Shown here piece after piece: positions 1-38,255 of a stretch of DNA of 38,255 bases; position 1 is the first letter of the stretch, and every line of letters starts with the position of its first letter. Both the position numbers and the translations under genes were made by a program. Source of the DNA: Mogibacterium sp. (GTDB lineage: Bacteria; Bacillota; Clostridia; Peptostreptococcales; Anaerovoracaceae); assembly GCA_017510725.1 (NCBI GenBank), contig JAFWMD010000085.1:1-38255 (forward strand), written 5' to 3'. The notes under the pieces are model-generated. The model ran no database searches. It saw only the letters and a list, made by a program, of their open reading frames with translations, and was not told the DNA's origin.

Positions 1-176
1 CGTGCGATGGAGCTGTATAAATAGATCCTGACTCATTATTATACTTTTCTGAAGAATCCGCAACTGCGGAGATGTGTTTGTATGCGTTGATTTGCTATAT
101 GCTTTTCAAAAAAGCTCTTGACACAGCATTAGCAAGATTTGTCGACTTCTTTCACTAGAATATTATCATAGAAAGT

Positions 177-1505
177 CTACTCTTTTTTCTCTTCCTCTTG
201 TTTTTTCCGTGCCTGCCTTGCTTTATAATACTCCCGCTGTTTGGCATTTATCTCATCGCGATGTGCCTTGCGATATTCCCTTTGCTTAGCATTTATCTCC
301 TCACGGTGTTTCTTGCGATACTCTTTCTCTTTAGCTCTTATTTCCTCATAGTGTTCCTTGCGGTATTTTCTTCTATATTCCCTTATCCTTTCCTTATTCG
401 CCTCATTGTACGCTCTTTCTTTCTCAATTATTTCATCATGGTGCAATTTGCGATATTCTCTAGCCCTTGCATTCATCTCATCACGATGCAATTCGCGACG
501 TTTTTTCTGTCTCGCACACATTTCATCACGATGATCATGGTAGTATTTACGATCTCTGGCACGTGCCTCATCAAGACGCTCTTTTCTACGCCTTTTTTGC
601 TTCTCTCTGATTTCATCACGATGTTTCTTATAGTTTTCCTTACTCCAGGCTCTTATTCTATCCCTGTTCGCCTCGTAGTATCTCTTGTCTTTCTCGTGAA
701 CTTCCTCAGGATGCTGCTTGCGATATTCACTGGCCTTAGCATTCTGTTCCGCGCCATGCTCACGCCAGTACCTTCTGCCATATTCGAGTCTTTTTTCCCG
801 ATGAGCTTTATAGTATTCTCTATCCCTGGCTCTAAATTCATCCTGATGTGCTTTGTAGTATTCCCTCTGCTTAGCATTTATCTCATCGCGATGCGCCTTG
901 CGATATTCCCTTTTTCTGGCATTTATTTTGTCGCGATTTGCCTCGCGGTATTTCCTTTCTCTTTCAATGATCTTGTCATGATTCAATTTGCGGAGCTCTC
1001 TGGCCCTGGCATTCAGTTCTTCACGATGTTCATGCCAATACTCCCGCTGCCTGGCATTTATCTCATCGCGATGTTCTTCCCTATACTTTCTATTCCTTTC
1101 ACGGAGTTTATCTCTAAGTTCGGTGCGAAAGTATATTGTCGAGACATCGTATCCTCCTTCAAAGTCTTCATATCCGACATCTACCACAGGATTTCTCAAT
1201 ACATATTTTCTGTATTCACCATAGAATGCATATTTTATCGCTTTAGTCACATACGCATCAAAGTAGTTGATGATGTCCGGGTTTTCTCTGCACTTTTCGA
1301 GGACTTGCCACAGAGTAATATATCCTATCTGATAAAAATCATCCCTGTCATAAGTAGGCATATGGTTCCACATATCCCCGGCACAATGGTAATAGAATGG
1401 CCTCAACATTCTGTGCAATTCCGACAACGCGGCTTCGTTTACTCCATCAGACTCCACATACTGTCTGACCAACTCTTTTCTTTTTTCTGACTTAGGGTCT
1501 TTCAT
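177..1505 (-). CDS. Sigma-70 region 2-like domain fused to a 15-residue charged repeat array
   Basis: The ATG at 1505 gives 442 residues; a TTG four codons upstream is also open, but GGAG sits six bases before the ATG, so the ATG is preferred. Residues about 30-105 resemble sigma-70 region 2 (DDFYQIGYITLWQ at 55-67, followed by the helix ending YGEYRKYV). Residues 139-423 are 19 gap-free copies of a 15-residue unit with consensus REYRKAHRDEINAKQ, plus a partial twentieth copy and a Lys/Glu tail. Tyr at unit position 3, His at 7 and Ile at 11 recur, which suggests one long helix or a coiled coil. No region 4 (-35 binding) is seen. Similar charged repeats occur in phage and plasmid proteins. 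The function is unknown: it could be a sigma-like factor, a polymerase-binding protein or a DNA-bridging protein. The coding frame is certain; the sigma resemblance is by eye only. Confidence 0.8.
   Translation of the reverse strand: MKDPKSEKRKELVRQYVESDGVNEAALSELHRMLRPFYYHCAGDMWNHMPTYDRDDFYQIGYITLWQVLEKCRENPDIINYFDAYVTKAIKYAFYGEYRKYVLRNPVVDVGYEDFEGGYDVSTIYFRTELRDKLRERNRKYREEHRDEINARQREYWHEHREELNARARELRKLNHDKIIERERKYREANRDKINARKREYRKAHRDEINAKQREYYKAHQDEFRARDREYYKAHREKRLEYGRRYWREHGAEQNAKASEYRKQHPEEVHEKDKRYYEANRDRIRAWSKENYKKHRDEIREKQKRRRKERLDEARARDRKYYHDHRDEMCARQKKRRELHRDEMNARAREYRKLHHDEIIEKERAYNEANKERIREYRRKYRKEHYEEIRAKEKEYRKKHREEINAKQREYRKAHRDEINAKQREYYKARQARKKQEEEKKE
237..1091 (-). repeat. 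19 tandem 45-bp coding repeats
   Basis: This stretch encodes 19 consecutive 15-residue units in perfect register. The DNA copies are diverged except in the positions encoding the conserved Tyr, His, Asp/Glu and Ile, so amino-acid selection, rather than very recent duplication, seems to hold the pattern. The two units nearest the C-terminus (REYRKAHRDEINAKQ and its neighbour KEYRKKHREEINAKQ) and unit 5 are the closest to one another. Confidence 0.9.
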
Positions 1506-1604
1506 GGTTTTCTCCAATCAATACCAAAGCTATATCTCCCCATGAATGTATATCGGTGTCCTTTGATTATTGCAATCCTAGAACACCATGTTTTGCACAC
1601 TTGA

Positions 1605-1916
1605 CTATCTTTCAGGATAGTCTTTTTGCACTTTCATCTTTGCCTGCTTCGCTCGTTCCTGGTATCTTTCGACAAGAGCTGCAGCCATTTTCATAGCCTG
1701 TTCCTCGGTCATTGTTATGCCACGGGACATCCTGCGATGGTCGCTCGACCAGTCTCTTATGTCGATCTTCGGCTGGCCTCCGTTCCAGGAAACGATATTT
1801 ATCTCCCTGGTCCATGGAACCTCCTTGCCTTCATATCGGTCGAGTACTGCAATATGCTCGTGAATTGTAAATTCAACTGTTCCATCAGAAAAAGTCATTC
1901 CGCTAAATTTCGCCAT
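1605..1916 (-). CDS. YdbC/PC4-like single-stranded DNA-binding protein
   Basis: A 103-residue protein with the features of the bacterial YdbC branch of the transcriptional coactivator p15/PC4 fold: EFTIHEHIAVL near residues 15-25, REINIVSWNGGQPKIDIRDW at 37-56, then DHRRMSRGITMTEEQ leading into a C-terminal helix. Family members bind single-stranded DNA or RNA as dimers through a curved beta sheet. The C-terminal tail after about residue 85 is Lys/Arg/Gln-rich. GGAGGAATGAA precedes the ATG. It lies 16 bases downstream of the radC-like gene, so the two are probably co-transcribed. In mobile elements such proteins are common passengers; a role in replication or transfer intermediates is inference. 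Confidence 0.85.
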   Translation of the reverse strand: MAKFSGMTFSDGTVEFTIHEHIAVLDRYEGKEVPWTREINIVSWNGGQPKIDIRDWSSDHRRMSRGITMTEEQAMKMAAALVERYQERAKQAKMKVQKDYPER

Positions 1917-1932
1917 TTCATTCCTCCATTTT

Positions 1933-2430
1933 CTATCTTTCCCATACAGCGCGTGGCGGTCTCAGCTGATCCAGAAGACCTTCACTCTTGAAACTGTAGA
2001 TATCTCCTGTCTCACCGGCCACTATGATATGATCCAGCATTTTCACTCCGAGCAGTTCTGAACAACTCAGGAGCCTTTTCGTAACATCCTTATCTTCCTG
2101 ACTTGGGTTCAGGCTTCCACTGGGGTGATTGTGGATCGCCACGAATGCGGCAGAATTCGAAAGGATCGTCGACTTGAATACTTCTCTCGGACTCACTACT
2201 GATGCATCGAGCGTGCCCACGCTGCATATATTCAGGTTGATCGGCTGTCCGTTGGTCTTAAGATTGAGCACCGCGAAGACCTCTCTGTCATAAGTTGCCA
2301 GCTCCTTCGCGATCACCTTCTTCACGTCCTCGGGACTTGTAATCTTTTCCGTGCTGTATAAAGATGGTTCCTTTACCATACGGATATTCACCACCTGGAT
2401 CTCATTCGGATTCCCCATTTTCCTGCCCAA
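1933..2430 (-). CDS. radC: RadC-like JAB-domain protein
   Basis: 165 residues with the RadC/JAB metal-binding signature: HNHPSG at 100-105 followed by a conserved Asp at 113, and a preceding Glu near 50 that fits the catalytic acid. The N-terminal helix-hairpin-helix region of chromosomal RadC (about 225 residues in total) is absent, as is typical for RadC copies in ICEs, prophages and plasmids. The TTG at 2430 is chosen because AAGGAGG lies nine bases upstream; the next ATG (Met5) is too far from it. The gene's start overlaps the end of the upstream 48-residue gene. The biochemical role of RadC is unresolved: it was once linked to DNA repair, and element-borne copies are often anti-restriction neighbours or transfer-linked. 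Confidence 0.9.
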   Translation of the reverse strand: MGRKMGNPNEIQVVNIRMVKEPSLYSTEKITSPEDVKKVIAKELATYDREVFAVLNLKTNGQPINLNICSVGTLDASVVSPREVFKSTILSNSAAFVAIHNHPSGSLNPSQEDKDVTKRLLSCSELLGVKMLDHIIVAGETGDIYSFKSEGLLDQLRPPRAVWER

Positions 2431-2548
2431 GGCTGATCACCTCCTTAAGATCCAGTGAGAGTATCACTCCATCTTCAAGTTCATTCACCATCTGTCTCAG
2501 ATCATCACGGGTGCAGTTATCAGTCGTATTCAGATTCGTTTCTGACAT
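2402..2548 (-). CDS. Small acidic protein (48 aa), unknown function
   Basis: A short open frame starts at ATG 2548 with AAGGAGGT eight bases upstream and ends at a TGA (2402-2404) inside the 5' end of the radC-like gene. The product is acidic, with a predicted helix around DDLRQMVNELEDG and a strand-like ILSLDL segment. It overlaps the 83-residue gene upstream by 29 bases and the radC-like gene downstream by 29 bases, each in a different frame. The strong ribosome binding site and the tight packing argue that it is translated. I do not recognise the family. Confidence 0.65.
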   Translation of the reverse strand: MSETNLNTTDNCTRDDLRQMVNELEDGVILSLDLKEVISLGQENGESE

Positions 2549-2771
2549 CAGGCTTTACCTCCTTCTTCGCCGGCACCGGATCCTTGCCGTTGTACAGATA
2601 CGCATATAGTCTGTGTTGTCTGATCGCTTTTTTTAGATCAAGGATCCCTCCTATTTCATCATCCAGCCCATTCTCATGGACGATCTCCATCTCAAGAGAC
2701 ATGACTTTCTTTTCTGTATCAAAGCCCTTCGCTGCCAGCTTGTCCATTGTCTTCAGTTTCATTCTGTCCAT
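2520..2771 (-). CDS. Small hypothetical protein (83 aa)
   Basis: An 83-residue charged protein starting MDRMKLKTMDKLA. AAGGAGG lies about six bases before the ATG. The central part (EKKVMSLEMEIVHEN, LDLKKAIRQHRLYAYLYNG) is predicted helical; the tail is rich in Lys, Pro and Glu. The start lies inside the 3' end of the upstream Cys-containing small gene and the end overlaps the 48-residue gene. No family is recognised. Its place in a chain of overlapping genes in the mobile region suggests an accessory role. Confidence 0.65.
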   Translation of the reverse strand: MDRMKLKTMDKLAAKGFDTEKKVMSLEMEIVHENGLDDEIGGILDLKKAIRQHRLYAYLYNGKDPVPAKKEVKPDVRNESEYD

Positions 2772-2910
2772 ATACTTCCTCCTTATCCTTTCTCAGCCCG
2801 AGCTCCTTCATTATTTTCGGAAGGCAGTAACCGCAGAACGGTGCGCTTTTACTGCGGTACCTGCAGTTTTCCGGGCATAGTACTTTCGGGTATTCCCACA
2901 GATATCCCAT
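2719..2910 (-). CDS. Small Cys-containing protein (63 aa), possible zinc ribbon
   Basis: 63 residues starting one base after the stop of the winged-helix gene, which suggests translational coupling because only a weak GAGG precedes it. It has four cysteines in the pattern CPENC then CGYC within residues 12-29, compatible with a small metal-binding knuckle, followed by a charged helix (KIMKELGLRKDKEE). The 3' part overlaps the 83-residue gene by 53 bases, so the C-terminal sequence is constrained by the other frame. It is unrecognised and could be a spurious frame, but the Cys pairs and coupling favour a real gene. Confidence 0.5.
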   Translation of the reverse strand: MGYLWEYPKVLCPENCRYRSKSAPFCGYCLPKIMKELGLRKDKEEVYGQNETEDNGQAGSEGL

Positions 2911-2911
2911 G

Positions 2912-3232
2912 CTATGGCCTCATCAGATCACAGCCATAACTTGTAAAGGCATAGCTGTATGTGTGATCGAATTTGCTTTTGTTGTATACTCCGGCCTTGA
3001 CGATACCTTCTTTTCTCAGCTTTCTCATCGCTGTGCGCACCATATGCACCGTCAGGAACGGCAGATAAGCAGTGATCCTTTTGTATGACGCTCTCACCCA
3101 CGGATACCCGTCTATATAGAATGCCGCGTCAGCATTGGCCTGTGCCTCCCAGAGCTGTGTCGCGACTATGGCTGCGTTCGTCCCGCACAGCCTTGCTATT
3201 TCAGTATTGAATGATTTCTCTTTATGATTCAT
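2912..3232 (-). CDS. Winged-helix protein related to phage/plasmid replication initiators
   Basis: 106 residues from the ATG at 3232, preceded by GGAGG at eight bases; a frame-open ATG at 3247 overlaps that ribosome binding site and is less likely. The pattern FNTEIARLCGTNAAIVATQLW, then YPWVRASYKRITAYLPFL, VRTAMRKLRKEGIVKAG and YNKSKFDHTYSYAF is the winged-helix domain found at the N-terminus of DnaD-like replisome organisers of Clostridia phages and elements. Here it stands alone, without a downstream DnaD or ATPase-interaction domain. It could act as an element replication or regulatory protein. It is followed directly by the small Cys protein gene. Confidence 0.7.
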   Translation of the reverse strand: MNHKEKSFNTEIARLCGTNAAIVATQLWEAQANADAAFYIDGYPWVRASYKRITAYLPFLTVHMVRTAMRKLRKEGIVKAGVYNKSKFDHTYSYAFTSYGCDLMRP

Positions 3233-3264
3233 CGGTATTTCCTCCATTATTTTTCAAAACAAGC

Positions 3265-3292
3265 GAGGCGGTCGCTGTTAAGCTTCCGCCTC
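3265..3292 (-). terminator. Probable terminator after the surface-protein gene
   Basis: A perfect 7-bp stem GAGGCGG/CCGCCTC with a 14-base loop lies 26 bases beyond the surface-protein stop codon. On the transcribed strand it is followed by GCTTGTTTTG, a weak T-rich tail, so termination may be partial and allow read-through into the winged-helix gene. Confidence 0.6.
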
Positions 3293-3318
3293 ATGCATCA
3301 GTATGGTCCGTCCTGATA

Positions 3319-6300
3319 TCAGACGAACATTTCGGCATCCTTTTTAGCCTGTCTGCGCTTCTTCACATACTCCTTGATCACAAGCGCGAGCATGCTGCCG
3401 AGCGCCCCGGCAAAGAGCACTCCGTATACCCAGATCAGAGTGTTGTCACCTGTCTTCGGTGCTGGGCTAACTTCCGGACCGTCCTTGACGAGAACAGTTT
3501 GTCCCTCATCATTGATATCCTTGTGCTCTGCTACCTGAGTCAGAGTTGTCTCGGAAAGATCCTTACCTTCCTCGTAATCATTGATCCTGTAAGCAGTCTC
3601 GAATGCTACGAGCTCCTTGCCCTTGAGGTTCCTGGTATCGATCACGAACGTGACTTTTACCTTGCCGTTAGGCTTCTTAGGCTGGAATGGTTCGCTCCAG
3701 ACAGTTACTTCATGGCCGTGTTCAACCAGCGGATCGCCGGTATCCTTGACCATGAGCGTTCCCTCGATCATATACCACTTGGAAGGATCGAGAGCCTTGT
3801 ACTCGACTACGTCAGTGAGAGTTGTCTCCTTGCACGGATCAACTTCCTTGGCCTTCTTGTCACCGGTAAGAGTAGTGCCGATCTCAGGTGTCTGGACCGG
3901 AGTCTGGGCTACGTCATCCTTAGGCTCAAGAGTTCCCGGCTCATCAGGATTGTCCGGATTCGGATATGTCACATTGTCGCACTCAGCGGTATTCCAGTAT
4001 CCGTCCTTATCGTCGGTTTTGTTCTTCTGATACTCTCTGTTGATGTCATTGCCCTTCTCATCAAGCGAGTCGGAATCCTTTGCCTTGGCTGCAAGGTATT
4101 CCCTGGCATTGTCATTGACTACCGCAGTGTAGGTAACGACTGCCTTCTCACCAGGTTCAAGGGTGATATTAGCGATGAACTCATCCTTACCCTTATTGTT
4201 CCAGGTTCCCTCACCATCGAACTTGACATCCTTCAACCTAGGAACAGTGAAGAACTCTGCATTCTGTGTGTACTGATCCGTTACATCCATCGTAAGAACT
4301 ATGTTGCCGGTATTCTCAACATGAACCTCATACTCGACTTCGTCCTGCGCGAAGAATCCGTATTTATCTCCTTTGGACGGAGCCTTGGTGGTACGGATCT
4401 TATACATCTCGTATGCCGGCTTCATTTGTTCCCATGTGACCGTCTGGCCTTCGTCCTCGATGTCCTCATGCTTTGCAGCGATTGCTCCTGTTGAATCGAA
4501 GACCTTCTCGAACACGACCGTATCCTTGCCATAAAGCATGCTGCCATCGAAGGTGAATGTGACCTTGACCTTGCCGTTTGATGTCCTTGCAATGAATTCC
4601 TGTTCAGCAGTAATTTCCTTGCCGGAAGCATCCTTGCAGACCTCACCTGTGGCCTTGTCCATCAGGCGGCCCTTTGCAGTGTAGGTCTCGCCCTTCTTTA
4701 GGTTCCTGTATTCGATCTCATCGATGAGTGTAATCTCCTTTGCAGGTCTGATCTCGGTGTTCTTTCCATCTACCGATGCAGTAGTCCCGATCTCAGGGAC
4801 ATCATCAGTGATGGTCTCCAGATCCACAAATCCGTTCTGGGACTTCTGATCTACCGTGAAGTAGAACTTCTGAAGGATATATCCCTCGTTGTGTTCACAA
4901 GGCATCTCTTCAAGGATATATGAATCGTATGGGAGCGCTCCGAAAGCGCTGCTCATGGCAGCCTTGTCATCGAACTCGCCTATACCGAACCACACGCCGT
5001 GAAGGATGTCATCCTTTCTGGCAATAAGATCAGCTGTCTTGATCTCATCAGCCTCGAGCAGGTCGTCGAACGGATTCTGCTTCCTTGCAGTATCTGCTGC
5101 CTCATCTTCATCGATGTCACCTGCAGATCTTCTGTCCTTGGTGGAGAAGAAACCGTTCGCATCAGTCACGACTACGTGAGTCTCGCCATTAGTCACGCTG
5201 ATGATCTTGAACGGCACATAGCTGAATCTCTCGGAGGTCGAATCGGCGATCTTCGTTCCCTGGACATCGGAGCGGTACACATAGTTATCGAATGTGAGAG
5301 CAGCTTCGTTCTGGTTATCGTCGAAGGATACCATTACGCCGTCTTCTCTGATCTCAAACATGTGCTCCGTCTTATCCGTGCGCTGGTAGGATTCATTCGT
5401 CTTCGACTCGCGGATGGTGTAAGTTCCGTATGGCAGATCGTCCGCGAGAGTCTCGGCAGTGTACGCTTTCTTCTCTTCGTTCCAGTGGACTGTGATCTTG
5501 CCTACGTCCTTGCCTGTCGGTACTCTCTTGATCGCTCCGCTGTCAAAGAGTTCCTGCTTGGATTCGAGCTTCTTCCAGTCGACAGTATCTGTCTTGTTGT
5601 CGAGGTCGCTTCTGACGACTACATCCCTGCCGGATACGTTCTTGATGGTCATGACGATGCCGTCAAGGTGAGCCCCGCCGAGAGCTTCAGACTTAACGAG
5701 CTCCTTATCTCTCTTGATGATCTGCACTCCACCGCGGATGACTTCTTCTCTTACCTTGTCCTCCGTCAGGTCAATGATGACACCGTCTTCTCTGATCCTG
5801 AAAGCTCTGGACCATTCAGTATTCAGGAGATATCCCTTGGAAGGCTTCGTTTCCTTTACGAGATATGATCCATATGGCAGGTCATGGTCACCGGAAGTTG
5901 CGATACCATCCGCATTCGTTGTTATAACGAGAGCAGCTTCACCTACTCCGATCTCTTTTCCATTTACCATGACAGTCTCAGCAGACTGGTTGTATATGGT
6001 GAATTCTGCTCCCTTAAGAGTCGCATCGCCCTGGGCGTAAGCCTCGTCAAGGTCATTGTCGATCTTCGCAAGCTTGACCCCGCCTCTCTTGATAGTGTCA
6101 TCGCCCTTGATCTTCTCATTGTAGGTCTTGACGTGGAGATTATCAGTTCCGTCCTCAGTGATCTCAACTACAAGGATCTCATCATTGACAAGATATCCTT
6201 CAGGTGCTTTGACCTCCTGGATCAGATATGTTCCAAGCGGATAGCAGGTCTTGCCGTCCTTGTCCTTATACAAAGCGTCATTGGTAAAGCCGTCCGCGAA

Positions 6301-7497
6301 GGTCGGATTCTGTCCGTTGATCTTCCCGTTTGCATCGGCAACGAAATGCCATGTCCTGAGCGGGGAATTGGATGAAGCCTTCTTAACGGTCTTCAGGGCG
6401 ACCTCATTGGATGCAAGGTAGTCGTAATACTCGAACTTATATACCGCACCCTGAAGAGTGGCATCGCCTTCACCATGATCGTGCGGATAGCCCACAGGAT
6501 TCTTCGTGAGGAGCAGTTCGACCAGATCAGTGATCGGCTCATCTTTCGCAGTAAAGGTCGTAGTCTCCTCGGACTCGATCTTTACCGTGTAGGTCTCGGT
6601 ATCCTTTGCGTATCCCGGAGGAGCGTAGGTCTCCTTGACGGTGTATGTGCCTTCCATCAGTTCGATCGTATTGCTTTCGCCGTTCGCGTTGGTGTACATG
6701 CGGCCGGCAACGCTGACGTTCTTGTCATAGACCGTATACTCTGCACCCTCAAGTGAGTAGCAGTTGTTGCCTTCCGTGATGGAAGTGCGGTTTGACACTT
6801 TCTTCATGTTGAGGTATCCCGGAGCTTCCAGATATCCGACAATCATGTCCTGCACTCCATCCATATAGCAGATGAAGATCTTGAAGCTTTCAGGGACTGC
6901 CTCGTCGAAGTCTGCATTGGTGTCATAAAGAGCATTGGCAAGTGCCTTCGCTCTCGTCCACACTTCGCCGCAGTCAGAAGCATGCGTTCCTCCCCATGTT
7001 GCCATGTCGTTAGGTCTTCCTGCATACACATAGGCAAGAGCCAGATGAGCTACGCCGTAGTCCTTTGCCTCATCTCCGTAGTAGAACTGTTTGATCCCTT
7101 CGATGTTCTTTTTGAAGCCCGGATACGATGGTGAGTAGTACACGATGTTCCTGAGTGCATTCCACTTGCCTGTGTCGGTAGCATCAGTAACGACCTTGTC
7201 TACCTGCACAGTTCTGGTCTGATCTCCTGACCATACCGGGGATGATTTGTTAGGCTGCACGCAGATCGAAAAGCGGCTTCCGAGATCATCTCCGAGGTCG
7301 CACTTGGCTGCGTTGCTGTAGCCTCCTTCGCCTGGACCGTAGTGCAGTTCCTTATACCAGTGGACTGTGTATTTGCTGCCCACCTTTCCGTTGAATGCAG
7401 ATGCGGTCTGTGTCATCACGGCACCTAGGACCATGATGAGTGCAAGCGTCATGGCGAACACTCTAGTGAACGCCTTGAAATACTTGTTGTCTGTCAT
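3319..7497 (-). CDS. Large cell-wall-anchored surface protein with SpaA/Cna-B and VaFE domains
   Basis: 1392 residues with GGAGA upstream of the ATG. It has a signal peptide (cleavage likely after ASA, residue 34), then an N-terminal domain (about 35-225) resembling adhesin thioester domains: Cys79 in SICVQP is present, but the usual TQ pair appears as AH (150-151), so a Cys-Gln thioester is doubtful. Next come about five SpaA/Cna-B-type units (about 228-890), marked by GAEYTVYD, YTVKETYAPPGY, YLIQEVKAPEGY, YLVKETKPSKGY and YTIRESKT. Two VaFE-type domains follow (about 905-1035, containing VVFE, and 1195-1335, containing VAFE), separated by a DUF11-like segment. The C-terminus has APKTG (1346-1350), a hydrophobic helix and a Lys/Arg-rich tail, i.e. 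a sortase signal. No sortase gene is in view. It is probably an adhesin or mating-pair contact protein of the element. Confidence 0.92.
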   Translation of the reverse strand: MTDNKYFKAFTRVFAMTLALIMVLGAVMTQTASAFNGKVGSKYTVHWYKELHYGPGEGGYSNAAKCDLGDDLGSRFSICVQPNKSSPVWSGDQTRTVQVDKVVTDATDTGKWNALRNIVYYSPSYPGFKKNIEGIKQFYYGDEAKDYGVAHLALAYVYAGRPNDMATWGGTHASDCGEVWTRAKALANALYDTNADFDEAVPESFKIFICYMDGVQDMIVGYLEAPGYLNMKKVSNRTSITEGNNCYSLEGAEYTVYDKNVSVAGRMYTNANGESNTIELMEGTYTVKETYAPPGYAKDTETYTVKIESEETTTFTAKDEPITDLVELLLTKNPVGYPHDHGEGDATLQGAVYKFEYYDYLASNEVALKTVKKASSNSPLRTWHFVADANGKINGQNPTFADGFTNDALYKDKDGKTCYPLGTYLIQEVKAPEGYLVNDEILVVEITEDGTDNLHVKTYNEKIKGDDTIKRGGVKLAKIDNDLDEAYAQGDATLKGAEFTIYNQSAETVMVNGKEIGVGEAALVITTNADGIATSGDHDLPYGSYLVKETKPSKGYLLNTEWSRAFRIREDGVIIDLTEDKVREEVIRGGVQIIKRDKELVKSEALGGAHLDGIVMTIKNVSGRDVVVRSDLDNKTDTVDWKKLESKQELFDSGAIKRVPTGKDVGKITVHWNEEKKAYTAETLADDLPYGTYTIRESKTNESYQRTDKTEHMFEIREDGVMVSFDDNQNEAALTFDNYVYRSDVQGTKIADSTSERFSYVPFKIISVTNGETHVVVTDANGFFSTKDRRSAGDIDEDEAADTARKQNPFDDLLEADEIKTADLIARKDDILHGVWFGIGEFDDKAAMSSAFGALPYDSYILEEMPCEHNEGYILQKFYFTVDQKSQNGFVDLETITDDVPEIGTTASVDGKNTEIRPAKEITLIDEIEYRNLKKGETYTAKGRLMDKATGEVCKDASGKEITAEQEFIARTSNGKVKVTFTFDGSMLYGKDTVVFEKVFDSTGAIAAKHEDIEDEGQTVTWEQMKPAYEMYKIRTTKAPSKGDKYGFFAQDEVEYEVHVENTGNIVLTMDVTDQYTQNAEFFTVPRLKDVKFDGEGTWNNKGKDEFIANITLEPGEKAVVTYTAVVNDNAREYLAAKAKDSDSLDEKGNDINREYQKNKTDDKDGYWNTAECDNVTYPNPDNPDEPGTLEPKDDVAQTPVQTPEIGTTLTGDKKAKEVDPCKETTLTDVVEYKALDPSKWYMIEGTLMVKDTGDPLVEHGHEVTVWSEPFQPKKPNGKVKVTFVIDTRNLKGKELVAFETAYRINDYEEGKDLSETTLTQVAEHKDINDEGQTVLVKDGPEVSPAPKTGDNTLIWVYGVLFAGALGSMLALVIKEYVKKRRQAKKDAEMFV

Positions 7498-7521
7498 TGT
7501 CTTGTTTCTCCTTTCGCTGAA

Positions 7522-7695
7522 TTAGATCATCATGAATGCGAGGATGATCACTGGCATACTGATCAGGATCATTACTCCCGTCAGGATCCAGGACAGTCTG
7601 TTTGCGGCTTTCTCGCTGAGATACAGCTGCATGCCTGCCTCATCCGTGCAGATGATCACGTCGTCGTTTGGTTTGTTGTCTTTGTCTTTCGTCAT
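7522..7695 (-). CDS. Small single-span membrane protein (57 aa)
   Basis: This 57-residue open frame starts at ATG 7695 with AAAGGAA upstream and ends at a TAA at 7522. The N-terminal 33 residues are polar and charged (MTKDKDNKPNDDV at the start); the last 22 residues form a hydrophobic segment with WILTG and VIILAFMMI, so the protein is a C-tail-anchored membrane protein. It sits between the parB-side terminator and the large surface protein and is likely co-transcribed with the latter. No family is recognised; assistance in surface-protein export is only a guess. Confidence 0.65.
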   Translation of the reverse strand: MTKDKDNKPNDDVIICTDEAGMQLYLSEKAANRLSWILTGVMILISMPVIILAFMMI

Positions 7696-7730
7696 AAAGG
7701 TTCCTTTCCCGCAAATTCGGGCAAAAGAAA

Positions 7731-7760
7731 AACGCCCAGGCTGTTAATGCTCTGAGCGTT
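7731..7760 (-). terminator. Intrinsic terminator downstream of parAB
   Basis: On the minus strand AACGCTCAG pairs with CTGGGCGTT (9 bp with one G-T pair) around a 12-base loop, followed by TTTCTTTTGC. It separates the parA-parB transcript from the surface-protein genes. Confidence 0.75.
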
Positions 7761-7809
7761 CATGTTTTGTCTCGATATTGCGATTGTTGTATTTCTCTTC
7801 TTCGGGTTG

Positions 7810-7847
7810 TAACTGGTAGTTATAGAGGAGGGGTTATAGGGGAGGAG
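7810..7847. repeat. Palindrome plus two 14-bp direct repeats after parB
   Basis: Just beyond the parB stop lie a 13-bp palindrome TAACTGGTAGTTA (7810-7822) and two adjacent 14-bp repeats, TTATAGAGGAGGGG (7820-7833) and TTATAGGGGAGGAG (7834-7847), which agree at 12 of 14 positions. Repeats next to a ParB gene may be a centromere-like partition site; this is positional inference only. Confidence 0.4.
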
Positions 7848-7873
7848 ATGTGCGGATGAGTGCTCACTGCATT

Positions 7874-8815
7874 CTACCTCGCGTCATCCCTCGTTCTCTG
7901 GCGCTCACGGAACCTCGCGTAATGCTCCATGGCAGCCGCAACATAGTCCTCCCTTTTAGACATCGGAAGGTCAGGCGGGAAAAGCCTGTTGAAGCGCTCG
8001 CCTCTTAAGATGATCCTCTCCTTCTGGTTCGGCTTTTGCTCCATCATGATCGCCTCGACTGCTTCCGGTGTCAGCTTGTGTTCGGCCGACAGTCTCCTCA
8101 GCCGGATGGCCTGTGCGTATGACGGTGTGCAGCCTTCAAGTTCCATGCTCTCCCAGATCATTCCCTGCTGGAGTTTTGGGATATATGAGAGCTCGACTGC
8201 CGGTCTCATTGCGATCTGTCCCTCATCGACCATATCCAGTATCTCAGGCAAAAGCTCTGTAAGCCGAATATACCTATAAATCTGAGCTTGGCTATCACCT
8301 ACTTCGTTTGCCAGATCCATTCCTGATCTCAACTTTTTATCCAGTGGAGAAAAAGTTAAATCTGTTCGTTTTCCTTGACGATTCATTGCCTCCAGTCTCA
8401 TCCTGTATGCGAATGCTTTCTCGGATGGAAGGATCGTTGTCCTCTGGAAATTGCTTTCGACCATGAATATCGTGGCTTCATCACGGGTCATATCCACGAC
8501 TTCGCATCTGAGCGTCGGTATGCCTGCAAGCTGACAGGCTCTAAGCCGCCTATGTCCTGAAAGCAGCTCGTACCTGCCGTCCTCTTTCTTCCGGACCGTC
8601 GCCGGAGTGAGCACTCCGTTCGTTCTGACCGATTCAACGAGGTTCATCATATCCTCATCGTCTCTTACTTTGAATGGATGATCAGGAAACGGGTCGATCT
8701 CGTCGAGAGGGATCTCATATATCCTCTTTAGCTTTGCATCATCCCGCTCTTCCTGAGAGGAGAACAGATCATCGAGCGATGGAAGCTTCATCTCTATGTC
8801 TCTCGCGTTCGGCAT
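7874..8815 (-). CDS. parB: ParB/Spo0J-family partition protein
   Basis: 313 residues. An unstructured N-terminus leads into IDPFPDHPFKV near 41-51, the ParB nuclease-like/CTPase domain with LSGHRRLRACQ (the GHRR box) and an ESNFQR motif, then the HTH region DLANEVGDSQAQIYRYIRL and a long helical linker. The C-terminus is Arg-rich (YARFRERQRTRDDAR) and resembles ParB proteins of Clostridia ICEs. GGAGG nine bases upstream supports the ATG at 8815, which lies inside the parA 3' end (47-base overlap). With ParA it should segregate or stabilise the excised form of the element. Confidence 0.93.
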   Translation of the reverse strand: MPNARDIEMKLPSLDDLFSSQEERDDAKLKRIYEIPLDEIDPFPDHPFKVRDDEDMMNLVESVRTNGVLTPATVRKKEDGRYELLSGHRRLRACQLAGIPTLRCEVVDMTRDEATIFMVESNFQRTTILPSEKAFAYRMRLEAMNRQGKRTDLTFSPLDKKLRSGMDLANEVGDSQAQIYRYIRLTELLPEILDMVDEGQIAMRPAVELSYIPKLQQGMIWESMELEGCTPSYAQAIRLRRLSAEHKLTPEAVEAIMMEQKPNQKERIILRGERFNRLFPPDLPMSKREDYVAAAMEHYARFRERQRTRDDAR

Positions 8816-9587
8816 GCTTCATCACCTCCCTCGTCAGCTGTTCATATGCTTTTGCTGGCTTTGAGTCTTTGTCATAGGCAAAGATACTCATGCCTGATTT
8901 GGATGCTTCTGCGGCTTTGACCGCGACCGGTATTTGGGTATCGAAGATCCTTATCTGCATCCCATACTGGGTTCTGATCTTGTCAATGACCTCCTTGGCC
9001 AGATTGGTCCTACTGTCAACAAGTGTCATGACTATACCACCGATCTGCAACTTGTCATTTGTATGATTTCTAACCATGTCTATGCTGCGCATCAGCTGGG
9101 TCATGCCTTTTGCCGGCAGGTACTGAGCCTGTACCGGGATTATCACGCTGTCCGCTGCTGTAAGAGCATTGATCGTGATCATACCAAGAGACGGCATGCA
9201 GTCGATCAGGATATAGTCGTAATCCTTCTTCACATCCTTCAGAAGGTTTGACAGCACCTTCTCCCTGCTCATCGCATTCACAAGCTGTGTCTCCATTGAC
9301 GACAGATCGAGATTAGACGGAATCAGGTCTACGCCTTCCGGATGATGCAGGATCGTGTCCTTCACTATCGGCTTGTAATTCTGTGTCACCAGATACATCA
9401 GTCTTCCAAGTGAATTCTCCAGTCCGTCAGCATCCCATCCAAGAGCCGAGGTCAAATCATTTTGCGGATCTCCGTCGACAAGCAATACTTTCTTTCCCTC
9501 CCTGACTAATCCAATTCCTAAATTTAGAGTAGTCGTTGTTTTGCCGACACCTCCCTTCTGATTGCATATAGCTATTGTTTTCGCCAT
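8769..9587 (-). CDS. parA: ParA/Soj-family partition ATPase
   Basis: 272 residues. The deviant Walker A motif CNQKGGVGKTTTTLNLG is at residues 8-24, followed by VLLVDGDPQNDLTSALGW (Walker A' region) and YDYILIDCMPSLGMI (Walker B). The length and lack of an N-terminal HTH place it with Soj/Ib-like ParA proteins. AAGGAGG precedes the ATG. It is the promoter-proximal partner of the overlapping parB. Such ATPases pattern on the nucleoid to move ParB-bound DNA. Confidence 0.95.
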   Translation of the reverse strand: MAKTIAICNQKGGVGKTTTTLNLGIGLVREGKKVLLVDGDPQNDLTSALGWDADGLENSLGRLMYLVTQNYKPIVKDTILHHPEGVDLIPSNLDLSSMETQLVNAMSREKVLSNLLKDVKKDYDYILIDCMPSLGMITINALTAADSVIIPVQAQYLPAKGMTQLMRSIDMVRNHTNDKLQIGGIVMTLVDSRTNLAKEVIDKIRTQYGMQIRIFDTQIPVAVKAAEASKSGMSIFAYDKDSKPAKAYEQLTREVMKHAERERHRDEASIAR

Positions 9588-9599
9588 TCAAACACCTCC

Positions 9600-10085
9600 T
9601 TAACTGAATCTCTCAGCAAGTTCCACATTGTGCTCATCGACCCAGCATTCTACTGCGAACCAGTCGATATCCTCCTCTTGCATGAATGAATCTATGAAAT
9701 ACTCATGGATATCTGAATCGATACCGGCACAGATATCAAGTATCTCAAGATCCTCGGCCTCCGCCGTCATCCCGTGTGAGAAGAAGCTCATCTGCAGCAT
9801 CCTGACCGCTTCCACCGGATCAGCTTCCTGAATACCTCCGACCATCTGCATGATGTCTGAGAATCTTCTGCCGTTGACCATATCAGCGAAGCGCTCTGCT
9901 GTCTTATGTGCCATGAATGACGCAACCTCAATAGCAACTTCGTCCATCTTGCCTCCTTCCATATTGCGGATGATTGATTCGCCTACTTCGGCATCCCCAT
10001 CATCAATGCAGATTGCCTTTAGCATGATTGCCAGATCCCTTTGGTTGTCCTTGCTGAGTTTTCTGTTTCTGAATCTTCTTATCAT
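9600..10085 (-). CDS. Hypothetical acidic protein (161 aa) upstream of parA
   Basis: The ATG at 10085 is preferred, because AAAGGA lies eight to nine bases before it; the open frame extends eleven codons further upstream through that ribosome binding site. After a basic start (MIRRFRNRKLSKDNQRD) the protein is acidic and largely helical, with EVGESIIRNMEGGKMDEVAIEVA-like helices and a C-terminal DIDWFAVECWVDEHN segment. No signal peptide or membrane span is seen. It ends 12 bases before parA and is probably in the same transcript. No family is recognised. Confidence 0.75.
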   Translation of the reverse strand: MIRRFRNRKLSKDNQRDLAIMLKAICIDDGDAEVGESIIRNMEGGKMDEVAIEVASFMAHKTAERFADMVNGRRFSDIMQMVGGIQEADPVEAVRMLQMSFFSHGMTAEAEDLEILDICAGIDSDIHEYFIDSFMQEEDIDWFAVECWVDEHNVELAERFS

Positions 10086-10125
10086 AATAGTGTCCTTTCT
10101 CCGTTTATCCGGCTGCAATTAAACA

Positions 10126-10151
10126 GGCTCTACACCGTAGCGTGCAGAGCC
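10126..10151 (-). terminator. Hairpin between two small element genes, possibly a weak terminator
   Basis: On the minus strand GGCTCTGCAC pairs with GTGTAGAGCC (10 bp with one G-T pair) around the 6-base loop GCTACG. The following TGTTTAATTG is only moderately T-rich, so this may be an mRNA-processing or partial-termination hairpin. Confidence 0.45.
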
Positions 10152-10184
10152 ATGTAAATACAGCCGGAGCTGAAAGGACTAACC

Positions 10185-10325
10185 TTAGTCAACGAATCTG
10201 ATCAGAAGGTCATCTACAGCATCAGTGTATCTGCCTTCTGCTATAAGCTGATTTTTGAGTTCTATAAGTGCCATTACTATGATCCTCATCTCATCATAAG
10301 TGAACTTCATTTTTGGTTTAAACAT
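10185..10325 (-). CDS. Small helical protein (46 aa)
   Basis: This open frame starts at ATG 10325 with AGAAGGAGGT upstream and stops at a TAA at 10185. The 46 residues are almost entirely predicted helix (YDEMRIIVMALIELKNQLIAEG, then DAVDDLLIRFVD), with a short basic start MFKPKMKF. It sits directly downstream of the two HTH genes. Its small size and strong ribosome binding site resemble the tiny regulatory proteins common in Clostridia mobile elements. No named family is recognised. Confidence 0.7.
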   Translation of the reverse strand: MFKPKMKFTYDEMRIIVMALIELKNQLIAEGRYTDAVDDLLIRFVD

Positions 10326-10363
10326 GATGCCTTACCTCCTTCTGAATATATTTAATGATCTGT

Positions 10364-10726
10364 CTACAGATTTTGCAAACGTGCAATTCTGTCATGATCT
10401 AATGAATCCCAGTATAGTTCCTGGTTCCTTAGAATTCTTTCCTTCTTGGCGAAGAATTCTATGAGAGCATGAACCTCAATAACTTCCTTTCTGCCGAAAT
10501 TACATGTTGGGACCCGCTTGTCGAAGAACAGGAGCCTTACCTCCTCCTCGGTCCAGCCGCTTCTTTCCTGTAATTGTTCCTTGTTGAAAAACACGACCTC
10601 GGGAGAGCAATACATGCTTCCTGCATCAAGCCAGTCTAACTTAAGCTTATCAACGATCTTACGCGGTCTGGCATATGATGAGTCTGTATAATACCTGTAT
10701 ACGTCTACATACCAGTAATCAGCCAT
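10364..10726 (-). CDS. Excisionase-like HTH protein, copy 2
   Basis: 120 residues from the ATG at 10726, which follows GGAGGTGATCAGA; a GTG nine bases upstream overlaps that ribosome binding site. The C-terminal half (VFFNKEQLQERSGWTEEEV, FGRKEVIEVHALIEFF) aligns by eye with the neighbouring 97-residue protein, so the two are tandem paralogues. The pattern of a short HTH followed by a Phe/Tyr-Gly-Arg-Lys wing resembles MerR/Xis-type DNA-binding domains of mobile elements. The first 40 residues, rich in Tyr (MADYWYVDVYRYY), are unique to this copy. Confidence 0.75.
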   Translation of the reverse strand: MADYWYVDVYRYYTDSSYARPRKIVDKLKLDWLDAGSMYCSPEVVFFNKEQLQERSGWTEEEVRLLFFDKRVPTCNFGRKEVIEVHALIEFFAKKERILRNQELYWDSLDHDRIARLQNL

Positions 10727-10731
10727 TCTGA

Positions 10732-11025
10732 TCACCTCCAGTAAGTATCCCGTGCCTTTTCACGCCTTATGGAGAAATATTGCATCAGTGCATGGTTTTC
10801 AACCAACTTCCGTTTCCCATAATCTATCGCCGGGAATTTAGGATCATTGAATAGTTTCTGGACTGTTGTCTCGCTCCATCCACTCATTAATCTGATATCT
10901 TCGATGGAATACAGTATGACTTCGGATGATACATATATTTTCCCCAGGCTCGACATTTCATCCCAGCTACGCTCAAGCTCGCGCTGCCTCCTAAGTGAAT
11001 TGAACTTTTGAGTATTACCAGCCAT
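10732..11025 (-). CDS. Excisionase-like HTH protein, copy 1
   Basis: 97 residues; GGAGG precedes the ATG. Residues about 36-88 (VILYSIEDIRLMSGWSETTV, then DYGKRKLVENHALMQYF) form a helix-turn-helix with a wing, as in excisionase/MerR-type regulators encoded near element ends. It is the first gene of the leftward cluster and faces away from the repeat-containing region at 11.1-11.3 kb, a position usual for an Xis or element regulator. Without an integrase in view its role in excision is inferred. Confidence 0.75.
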   Translation of the reverse strand: MAGNTQKFNSLRRQRELERSWDEMSSLGKIYVSSEVILYSIEDIRLMSGWSETTVQKLFNDPKFPAIDYGKRKLVENHALMQYFSIRREKARDTYWR

Positions 11026-11132
11026 TGCAGCCTCCTGTGTGTTCAGATAGTTTTCTTGAGTCTATTAAACTAATAGGATGAGCTCAACTATGCCAATGCC
11101 TCTAGCAAATGTGCAATCCGGGCAAAGAAAAA

Positions 11133-11166
11133 AGGCATAATCTGCTGTATTTCGCAAATTATGCCT
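11133..11166 (-). terminator. Intrinsic terminator (9-bp stem, T-run)
   Basis: AGGCATAAT/ATTATGCCT form a perfect 9-bp stem around a 16-base loop, followed on the minus strand by TTTTTTCTTTGC. It lies about 230 bases beyond lysS and upstream of the element's HTH genes, so it would stop lysS transcripts from entering the element. The sequence after the stem resembles that after the parB terminator. Confidence 0.75.
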
Positions 11167-11181
11167 GGCTTTTCACTTAAG

Positions 11182-11310
11182 TGGGGTAGTCATAAGTCTT
11201 CATAAGTTGTTATCTCAACTTGATGAAGATCCCTAACCCTTTCATAAGTCTCTATATCTTGTTATCGCAATGGGGTATAAATGGGGTAGTAACCGCCGAA
11301 ATGGGGTAGT
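11182..11310. repeat. Direct-repeat region, candidate element end or recombinase arm sites
   Basis: The 367-base gap 11026-11392 has no gene. It holds four copies of TGGGGTAgt (at 11182, 11271, 11282 and 11302; the copy at 11271 reads TGGGGTATA), and two 28-bp repeats (11191-11218 and 11243-11270) agreeing at 23 of 28 positions. The first 28-mer starts right after one TGGGGTA box and the second ends right before another. Spacings of 11 and 20 bases put the last three boxes on roughly one DNA face. Arm-type integrase sites of Tn916-like elements have a comparable form; the identification here is inference. Confidence 0.5.
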
Positions 11311-11392
11311 AAATCGGCTCCCGATCATGTCTTCTCAGATCGTTTTCTGATGCTTCGGATGGTCTCTTATTAGTCCCTCTCCCATCGCTATT

Positions 11393-13345
11393 TTAGTACA
11401 GCTTCGCGCCTGCCGGGATCCTATCGTTTACGAGCAGGAGGTTGAGCATTTCCTCTCCGTCATACTCGTTTACTGCGCTGATCAGCATGCCGTTTGAGTA
11501 CTCTCCCATCATCTTTCTCGGCGGGAGGTTTGTGATCGCGATCGCAGTCTTTCCAACGAGTTCAGCCGGATCGTAGTACATCTTGATTCCGCTCAGGATG
11601 ACTCTGTCTTCACCCGATCCGTCGTTAAGAACGAACTTCAGAAGCTTGTCTGACTTCTTCACTTCCTCGCAGGATTTGATCTTTACGACCCTGAAATCCG
11701 ACTTGCTGAAGGTGTCGAAATCGACCTCTTCTTCGAACAGCGGCTCTACTTTTACCTTGCTGAAATCGATCTCTACGCGCTCCTTTTTGGCGCCTGCGCC
11801 CTTTCCTTCCGGCTTCATTGTCGGGAAGAGCTGGACGTCTCTGATGGTTGCGCTGTCTGTGAGCAGCATCACGAGTCTGTCTACTCCGATGCCGATTCCG
11901 CCTGTAGGCGGCATGCCGACTTCCAGAGCGTTGACGAAGTCGGTATCCATCGGATGTGCCTCGTCGTCGATTCCCAGGTCGAGCTGTCTCTGCTGCTCTG
12001 CGAATCTCTCATACTGGTCGATAGGGTCGTTCAGCTCGCTGAATGCGTTCGACATTTCCCAGCCATTTATGTAAGACTCGAATCTTCTTGTGATGCGAGG
12101 GTCCTTAGGATCCTTCTTTGCCAGCGGCGATACTTCGAGCGGATGTCCGCAGACGAAGCAAGGTCCGTCCAGGAATCCTGGGATGTCTTCGCAGTAGTCT
12201 TCGAACATCTCAGCGATGATCTTTCCTCTTGACCACTCGGACTCGTCCTCGAATGTCATTCCGTATTTCTTGGCTGCCTCGATGGCCTCTTCATCACTGT
12301 CGATCCTGTCGAACGGTATGCCTGTCGTCTTGATGACGGCCTCGGTCATGTCGATTTTTCTCCAAGGCGGAGTAACATCGAATTCCTTGTCGCCGTACTT
12401 GATTATAGGTGTACCGTTCACGGCCATTGCGCACTTGTATGTAACCTGCTCCATGAGGTCCATCATTGTCTCGAGGTTTACGTAAGCCTTGTATGCCTCC
12501 ATCGATGTGAACTCAGGGCTGTGGTTCTTGTCCATTCCCTCGTTTCTGAACACCTTGCCGATCTCGTAGACTCCGTCAAGTCCGCCGACGATGAGTCTCT
12601 TAAGGTGAAGCTCGAGCGAGATGCGCAGTGTCATGTCGATATCGAGAGTGTTGTGGTGTGTCATGAACGGTCTTGCAGCAGCACCGCCTGCGATGTTGCC
12701 GAGAACCGGTGTCTCAACTTCGATGAGATCATAGTCCTCTTCGAGCACCTTTCTCATGGTGCTGATGATCTTTGCCCTCTTCATGAATGTTTCTCTTACG
12801 TCCTCGTTCATGATGAGGTCTACATATCTCTGGCGGTATCTCAGGTCTGTGTCCTTAAGTCCGTGCCACTTGTTAGGGAGCACCTGCAGCGACTTGCACA
12901 GCAGCTTGACTTCCTGTGCCCTGATGCTGACCTCTCCGGTCTTTGTCTTGAAGACTTCGCCCTTGATGCCGAGGATGTCGCCGGTGTCATATGTTTTGAA
13001 TATGTTGTATTCGTCCTGACCGATGTTGTCTCTTGCAACGAAGATCTGTATGCGGCCCTGCTTGTCCTGCATGTCGACGAATGCAACCTTGCCCATGCGG
13101 CGGAACGCCATGATACGTCCGGCTACTCTGACCTCCTGGTCTTCCATGGCCTCAAAGTTATCCCTGATATCCTTCGACCATGCGGTCACATCGAAAGTCT
13201 CCTCGCGGTAAGGATCTCTGCCCATTGCGCGGAGCTCTTCGAGTTTCTTTCTCTTGATCTGCCTCTGTTCGCCGATTTCTTTTTCGGTAAGCTCGCGCTC
13301 TACGGCTTCAACAGCAGCCTTGATTTCATTTTTAATGTCAGCCAT
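11393..13345 (-). CDS. lysS: Lysyl-tRNA synthetase with C-terminal Trbp111-like tRNA-binding domain
   Basis: 650 residues, against about 500 for a usual class II LysRS. Residues about 60-145 form the anticodon-binding OB fold (VRVAGRIMAFRRMGKVAFVD); the class II core has motif 2 (FRNEGMDKNHSPEFTSMEAY) and motif 3 (GIGIGVDRLVMLL). After about residue 540 an extra domain follows (FDTFSKSDFRVVKIKSCEEV, then LPPRKMMGEYSNGMLISA), typical of the EMAPII/Trbp111/MetG C-terminal tRNA-binding fold. The ATG shares one base with the greA stop (TAATG), so translation is coupled. It attaches lysine to tRNA-Lys; the extra domain should raise tRNA affinity. It is the last gene of the ligase-racemase-greA-lysS operon. 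Confidence 0.96.
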   Translation of the reverse strand: MADIKNEIKAAVEAVERELTEKEIGEQRQIKRKKLEELRAMGRDPYREETFDVTAWSKDIRDNFEAMEDQEVRVAGRIMAFRRMGKVAFVDMQDKQGRIQIFVARDNIGQDEYNIFKTYDTGDILGIKGEVFKTKTGEVSIRAQEVKLLCKSLQVLPNKWHGLKDTDLRYRQRYVDLIMNEDVRETFMKRAKIISTMRKVLEEDYDLIEVETPVLGNIAGGAAARPFMTHHNTLDIDMTLRISLELHLKRLIVGGLDGVYEIGKVFRNEGMDKNHSPEFTSMEAYKAYVNLETMMDLMEQVTYKCAMAVNGTPIIKYGDKEFDVTPPWRKIDMTEAVIKTTGIPFDRIDSDEEAIEAAKKYGMTFEDESEWSRGKIIAEMFEDYCEDIPGFLDGPCFVCGHPLEVSPLAKKDPKDPRITRRFESYINGWEMSNAFSELNDPIDQYERFAEQQRQLDLGIDDEAHPMDTDFVNALEVGMPPTGGIGIGVDRLVMLLTDSATIRDVQLFPTMKPEGKGAGAKKERVEIDFSKVKVEPLFEEEVDFDTFSKSDFRVVKIKSCEEVKKSDKLLKFVLNDGSGEDRVILSGIKMYYDPAELVGKTAIAITNLPPRKMMGEYSNGMLISAVNEYDGEEMLNLLLVNDRIPAGAKLY

Positions 13346-13824
13346 TACCTCTTGACCTCCACGACTCTATATCTTGCCATGCCGTCCGGTACCAGGAACT
13401 CTACCTTGTCGCCGGCCTTCATTCCCAGAAGGTGCTGGCCTACAAGTGATACGTTAGAGAGCTTTCCGTTCAGCGGATCTGCCTCTGTGGTACCTACGAT
13501 CTTATATGTGCTCAGCTCTTTTGTGTTCAGATCTTCGATAGTGACTGTACGGCCTGTCTGTACCGAGTCATCACTCTCATCAGTCTCTTCTACTATGACG
13601 GCTGTACGGAGGATTTCTTCGATGTTGCTGATCCTTTCTTCGGTCTCAGCCTGTGCGTCCTTCGCAGCATCGTACTCAGCGTTCTCGCTGATATCTCCGA
13701 GTGAGATGGCTTCCTTGAGCCTTTCAGCATTTTCTTTACGGACTACGGTAATAAGATGTTCCAGCTCCGCATTAAGGCTTTCATAACCCTCTCTGGTCAT
13801 TTCATTTGACTTTAAAGCTGCCAT
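13345..13824 (-). CDS. greA: Transcription elongation factor GreA
   Basis: 159 residues with the usual layout: an N-terminal coiled coil (GYESLNAELEHLITVVRKENAERLKEA, GDISENAEYDAAKDAQ), whose ENAEY motif near the coil tip carries the acidic residues that enter the RNA polymerase secondary channel, and a C-terminal FKBP-like domain (SLVGQHLLGMKAGDKVEFLVPDG). AAGGAA precedes the ATG. It rescues backtracked polymerase by stimulating RNA cleavage. It is coupled to lysS by a one-base overlap, a pairing common in Bacillota. Confidence 0.96.
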   Translation of the reverse strand: MAALKSNEMTREGYESLNAELEHLITVVRKENAERLKEAISLGDISENAEYDAAKDAQAETEERISNIEEILRTAVIVEETDESDDSVQTGRTVTIEDLNTKELSTYKIVGTTEADPLNGKLSNVSLVGQHLLGMKAGDKVEFLVPDGMARYRVVEVKR

Positions 13825-13859
13825 TTTGTATTCCTTCCCTTTCTTTATACTCCCAGACC

Positions 13860-14963
13860 CTACTGTCTGTTAATCTCTTCAATAGTTACATTTTCGCTTG
13901 TCGTGAGTCTCATAAGCGCTGTGTATTTCATTTTGAGTCTCACGATGTCGCCGACGCGGAGCAGCTCCTTGCAGTCCTCGATATCGAGTATTGTGTGATC
14001 TCCCGAGGCCATCGCGATCTCTGCGCCATCGAGTACAGGCACCAGATCGTCGATGTCGCCGTAATCGGCTCTGCCTATCGCCAGTATCGCACGCCTGCGG
14101 CGGCCTCTGTCGACATATTTTACAACCTTGCCTGAAGCATCTACACCGAGCTCTCCTATCGGATGTGTCGGCTTGGTGTTTGTCTCTATGACTTCCGCCT
14201 CGAGTACGAAACACTCGTCACTCAGGACTTCCACTTCCTTTCTGCCGTAACAAGTGCGGAGATCCTCGAGCGGTCCTATGAATGAGACTGCGCCAATTCT
14301 CAGCATGTTGACCTTAGGATTCATCACGCCGTCGAACAGCGGCATCAGGCTGGACGTTGCCCCGCCTGATACTATCTCAAGCGGTCTTCCTATAGCCTCT
14401 TCGACAGCCTCTGCCCATTCGGCAAGCATGTCCATCTTCTCTTTGGTCGGCTTTACGGAACCAACGCAGCCGAGGTTTGTACCTATGCCCGCAAGATGTA
14501 TGAAGTCGAGCTCGTTTTCAACATACTTTGCTACATCGACAATCTCTTCCTTTTCGAAGAATCCCTCCCGGAGGTCTCCGAGGTCGGCCATCAGAATGAC
14601 GTTATGCACCTTGCCGTTATTGGCGGCTGCATTCTGAAGAGCCTTAAGAGTATCGAAGCTGCTTTGCAGGCTGTAGTCACAGATCTTAACCATCTCGTCA
14701 AGTTCGGACAGCATCGGGACTCTTATCATGAGCAGCGGAAGCTTCACGCCTGCTTCCCTGGCCCTTGCAAGCTGCTCGAGCCTTGATGACGCGATCCACT
14801 TTGCACCGCAGCTCTCATAGTCGAGTGCGGCCGAAGCCAGACCCGTCGTCACCTTGATGACTCCTGCAACGTCTATGCCCGCATCGCGGCACCAGCCTAT
14901 CACCGTGCTCATGTTGTGTCTGAGATTTTTGTGATCGACTATCAGCGTTGGTCTCTTTTTCAT
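13860..14963 (-). CDS. Alanine racemase N-terminal-fold PLP enzyme, ornithine-racemase-like
   Basis: 367 residues from the ATG at 14963; the ATG at 14969 is too close to the GAGG. It shows the fold-III PLP barrel of the alanine/ornithine racemase group: VAGVIKVTTG (candidate PLP lysine), IASSRLEQLARAREAG, VILMADLGDLREGFF, GIGTNLGCVGSVKPT, IVSGGATSSL and NMLRIGAVSFIG. The DLGDLREG and GIGTNLxCxG motifs are typical of the Orr/YhfX branch rather than classical Alr. The substrate is not evident. It starts nine bases after the stop of the acyl-CoA ligase and precedes greA-lysS. Ornithine, Lys or another basic amino acid would be sensible first tests. Confidence 0.85.
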   Translation of the reverse strand: MKKRPTLIVDHKNLRHNMSTVIGWCRDAGIDVAGVIKVTTGLASAALDYESCGAKWIASSRLEQLARAREAGVKLPLLMIRVPMLSELDEMVKICDYSLQSSFDTLKALQNAAANNGKVHNVILMADLGDLREGFFEKEEIVDVAKYVENELDFIHLAGIGTNLGCVGSVKPTKEKMDMLAEWAEAVEEAIGRPLEIVSGGATSSLMPLFDGVMNPKVNMLRIGAVSFIGPLEDLRTCYGRKEVEVLSDECFVLEAEVIETNTKPTHPIGELGVDASGKVVKYVDRGRRRRAILAIGRADYGDIDDLVPVLDGAEIAMASGDHTILDIEDCKELLRVGDIVRLKMKYTALMRLTTSENVTIEEINRQ

Positions 14964-14975
14964 GATCATTTCCTC

Positions 14976-16862
14976 TTAATCAGCGAGCTTGTTCTCCTCG
15001 ACGAACCTTCTGATCTTCATGCCAGTCGTTTTGTTGAACTCGCCCCTCTTTATGATGATGTGCTTGACTCTCTTCCAGTCAGGCCATTTTGCGTTGAGCC
15101 TGTCGATCTCGCTGCTGATAAGCGACATTACGGCTCCTTCATCACCTGCTCTGTCTCCGAGAGCCTCCCTGACATTCTCCTTGTCAGGACGCAGGGTCAC
15201 ATAGATGCCCCTCTTCATCCTGTCTTCGTTTTCCTCATCTGCCCAGACCATGCACTCCTCGATGTACGGACTGCGTGCAATGAGCTCCTCGAGTTCCTCA
15301 GGGAAGACGTTCTTGCCGTTTGCGGCTATGATGACGTTCTTCTTGCGGCCTGTGATGTAGACGTAATTGTCTGCATCAAGGTAACCGATGTCTCCTGTAT
15401 GGAACCAGCCGTTCTCCATGCTCGCAGCGGTGGCTTCAGGATTCTTATAGTAACCCATCATTACCATAGGTCCGCGGAAGCAGATCTCGCCGTTGCCGTC
15501 ATCATCCTTGTCGATGATCTTGCACTCGGTGAACTGGAACAGCTTGCCGGCAGAATCGTTTCTCATGTATTTCCACTGGTCAGGGTTGAGAGCCACCATA
15601 GGTGATGTCTCTGTAAGTCCGTAACCCTGAAGGCACGGGATGCCCATGCTGCGGAAGAACGCGAGTACTTTAGGGTCTACTCTTGCGCCGCCGGCGATGA
15701 ACATGTCGATGTTGCCGCCAAACTGAGCCATGATCTTGTTTGCGATCGGCTTAGCGATATTAAGACCGAACTTGCTCGTAAAGTTGTTTGCAGCGAACAG
15801 CGTGTTGACCAGCTTGTCCTGACCCTGCTTCTTGAGGGTCTTCTGGATAGTGTTGTAGAACTTTTCGTAGATCAGCGGCACCGCGAGCAGGAATGTCGGG
15901 TGCACCATCTGCATGTCCTTTGTAATGTATTTAAGGCCTCTGCAGAACGCCATGGACGCTCCCATGAAGAGTCCTTCTATCATGGTGCAAGTGCACTCAT
16001 ATGTATGATGTATAGGAAGTACGCTGAAGAAGATGTCGCTCGGGCATACTTCGAGGTAAGTCTGTGCGATAAGAACATCGGTGCAGAGATTTCTGTGCGA
16101 AAGCATGACGCCCTTGCTCACTCCGGTTGTACCGGATGTGAAGATTATCGATACGAGGTCGGATGCCCTTACCCTGGCGTCGAGGTAGCTTCTGTCACCT
16201 TCCGCAACTCTTGCCTTGCCCTCTTCTCTGAGGATATTCCACGAATAGAGTCCGTCTGCAGCATCTTCGTGAGCGTCCCTGTTAACTCCGATCACGGTCT
16301 TAAGGCCCGTTTTGCCCTCTGCCTTGATCTCCTTGAACAGCTTGTAGAACTTGTCCTGGCAGCAGATCACTGCATCTATCTCACCCATGTCACAGAGCGT
16401 GGTAAGTTCTTCTTTCGACAGTTCCTTGTCGAGCGGAACAACTACGCCGACTCCGCCCGTGATGGCGAAATATGACTCTGCCCACTCATAGCAGTTGGCT
16501 CCGATGACTCCGATGTGCGAACCCTTGAGACCAAGTCCGAGAAGAGCCGTGCCCAGACCTCTTACATCGTCTCTTACTCCGCCGTAAGTGAATTCCGTGA
16601 AGTGATCATCACCAGGCATTATCTGGTGATACAGCACCTTGTCGCCGAAGGCTTCGACACCTGACTCCATCATCATCTTGAGATCGGTAATGGGTCTGCC
16701 GATGCGGTACATTACCTCAGGTGCCTTGCTTGTGGTAATGCCGTCTACATAATATTGCATGTCGGCCATTTCAGCCGCTTTTAACTCTCTGTATTCCTCT
16801 TCAGTCAGGCTGTCGAGGTCTGCGTCCTTGTATTTTGCAATAAGTTCCTTGTAATTTTCCAA
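14976..16862 (-). CDS. AMP-forming acyl-CoA synthetase (long-chain fatty acid-CoA ligase type)
   Basis: The TTG at 16862 (628 residues) is chosen because GGAAG lies seven bases before it; the upstream open frame runs through the promoter and leader. The P-loop-like motif TSGTTGVSKGVMLSHRN, the LQGYGLTETSP motif, GWFHTGDIGYLD and the hinge/catalytic region YITGRKKNVIIAANGKNVFP with a late Lys in FNKTTGMKIRRF identify an ANL-superfamily ligase. Members activate carboxylic acids to acyl-AMP and then acyl-CoA. The length and overall pattern fit membrane-peripheral FadD-like enzymes. It is the first gene of the operon with the racemase, greA and lysS. Confidence 0.9.
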   Translation of the reverse strand: MENYKELIAKYKDADLDSLTEEEYRELKAAEMADMQYYVDGITTSKAPEVMYRIGRPITDLKMMMESGVEAFGDKVLYHQIMPGDDHFTEFTYGGVRDDVRGLGTALLGLGLKGSHIGVIGANCYEWAESYFAITGGVGVVVPLDKELSKEELTTLCDMGEIDAVICCQDKFYKLFKEIKAEGKTGLKTVIGVNRDAHEDAADGLYSWNILREEGKARVAEGDRSYLDARVRASDLVSIIFTSGTTGVSKGVMLSHRNLCTDVLIAQTYLEVCPSDIFFSVLPIHHTYECTCTMIEGLFMGASMAFCRGLKYITKDMQMVHPTFLLAVPLIYEKFYNTIQKTLKKQGQDKLVNTLFAANNFTSKFGLNIAKPIANKIMAQFGGNIDMFIAGGARVDPKVLAFFRSMGIPCLQGYGLTETSPMVALNPDQWKYMRNDSAGKLFQFTECKIIDKDDDGNGEICFRGPMVMMGYYKNPEATAASMENGWFHTGDIGYLDADNYVYITGRKKNVIIAANGKNVFPEELEELIARSPYIEECMVWADEENEDRMKRGIYVTLRPDKENVREALGDRAGDEGAVMSLISSEIDRLNAKWPDWKRVKHIIIKRGEFNKTTGMKIRRFVEENKLAD

Positions 16863-16890
16863 TTTGCTACTTCCTTTTTTGCGTATAAAA

Positions 16891-16944
16891 AAAATGGTAA
16901 AAGCCACCTTTCATACCCGGTGGCGCCGTAAATTGTACCATTTT
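16891..16944 (-). terminator. Terminator of the amino-acid transport operon overlapping the next promoter
   Basis: On the minus strand AAAATGGTA (16944-16936) pairs with TACCATTTT (16899-16891), enclosing an inner hairpin GCCACC/GGTGGC (16924-16919 with 16908-16903), and a run of eight T follows. Transcripts reading through from the racemase gene would form the whole structure; transcripts started from the overlapping promoter would contain only the inner hairpin. Confidence 0.65.
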
Positions 16945-16961
16945 ATAGTCTCATATGTCAA
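16932..16961 (-). promoter_or_regulatory. Promoter of the ligase-racemase-greA-lysS operon
   Basis: The minus strand has TTGACA (16961-16956), an 18-base spacer, and TACAAT (16937-16932), a near-consensus housekeeping promoter. The predicted start near 16925 leaves a leader of about 60 bases beginning with the GCCACC/GGTGGC hairpin. Confidence 0.75.
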
Positions 16962-17010
16962 TGAATGCAACGTCGGTAAGCACTCTATTTGCTTAGTTCT
17001 GCGGCTGGCC

Positions 17011-17892
17011 TCACTGGATCGCAAAAATAGTTGAGCCGAGAAGTATCGCTGAACCATGCAGGACTGTCAGACCGGACGCCGGGTCGCTCTCGACCCTAAG
17101 TCTGCCTGCCGGCTCTTCGAACGTTATGTCCACAGACGATCCGGCCCTGGCAGCGAGATACATTCCTGCTGCTGCACTTCCGCTCGCGCAGGAATTTTCC
17201 CAGAACATCGTGTCGGCTCCAGGTACGTATACCAACGGTATCATCGGACGGATCTCGATGCCTTCGTCCAGGAACATCATGCCCAGACAGTCTGCTCCCA
17301 GCACGCCGCACCAGTGTCTTACCATGGATTCAGCAAGTGCCTTGTCATCTTTAACTCCGAAGAATCCCGAATCGGGCTCAATTATTATATGACTTATGCC
17401 TTCCATTTCCACAACAGGCAGGGAAATCATTGCGCTGATCCCATCAGCGCTTCCGCTTTCATGGACGCCGGCCGCTCCCGAATGCTGCAGGTCAACCGTG
17501 CCGATTCTTATGGCCGGCGGCATGCTGACGGCTGCACTGTAACTGAAGGCGGCCTGCTGCTCCAGGCTGACGGTTAATGGCGCGGATGCCCCGGAAACTT
17601 TTACAGGCACCGCGCCGCTCTGAAGGCCTCTGTGAAGGGCAAAGAGTGCAGCCGCACACATTGTTGCATTGCCGCAGAATTCCCCTCCTGCCATTCTGAG
17701 ACTGATAGCAGCTGCACCTTCTTCAGGCACCTTATCCTTCCCATAGGTAATGAAGCCGACCTGTTCTACATCAGGCTCCCGCTCCATTATCCGTGCGGCG
17801 ACCTCCGGCTGTTCCGCGATATCCACCGCGGTCTCAACCAGTGCCGTTATGTTTCCTGTAGGATCAAATTTACAATACTGAATTCTGTCCAT
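17011..17892 (-). CDS. Diaminopimelate epimerase-fold amino-acid racemase
   Basis: 293 residues with the two-cysteine, PLP-independent racemase layout of the DapF family: GGEFCGNATMCAA (Cys73) and ENSCASGSAAAGMYLA (Cys235). The sequence around each Cys differs from true DapF (which has GNGxRC and ACGTGA), so the substrate is probably not diaminopimelate; the CntK histidine racemase is a family precedent for altered substrate. The ATG shares one base with the stop of the ABC ATPase gene (TAATG). Being the last gene of a polar amino-acid uptake operon, it may convert an imported L- or D-amino acid; this is inference. Confidence 0.82.
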   Translation of the reverse strand: MDRIQYCKFDPTGNITALVETAVDIAEQPEVAARIMEREPDVEQVGFITYGKDKVPEEGAAAISLRMAGGEFCGNATMCAAALFALHRGLQSGAVPVKVSGASAPLTVSLEQQAAFSYSAAVSMPPAIRIGTVDLQHSGAAGVHESGSADGISAMISLPVVEMEGISHIIIEPDSGFFGVKDDKALAESMVRHWCGVLGADCLGMMFLDEGIEIRPMIPLVYVPGADTMFWENSCASGSAAAGMYLAARAGSSVDITFEEPAGRLRVESDPASGLTVLHGSAILLGSTIFAIQ

Positions 17893-18650
17893 TATCTTTC
17901 AAATACTCGCAGGAACTGCTTGGTTCTTTCCTCCTGCGGATTATCGAATACGTCCCGCGGATCGCCCTGTTCAACAATGACTCCTCCGTCCATGAAGAGG
18001 ACCCTGTTGCTTACTGCCTTGGCGAAAGGCATCTCATGCGTTACGACTACCATCGTCATTTTCTCTTCGGCAAGCTGACGTATTACCTTCAGCACTTCTC
18101 CGGTCAGCTCCGGGTCGAGGGCTGAAGTCGGTTCGTCAAAGAAGAGTATCTCCGGCTTCATCGCCATCGCTCTTGCTATCGCGACTCTCTGCTGCTGACC
18201 TCCGGACAGCTGGTACGGATATGCAGTCGCCTTGTCTTCAATACCCATCTTTTTAAGAAGAGCCATCGCATTCTCTTCTGCTTCAGCCTTGCTTACGCCC
18301 TGCACATGCATCGGCGCATCTGTTATATTTCTTAGTATACTGTAGTGCGGGAAAAGATTAAACTGCTGGAACACAAGGCCGCAGTATTTACGGAACTTTT
18401 TCATATCATGAGGGCTTGCGTATACCGCATTGCCATTCCCATCAGTATGAGCAGCCTTTTCTCCCATGTATATTATTTCGCCGCCGTCAATGGTCTCAAG
18501 GAAGGTGGCACATCTGAGCAGCGTCGATTTGCCCGATCCGGACGGTCCGATTATGCTCACAACCTCGCCGTGATCTACGCCAAAGCTGATGTCCCTGAGC
18601 ACCTCGAGTCCCTCGAATCTCTTTTCGATGTTTTTCATTTCAAGAATCAT
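17892..18650 (-). CDS. Polar amino-acid ABC transporter ATP-binding protein (GlnQ/HisP type)
   Basis: 252 residues. Walker A is [11 protein letters not shown], the Q-loop region is [15 protein letters not shown], the signature is [18 protein letters not shown], Walker B is [14 protein letters not shown], and the switch His lies in [10 protein letters not shown]. These are typical of the polar amino-acid transport family. AGGAGGG precedes the ATG, which is 12 bases after the permease stop. Residues about 70-85 ([17 protein letters not shown]) are a modest insert relative to GlnQ. It energises uptake by the permease and binding protein encoded just upstream. Confidence 0.96.
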
Positions 18651-18662
18651 TACGCTGCCCTC

Positions 18663-19310
18663 CTACTTGTAGTAATCCATCGATTTCTCGATGCGCGCCA
18701 TCACAAATTCCACCAGATAATTGGCCACGAAGTAGAATACGCCCGCTATCAGGAACGGCATGAATGATGACTGCGATGCGGCTATCTGCTTGGCAAGCGA
18801 GAACACCTCTGCATATGCAAGTGTAAACGCGAGAGATGTATCCTTTACCAGCGTTATGACTTCGTTAGTCACGGAAGGCAGGATTATCTTCACCACCTGC
18901 GGCAGAATGATTTTCATGAAGGTCTGTGTCTTTGTGTAGCCAAGCACCTCCGCAGCCTCATACTGGCCAACAGGGATCGACTCTATTCCTCCGCGGTAGA
19001 TCTCCGCGAAGTAAGTTGCGTAGTTCAGCACAAAGCCGACGATGATCGCCGGAAATCTCCAGTTTCCGATATTCAGGCCGAAGAGATAAAACGGTCCGAA
19101 ATACCACACAAGAAGCTGCAGCATCAGAGGCGTGCCGCGCATGATCGATATATATCCTTTTATAAAGCCTCTCACAGGCGCAAACTTTGACTTGCGCAGG
19201 AGTGCGACTATCATTCCCAGAGGGAGCGAGCCGATGAGCGTAAGGGCAAAGATCAGAAATGTCTTCCACATGCCCGATGCCATCGTCGTAAGCATTGTTG
19301 AAAATGTCAT
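18663..19310 (-). CDS. Polar amino-acid ABC transporter permease (HisM/GlnP type)
   Basis: 215 residues with about five membrane helices. The conserved EAA-like cytoplasmic loop is seen as YEAAEVLGYTKTQTFMKIILPQ, and the N-terminal helices include FLIFALTLIGSLPLGMIVALL and the RGTPLMLQLLVWYFGPFYLF segment typical of the His/Glu/Gln/Arg/opine family. GAGGACGTATA precedes the ATG. A single permease gene implies a homodimer. It is separated from the upstream binding-protein gene by 124 bases containing a stable hairpin. Confidence 0.95.
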   Translation of the reverse strand: MTFSTMLTTMASGMWKTFLIFALTLIGSLPLGMIVALLRKSKFAPVRGFIKGYISIMRGTPLMLQLLVWYFGPFYLFGLNIGNWRFPAIIVGFVLNYATYFAEIYRGGIESIPVGQYEAAEVLGYTKTQTFMKIILPQVVKIILPSVTNEVITLVKDTSLAFTLAYAEVFSLAKQIAASQSSFMPFLIAGVFYFVANYLVEFVMARIEKSMDYYK

Positions 19311-19348
19311 TATACGTCCTCAGTTTCCGTTTTCTTTAGACAATAGCA

Positions 19349-19374
19349 GTGCTGCAGGACGTTTCCCGCAGCAC
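19349..19374 (-). other. Intercistronic hairpin between binding-protein and permease genes
   Basis: GTGCTGC pairs perfectly with GCAGCAC around a 12-base loop, which can add inner G-C pairs; no T-run follows. Such stems commonly protect the 3' end of an abundant binding-protein message relative to the permease message. Confidence 0.5.
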
Positions 19375-19434
19375 CTGTTGTATGTTGTTTGTATTCTGCA
19401 GCCTGATCAGATACTCTGTTTTGTTCGTCTGACG

Positions 19435-20265
19435 CTACTTCTGGATCATTGACAGGTTTTCATAGATCTCAGGATACTTCTTGCCGATCTCGTCCATCTT
19501 GCCGTTTTCTGCAAGAGTCTTGAGTGCTGCGTTCACCTGATCACGAAGCTCTGTATCGTCTGTTCTGAATCCGATAGCGTATACTTCCTGGCATACATCT
19601 CCATCCAGATATGCAAGACCTTCTACCTTTGTCATCTGATAGTCACCTGTTGTAACGTCGATGGCGATAGCATCGATCGCACCAGCCTTAAGGTCGTTTA
19701 CTGCTACAGTATAAGTATCATACTTTTCGAAGGAAGCGAATGTCTTCATCAGATCTTCTGCTCCGCCTTCAGCATTCGGAGTCTCGAGCATTTCCTGAGC
19801 GGAAGTGCTTCCCTGTACGCCTACCTTCTTTCCGGCAAGATCATCCGTCGACTTGATATCAGAACCTTCCAGCACCATGATCTTGATGGTATTGACTGAG
19901 TACGGATCGCTCCATGCAAACTTAGGCTCTCTGTCCGGGCTCTTTGTGAATCCTGACCAGATGCAGTCGATGCTTCCGGATTCAAGTTCTGCATCCTTTG
20001 CATCCCAGTTGATGGCAACGCCTTCATAGTTCCATCCGTTCAGTTCGCATACAGCCTGAGCCAGCTCTACGTCGAATCCTGTTGTCTCTCCGTCATCACC
20101 GATATATGAATATGGAGGGAAGTCCTTATCATAACCGTGCTTGAATGTGAATGCCTCTTCAGCTGCGCCTTCGCTGTCGCCGCCACCGCCGCCGCATGCT
20201 GTCAGAGCAACCATCGTGAAGATCATCGCGAATGCAAGCACAAGTACTGTTAATCTCTTTTTCAT
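19435..20265 (-). CDS. Amino-acid-binding lipoprotein of the ABC transporter
   Basis: 276 residues. A lipoprotein signal peptide ends in the lipobox LTAC at about residue 24, followed by a Gly/Ser/Glu linker. The family-3 solute-binding fold is shown by FPPYSYIGDDGETTGFDVELAQAV, WSGFTKSPDREPKFAWSDPY and DLAGKKVGVQGSTSAQEML. The Asp/Arg pattern matches binding proteins for polar amino acids (Gln, His, Arg or cystine type), but the exact ligand cannot be read. It is first in the operon, immediately after a near-consensus promoter and operator. Confidence 0.95.
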   Translation of the reverse strand: MKKRLTVLVLAFAMIFTMVALTACGGGGGDSEGAAEEAFTFKHGYDKDFPPYSYIGDDGETTGFDVELAQAVCELNGWNYEGVAINWDAKDAELESGSIDCIWSGFTKSPDREPKFAWSDPYSVNTIKIMVLEGSDIKSTDDLAGKKVGVQGSTSAQEMLETPNAEGGAEDLMKTFASFEKYDTYTVAVNDLKAGAIDAIAIDVTTGDYQMTKVEGLAYLDGDVCQEVYAIGFRTDDTELRDQVNAALKTLAENGKMDEIGKKYPEIYENLSMIQK

Positions 20266-20328
20266 AATCTTTAGTCCTTTCCTATTATGAATATTTTCGT
20301 TTTTCCTGGTTTTAGTGCACCTTTGTTG

Positions 20329-20344
20329 CTTTAGTATGCTAAAG
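20329..20344. promoter_or_regulatory. Palindromic operator of the amino-acid transport operon
   Basis: A perfect palindrome CTTTAG-TATG-CTAAAG lies about 12-27 bases downstream of the predicted transcription start, where a bound repressor could block polymerase. A further half-site-like GCTAAA is at 20346-20351. No adjacent regulator gene identifies the protein. Confidence 0.6.
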
Positions 20345-20362
20345 TGCTAAATTGACAAAGCA

Positions 20363-20391
20363 ATAATAGCATTACTGCATTCTACGGTCAA
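20363..20391 (-). promoter_or_regulatory. Promoter of the amino-acid ABC transporter operon
   Basis: The minus strand has TTGACC (20391-20386), a 17-base spacer and TATTAT (20368-20363). The predicted start is near 20356, giving a leader of about 90 bases that carries the palindromic operator. Confidence 0.85.
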
Positions 20392-20461
20392 GCATAATCG
20401 CTGTTTTCTTACAAATACATTGGTCTGGTCCCTTCCATTATTCTTTCACCAAATTAAAAAA

Positions 20462-20497
20462 GTTACATATACGAAGAAAAAACTCCATATATGTAAC
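20462..20497. terminator. Strong terminator after ybaK, usable from both strands
   Basis: GTTACATATA/TATATGTAAC form a perfect 10-bp stem. On the minus strand TTTTTTAATTT follows; on the plus strand ATTTTTTCC follows. It ends the dnaX-ybaB-recR-brnQ-ybaK transcript and insulates the transporter promoter downstream. Confidence 0.85.
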
Positions 20498-20542
20498 ATT
20501 TTTTCCGAAAGTCCTCCGATGGGTTTTATGTACCGGAATTAT

Positions 20543-21031
20543 TCATTCTGCTGCTGGTTCAGGCAGTTTGCATACATCGATCCATGCGAGAGAACGGGAG
20601 ACATCGAAGAGCTCATCCGGCGTGAACTCTGCAGCGGAGTTTGATGATCCGCAGGCCGGGAACACTGATTCAAACCTCTTCATCGACTCATCGCAATAGA
20701 TCCTGACATCGTCGCGTGTGACTCCGAAAGCGCACACACCGCCTATCTCATGGTTTGTGTATTCAGGCACCTCTTCAGGCGAGAGCATCTTTGCCTTTTC
20801 GCCGAAGTAATTCTTATATTTCTTGTTGTCTACTCTGGCGTCACCGGCTGCCTGTACAAGGATGCCTGTGCCGTCCTTAAGCTTGAAGCTCAGAGTCTTG
20901 CAGATGCGGGCAGGCTCTACGCCGACCGCCTTTGCTGCCAGCTCGACCGTCGCGCTCGAGACATCAAATTCTCTGATGCGGTCGGCCATTCCATGCTTTT
21001 CCAGATATGCTCTTGCGACTTCTATTGACAT
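20543..21031 (-). CDS. YbaK/EbsC-family aminoacyl-tRNA deacylase-like protein
   Basis: 162 residues with the YbaK/ProX signature: VCKTL-like ICKTLSFKLKDG, ILVQAAGDARVDNKKYKNYFG (candidate catalytic Lys in this block), YTNHEIGGVCAFGV and the closing AGSSN-like CGSSNSAAEFTPDEL. Family members hydrolyse mischarged Cys- or Ala-tRNA-Pro in trans. GGGGGA precedes the ATG. The gene follows brnQ by 18 bases and is the last gene before a strong terminator. Confidence 0.9.
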   Translation of the reverse strand: MSIEVARAYLEKHGMADRIREFDVSSATVELAAKAVGVEPARICKTLSFKLKDGTGILVQAAGDARVDNKKYKNYFGEKAKMLSPEEVPEYTNHEIGGVCAFGVTRDDVRIYCDESMKRFESVFPACGSSNSAAEFTPDELFDVSRSLAWIDVCKLPEPAAE

Positions 21032-21049
21032 GACTAGTCCCCCAACATT

Positions 21050-22402
21050 TTACGCTGCAGCTTTTTTGCCTTTGCCGCGCATCACGACTGTAAGCACCAG
21101 GCCGATCACCAGGCCGATCAGTGCCGGTACTACCCAGCCGAAACCGAGGTCGAAGAACGGGAATATTCTGCGTCCGAGCTCTGTCATTGCAGGAATCTGC
21201 AAACCTGCAGGCAGAGTCTTGAAGAAGTCGAATACTGCCGGGATGAATGCTCCGACAGTCACCCATCTGTATACGTATTTGCTCTTGCCGAAAGCCTTCT
21301 CACAAAGTGCCATGATGACAAGTACAGTCACGAGCGGATAGAGAAGCATCAGCACCGGAACAGCGTAATTAATGATCGCTGTGAGTCCTACGTTCGAAAC
21401 GATGAACGAGAACAGCGTAAAGAACATTGCCCAGCCCCTGTAGTTGAGCTTGCCCGGTACGAGCTTTACGAACATCTCACCGCAGCTTGTGACAAGTCCG
21501 ATAGCCGTCTTGAGGCAGGCGAACGTGATTGTAAGAGCGAGCACAAGGCTTCCGATACCTCCAAGGTAGTGGCCCGAGATCTGTGTGAGCGCGATACCTC
21601 CGTTGTCGGAAACATCGAAGAGTCCTCTTGACTGTGCACCCATGATGATGGTGAGCATGTAGATGACGAACATCAGTATGCCCGCAAACACACCGGCCTT
21701 AAGCGTTTCTCTCGCAACATCTCCGTCATTGTCGACGCCGAGATCTCTAATAACGTTGATTATTACGATGCCGAATGCGAGTCCTGCTATGGCATCCATG
21801 GTCCCGTATCCCTCGACAATGGAATTGAAGAGTGCTCCGTTCTGGTATGCATCTGCCGGTGCTACCTCAGATATCGGTGCTCCAGGATGTATGAGCGCTA
21901 CAAGAATGAGTATTCCGAGGAACAGCAGGAACAGCGGATTGATAACACGTCCGATCCATGTGGTGATCTTGCCCGGCCTGAGCGAGAAGTACATTACGAA
22001 CGCGAAGAATATGAATGTGAATATGAGCTGCCAGAGTCTGAAATGCGACTCGCCCACTATAGGTGCTAGACCGGTGGTAAACGATACTGATGCGCATCTC
22101 GGGATGGCAAAGAACGGCCCGATCGTGAGGTAAAGCACAGCCGTAAACAGCCTGCCGTACCAGCCTGACACCTTGTTCGAAAGCTCCATCAGGTTGTCAC
22201 TGTGTGTGTTTCCGATAGCCGCTACTGCGAGGATCGGGATCGTCACCGCCGTAATGCAGAATCCGATTATCGCCGGCCATGCATTGCTGCCCGCCATCTG
22301 TCCCAGGTGCACCGGGAATATCAGGTTGCCGGCGCCGAAGAACATTCCGAACAGCGTGCTTGCGACGACGATGGTCTCTTTCATCGTCAGTTTTCTTTTC
22401 AT
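21050..22402 (-). CDS. brnQ: Branched-chain amino-acid:cation symporter, BrnQ/LivCS family
   Basis: 450 residues from the ATG at 22402, with GGGAG upstream; a longer open frame to 22456 runs through a hairpin and is not needed. About twelve hydrophobic segments are seen. The N-terminal FGMFFGAGNLIFPVHLGQMAG and the AIPRCASVSFTTGLAP region are typical of BrnQ/LivCS carriers for Leu, Ile and Val driven by Na+ or H+. The C-terminus ends in a basic MRGKGKKAAA tail. The gene follows recR and precedes ybaK, so it is likely expressed with the DNA-repair genes by read-through. Confidence 0.95.
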   Translation of the reverse strand: MKRKLTMKETIVVASTLFGMFFGAGNLIFPVHLGQMAGSNAWPAIIGFCITAVTIPILAVAAIGNTHSDNLMELSNKVSGWYGRLFTAVLYLTIGPFFAIPRCASVSFTTGLAPIVGESHFRLWQLIFTFIFFAFVMYFSLRPGKITTWIGRVINPLFLLFLGILILVALIHPGAPISEVAPADAYQNGALFNSIVEGYGTMDAIAGLAFGIVIINVIRDLGVDNDGDVARETLKAGVFAGILMFVIYMLTIIMGAQSRGLFDVSDNGGIALTQISGHYLGGIGSLVLALTITFACLKTAIGLVTSCGEMFVKLVPGKLNYRGWAMFFTLFSFIVSNVGLTAIINYAVPVLMLLYPLVTVLVIMALCEKAFGKSKYVYRWVTVGAFIPAVFDFFKTLPAGLQIPAMTELGRRIFPFFDLGFGWVVPALIGLVIGLVLTVVMRGKGKKAAA

Positions 22403-22439
22403 AACTATATTGCTCCCTTCTAAGCAAGTTATATGGGGT

Positions 22440-22454
22440 GCCGCTCTGAGCGGC
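22440..22454 (-). other. Short hairpin between recR and brnQ
   Basis: GCCGCT pairs with AGCGGC around a 3-base loop, seven bases after the recR stop. No T-run follows, so it is more likely a processing or weak pause element than a terminator. Confidence 0.35.
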
Positions 22455-22461
22455 ATGATTT

Positions 22462-23064
22462 CTAGAGTTCCCTGCGTCCTTCAACAGCCTTGAGAAGCGT
22501 GACTTCATCAGCATACTCAAGATCTCCTCCGACCGGGATGCCATGCGCGATCCTCGTCACTTTTATGCCAGCCGGTTTCAGAAGTCTTGCGATATACATC
22601 GCTGTAGCCTCTCCTTCAATATTAGGATTTGTGGCTATGATGACTTCTTCGACATCGCTGTCGCCCTGCAGCCTTTCGATGAGACTCTTAAGGTTGATGT
22701 CAGCAGGACCGATGCCCTCAGCCGGGGATATCGCTCCGTGGAGCACGTGATATGTGCCTTTGAATTCGCGTATGCGTTCCATCGCCATCACGTCCTGAGG
22801 AGTCTCAACAACGCAGATGACTGACCTGTCTCTTGAGCTGTCGGAGCAGATTCCGCATACATCCTTGTCGGTAAGATTGCCGCAGACACTGCAGTAATGC
22901 AGTGACCTTTTGGCTTCCACGATCGACTCGGCCAGCGCTTCCGCTTCGCGGTCAGTCAGACTGAGCACATGAAAAGCAAGCCTCTGAGCGGTCTTTCCGC
23001 CTATGCCCGGAAGCTTTCCCAGCTCATTTATCAGCTTGTTGAGTGAACGCGGGTACTGCTTCAT
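22462..23064 (-). CDS. recR: Recombination mediator RecR
   Basis: 200 residues of normal length. The helix-hairpin-helix region [20 protein letters not shown], the four-Cys zinc finger [16 protein letters not shown], and the Toprim domain ([16 protein letters not shown], then [16 protein letters not shown]) are all intact. With RecF and RecO it loads RecA at gaps. The ATG shares one base with the ybaB stop (TGATG). Confidence 0.98.
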
Positions 23065-23447
23065 CAGAAGCCGAAGCCTCCGAGTCCGCCGCCCATTCCG
23101 CCGAATCCGCCCGTGATGCTGTTCATCTCGGACTCCTCGAGTTCTTCTATCTGTCTGATAGCCTCATTGACTGCAGCCATGACGAGGTCCTGAAGCATTT
23201 CAACATCATCAGGATCTACGACATCCTTGTCGATGTTCAGCGCAGTGATCTGCTTTTTGCCGTTCATCGTTACCTCGATTGCGCCTCCGCCCGCTGTAGT
23301 TGTGAGTTCCTTTTTCTCGAGTTCAGCCTGCTTCTGCTCCATCTCGGCCTGCATCGCCTGGAGCTGCTTCAGCTGCTTCTGCATGTCCTTTGCGCCGCCG
23401 CCGTTTCTGACTTTAGGCTTCTTGCCGGCTTTCATACCTTTACCCAT
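23064..23447 (-). CDS. YbaB/EbfC nucleoid-associated protein
   Basis: 127 residues with a Gly/Lys-rich start, a central coiled helix ([20 protein letters not shown]), then [24 protein letters not shown] and the helix [18 protein letters not shown], as in YbaB DNA-binding dimers. The C-terminus is unusually glycine-rich ([15 protein letters not shown]). AGGAGG precedes the ATG. It lies between dnaX and recR, its conserved position in most bacteria. Confidence 0.96.
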
Positions 23448-23465
23448 TTCATCCTCCTGTATATG

Positions 23466-25109
23466 TCAGTCTTCCATGACCGGTTGTATTCCGAAAAGAT
23501 CCACAATGTCCCCGATCACTTCGTTCTTATTGATATCGTCGTTGATTATTTTCGCAGTCTCCTCCTCGGAGATGCCTGCACTGCCCTCTGCCGCACCGGA
23601 CTTTGAGATGACTCCGGCTTTCATTGATACGTAGACATCGCTGCCGTAAATGCTCTTTGCTGCCTGTGCGATCTCGGCTGATTTATCCTCAGCAAGTCTC
23701 AGCTTGCCCGGGCTTACGATCACCTGCAGCCTGCCCGCATCGAATTCCACGCCTGTCGAGTAGCGCCCCACCAGACTCATGAACGTTCTGTCACCGGCCG
23801 CTACCGCTCTGACTATCCTGTCCCACATTTCTTCCGGACTTCCGGGCTGCTCTCTCTGAACTGAAGCTATCATGTCCGCGAGAGCATCCGCTGCAGGTTT
23901 CTCATCTGCCGGAGCCTGTGCGCGCACAGGAGTGTCAGCAGGTCTCGCAGAAGCCGCATCTCTCTTCGCTACTGGCCTCAGCGGTCTTTTTGCAGGAGCC
24001 TCTGCGATGTCATCTGCAGAAGCCAGCCTCACCGCCGCTGTCTCCAGAAGTATTCGCGGTCTTTCGGAATACCTGCCGAGGTTTATGTATTCGGAGATGA
24101 GACGGATCGACTTCTCAATGAACGCTGCATCTGTCAGCTCAGCCTGGGCTCTGAGTCTGGAAATATTCTCTCCCGATGAACCCACGATGCGCTCTGCCCT
24201 TCCAACGTACTTGACTATCATGAGGTCGCGCATGTGCTTGAGCCAGTCCTTCATGATCTGTCTCGGATCCTTGCCGCGTCTGATTATCTCATCTATGTAT
24301 ATGAGCGCCTTGCCTGTATCTCCAGCGATCACTGCACCCGTCAGCGCGAGGAAGAAATCCGCGCCCGCGGCTCCCGTATATTCAAGAACGGCTGCTCTGT
24401 TCAGTTCTTTGTCACCCGCCGCAGTACACTGCTCGAGTATGCTGAGTGCATCCCTGACCGAGCCGTCAGCTCTTGAGGCGATGGTTGAAAGCGCATCATC
24501 GGTAGCCCGGATGCCTCTTCTGGCGCATATCCTCTTCATGCCTTCTACGAGCTCCTCTTCGGTGACACGCCTGAAGTTAAGCTGCATGCAGCGCGATCTT
24601 ATGGTGGATCTCACCTTCTGCGGATCTGTCGTCGCAAGAATGAAGATAGCGTGTTCCGGCGGCTCCTCGAGCGTCTTAAGGAAGGCGTTCTCAGCTGCAG
24701 TGCTGAGCATGTGCACCTCGTCGATAATGTACACCTTGTATCTTCCGACTGCCGGAGGATACTTCACCATCTCGATGATGGCTCTGAGGTCGTCTACGCC
24801 GTTGTTTGATGCCGCGTCGAGTTCTATTACATCAACGAACCTGCCCTCGCGTATCGCCTCGCAGTTTTCGCACTTTCCGCAAGGGAGATTCACGCCCGGG
24901 TCGCCGGGTTCACCCTCCATGCAGTTGACGGCCTTTGCGAGTATGCGCGCAGTGCTCGTTTTGCCCGTACCGTGAGTTCCGGCAAATAAATAAGCCTGGC
25001 TCACCGTTCCCGTCCTTATCTGATTCTGCAGGATGCGGACGATGTGCTTCTGGCCTATTACTTCTTCGAAAACTTCCGGCCTTTCGGCTCTGTAAAGTGC
25101 GGGCTGCAT
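23466..25109 (-). CDS. dnaX: DNA polymerase III subunit gamma/tau
   Basis: 547 residues from the ATG at 25109, preceded by AAAGGA; a longer frame reaches into the SRP RNA gene and is rejected. Walker A AGTHGTGKTST, the zinc module with CGKCENCEAI, DDLRAIIEMVKYPP, Walker B-like VYIIDEVHMLS, and the sensor RSRCMQLNFRR are present. The C-terminal third is Ala/Pro-rich, then a short tau-like domain. No A-AAA-AAG slippage heptamer with a stop nearby was seen, so one product is expected. It is the clamp-loader ATPase. Confidence 0.96.
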   Translation of the reverse strand: MQPALYRAERPEVFEEVIGQKHIVRILQNQIRTGTVSQAYLFAGTHGTGKTSTARILAKAVNCMEGEPGDPGVNLPCGKCENCEAIREGRFVDVIELDAASNNGVDDLRAIIEMVKYPPAVGRYKVYIIDEVHMLSTAAENAFLKTLEEPPEHAIFILATTDPQKVRSTIRSRCMQLNFRRVTEEELVEGMKRICARRGIRATDDALSTIASRADGSVRDALSILEQCTAAGDKELNRAAVLEYTGAAGADFFLALTGAVIAGDTGKALIYIDEIIRRGKDPRQIMKDWLKHMRDLMIVKYVGRAERIVGSSGENISRLRAQAELTDAAFIEKSIRLISEYINLGRYSERPRILLETAAVRLASADDIAEAPAKRPLRPVAKRDAASARPADTPVRAQAPADEKPAADALADMIASVQREQPGSPEEMWDRIVRAVAAGDRTFMSLVGRYSTGVEFDAGRLQVIVSPGKLRLAEDKSAEIAQAAKSIYGSDVYVSMKAGVISKSGAAEGSAGISEEETAKIINDDINKNEVIGDIVDLFGIQPVMED

Positions 25110-25130
25110 CGTAATCCTTTCTATTAAAAA

Positions 25131-25269
25131 GAAGCGGGCAGTCAGCTGTACGCAGAGGCTGGTCTGCGGCACACAAGACAGATCGCTTAATGCTGCTACC
25201 TCTCGGTCCTGACATGGTTCACGGAGCCCCGTTGCGCAGGGCCCCCGCGCACAGCTGGCCGCCCGCCCG
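25131..25269 (-). ncRNA. ffs: Signal recognition particle RNA
   Basis: The minus strand contains the SRP RNA core ACCATGTCAGGACCGAGAGG followed by TAGCAGCA, i.e. the symmetric and asymmetric internal loops bound by Ffh and a GAGA tetraloop. The ends GGGCGGGCGGCCAGCTGT and ACAGCTGACTGCCCGC pair into a long closing stem, and CTTTTTA follows as terminator. The length is about 139 bases; the exact ends are estimates. Its position just upstream of dnaX is the usual one in Bacillota. Confidence 0.88.
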
Positions 25270-25313
25270 ATTCGTTCTACATTCTAACACAAAAGTTTTC
25301 TTCTAACAATGGA

Positions 25314-25337
25314 AAAACAGACAGTAGTGGCTGTTTT
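25314..25337 (-). terminator. Terminator of the YhgE/Pip operon
   Basis: AAAACAG pairs with CTGTTTT around a 10-base loop, followed by TCC on the minus strand. It lies 10 bases beyond the stop of the distal YhgE/Pip gene and upstream of the SRP RNA gene. Confidence 0.7.
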
Positions 25338-25346
25338 GGGCACCTT

Positions 25347-27491
25347 CTACAACATTATCTCTGATTGTGCCTTGCTCGCTGCTATCATGTCGTTCAGCTT
25401 CCTGGCCGGTCTGTAAAGAGCCATTCCGAAGACTACTGAGCACAGCGCAAACAGCATCAGCACTCCGATGCACTTCCAGTAAGTATCCCCGTACATGCCG
25501 CCTATGCACTCGCGCATCGCATCCATGGCATAGCGGAAAGGCATGAATGGAAAGAGCACCTTGAATATGCCCGGGAGCACTTCTACAGGATATGTTCCGC
25601 CAGAGCCGGCTACCTGAAGAACCAGTATGATGACTCCCGCTCCGAGCCCGATGTTGTCAAGAGCAAACACAAGTGCGTAATTGATCATCATGAACACTAT
25701 ACTGTTGATGCAGGCCAGGAGCACGAATCTCAGAGGTGCCACGCACTGTATGCGCACGTAGAGAAGATCTCCTGCGGAAACCACCAGCGCCTGCGCGATT
25801 CCGACCAGCAGATACAGTCCGAGTCTTCCGAAATACCACTCATGGAGTCTGAGATCCGTGAGATCATTTCTCTTCTTTATTCTGACCTTAATGAGTACTG
25901 CTGTCAGCAGAGCCCCTACCCACTGAGCAAGTACCGTGTAAAACGGTGCCATCGCTGAGCCGTAGTTTTCTATCTGCCAGAATACCTCTTTTTTCATTCC
26001 TACCGGGTTTGCAAGATATTCTGCGACTGCTGCTTCATCGTTTGCCATAAGATCACTCAGCTCCTGCAGGAGGTCATTTCCCGATGCATTCATGAGGATA
26101 TCACTCAGTGATCCGGTACCATCCTGAAGCGACTTCAGGCTTGAAGACGTCGTATCGATACTTGATCTGAGCCTGGAGAGCGCTTTTCCGTACGAGCCGA
26201 GATTCCTGCCAAGAGAAGACAGGCCATTGTCTGCGCCCGACATGATCTTGCGGAAGCCCGACAGCGATGTTCTGGCGTTCGACAGTGCCTTCTCGAGGTT
26301 GCCGTCGATGTCGGTCCTGATCTGTTCGAGTATTTCATCAGTCAGTTTTATTGCTTTATCGTTATCTTCCGAGATCTTTTTGATAATAGGTTCGCGCTCG
26401 GAATAATCCATGCTTTTATCAAGCTGCTCGAGTCCGGACTTTATATCGCCAAGCGTTGCAGATAATTCCTCGAACTTCTCGCTCAGAGCAGTGAAATCTT
26501 CTTTTTTCAGGTATTTTGCCTGTTCATCGGCACGGGTCTTCATTGTGCTGATCCTGCTTACCCATTTATCCCTGTTGATATCCAGGAATGCCGCATATGC
26601 GATGTCTCCGGCACTGAGCAGTTCTACCGCAACAGTATCGAAAGTCTTAAGCGAACTGGCGGTGTCTTCTATTTTATTGACAGCATCGTCCAGCTTTTTT
26701 GTATCCGCCTTTTTTACTTTTGAGAGTTCTTCCTGTGCTTCTGCAAGAATCTTATCGTTTGCCTTGAACACATCATGAGTGCTTCCGATGAATTCATCTG
26801 ATACGTCAAGGAGATTCCCGGCTGCATCAGTGAGGCCGCCTGCTGAATCTGCCAGTGCTATGCAGCTGTTCAGATCATTGCTCAGGTCATCTATCCTGTT
26901 TGCAAGATCTGCCAGCATCTGCTGCGGGTCAAGTCCGTTCGCCTCAGCCATGGATGCAGCATCAGATACATATCCTGCGAGAGTCTCAACGAACGCCGCA
27001 TTTACTTCTTCCTGCACGGCAGTCTTTGCCTTGCCGGTTATCTTAGGTGCGATGGCATTCTTCTTTTCGTTCTCATAGTATTTCAGCTTAGGGTTGTTCA
27101 GGTCACCATTCAGGAAACTCAGAACATCATCACTGAAATCCTGCGGTATCACCAGCGCGGCATAATAATCGCCTGAGTAAACACCTTCTATGGCCTCTTC
27201 ATCATTTTCGGTAAAGACCCAGCCTATGTCATCATTTGCGCCAAGCGCCTCTACGATCTTATCTCCCACGTTTATGCTGAGACCGGCAGCAGTCTTTCCT
27301 TCGTCCATATTCGCGACTGCAACGGAAATTCGGCCGGTTGCATCGGACTCGTACGGAGCCCAGTTAGAGAGGATGTTGAACCAGGCATAACAGCAAGGCA
27401 CAAGGCAAAGCCCCATCACCGTAATGATGGCAACCACGCTGCCTGTTATTTTTTTGAGATCATGTCTGACTATATTGAGGATGTTCTTCAT
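25347..27491 (-). CDS. YhgE/Pip-family membrane protein, distal copy
   Basis: 714 residues. There is an N-terminal membrane helix (GSVVAIITVMGLCLVPCCYAWFNIL), then an extracytoplasmic domain opening with RISVAVANMDEG and YYAALVIPQDFSDDVLSFL. A long helical stalk (about 190-500) with many DLxxxL-type coils follows, and five to six C-terminal membrane helices carry the ABC-2-like segment QVAGSGGTYPVEVLPGIFKVLFPFMPF. This is the Pip/YhgE architecture (phage-infection protein, EsaA relatives). The start overlaps the stop of the small membrane gene (ATGA). The cargo is unknown. Confidence 0.93.
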   Translation of the reverse strand: MKNILNIVRHDLKKITGSVVAIITVMGLCLVPCCYAWFNILSNWAPYESDATGRISVAVANMDEGKTAAGLSINVGDKIVEALGANDDIGWVFTENDEEAIEGVYSGDYYAALVIPQDFSDDVLSFLNGDLNNPKLKYYENEKKNAIAPKITGKAKTAVQEEVNAAFVETLAGYVSDAASMAEANGLDPQQMLADLANRIDDLSNDLNSCIALADSAGGLTDAAGNLLDVSDEFIGSTHDVFKANDKILAEAQEELSKVKKADTKKLDDAVNKIEDTASSLKTFDTVAVELLSAGDIAYAAFLDINRDKWVSRISTMKTRADEQAKYLKKEDFTALSEKFEELSATLGDIKSGLEQLDKSMDYSEREPIIKKISEDNDKAIKLTDEILEQIRTDIDGNLEKALSNARTSLSGFRKIMSGADNGLSSLGRNLGSYGKALSRLRSSIDTTSSSLKSLQDGTGSLSDILMNASGNDLLQELSDLMANDEAAVAEYLANPVGMKKEVFWQIENYGSAMAPFYTVLAQWVGALLTAVLIKVRIKKRNDLTDLRLHEWYFGRLGLYLLVGIAQALVVSAGDLLYVRIQCVAPLRFVLLACINSIVFMMINYALVFALDNIGLGAGVIILVLQVAGSGGTYPVEVLPGIFKVLFPFMPFRYAMDAMRECIGGMYGDTYWKCIGVLMLFALCSVVFGMALYRPARKLNDMIAASKAQSEIML

Positions 27492-27919
27492 TCTTCATCC
27501 TCACTTTCCGGAGCCTTATTGCGCCTGTGATCCATGTAGCGTGCCTGTATCTCCTCCTGCTTAACCTGAATACGGCTCTGTACCCTCTCGCGAACCTGCT
27601 CAGAATCAGGGATCAGCTCACCGAAATCAGCCTCCCTGTCGCTCACTTCCTCAAGAGTCTTACGGATCGAATCGTCGATGTATTCCACACTGATGAGATA
27701 AATGGATATGACAAACATGCCTACGACCCACAGGATCATGAACACTACTCTATCACTGTTTGTGATCATGCGTATGAGTATCATGAGGACGGTAAACACG
27801 CCCAGCAGCACAAGCCCTGCCCTTATCCTCTTTTTGTTGTTTTCATGCAGAGCCATGCCGCGGTCAAGCAGTCTGTTGTAAAGGTCTTCATAACGGATAT
27901 CCTGTTTGTTTCTGTCCAT
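27488..27919 (-). CDS. Two-helix membrane protein between YhgE/Pip genes
   Basis: 143 residues from the ATG at 27919 (GGAGG seven bases upstream), which shares one base with the stop of the preceding gene. It has a charged N-terminal helix, two membrane helices (AGLVLLGVFTVLMILI and VVFMILWVVGMFVISIYLI) and a long charged C-terminal cytoplasmic helix (EQVRERVQSRIQVKQEEIQA). No family is recognised. The overlaps on both sides imply a fixed stoichiometry with the two Pip-like proteins, perhaps as an accessory or regulatory subunit. Confidence 0.85.
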   Translation of the reverse strand: MDRNKQDIRYEDLYNRLLDRGMALHENNKKRIRAGLVLLGVFTVLMILIRMITNSDRVVFMILWVVGMFVISIYLISVEYIDDSIRKTLEEVSDREADFGELIPDSEQVRERVQSRIQVKQEEIQARYMDHRRNKAPESEDEE

Positions 27920-29991
27920 CACAGCACCTCCGTATCTTCGAGCTTCTCAGACACGAAGCGGTTCATGCCGAGGAATGGCTTTCTTATGAGCAGTCCTATC
28001 GCAAGTCCTACTGCAGCAAAAATGAGCAGGTATGCAAGATAGCGCGCAAAGTCATGCCTGTATGTACCGCATAGCGCTTCTCTCATCGCATTGATGGCAT
28101 GCGGGAACGGGAAGAACTTGTAGATCTTTCCGAATACCGGCGGAAGTATCTCTATAGGATAGGAACCGCTCGAACCCGCTATCTGGAGCACCATGACCAC
28201 GACTACTATCGCCTTGCCTACGTCTCCGAAAGAGATCGTTAGCGCATAGATGAGCAGCACAAACACGAAGCTTGTAACAGCCGCAGAGAACCACATCAGC
28301 CACGGATGTACCGGCTGGCATCCCAGCAGGAAGATATCACCTGCCACAATAACTGCAGCCTGCATCTGCCCTATGATGAAGAACAGCAGGAAACGTCCGA
28401 AAAATTCCTGAGCTTCGGTGGCTCCCGGGAATTTCTTTCTGTCTATATGAGTCTTCAGTATGGATACGAGTATTACCCCGCCGACCCAGATCGCCAGTAC
28501 CGAATAGAAAGGTGCCATCGCAGCACCGTACGAAGCGACCGAATAAACCTCTTCAACCTCTACATCGACGAGGGATGAGAAGAACTTCGCATACGCTTCC
28601 GGATCACCGCCCAGAAGATCTATCAGGAGAGCAAGCCTGTCTCCCTCTGCGACCTCTTCGACCCTGTCTATGATCGAATCGATCTTATCTGCTGCGGCAC
28701 GGAATACCTCCTGCATCTCGAGCAACGAGCTGTCAAGTTCGCTTACTGTCTTGTCAGCGCTGTCCAGTACAGGTGACATGCCGCTGAGCATTGATGACAT
28801 GCTCTTCATCAGCGGATCCATGAGATCGAGAGTCCTGTCTATGGTGCTTATCAGGGAATCCACCGAATCGCTGAGCGAAGTCTGGCTCAGCTTTTTGAGT
28901 TCCTCCATTATTGCAGGCATCGCCGTAGGATCCGAGAAAGCATTCGTAAGAGTATCTATGTCACTTATCATTGCAGAAAGCACAGCTCTCAGAGCCATTA
29001 TGGATGCGGAGTCCCTGGATTCCGGGAACAGAGCGAGCAGTCCTTCGAGGTCTGACTTGAGCTTATTCGCCAGCCTCCCGGCTTCTTCCTCAAGGGCCGC
29101 CTTTTCCTCGTCTGACAGTCCGCCATCGGTGATCTTGTTTACGACCTCTTCAAGTGCTGACCTTTCTTTCTCTATGCGGGTCTCCCTGTTTACGAGTATT
29201 TTCTTTAAGACCTCAAGGGTCTTCTTTGCTTTCGTAAGGTCCTTTTCGGCATCCGAAGCAGAATTGCCTGCCGTCTTGCCTGCCTTTGACAGCTTTTTCT
29301 TTGCGTCCTTTATTCCGGAATGTATATTGGCGCTCTTATCCGTAAATGCAGATATCGCAGAATCGTATGCCCTGAGCGTATCTCTGAGATCCTCCAGCCT
29401 TGATATCACATCTTCGGCAGTTTCACCGTCTGACAGGTCATCGGCGATCTCGTTGGTCTCATCGAATATAAAGCCAAATACAGTTTCCAGATAAGTTGTC
29501 TTTATGGACTGCTGCAGTGTCGTAGCTGCAGTCTCTGTTATCTTAGGCGCGATCGCATTTCTCTTCTGATTCTCGTAATAAGTGAGAGGCGCCCTGTCGT
29601 CGAGCAGCGCCTGCTCAAAGTGATACATGTTATACGTGAAGTTGTTTTCAAAAATGACTGCGGCATAATACCTGCCTGACTTCACTCCCTCAATAGCTTC
29701 ATCAGCAGTCTCAGGAAACTGCCAGCCTATCTTGTCGCTGGTTTTCAGGTCCTCAGATACTTCTTCAGCCATGTTGATATGCGTTCCATCTTCAAGGTCC
29801 AGACCCGGATCAAGCGAAGCAACAGCGATCTGTATTTCTCCGGTATTCGCATACGGATTGCCGTTGGCATATATATTTACCCATGCGTAGAGTGCCGGAA
29901 GTACAGAAATCGCCACTATAATAGCCAGCGCAAAAAAGCGCCGGCATAATGAACCGATGTCGTTAATAAATATGGACAGTATCGTCCTCAA
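27919..29991 (-). CDS. YhgE/Pip-family membrane protein, proximal copy
   Basis: 690 residues from a TTG at 29991 with AGAGGG ten bases upstream. It has the same architecture as the distal copy: an N-terminal membrane helix (AIIVAISVLPALYAWVNIYA), IQIAVASLDPGLDLEDG, YYAAVIFENNFTYNMYHF, a long helical stalk (about 190-470), and C-terminal membrane helices with QIAGSSGSYPIEILPPVFGKI. The stalk differs strongly from the distal copy, so the two likely work as unlike partners. It follows atpC by 56 bases with no strong terminator, so some read-through from the ATP synthase operon is possible. Confidence 0.92.
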   Translation of the reverse strand: MRTILSIFINDIGSLCRRFFALAIIVAISVLPALYAWVNIYANGNPYANTGEIQIAVASLDPGLDLEDGTHINMAEEVSEDLKTSDKIGWQFPETADEAIEGVKSGRYYAAVIFENNFTYNMYHFEQALLDDRAPLTYYENQKRNAIAPKITETAATTLQQSIKTTYLETVFGFIFDETNEIADDLSDGETAEDVISRLEDLRDTLRAYDSAISAFTDKSANIHSGIKDAKKKLSKAGKTAGNSASDAEKDLTKAKKTLEVLKKILVNRETRIEKERSALEEVVNKITDGGLSDEEKAALEEEAGRLANKLKSDLEGLLALFPESRDSASIMALRAVLSAMISDIDTLTNAFSDPTAMPAIMEELKKLSQTSLSDSVDSLISTIDRTLDLMDPLMKSMSSMLSGMSPVLDSADKTVSELDSSLLEMQEVFRAAADKIDSIIDRVEEVAEGDRLALLIDLLGGDPEAYAKFFSSLVDVEVEEVYSVASYGAAMAPFYSVLAIWVGGVILVSILKTHIDRKKFPGATEAQEFFGRFLLFFIIGQMQAAVIVAGDIFLLGCQPVHPWLMWFSAAVTSFVFVLLIYALTISFGDVGKAIVVVVMVLQIAGSSGSYPIEILPPVFGKIYKFFPFPHAINAMREALCGTYRHDFARYLAYLLIFAAVGLAIGLLIRKPFLGMNRFVSEKLEDTEVL

Positions 29992-30047
29992 TTCAGTTTT
30001 TCCCTCTCTATACTTTTATGACTCAGCCCTGTGCGCTGCATCATTTA

Positions 30048-30485
30048 TCACAGATGATGTTTGTGCCTTGAAGCCTTTATACGGCTCAGTGCCCTTGAGA
30101 GCTCCGCAGTTGCAAGAGACACATCCCTGTTTGAATTAGCCCTCTTAAGGGCCTCCCTTGCCTGTTCCTCAGCACGTCTTGCTCTGGCCTCGTCTATGTC
30201 TTCCGGATTCTCCGCGGTATCCACGAGTATCATGACCTCGTTATTCTCAACCTTGAGGAGGCCGTCAGACACGACCGAGATCTGTTTACCGGACATTCCG
30301 GCTTCTTTTGCCGCTTCGCCGGCCGGTACATATTCAACGATACCCGGTACAACGGCCATTATGAGGTTTGAATGGTACGCCAAAATACCGATGCTGCCCT
30401 CAGTCGTCATTAATGACACGGATTCAGCATCACAGTCATATACCATATGTTCACTTGCCATAAAATGCAGCTTGAACGTCGCCAT
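30048..30485 (-). CDS. atpC: ATP synthase F1 epsilon subunit
   Basis: 145 residues. The N-terminal beta sandwich is recognised by FMASEHMVYDCDAESVSLMTTEGSIGILAYHSNLI, and the C-terminal helical hairpin (DIDEARARRAEEQAREAL, then LATAELSRALSRIKAS) is complete. Epsilon couples gamma to the c-ring and can inhibit ATP hydrolysis. AGAGGA precedes the ATG. It is the last gene of the operon. Confidence 0.97.
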   Translation of the reverse strand: MATFKLHFMASEHMVYDCDAESVSLMTTEGSIGILAYHSNLIMAVVPGIVEYVPAGEAAKEAGMSGKQISVVSDGLLKVENNEVMILVDTAENPEDIDEARARRAEEQAREALKRANSNRDVSLATAELSRALSRIKASRHKHHL

Positions 30486-30509
30486 TTCAAATCCTCTGTT
30501 ATTATCTTC

Positions 30510-31907
<1,398 letters not shown>

Positions 31908-32807
31908 CTATCCGTTTTTACTTCTGAGGCTTCGCGCTCCGGATGATATTTCGGTTATCTCCTGTGTGATCGCGTTCTGTCTCAGATGGTTGAATTCAAG
32001 TGTGAGCTGGTCGAGCAGCTCGCTCGCGTTCTCGTTTGCTGAGTCCATGGCCATCATCCTCGCGCTCTGCTCGGACGAATAGCTGTTGACCAGCGCCGAA
32101 TAAACGTATCCTACAAGATACGACTGCATTATGCGCTCGAGTACAGTCTTCACATCCGGCTCATACTCGAACACTGTCGAAGCGTTTACATCAGTCTCTT
32201 CGCCTTCAGGCACAAAGTCGTCTCTGTCAAAAGGTATGAGCCTGTCATGCATGGCATTTCCAAAACTCAGGCCTCCCGAGAACTCCGTATAGCATACATA
32301 AAGCCTGTCAAACAGTCTGTCGTCGAAGTCATCGAGGAGCTCACGGGTTATGTCCCTGGCCATCGCAAGTGACGGCTGGTTCATCGAATGCATAAAGTCT
32401 TCGCAGACCTCTGTTCCCCTGGTCCTGAAAAATCTCCATCCGAAGTCCCCGACTACATACAGCCTGTACTCATCGCTCCTGTCCATCAGTGCAAGTGCTT
32501 CTTTAAGGACGTTCTGATTGTATGCTCCCGCAAGGCCCTTGTCACCGGTAATGACCAGAATGCCGTTACGGCCTCCGAACACGTTTTCATCGACTTCAGA
32601 GTCATAGTATCTGCTGGTGATGTCGCCTTCTATCGCGAACATCCTGCGGATCTCCTTTCTCAGAAGATCAAAATACGGCTTTGTTTCCTCAGCCTCCTTG
32701 CGTGCGCGCCGCATCTTGGTCGAAGAGATCAGATACATCGCATTAGTGATTTTCTGAGTATCGCTGACGCTCTTTATTCGGTTTTTTATTTCTTTGGTTG
32801 ATGGCAT
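31908..32807 (-). CDS. atpG: ATP synthase F1 gamma subunit
   Basis: 299 residues. The N-terminal helix IKNRIKSVSDTQKITNAMYLISSTKMRRA and the C-terminal helix with MMAMDSANENASELLDQLTLEFNHLRQNAITQEI form the central rotor coiled coil; GDKGLAGAYNQNV begins the Rossmann part. It starts three bases after atpA with only a weak ribosome binding site, so it is probably translationally coupled. Confidence 0.98.
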   Translation of the reverse strand: MPSTKEIKNRIKSVSDTQKITNAMYLISSTKMRRARKEAEETKPYFDLLRKEIRRMFAIEGDITSRYYDSEVDENVFGGRNGILVITGDKGLAGAYNQNVLKEALALMDRSDEYRLYVVGDFGWRFFRTRGTEVCEDFMHSMNQPSLAMARDITRELLDDFDDRLFDRLYVCYTEFSGGLSFGNAMHDRLIPFDRDDFVPEGEETDVNASTVFEYEPDVKTVLERIMQSYLVGYVYSALVNSYSSEQSARMMAMDSANENASELLDQLTLEFNHLRQNAITQEITEISSGARSLRSKNG

Positions 32808-32810
32808 TTT

Positions 32811-34556
32811 TTACGCCGCTTTATACTTTTCTCTATACTTAGCAGAGATATCGAGTATCTCCTTCCTGAGGTCGTCATCGAGTTTTCCTGTCTGATCGAT
32901 GCGGTCGCAGACATCCCTGTGATCCGATTCGAACGATTCAATGAGTCCTTCGATGAACTTTGGTACTTCCGGTGCAGGAATGCCCTGCATCGTGTGAGCA
33001 AGTGCCATAACGAGAGTTATTACCTGCTCGTGCTGCGACTTCGGCCTGTACTGCTTCTGTCTGAGCATGCGCATGAGGCCCTGGCCGTATTCGAGCTGGG
33101 ACTTCGTCTGGTCGTCGAGGTCTGAAGCGAACTGTGTGAACACTTCCATCTCGCGGTACTGCGCAAGGTCGATTCTCAGTGTTCCGGCAGCCTTCTTCAT
33201 GGCTTTCGTCTGAGCGTCGCCTCCTACACGGGAAACTGAAAGTCCTACGTTTACGGCAGGTCTCTGACCCGAGAAGAAGAGGTCTGACTCCAGGAAAATC
33301 TGACCGTCTGTGATCGAAATGATGTTAGTAGGGATGTATGCCGATACATCGCCCGCCTGCGTCTCGACTATAGGAAGCGCAGTTATGGAACCGCCGCCTA
33401 TTTCATCCGAAAGCCTTGCGGCTCTCTCGAGCAGTCTTGAGTGCAGGTAGAATACGTCGCCCGGGTACGCCTCACGGCCCGGCGATCTGTCGAGCAGCAG
33501 TGAGAGTGCACGGTATGCTACAGCGTGTTTCGAAAGGTCATCATAAACGATGAGCACATCCTTGCCCTGATGCATGAAATACTCGCCCATGGCGCATCCT
33601 GCGTATGGCGCGATGTACTGCAGCGGGGCAGGATCGCTGGCCGAAGCAGTAACTATGATAGTGTAATCCATTGCATCATGCTTTTTCAGAGTCTGCTGTA
33701 TCTGAACTACCGAAGAAGTCTTCTGGCCTATGGCTACGTAAATGCAAATGCAGTTCTTGCCCTTCTGGTTGATAATGGCATCGACTGCGATGGCTGTCTT
33801 TCCGGTCTGTCTGTCACCTATGATCAGCTCTCTCTGGCCCCTGCCGATAGGGAACATAGAGTCGATCGAGAAGATTCCCGTCTCAAGAGGCGTGTCTACA
33901 GGCTGTCTGTCAATGATAGCCGGAGCCTGAGCCTCTACAGGCATGTATCCCGAAGCTGTTATTTCTCCGAGGCCATCAACAGGTGAACCCAGAGAATCTA
34001 CTACTCTACCGAGGAAGTTCTCACCTACAGGTGTTCCTGCAGTCTTGCCCGTCCTCTTTACAGAGGATCCCTGAGTTACGCTCTCGTCGCTGCTGAAAAG
34101 CACGCAGCCGATCGTGTCCCTGCGGATGTCCTGAACCATTCCACGGACTCCGTCTGCGAACAGAAGGATCTCTCCGAATGTAGCATGCGGCAGTCCTGCG
34201 ACCGTCGCGATACCATCTCCGACAGTGATGACCTCTCCGACCTGTTCGACCATTGCCTCCGGCGTCCATGCCTGGATGCTCTCCTTGAGCAGCGGGATGA
34301 TATTGCCGTTGTTGGTAGGCACTTTTACGAGAGTGTCTCTCAGCTGACGGAACCTTCCGCCAACCGACCAGTCGTAAATATCGGAACCGACTTCAAGTCT
34401 GAATCCGCCCGGGAATGCATCGGACTTCTCCCATTTGAGAGGTACTTCTGCGTTGTATTTTTTCTTTAAAAACTGTCCGAACCTCGCCTTTTGAGCTTCG
34501 CTCGGCTCTGCAGCCGAGTAAATTACTGCGGTGAGGATCATTTCTTCGTTACTCAT
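32811..34556 (-). CDS. atpA: ATP synthase alpha subunit with N-terminal delta C-terminal domain fusion
   Basis: 581 residues, about 80 more than normal alpha. Residues 7-77 do not belong to alpha; they match the C-terminal domain of delta (AtpH): TAVIYSAAEPSEAQKARF, KKKYNAEVPL, PGGFRLEVGSDIYDWSVGGR and FRQLRDTL, equivalent to the GDxxxDxSVxGRLxxL end of delta. From about residue 84 a normal alpha follows, with NIIPLLKESIQAWTPE as its N-terminal helix, VGDGIATVAGL, the P-loop GDRQTGKTAIAVDAI and SVSRVGGDAQ. The ATG overlaps the atpF stop by four bases (ATGA), so no atpH lies between. The frame is continuous without slippage sites. Confidence 0.97.
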   Translation of the reverse strand: MSNEEMILTAVIYSAAEPSEAQKARFGQFLKKKYNAEVPLKWEKSDAFPGGFRLEVGSDIYDWSVGGRFRQLRDTLVKVPTNNGNIIPLLKESIQAWTPEAMVEQVGEVITVGDGIATVAGLPHATFGEILLFADGVRGMVQDIRRDTIGCVLFSSDESVTQGSSVKRTGKTAGTPVGENFLGRVVDSLGSPVDGLGEITASGYMPVEAQAPAIIDRQPVDTPLETGIFSIDSMFPIGRGQRELIIGDRQTGKTAIAVDAIINQKGKNCICIYVAIGQKTSSVVQIQQTLKKHDAMDYTIIVTASASDPAPLQYIAPYAGCAMGEYFMHQGKDVLIVYDDLSKHAVAYRALSLLLDRSPGREAYPGDVFYLHSRLLERAARLSDEIGGGSITALPIVETQAGDVSAYIPTNIISITDGQIFLESDLFFSGQRPAVNVGLSVSRVGGDAQTKAMKKAAGTLRIDLAQYREMEVFTQFASDLDDQTKSQLEYGQGLMRMLRQKQYRPKSQHEQVITLVMALAHTMQGIPAPEVPKFIEGLIESFESDHRDVCDRIDQTGKLDDDLRKEILDISAKYREKYKAA

Positions 34557-35044
34557 TTATCTGCCTCCTCCGCAGCATCAAGGAACTGATCGAAAGCATC
34601 CGAAGCGGTCTGCTCGAGAGTGAGTTTCTCCATCGCGTCGGTGACCATTCCTGTGATCTCCTTCTGCGCAGATGCGATGATCTCGTTCTTCTCTCTTTCT
34701 GCCTCGCCGCGGGCATCCGAAATGATCTTCTCGGCTTCGCCGCGCGCCGCCGCAAGTCTCCGTTCTCTTTCTGCCTCGATCTCCTTGCTCATCCTGCTCT
34801 TCTCGGACCTGACTTCTTCGTCGAATTCTTTTTCTTTCTTCTCATAGGAAGCCTTGCTGTTCTCGGCATCAGCCAGAGCCTGCTCTGCTCTGCTGTCCAT
34901 GTCAGCATAATGAGCCTCTCTGCCTTCCATGAAATTCTTCACAGGCTTATAGAGAAGTATATAAAGAGCTCCGAAGAGTATGGTGAAGTTGAACAGGTGC
35001 AGCAGTATTTGCTGCCAGTCTATGTTAAGTGGTACTCCTGTCAT
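34553..35044 (-). CDS. atpF: ATP synthase F0 b subunit
   Basis: 163 residues: one N-terminal membrane helix (ILLHLFNFTILFGALYILLY), the conserved YKPVKNFMEGRE segment and a long charged helix rich in AEAEKIISDARGEAE-type repeats, forming the peripheral stalk. The C-terminus (TLEQTASDAFDQFLDAAEE) is where delta normally binds. It has normal length and is not fused to delta as in Mycobacterium. GGGAG precedes the ATG. Confidence 0.96.
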   Translation of the reverse strand: MTGVPLNIDWQQILLHLFNFTILFGALYILLYKPVKNFMEGREAHYADMDSRAEQALADAENSKASYEKKEKEFDEEVRSEKSRMSKEIEAERERRLAAARGEAEKIISDARGEAEREKNEIIASAQKEITGMVTDAMEKLTLEQTASDAFDQFLDAAEEADK

Positions 35045-35091
35045 CTGATTACTCCCTGTCTGTCAAATGTACCGGTCTGCTGACGCATCCG

Positions 35092-35466
35092 CTAAAGAAC
35101 GAATATGATCAGGATAACCGTGAGCAGTGCGTAGATGACTACTGTCTCTATGAATACGAGACCGAGCATGAAGCTTGTACGGATCTTGCCGTCTGCTTCC
35201 GGCTGCCTTGAAATACCTTCCGAAGTCTTGGCACCGAAAATACCCATTCCGATGGCGCCTCCGCATGCAGCGAGTCCGATAGCGATTCCTGCAGCTATGG
35301 CTTTGAGACCTGTAGTGGTAGCGGCAGCAGCAACTGCTGCGTCACCGGCAGCTGCGGCATCGCCGCTGTCAGCGAATACTGCGGCCGTCAGGATCATCAT
35401 CATGGCGGCAGCGACCATTGCGAGCACGATTGCCATTCTTCTCAGTTTCTTTGCATTGAGGTTCAT
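35092..35466 (-). CDS. atpE: ATP synthase F0 c subunit with signal-peptide-like N-terminus
   Basis: 124 residues instead of the usual 70-90. Residues 1-32 look like a cleavable signal (KKLRR, a hydrophobic core, AVFA), followed by an Ala-rich linker (DSGDAAAAGDAAVAAAATTTG). The two c helices then follow, with RQPE loop (87-90) and ion-binding Glu107 in VFIETVVIY. The Na+-type inner-helix Gln is Met74 here, but Thr108 and Tyr112 recall Na+ binders, so ion choice is unclear. AAAGGAG precedes the ATG, after a 198-base structured gap. Confidence 0.95.
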   Translation of the reverse strand: MNLNAKKLRRMAIVLAMVAAAMMMILTAAVFADSGDAAAAGDAAVAAAATTTGLKAIAAGIAIGLAACGGAIGMGIFGAKTSEGISRQPEADGKIRTSFMLGLVFIETVVIYALLTVILIIFVL

Positions 35467-35485
35467 AGTAGTTCTCCTTTAGTTA

Positions 35486-35660
35486 TATTGTTGCGCCGCA
35501 TCTACCCCGAAGCATATCCCTTCAGGATGTACTGCTCAGCGCTATTCGTTAGCTAGTTTTAAGCTTAAGGGCCGTTACTGCAATGTCATGTATGATGCAG
35601 CGGCACATCGCAATCCACAGATCCGGGCGGGATATGCTCCGGAGTGCGGCGCGTTCAATA
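35486..35660 (-). other. Structured intercistronic element between atpB and atpE
   Basis: Transcript-strand arms at 35660-35629 and 35520-35486 pair as follows: TATTG/CAATA, GCGCCGCA/TGCGGCGC, CTCCGGA/TTCGGGG, GCATATCCC/GGGATATGC, about 29 pairs, interrupted by one small internal loop and a 4-base bulge. About 108 bases lie inside, including a further hairpin GCCG-CTGCA/TGCAG-TAA-CGGC. The stem begins five bases after the atpB stop and ends just before the atpE ribosome binding site. It could set c-subunit translation or mRNA stability, or be a small inverted-repeat insertion. Confidence 0.75.
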
Positions 35661-35664
35661 CTGC

Positions 35665-36531
35665 TTAAGCTGATTGTTCTTTTACTACTGTTACACGTTT
35701 TTTGCCGCGTCTCTTTTTCTCTTTAGGCGGTTTCACGACTTTTTCGGATACTTCTCCGTAGAAGAGTGATGTCAGCATGGTAAGTACGTATGCCTGGATC
35801 AGTGCGTGGAGCAGTGTAAACAGTACTCCTACTATGACCGGCACAACGTAGCTCATTGCCGTGTAGTAATAGACGAGCTCGGTGACCAGCGCTCCCGAGA
35901 TCAGGGCTCCGAAAAGTCGGAAGCTGAGTGAAAGCGGAAGCGAGAAGTCCTTGAGTGTCTTGCCGATGCCCTTGACTCCGTTGCCGACGATTCCTCCTGA
36001 CATGATCACAAGATATGACAGGCAGCCCATCATGATGGCCCCGTTTACATCAGCCATCGGTGCCGGAAGTGATATCGGGTGGCCTCCCGTGGTCATCACC
36101 TGAACACCCAGGAGCTCAAACAGCGTGCCTGTAAAGATGTATGAACCGGCCGCAAATATGTACGCTCCAAGAAAGCCGTTAATATGTGAATTGCTCTTCG
36201 CCATTCCGTCAAAGATGCCGACAACAGTCTCAAGCACGAGCTGGAACTTTCCCGGTACCAGCTTAAAGCGCGGTATCACGAAGATCCTGCATATAAGTGC
36301 AAAGATGATCATGATGCCCGACACAATAAAACCTGAAATCAGTGCCGGATTAACATCTTTGAGTCCGAACAGGCTGACCTTGTTGACGTCGTGCATTACG
36401 GCGTCTCGCATAACGGTCTGAATGGACTCTTCTTCTCCTCCCCCGCCGCCGGTAAGTATGGATCCAACCATGAATACCAGCGCGATGGCTGAGAAGAACA
36501 GTATTGCTTTTTTACGCTCTTGTTTAGTCAT
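35665..36531 (-). CDS. atpB: ATP synthase F0 a subunit
   Basis: 288 residues from the ATG at 36531, with AAAGGAG upstream; the open frame nine codons further overlaps that site. Membrane helices include FSAIALVFMVGSIL and the C-terminal pair, with the essential Arg in PLSLSFRLFGALISGALV. VPVIVGVLFTLLHALIQAYVLTMLTSLFYGE is the last helix. The C-terminal tail is rich in Lys/Arg (PPKEKKRRGKKRVTVVK) and longer than in E. coli. It is the first gene of the operon; no atpI is seen upstream. Confidence 0.97.
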   Translation of the reverse strand: MTKQERKKAILFFSAIALVFMVGSILTGGGGGEEESIQTVMRDAVMHDVNKVSLFGLKDVNPALISGFIVSGIMIIFALICRIFVIPRFKLVPGKFQLVLETVVGIFDGMAKSNSHINGFLGAYIFAAGSYIFTGTLFELLGVQVMTTGGHPISLPAPMADVNGAIMMGCLSYLVIMSGGIVGNGVKGIGKTLKDFSLPLSLSFRLFGALISGALVTELVYYYTAMSYVVPVIVGVLFTLLHALIQAYVLTMLTSLFYGEVSEKVVKPPKEKKRRGKKRVTVVKEQSA

Positions 36532-36608
36532 AAGCGTATACTCCTTTAACAATGCCATCTCTCCTGACCGTTATGATCAGTTGCGATGGCAGCTTTCCTA
36601 ACTGAATA

Positions 36609-36636
36609 ATTCTACCACTTTGCGAACATGTTTCAA
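36609..36636 (-). promoter_or_regulatory. Promoter of the ATP synthase operon
   Basis: The minus strand has TTGAAA (36636-36631), a 16-base spacer and TAGAAT (36614-36609), just downstream of the previous terminator. The leader to atpB is about 70 bases. Confidence 0.65.
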
Positions 36637-36651
36637 CCCCTGTATAAAAAA

Positions 36652-36675
36652 AGACCTTGTCCGTCGGCAAGGTCT
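36652..36675 (-). terminator. Intrinsic terminator upstream of the atp operon
   Basis: AGACCTTG pairs with CAAGGTCT around CCGACGGA (inner C-G pairs possible), followed by TTTTTTTAT on the minus strand. It ends the transcript of the 118-residue gene. Confidence 0.88.
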
Positions 36676-36797
36676 CTGTATCATTCAGCGTAATGAAACG
36701 TGCTGTATTGTTCATTTACATCATCCTTCACTTTCAACATAATCACCCGTATCTATGTTGCAGATTCGGTATGCTGATTGACGTGATGCGATGTGTT

Positions 36798-37154
36798 TTA
36801 ACTGATATGCGTCAGTTCATCTTCCGCGGCAACTCGTATCTCCTCCATCACCGAAAGCTGTTTTTCTACACTTTCAGCGTTATCACGTACCTGTATGTCC
36901 GCATTGCCCGCTTCATCAAACCTGATCATGGTGCAGGGCACAGGAATAGGTTCAATGAAAAAGAAAGCTCCCACGCCTGCAATTATGATTCCTTCAGGGT
37001 GTCTGCATACATAACTTTTCAGCTTCCCCGGCTGTGAAAAAAACCTTACATGGCGAAGCTGTCCCGAGGCATCATAGAATGACCTTTTTACATCAGGGTC
37101 GTCCACCAGCAAAGCCCCCTCAAGAATATGTCCGTTTATCTTTATATCCTTCAT
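36798..37154 (-). CDS. Hypothetical protein (118 aa)
   Basis: 118 residues from the ATG at 37154 (AAAAGGA just upstream); a TTG thirteen codons earlier is an alternative. The protein seems to be a beta-rich domain: INGHILEGALLVDDPDVKRSFYD, HVRFFSQPGKLKSYVCRHPEG, a hydrophobic IIIAGVGAFFFIEPIPVPCTM stretch too polar at its end to be a clear membrane helix, then FDEAGNADIQVRDNAESVEKQLSVMEEI. No family is recognised. It is transcribed from a promoter overlapped by an inverted repeat, divergent from the XRE gene. Confidence 0.65.
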   Translation of the reverse strand: MKDIKINGHILEGALLVDDPDVKRSFYDASGQLRHVRFFSQPGKLKSYVCRHPEGIIIAGVGAFFFIEPIPVPCTMIRFDEAGNADIQVRDNAESVEKQLSVMEEIRVAAEDELTHIS

Positions 37155-37219
37155 CTTTTCCTTTTTAGCGTATATCAGCAGTCCGAACAGCAATGATCCT
37201 TATGTATAAAACCTTTGTG

Positions 37220-37248
37220 ATAATAGCAAAACATTTAGTCATATTCAA
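37220..37248 (-). promoter_or_regulatory. Promoter of the 118-residue gene
   Basis: The minus strand has TTGAAT (37248-37243), a 17-base spacer and TATTAT (37225-37220), a good housekeeping match. Confidence 0.75.
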
Positions 37249-37256
37249 TGTTTTGC
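37226..37256. promoter_or_regulatory. Inverted-repeat operator over the divergent promoter
   Basis: GCAAAACATT (37226-37235) and AATGTTTTGC (37247-37256) form a perfect 10-bp inverted repeat with an 11-base centre. One arm abuts the -10 box and the other covers the -35 box. The XRE protein encoded 94 bases away is the obvious candidate binder. Confidence 0.65.
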
Positions 37257-37302
37257 ATTTATTATCTTATGTTTTTACATTGTAAACCAAATGTATTGCT
37301 TT

Positions 37303-37331
37303 GAACTATCATTTATATAAAGAACTATCAT
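37303..37331. repeat. Two GAACTATCAT direct repeats upstream of the XRE gene
   Basis: GAACTATCAT occurs at 37303-37312 and 37322-37331, a 19-base period (about two helical turns), just upstream of the XRE start. These may be binding sites for its own control. Confidence 0.5.
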
Positions 37332-37349
37332 CAGAACCAGGTAAGCAAT

Positions 37350-37715
37350 ATGAGAAAAAGGGTTGACGACAGCATGTACAATATCGGGTCAAATATCCGC
37401 ACCGCGCGTGTGCGGGCCGATTTGACACAGGAGAAAATGTCAGAAATGATTGGTGTTACCCCTCAGTATTTATCTGATCTTGAGAGAGGGCTTGTCGGCA
37501 CATCTATATCTACGCTGATAAGAATCTGTACTGAGCTCAACGTAAGCTCAGACTTCATACTGTTTGGCAACAGCCGCTTTACAGATACACCCAACTCAAC
37601 ACTTATAGAAAAAATCCAGCGCCTTCCGAAAAACAAGGCAGAGATGGCGGAAAGGAATCTCGATCTCTTTTTAGAGGCAATGGATATGGATCCCGATCAA
37701 CGTACCGGCAGATAG
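37350..37715 (+). CDS. XRE-family helix-turn-helix regulator
   Basis: 121 residues, the only convincing plus-strand gene. Residues about 12-70 form a Cro/CI-type HTH: IGSNIRTARVRADLTQEKM, SEMIGVTPQYLSDLERG, ISTLIRICTELNVSSDFILFG. A short helical tail (LPKNKAEMAERNLDLFLEAM) may dimerise. AGGT lies before the ATG at 37350; an ATG at 37374 is also possible. It is divergent from the 118-residue gene and convergent with rplQ. Autoregulation is inferred from the repeats in the intergenic region. Confidence 0.88.
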   Translation: MRKRVDDSMYNIGSNIRTARVRADLTQEKMSEMIGVTPQYLSDLERGLVGTSISTLIRICTELNVSSDFILFGNSRFTDTPNSTLIEKIQRLPKNKAEMAERNLDLFLEAMDMDPDQRTGR

Positions 37716-37779
37716 ATTTTTCAAAGTGCTTTTGAGGGCTCCCTCCCCGGGACCTGCCGGCGCGATAAAATTAAAAACA

Positions 37780-37801
37780 GGACGGTGCTTTCGCACCGCC
37801 C
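37780..37801. terminator. Bidirectional terminator between the XRE gene and rplQ
   Basis: GGGCGGTGC-GAAA-GCACCGTCC (9 pairs including a G-T) with a GNRA loop on the minus strand is followed by TGTTTTTAATTTT; on the plus strand CTTTTGC follows. It serves the convergent genes on either side. Confidence 0.85.
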
Positions 37802-37827
37802 TTTTGCAGCTTTTATATTTTTCTGAA

Positions 37828-38169
37828 TTAAACGAGTTCCAGAAATACTACTTCTGCATTGTCTCCCTGCCTAGGTCCCAGCTTGAGGATACGTGTGTAT
37901 CCGCCGTTTCTGTTCTCATAGCCCGGAGCGATCTCATCGAAGAGTTTAGTCACAACGTCTTCATCAAACAGATACTCGAGGCACTGTCTTCTTGCGTGAA
38001 GGTCGCCCTTCTTTGCGATAGTGATCAGCTTCTCAGCCTGACGGCCAGCTTCCTTAGCTCTCATATCTGTTGTTGTGATTCTGCCTTCTCTGAAAAGATC
38101 GGTTACCAGGTTTCTCAGCATGGATTTTCTGTGTGCAGAATTTCTGCCCAGCTTCTTATAACCTTTCAT
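37828..38169 (-). CDS. rplQ: Ribosomal protein bL17
   Basis: 113 residues: [19 protein letters not shown] at the start, [20 protein letters not shown]-like centre and the C-terminal [25 protein letters not shown]. The sequence and length are typical. AAGGAG precedes the ATG. It follows rpoA by 17 bases and ends the ribosomal protein operon. Confidence 0.98.
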
Positions 38170-38186
38170 TGATGGCTCCTTTCAAA

Positions 38187-38255
38187 TTACTCTTCTTCGC
38201 TCGGCTTGAGTGAAAGCCCCAGCTCAGCGAGTTTGTTTTTAACTTCTACCAGCGA
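38187..38255 (-). CDS. rpoA: RNA polymerase alpha subunit, C-terminal end (partial)
   Basis: The last 22 codons before a TAA: SLVEVKNKLAELGLSLKPSE then two Glu. This is the usual end of the alpha C-terminal domain and sits just upstream of rplQ. The rest lies outside the window. Confidence 0.92.
   Translation of the reverse strand, partial: SLVEVKNKLAELGLSLKPSEEE

What the first reader, a model, noticed from the sequence alone, without database searches (positions are those of the whole stretch)
32811..35044. ATP synthase operon without atpH; delta C-terminal domain fused to the N-terminus of alpha
AtpA has about 77 extra N-terminal residues that match the C-terminal domain of delta (SAAEPSEAQ, PGGFRLEVGSDIYDWSVGGR), followed by a complete alpha. 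atpF and atpA overlap by four bases, so there is no lost gene between them. The delta N-terminal helical bundle, which normally caps the three alpha N-termini, is not encoded in this operon. F1 has three alpha subunits, so each complex would carry three delta-C domains but only one or two could meet the b stalk. This differs from the b-delta fusion of mycobacteria. I am not aware of a description, but cannot search.
Basis: partly seen in the sequence, partly recalled or inferred. Interest (0 to 1): 0.92.

Follow-up and report, generated by a model that had tools for sequence, protein, structure and literature searches.

The report
ATP synthase built for several stalks
In this gut bacterium the ATP-making enzyme has half of its stator clamp (delta) welded onto each of its three alpha subunits and the other half missing, the same layout that was engineered in 2025 to give an ATP synthase with up to three stator stalks that works at low membrane voltage.

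Summary
Confirmed. [quoted passage not shown] No other delta is found in the draft genome. 36 of 47 genomes of the genus carry the fusion, so it is no sequencing error, and the delta part is under purifying selection. The layout is not unknown: Ueno et al. [quoted passage not shown] The window protein is colinear with 9jc1 across the junction. Added here: a large clade of such operons in gut Clostridia, not inherited within this genus's own lineage; more than one origin of the fusion on the alpha tree; genomes with both a normal and a fused operon; possible intermediates (free delta-CTD, partial NTD, doubled CTD). Best reading: a natural multi-stalk, low-gear ATP synthase. The fusion is near certain; stalk number is inferred from the engineered enzyme, and I found no measurement for a natural one.

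The parts
34326..34556 (-). delta (OSCP) C-terminal domain, residues 1-77 of AtpA; stands where atpH would be
   Evidence: PF00213 profile 98-172; hhalign E 2.7e-10; predicted strand-helix-strand-strand-strand-helix domain matching ATP synthase stator chains; pN/pS 0.25
34302..34325 (-). short linker, residues 78-85, joining delta CTD to the alpha N-terminal helix (predicted helix 86-96)
   Evidence: prediction; colinear with engineered 9jc1, whose linker is 3 residues longer; pN/pS 0.13 over residues 78-88
32811..34301 (-). complete alpha subunit, residues 86-581 of AtpA, and stop codon
   Evidence: PF02874, PF00006, PF00306; TIGR00962 734.7 bits
34553..35044 (-). atpF (b subunit, 163 aa), overlaps atpA by 4 bases; no OSCP match listed
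   Evidence: PF00430 E 2.9e-18
35092..35466 (-). atpE (c subunit, 124 aa, long N-terminal extension)
   Evidence: PF00137 residues 57-120
35665..36558 (-). atpB (a subunit, 297 aa, N- and C-terminal extensions)
   Evidence: PF00119 residues 83-267
31908..32807 (-). atpG (gamma)
   Evidence: PF00231 E 2.5e-82
30510..31895 (-). atpD (beta)
   Evidence: PF00006 E 3.1e-74
30048..30485 (-). atpC (epsilon, both domains)
   Evidence: PF02823 and PF00401

Best explanation
This is a natural F-type ATP synthase in which delta was reduced to its C-terminal, b-binding domain and fused to the N-terminus of alpha. Each alpha3-beta3 head therefore carries three equivalent stalk docks, and no delta NTD sits on the three-fold axis. 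Shown here: the fusion, the missing NTD, conservation, purifying selection, presence in several lineages. Inferred from the engineered PS3 enzyme: up to three b2 stalks dock, each bringing its own a-subunit to the one c-ring, so protons per turn rise to (number of c) x (number of a). The enzyme would then run in low gear, making ATP at a membrane voltage too low for a one-stalk enzyme, or in reverse pumping more ions per ATP against a smaller gradient. That would suit fermenters with weak ion pumps (an Rnf/Nqr-family protein, and in most of the fused genus members a decarboxylase beta subunit of the oxaloacetate decarboxylase type).
For: Colinearity with 9jc1_I across the junction, window 10-130 to chain 6-130, E 1.8e-9. 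Engineered twin: a- and b-subunits 2.2 and 1.8 times wild type, H+/ATP 5.8 against 3.0, up to three stalks, the NTD named as what limits the number to one. No other delta in the own genome, and no separate delta in any of the 36 fused genomes of the genus, 16 of which are at least 90% complete and at most 5% contaminated. Start codons near the alpha start with ribosome-site energy of -6 or below in only 9 of 68 loci, so alpha without delta-CTD is not generally expected. Purifying selection on delta-CTD and linker in 28 genes, with synonymous sites near saturation. Fused alphas are not one clade, p-AU 0.0085. Rnf/Nqr-family protein in 45 of 47 genus genomes; OAD-beta in 31 of 36 fused, 0 of 3 separate-delta, 2 of 8 without delta match.
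Against: I found no stalk count for any natural fusion. In the engineered enzyme about half of the particles had one stalk and only 8% three. Predicted ribosome-site strength of atpB and atpF is no higher than in separate-delta operons (medians -8.8 and -8.2 against -8.8 and -8.6 kcal/mol; 63 and 65 against 10 and 11 loci), so no sign of a raised a and b supply. The OAD-beta association may follow genome size and ancestry.
Confidence: 0.55

Rival explanations
1. Single-stalk enzyme with a covalent clamp: only one of the three delta-CTD domains holds a b2 dimer, because Fo takes a single a-subunit or a and b are limiting. The fusion simply replaces the anchoring role of the lost NTD.
For: One-stalk particles were the largest class (51%) even in the engineered enzyme. 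No raised ribosome-site strength for a or b. The a subunit here is 297 aa with the Pfam match at 83-267, and its extra ends could limit packing (inference).
Against: In the engineered enzyme the NTD is held to be what kept the number at one, and the biochemistry gave about two stalks on average.
Confidence: 0.3
2. Mainly a reverse-running ion pump: the multi-stalk form is kept to move many ions per ATP at low voltage in fermenters, not to make ATP.
For: 11 of 21 multi-hit genomes examined have a full-length separate delta as well as a fused alpha, which suggests split duties.
Against: In the fused genomes of this genus no separate delta was found, so no second complete standard F-type enzyme is indicated, and Rnf/Nqr-family and decarboxylase-type pumps could feed synthesis. 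The two directions are not exclusive.
Confidence: 0.1
3. The missing delta NTD is encoded elsewhere by an unrecognised protein, giving an ordinary one-stalk enzyme with delta split in two.
For: The own genome is 84.5% complete. Lone delta-NTD-like frames of 109-164 aa exist in five genomes of family f67.
Against: No OSCP match besides fused frames in the 36 fused genus genomes. The five NTD-only genomes gave only distant rotary-ATPase hits and no F-type alpha, so they do not pair with a fused alpha.
Confidence: 0.04
4. Artefact: frame error or mis-assembly joining atpH and atpA.
For: The window is from a draft of 91 contigs.
Against: Same frame in 36 of 47 genus genomes and in a one-contig genome of another family, G089; G684 and G487, also one contig, by frame length only.
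Confidence: 0.01

Closest known systems
Engineered Bacillus PS3 delta-deltaN-alpha FoF1 (Ueno et al. 2025, PMC12229609; PDB 9jc1)
   Same: delta CTD fused to the N-terminus of alpha, NTD deleted, rest of the subunit set kept; colinear across the junction, linker 3 residues longer there
   Different: Engineered; epsilon C-terminal domain removed there but present here; stalk number measured there, not here
Natural delta-alpha fusions named in the same paper: Acidaminococcus fermentans, UniProt G4Q3K6 and A0A1I2C5T3
   Same: as described there: delta fused to alpha and, for A. fermentans, the delta NTD missing; predicted there to be multi-stalk
   Different: Acidaminococcus belongs to another class (Negativicutes, recalled). 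The lineage of the other two accessions could not be looked up, so one may belong to this clade. The present clade is from Anaerovoracaceae, Lachnospiraceae and other Clostridia
Mycobacterial b-delta fusion (PDB 7jg5)
   Same: delta joined to another stator subunit; its CTD is the top sequence hit of residues 1-80 (E 0.0029)
   Different: delta on one b (recalled: still one stalk); here only the CTD, on alpha
N-type ATPase
   Same: no separate delta gene seen in the N-type-like operons L294-L296; in L295 and L296 the long b (281, 285 aa) has a weak OSCP-CTD match (22.3 and 20.8 bits, cut-off 22.3)
   Different: beta-epsilon first gene order (order in print), CTD on b not on alpha; window alpha scores 609.5 against a cut-off of 750.5 for TIGR03324

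Membership tests
delta-deltaN-alpha F-type ATP synthase (kind described by Ueno et al. 2025) | delta/OSCP C-terminal domain in frame at the N-terminus of a complete alpha | tested here: met
delta-deltaN-alpha F-type ATP synthase (kind described by Ueno et al. 2025) | delta N-terminal domain absent from the operon and no separate atpH in the genome | tested here: met
   one PF00213 place in the draft genome (84.5% complete); no separate delta in the 36 fused genus genomes
delta-deltaN-alpha F-type ATP synthase (kind described by Ueno et al. 2025) | junction and linker length close to the engineered fusion | tested here: met
   phmmer 10-130 to 9jc1_I 6-130
delta-deltaN-alpha F-type ATP synthase (kind described by Ueno et al. 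2025) | more than one b2 stalk and a-subunit per complex | not testable with these tools
   needs purified enzyme; no complex prediction on hand
delta-deltaN-alpha F-type ATP synthase (kind described by Ueno et al. 2025) | H+/ATP above c/3 | not testable with these tools
   needs proteoliposomes
F-type ATP synthase | a, c, b, alpha, gamma, beta, epsilon encoded together | tested here: met
mycobacterial b-delta type | delta fused to b | tested here: not met
   no OSCP match listed for atpF up to E 1
N-type ATPase | operon begins beta-epsilon and alpha passes TIGR03324 | tested here: not met
   order a-c-b-alpha-gamma-beta-epsilon; 609.5 bits under cut-off 750.5

The most novel reading that the evidence does not exclude
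Natural ATP synthases with two or three stators and a-subunits are a widespread, repeatedly evolved and horizontally traded low-gear enzyme of anaerobes. The ion-to-ATP ratio would then be set in nature by stator number as well as by c-ring size, and some bacteria would keep a one-stalk and a multi-stalk enzyme side by side as two gears.
Probability: 0.4. Interest if true: 0.93.

Novelty: new member of a known kind. Interest (0 to 1): 0.68.

Why it matters
Ueno et al. [quoted passage not shown] Their engineered enzyme showed that this is not a hard limit. If the natural fusions assemble several stalks, H+/ATP can be changed by stator number, which would revise energy budgets of fermenting gut bacteria. 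The clade found here offers many natural enzymes, separate-delta operons in the same genus, and genomes with both forms, so the question becomes directly testable.

Tried and rejected
Sequencing error or mis-assembly: rejected by recurrence. Alternative unfused alpha by an internal start: start codons at positions equal to 74-93 occur in 36 of 68 loci, but with ribosome-site energy of -6 or below in only 9, and as ATG in 3; not general. Boosted a and b translation as a sign of extra stalks: not seen; gamma was weaker in fused operons (median -3.0 against -8.8), unexplained and perhaps only because it follows alpha closely (exploratory, 12 hand-picked separate-type operons, two of them the odd cases L124 and L136). 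Sodium or proton: the window-clade c subunits that I looked at lack the glutamine of the Na+ motif (motif recalled, aligned by eye, some sequences cut short); left open. Whole-chain structure comparison covered alpha (rows mostly span 102-581), so the domain was predicted alone.

Papers: searches for natural multi-stalk enzymes or delta-alpha fusions listed PMC12229609 as the only paper that I judged, by titles and abstract starts, to be on the subject; lists were cut (20 of 301, 20 of 169, 25 of 26 and 15 of 22 shown), and the library lacks most subscription journals. (entry code as a word) was useless. PMC12229609: abstract and introduction, passages, discussion and three results sections seen, not the whole text, no supplement. 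PMC5709465: 12 of 25 passages, which name b-delta fusions and no delta-alpha fusion. PMC5376962: one passage.

Caveats: fusion in the class count was judged by frame length except for G317, G274, G201 and G431; G234 and G420 likewise. The 67 loci were found with junction-bearing patterns, so that all are fused is partly built in, and many are the same contigs as the genus genomes. Group B of the AU test was chosen after seeing the tree. Trees used LG+G4 without the mixture model; rows were thinned at 90% identity and some cut or duplicate loci dropped before the tree. Alignment A2 was not used further.

Full report
Observation. The window holds an F-type ATP synthase operon on the minus strand in the order a, c, b, alpha, gamma, beta, epsilon. 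There is no atpH between atpF and atpA; the two genes overlap by 4 bases (34553-34556). AtpA is 581 aa. Its residues 3-76 match the second half of OSCP/delta (PF00213 profile 98-172 of 172, E 1.4e-9, above the curated cut-off) and residues 103-571 hold the alpha domains. PF00213 hits the draft genome once, at this place.

Is it real and selected? In the genus, 47 genomes (the own included) were searched: 36 have the fused frame, 3 (G005, G013, G061) have a full-length separate delta, and 8 have no delta match (operons of the 36 inspected). For those 8, alpha was sought: five (G062, G028, G065, G011, G035) gave only distant hits that look like V-type or other rotary ATPase subunits, G032 gave a good partial alpha (66% identity over residues 224-563), and G002 and G033 one poor hit each. 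In 28 fused genes pN/pS (synonymous sites near saturation) is 0.25 for the delta CTD, 0.13 for the linker stretch, and 0.19, 0.07 and 0.17 for the N, nucleotide-binding and C parts of alpha. A scan of named genomes with a profile of delta CTD plus junction confirmed 67 loci; all 67 are fused, which the junction-bearing patterns favour, and many are the same contigs as the genus genomes. Record titles name Mogibacterium sp., Candidatus Crickella, Candidatus Gallimonas, Lachnospiraceae, Eubacterium, Eubacteriaceae, one Acholeplasmatales and unnamed Clostridia; many name goat, sheep, deer or buffalo gut sites.

Known counterpart. Ueno et al. 2025 (PMC12229609; parts seen) fused the delta CTD to alpha in Bacillus PS3 after deleting the NTD. 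They found 15, 51, 26 and 8% of particles with 0, 1, 2 and 3 stalks, each stalk with an a-subunit, and H+/ATP of 5.8 against 3.0. They conclude that the NTD on the three-fold axis limits the enzyme to one stalk, and add that the Acidaminococcus fermentans operon has the fusion without the NTD, that two further accessions are similar, and that such enzymes are probably multi-stalk. The window protein aligns with their chain 9jc1_I straight through the junction. So the kind is described; the lineage and extent are what is added here, subject to the two accessions that I could not place.

How common. Of 398 phylum genomes, 31 genomes (nearly all weak hits, and all with a best E above 1e-28) and 21 further multi-hit genomes were listed place by place: 24 besides the window's own carry a delta-CTD-alpha frame, in 11 family codes (f15, f18, f24, f41, f42, f59, f67, f87, f114, f123, f151). 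One of them, G431, keeps part of the NTD; G247 is cut by its contig end; G234 and G420 are judged by frame length. The 58 genomes without a match were not examined except six, so this is a lower bound. In the class, 393 genomes were searched with the junction profile: 54 match at E 1e-5 or better and 28 of these, besides the own, lie in frames of 509 aa or more, in 12 family codes (by frame length except for G317, G274, G201 and G431). None of the 7 listed genomes of other genera in the same family matched. 11 of the 21 multi-hit genomes have both a full-length separate delta and a fused alpha (G115, G153, G183, G234, G258, G420, G324, G366, G201, G274, G431).

Origins. On an alpha-core tree of 60 rows without the delta part (32 fused, 28 separate), the window's fused clade has support 100/100, the label needs 6 changes, and 0% of 200 bootstrap trees need only one (the fused label there includes the full-length fusion G047). 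The 125-row quick tree also needs 6, though it places family f42 elsewhere. Holding the 31 fusions without G047 as one clade is rejected, p-AU 0.0085; without G464 and G176 it is not, p-AU 0.088. So more than one origin under this model, unless some lineages split the gene again. The three separate-delta species of this genus sit with the rest of their order (100/99), and holding them and the same-family G338 together with the fused genus members is rejected, p-AU 6.2e-5. The simplest reading is that the genus received the fused operon from outside, replacing its own; since some genomes carry both types, loss of one of two old copies is not excluded. Omp85 is found in 12 of 23 genomes tested, namely every tested member of the second fused group, G176 and G464, and not in G317, G201, G274, G431, the four of family f42, G047, G329 or G111: fusions occur in Bacillota with and without Omp85.

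Possible intermediates. G329 has b (164 aa), a free 80-aa delta CTD and alpha as three overlapping genes (PF00213 profile 113-172). G431, in the basal branch of the window clade, has profile positions 26-171 fused to alpha. G111 has a 299-aa delta with two CTD matches. G047 has a nearly whole delta (3-171) fused to alpha. G329 and G111 fall next to the window clade but on long branches with weak support. Each of these four states rests on one genome.

Mechanism. Shown: three delta CTDs per alpha trio and no detected NTD. Inferred: three docks, up to three b2 plus a units, H+/turn = c x a as in the engineered enzyme. Genus genomes have an Rnf/Nqr-family membrane protein in 45 of 47 and an oxaloacetate-decarboxylase-beta-type protein in 33 of 47 (31 of 36 fused, 0 of 3 separate, 2 of 8 without delta match), that is, likely pumps with small energy steps; the link to the fusion is a correlation within related species. 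Against: atpB and atpF ribosome sites are not stronger than in separate-delta operons, and I found no natural stalk count.

Verdict. The claim of novelty does not, and the limit of one or two usable docks is contradicted by the engineered enzyme. What deserves attention is that gut Clostridia use this layout widely and seem to exchange it, which makes natural multi-stalk ATP synthase a testable proposition.

Noticed in passing
L136:4962-5204 (-), genome G329: Stand-alone 80-aa delta CTD gene between b and alpha, overlapping both (8 and 4 bases): NTD lost without fusion, a possible intermediate.
   Followed up: partly
L124:4417-5316 (+), genome G111: Delta frame of 299 aa with one NTD-containing and one further CTD match; could in principle hold two b2 stalks.
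   Followed up: partly
L119 (G047) and L288 (G431): Alpha fused to a nearly whole delta (703 aa frame) and to a delta with a partial NTD (691 aa frame).
   Followed up: partly
L289, L290, L291 (G093, G200, G171): Small proteins of about 110-170 aa with a delta-CTD-like domain, two or three near each other and outside an atp operon; function unknown to me.
   Followed up: no
L129, L132 (G210, G303) and one search places in G282, G385, G403: Lone delta-NTD-like frames of 109-164 aa (two with a stop inside the match) in genomes where only distant rotary ATPase hits and no F-type alpha were found.
   Followed up: partly
L294, L295, L296: Operons in N-ATPase-like order whose long b (281-285 aa) has an OSCP-CTD match: at the Pfam cut-off in L295, below it in L296, and in L294 over it only with its neighbours in the frame.
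   Followed up: partly
window 35092-35466 and 35665-36558: c with a long N-terminal extension and a with N- and C-terminal extensions; similar lengths in much of the clade but not in L286 and L288 of its basal branch.
   Followed up: partly
window 36798-37193 (-): 131-aa ORF upstream of atpB without Pfam (E up to 1) or NCBIfam (E up to 0.01) match.
   Followed up: no
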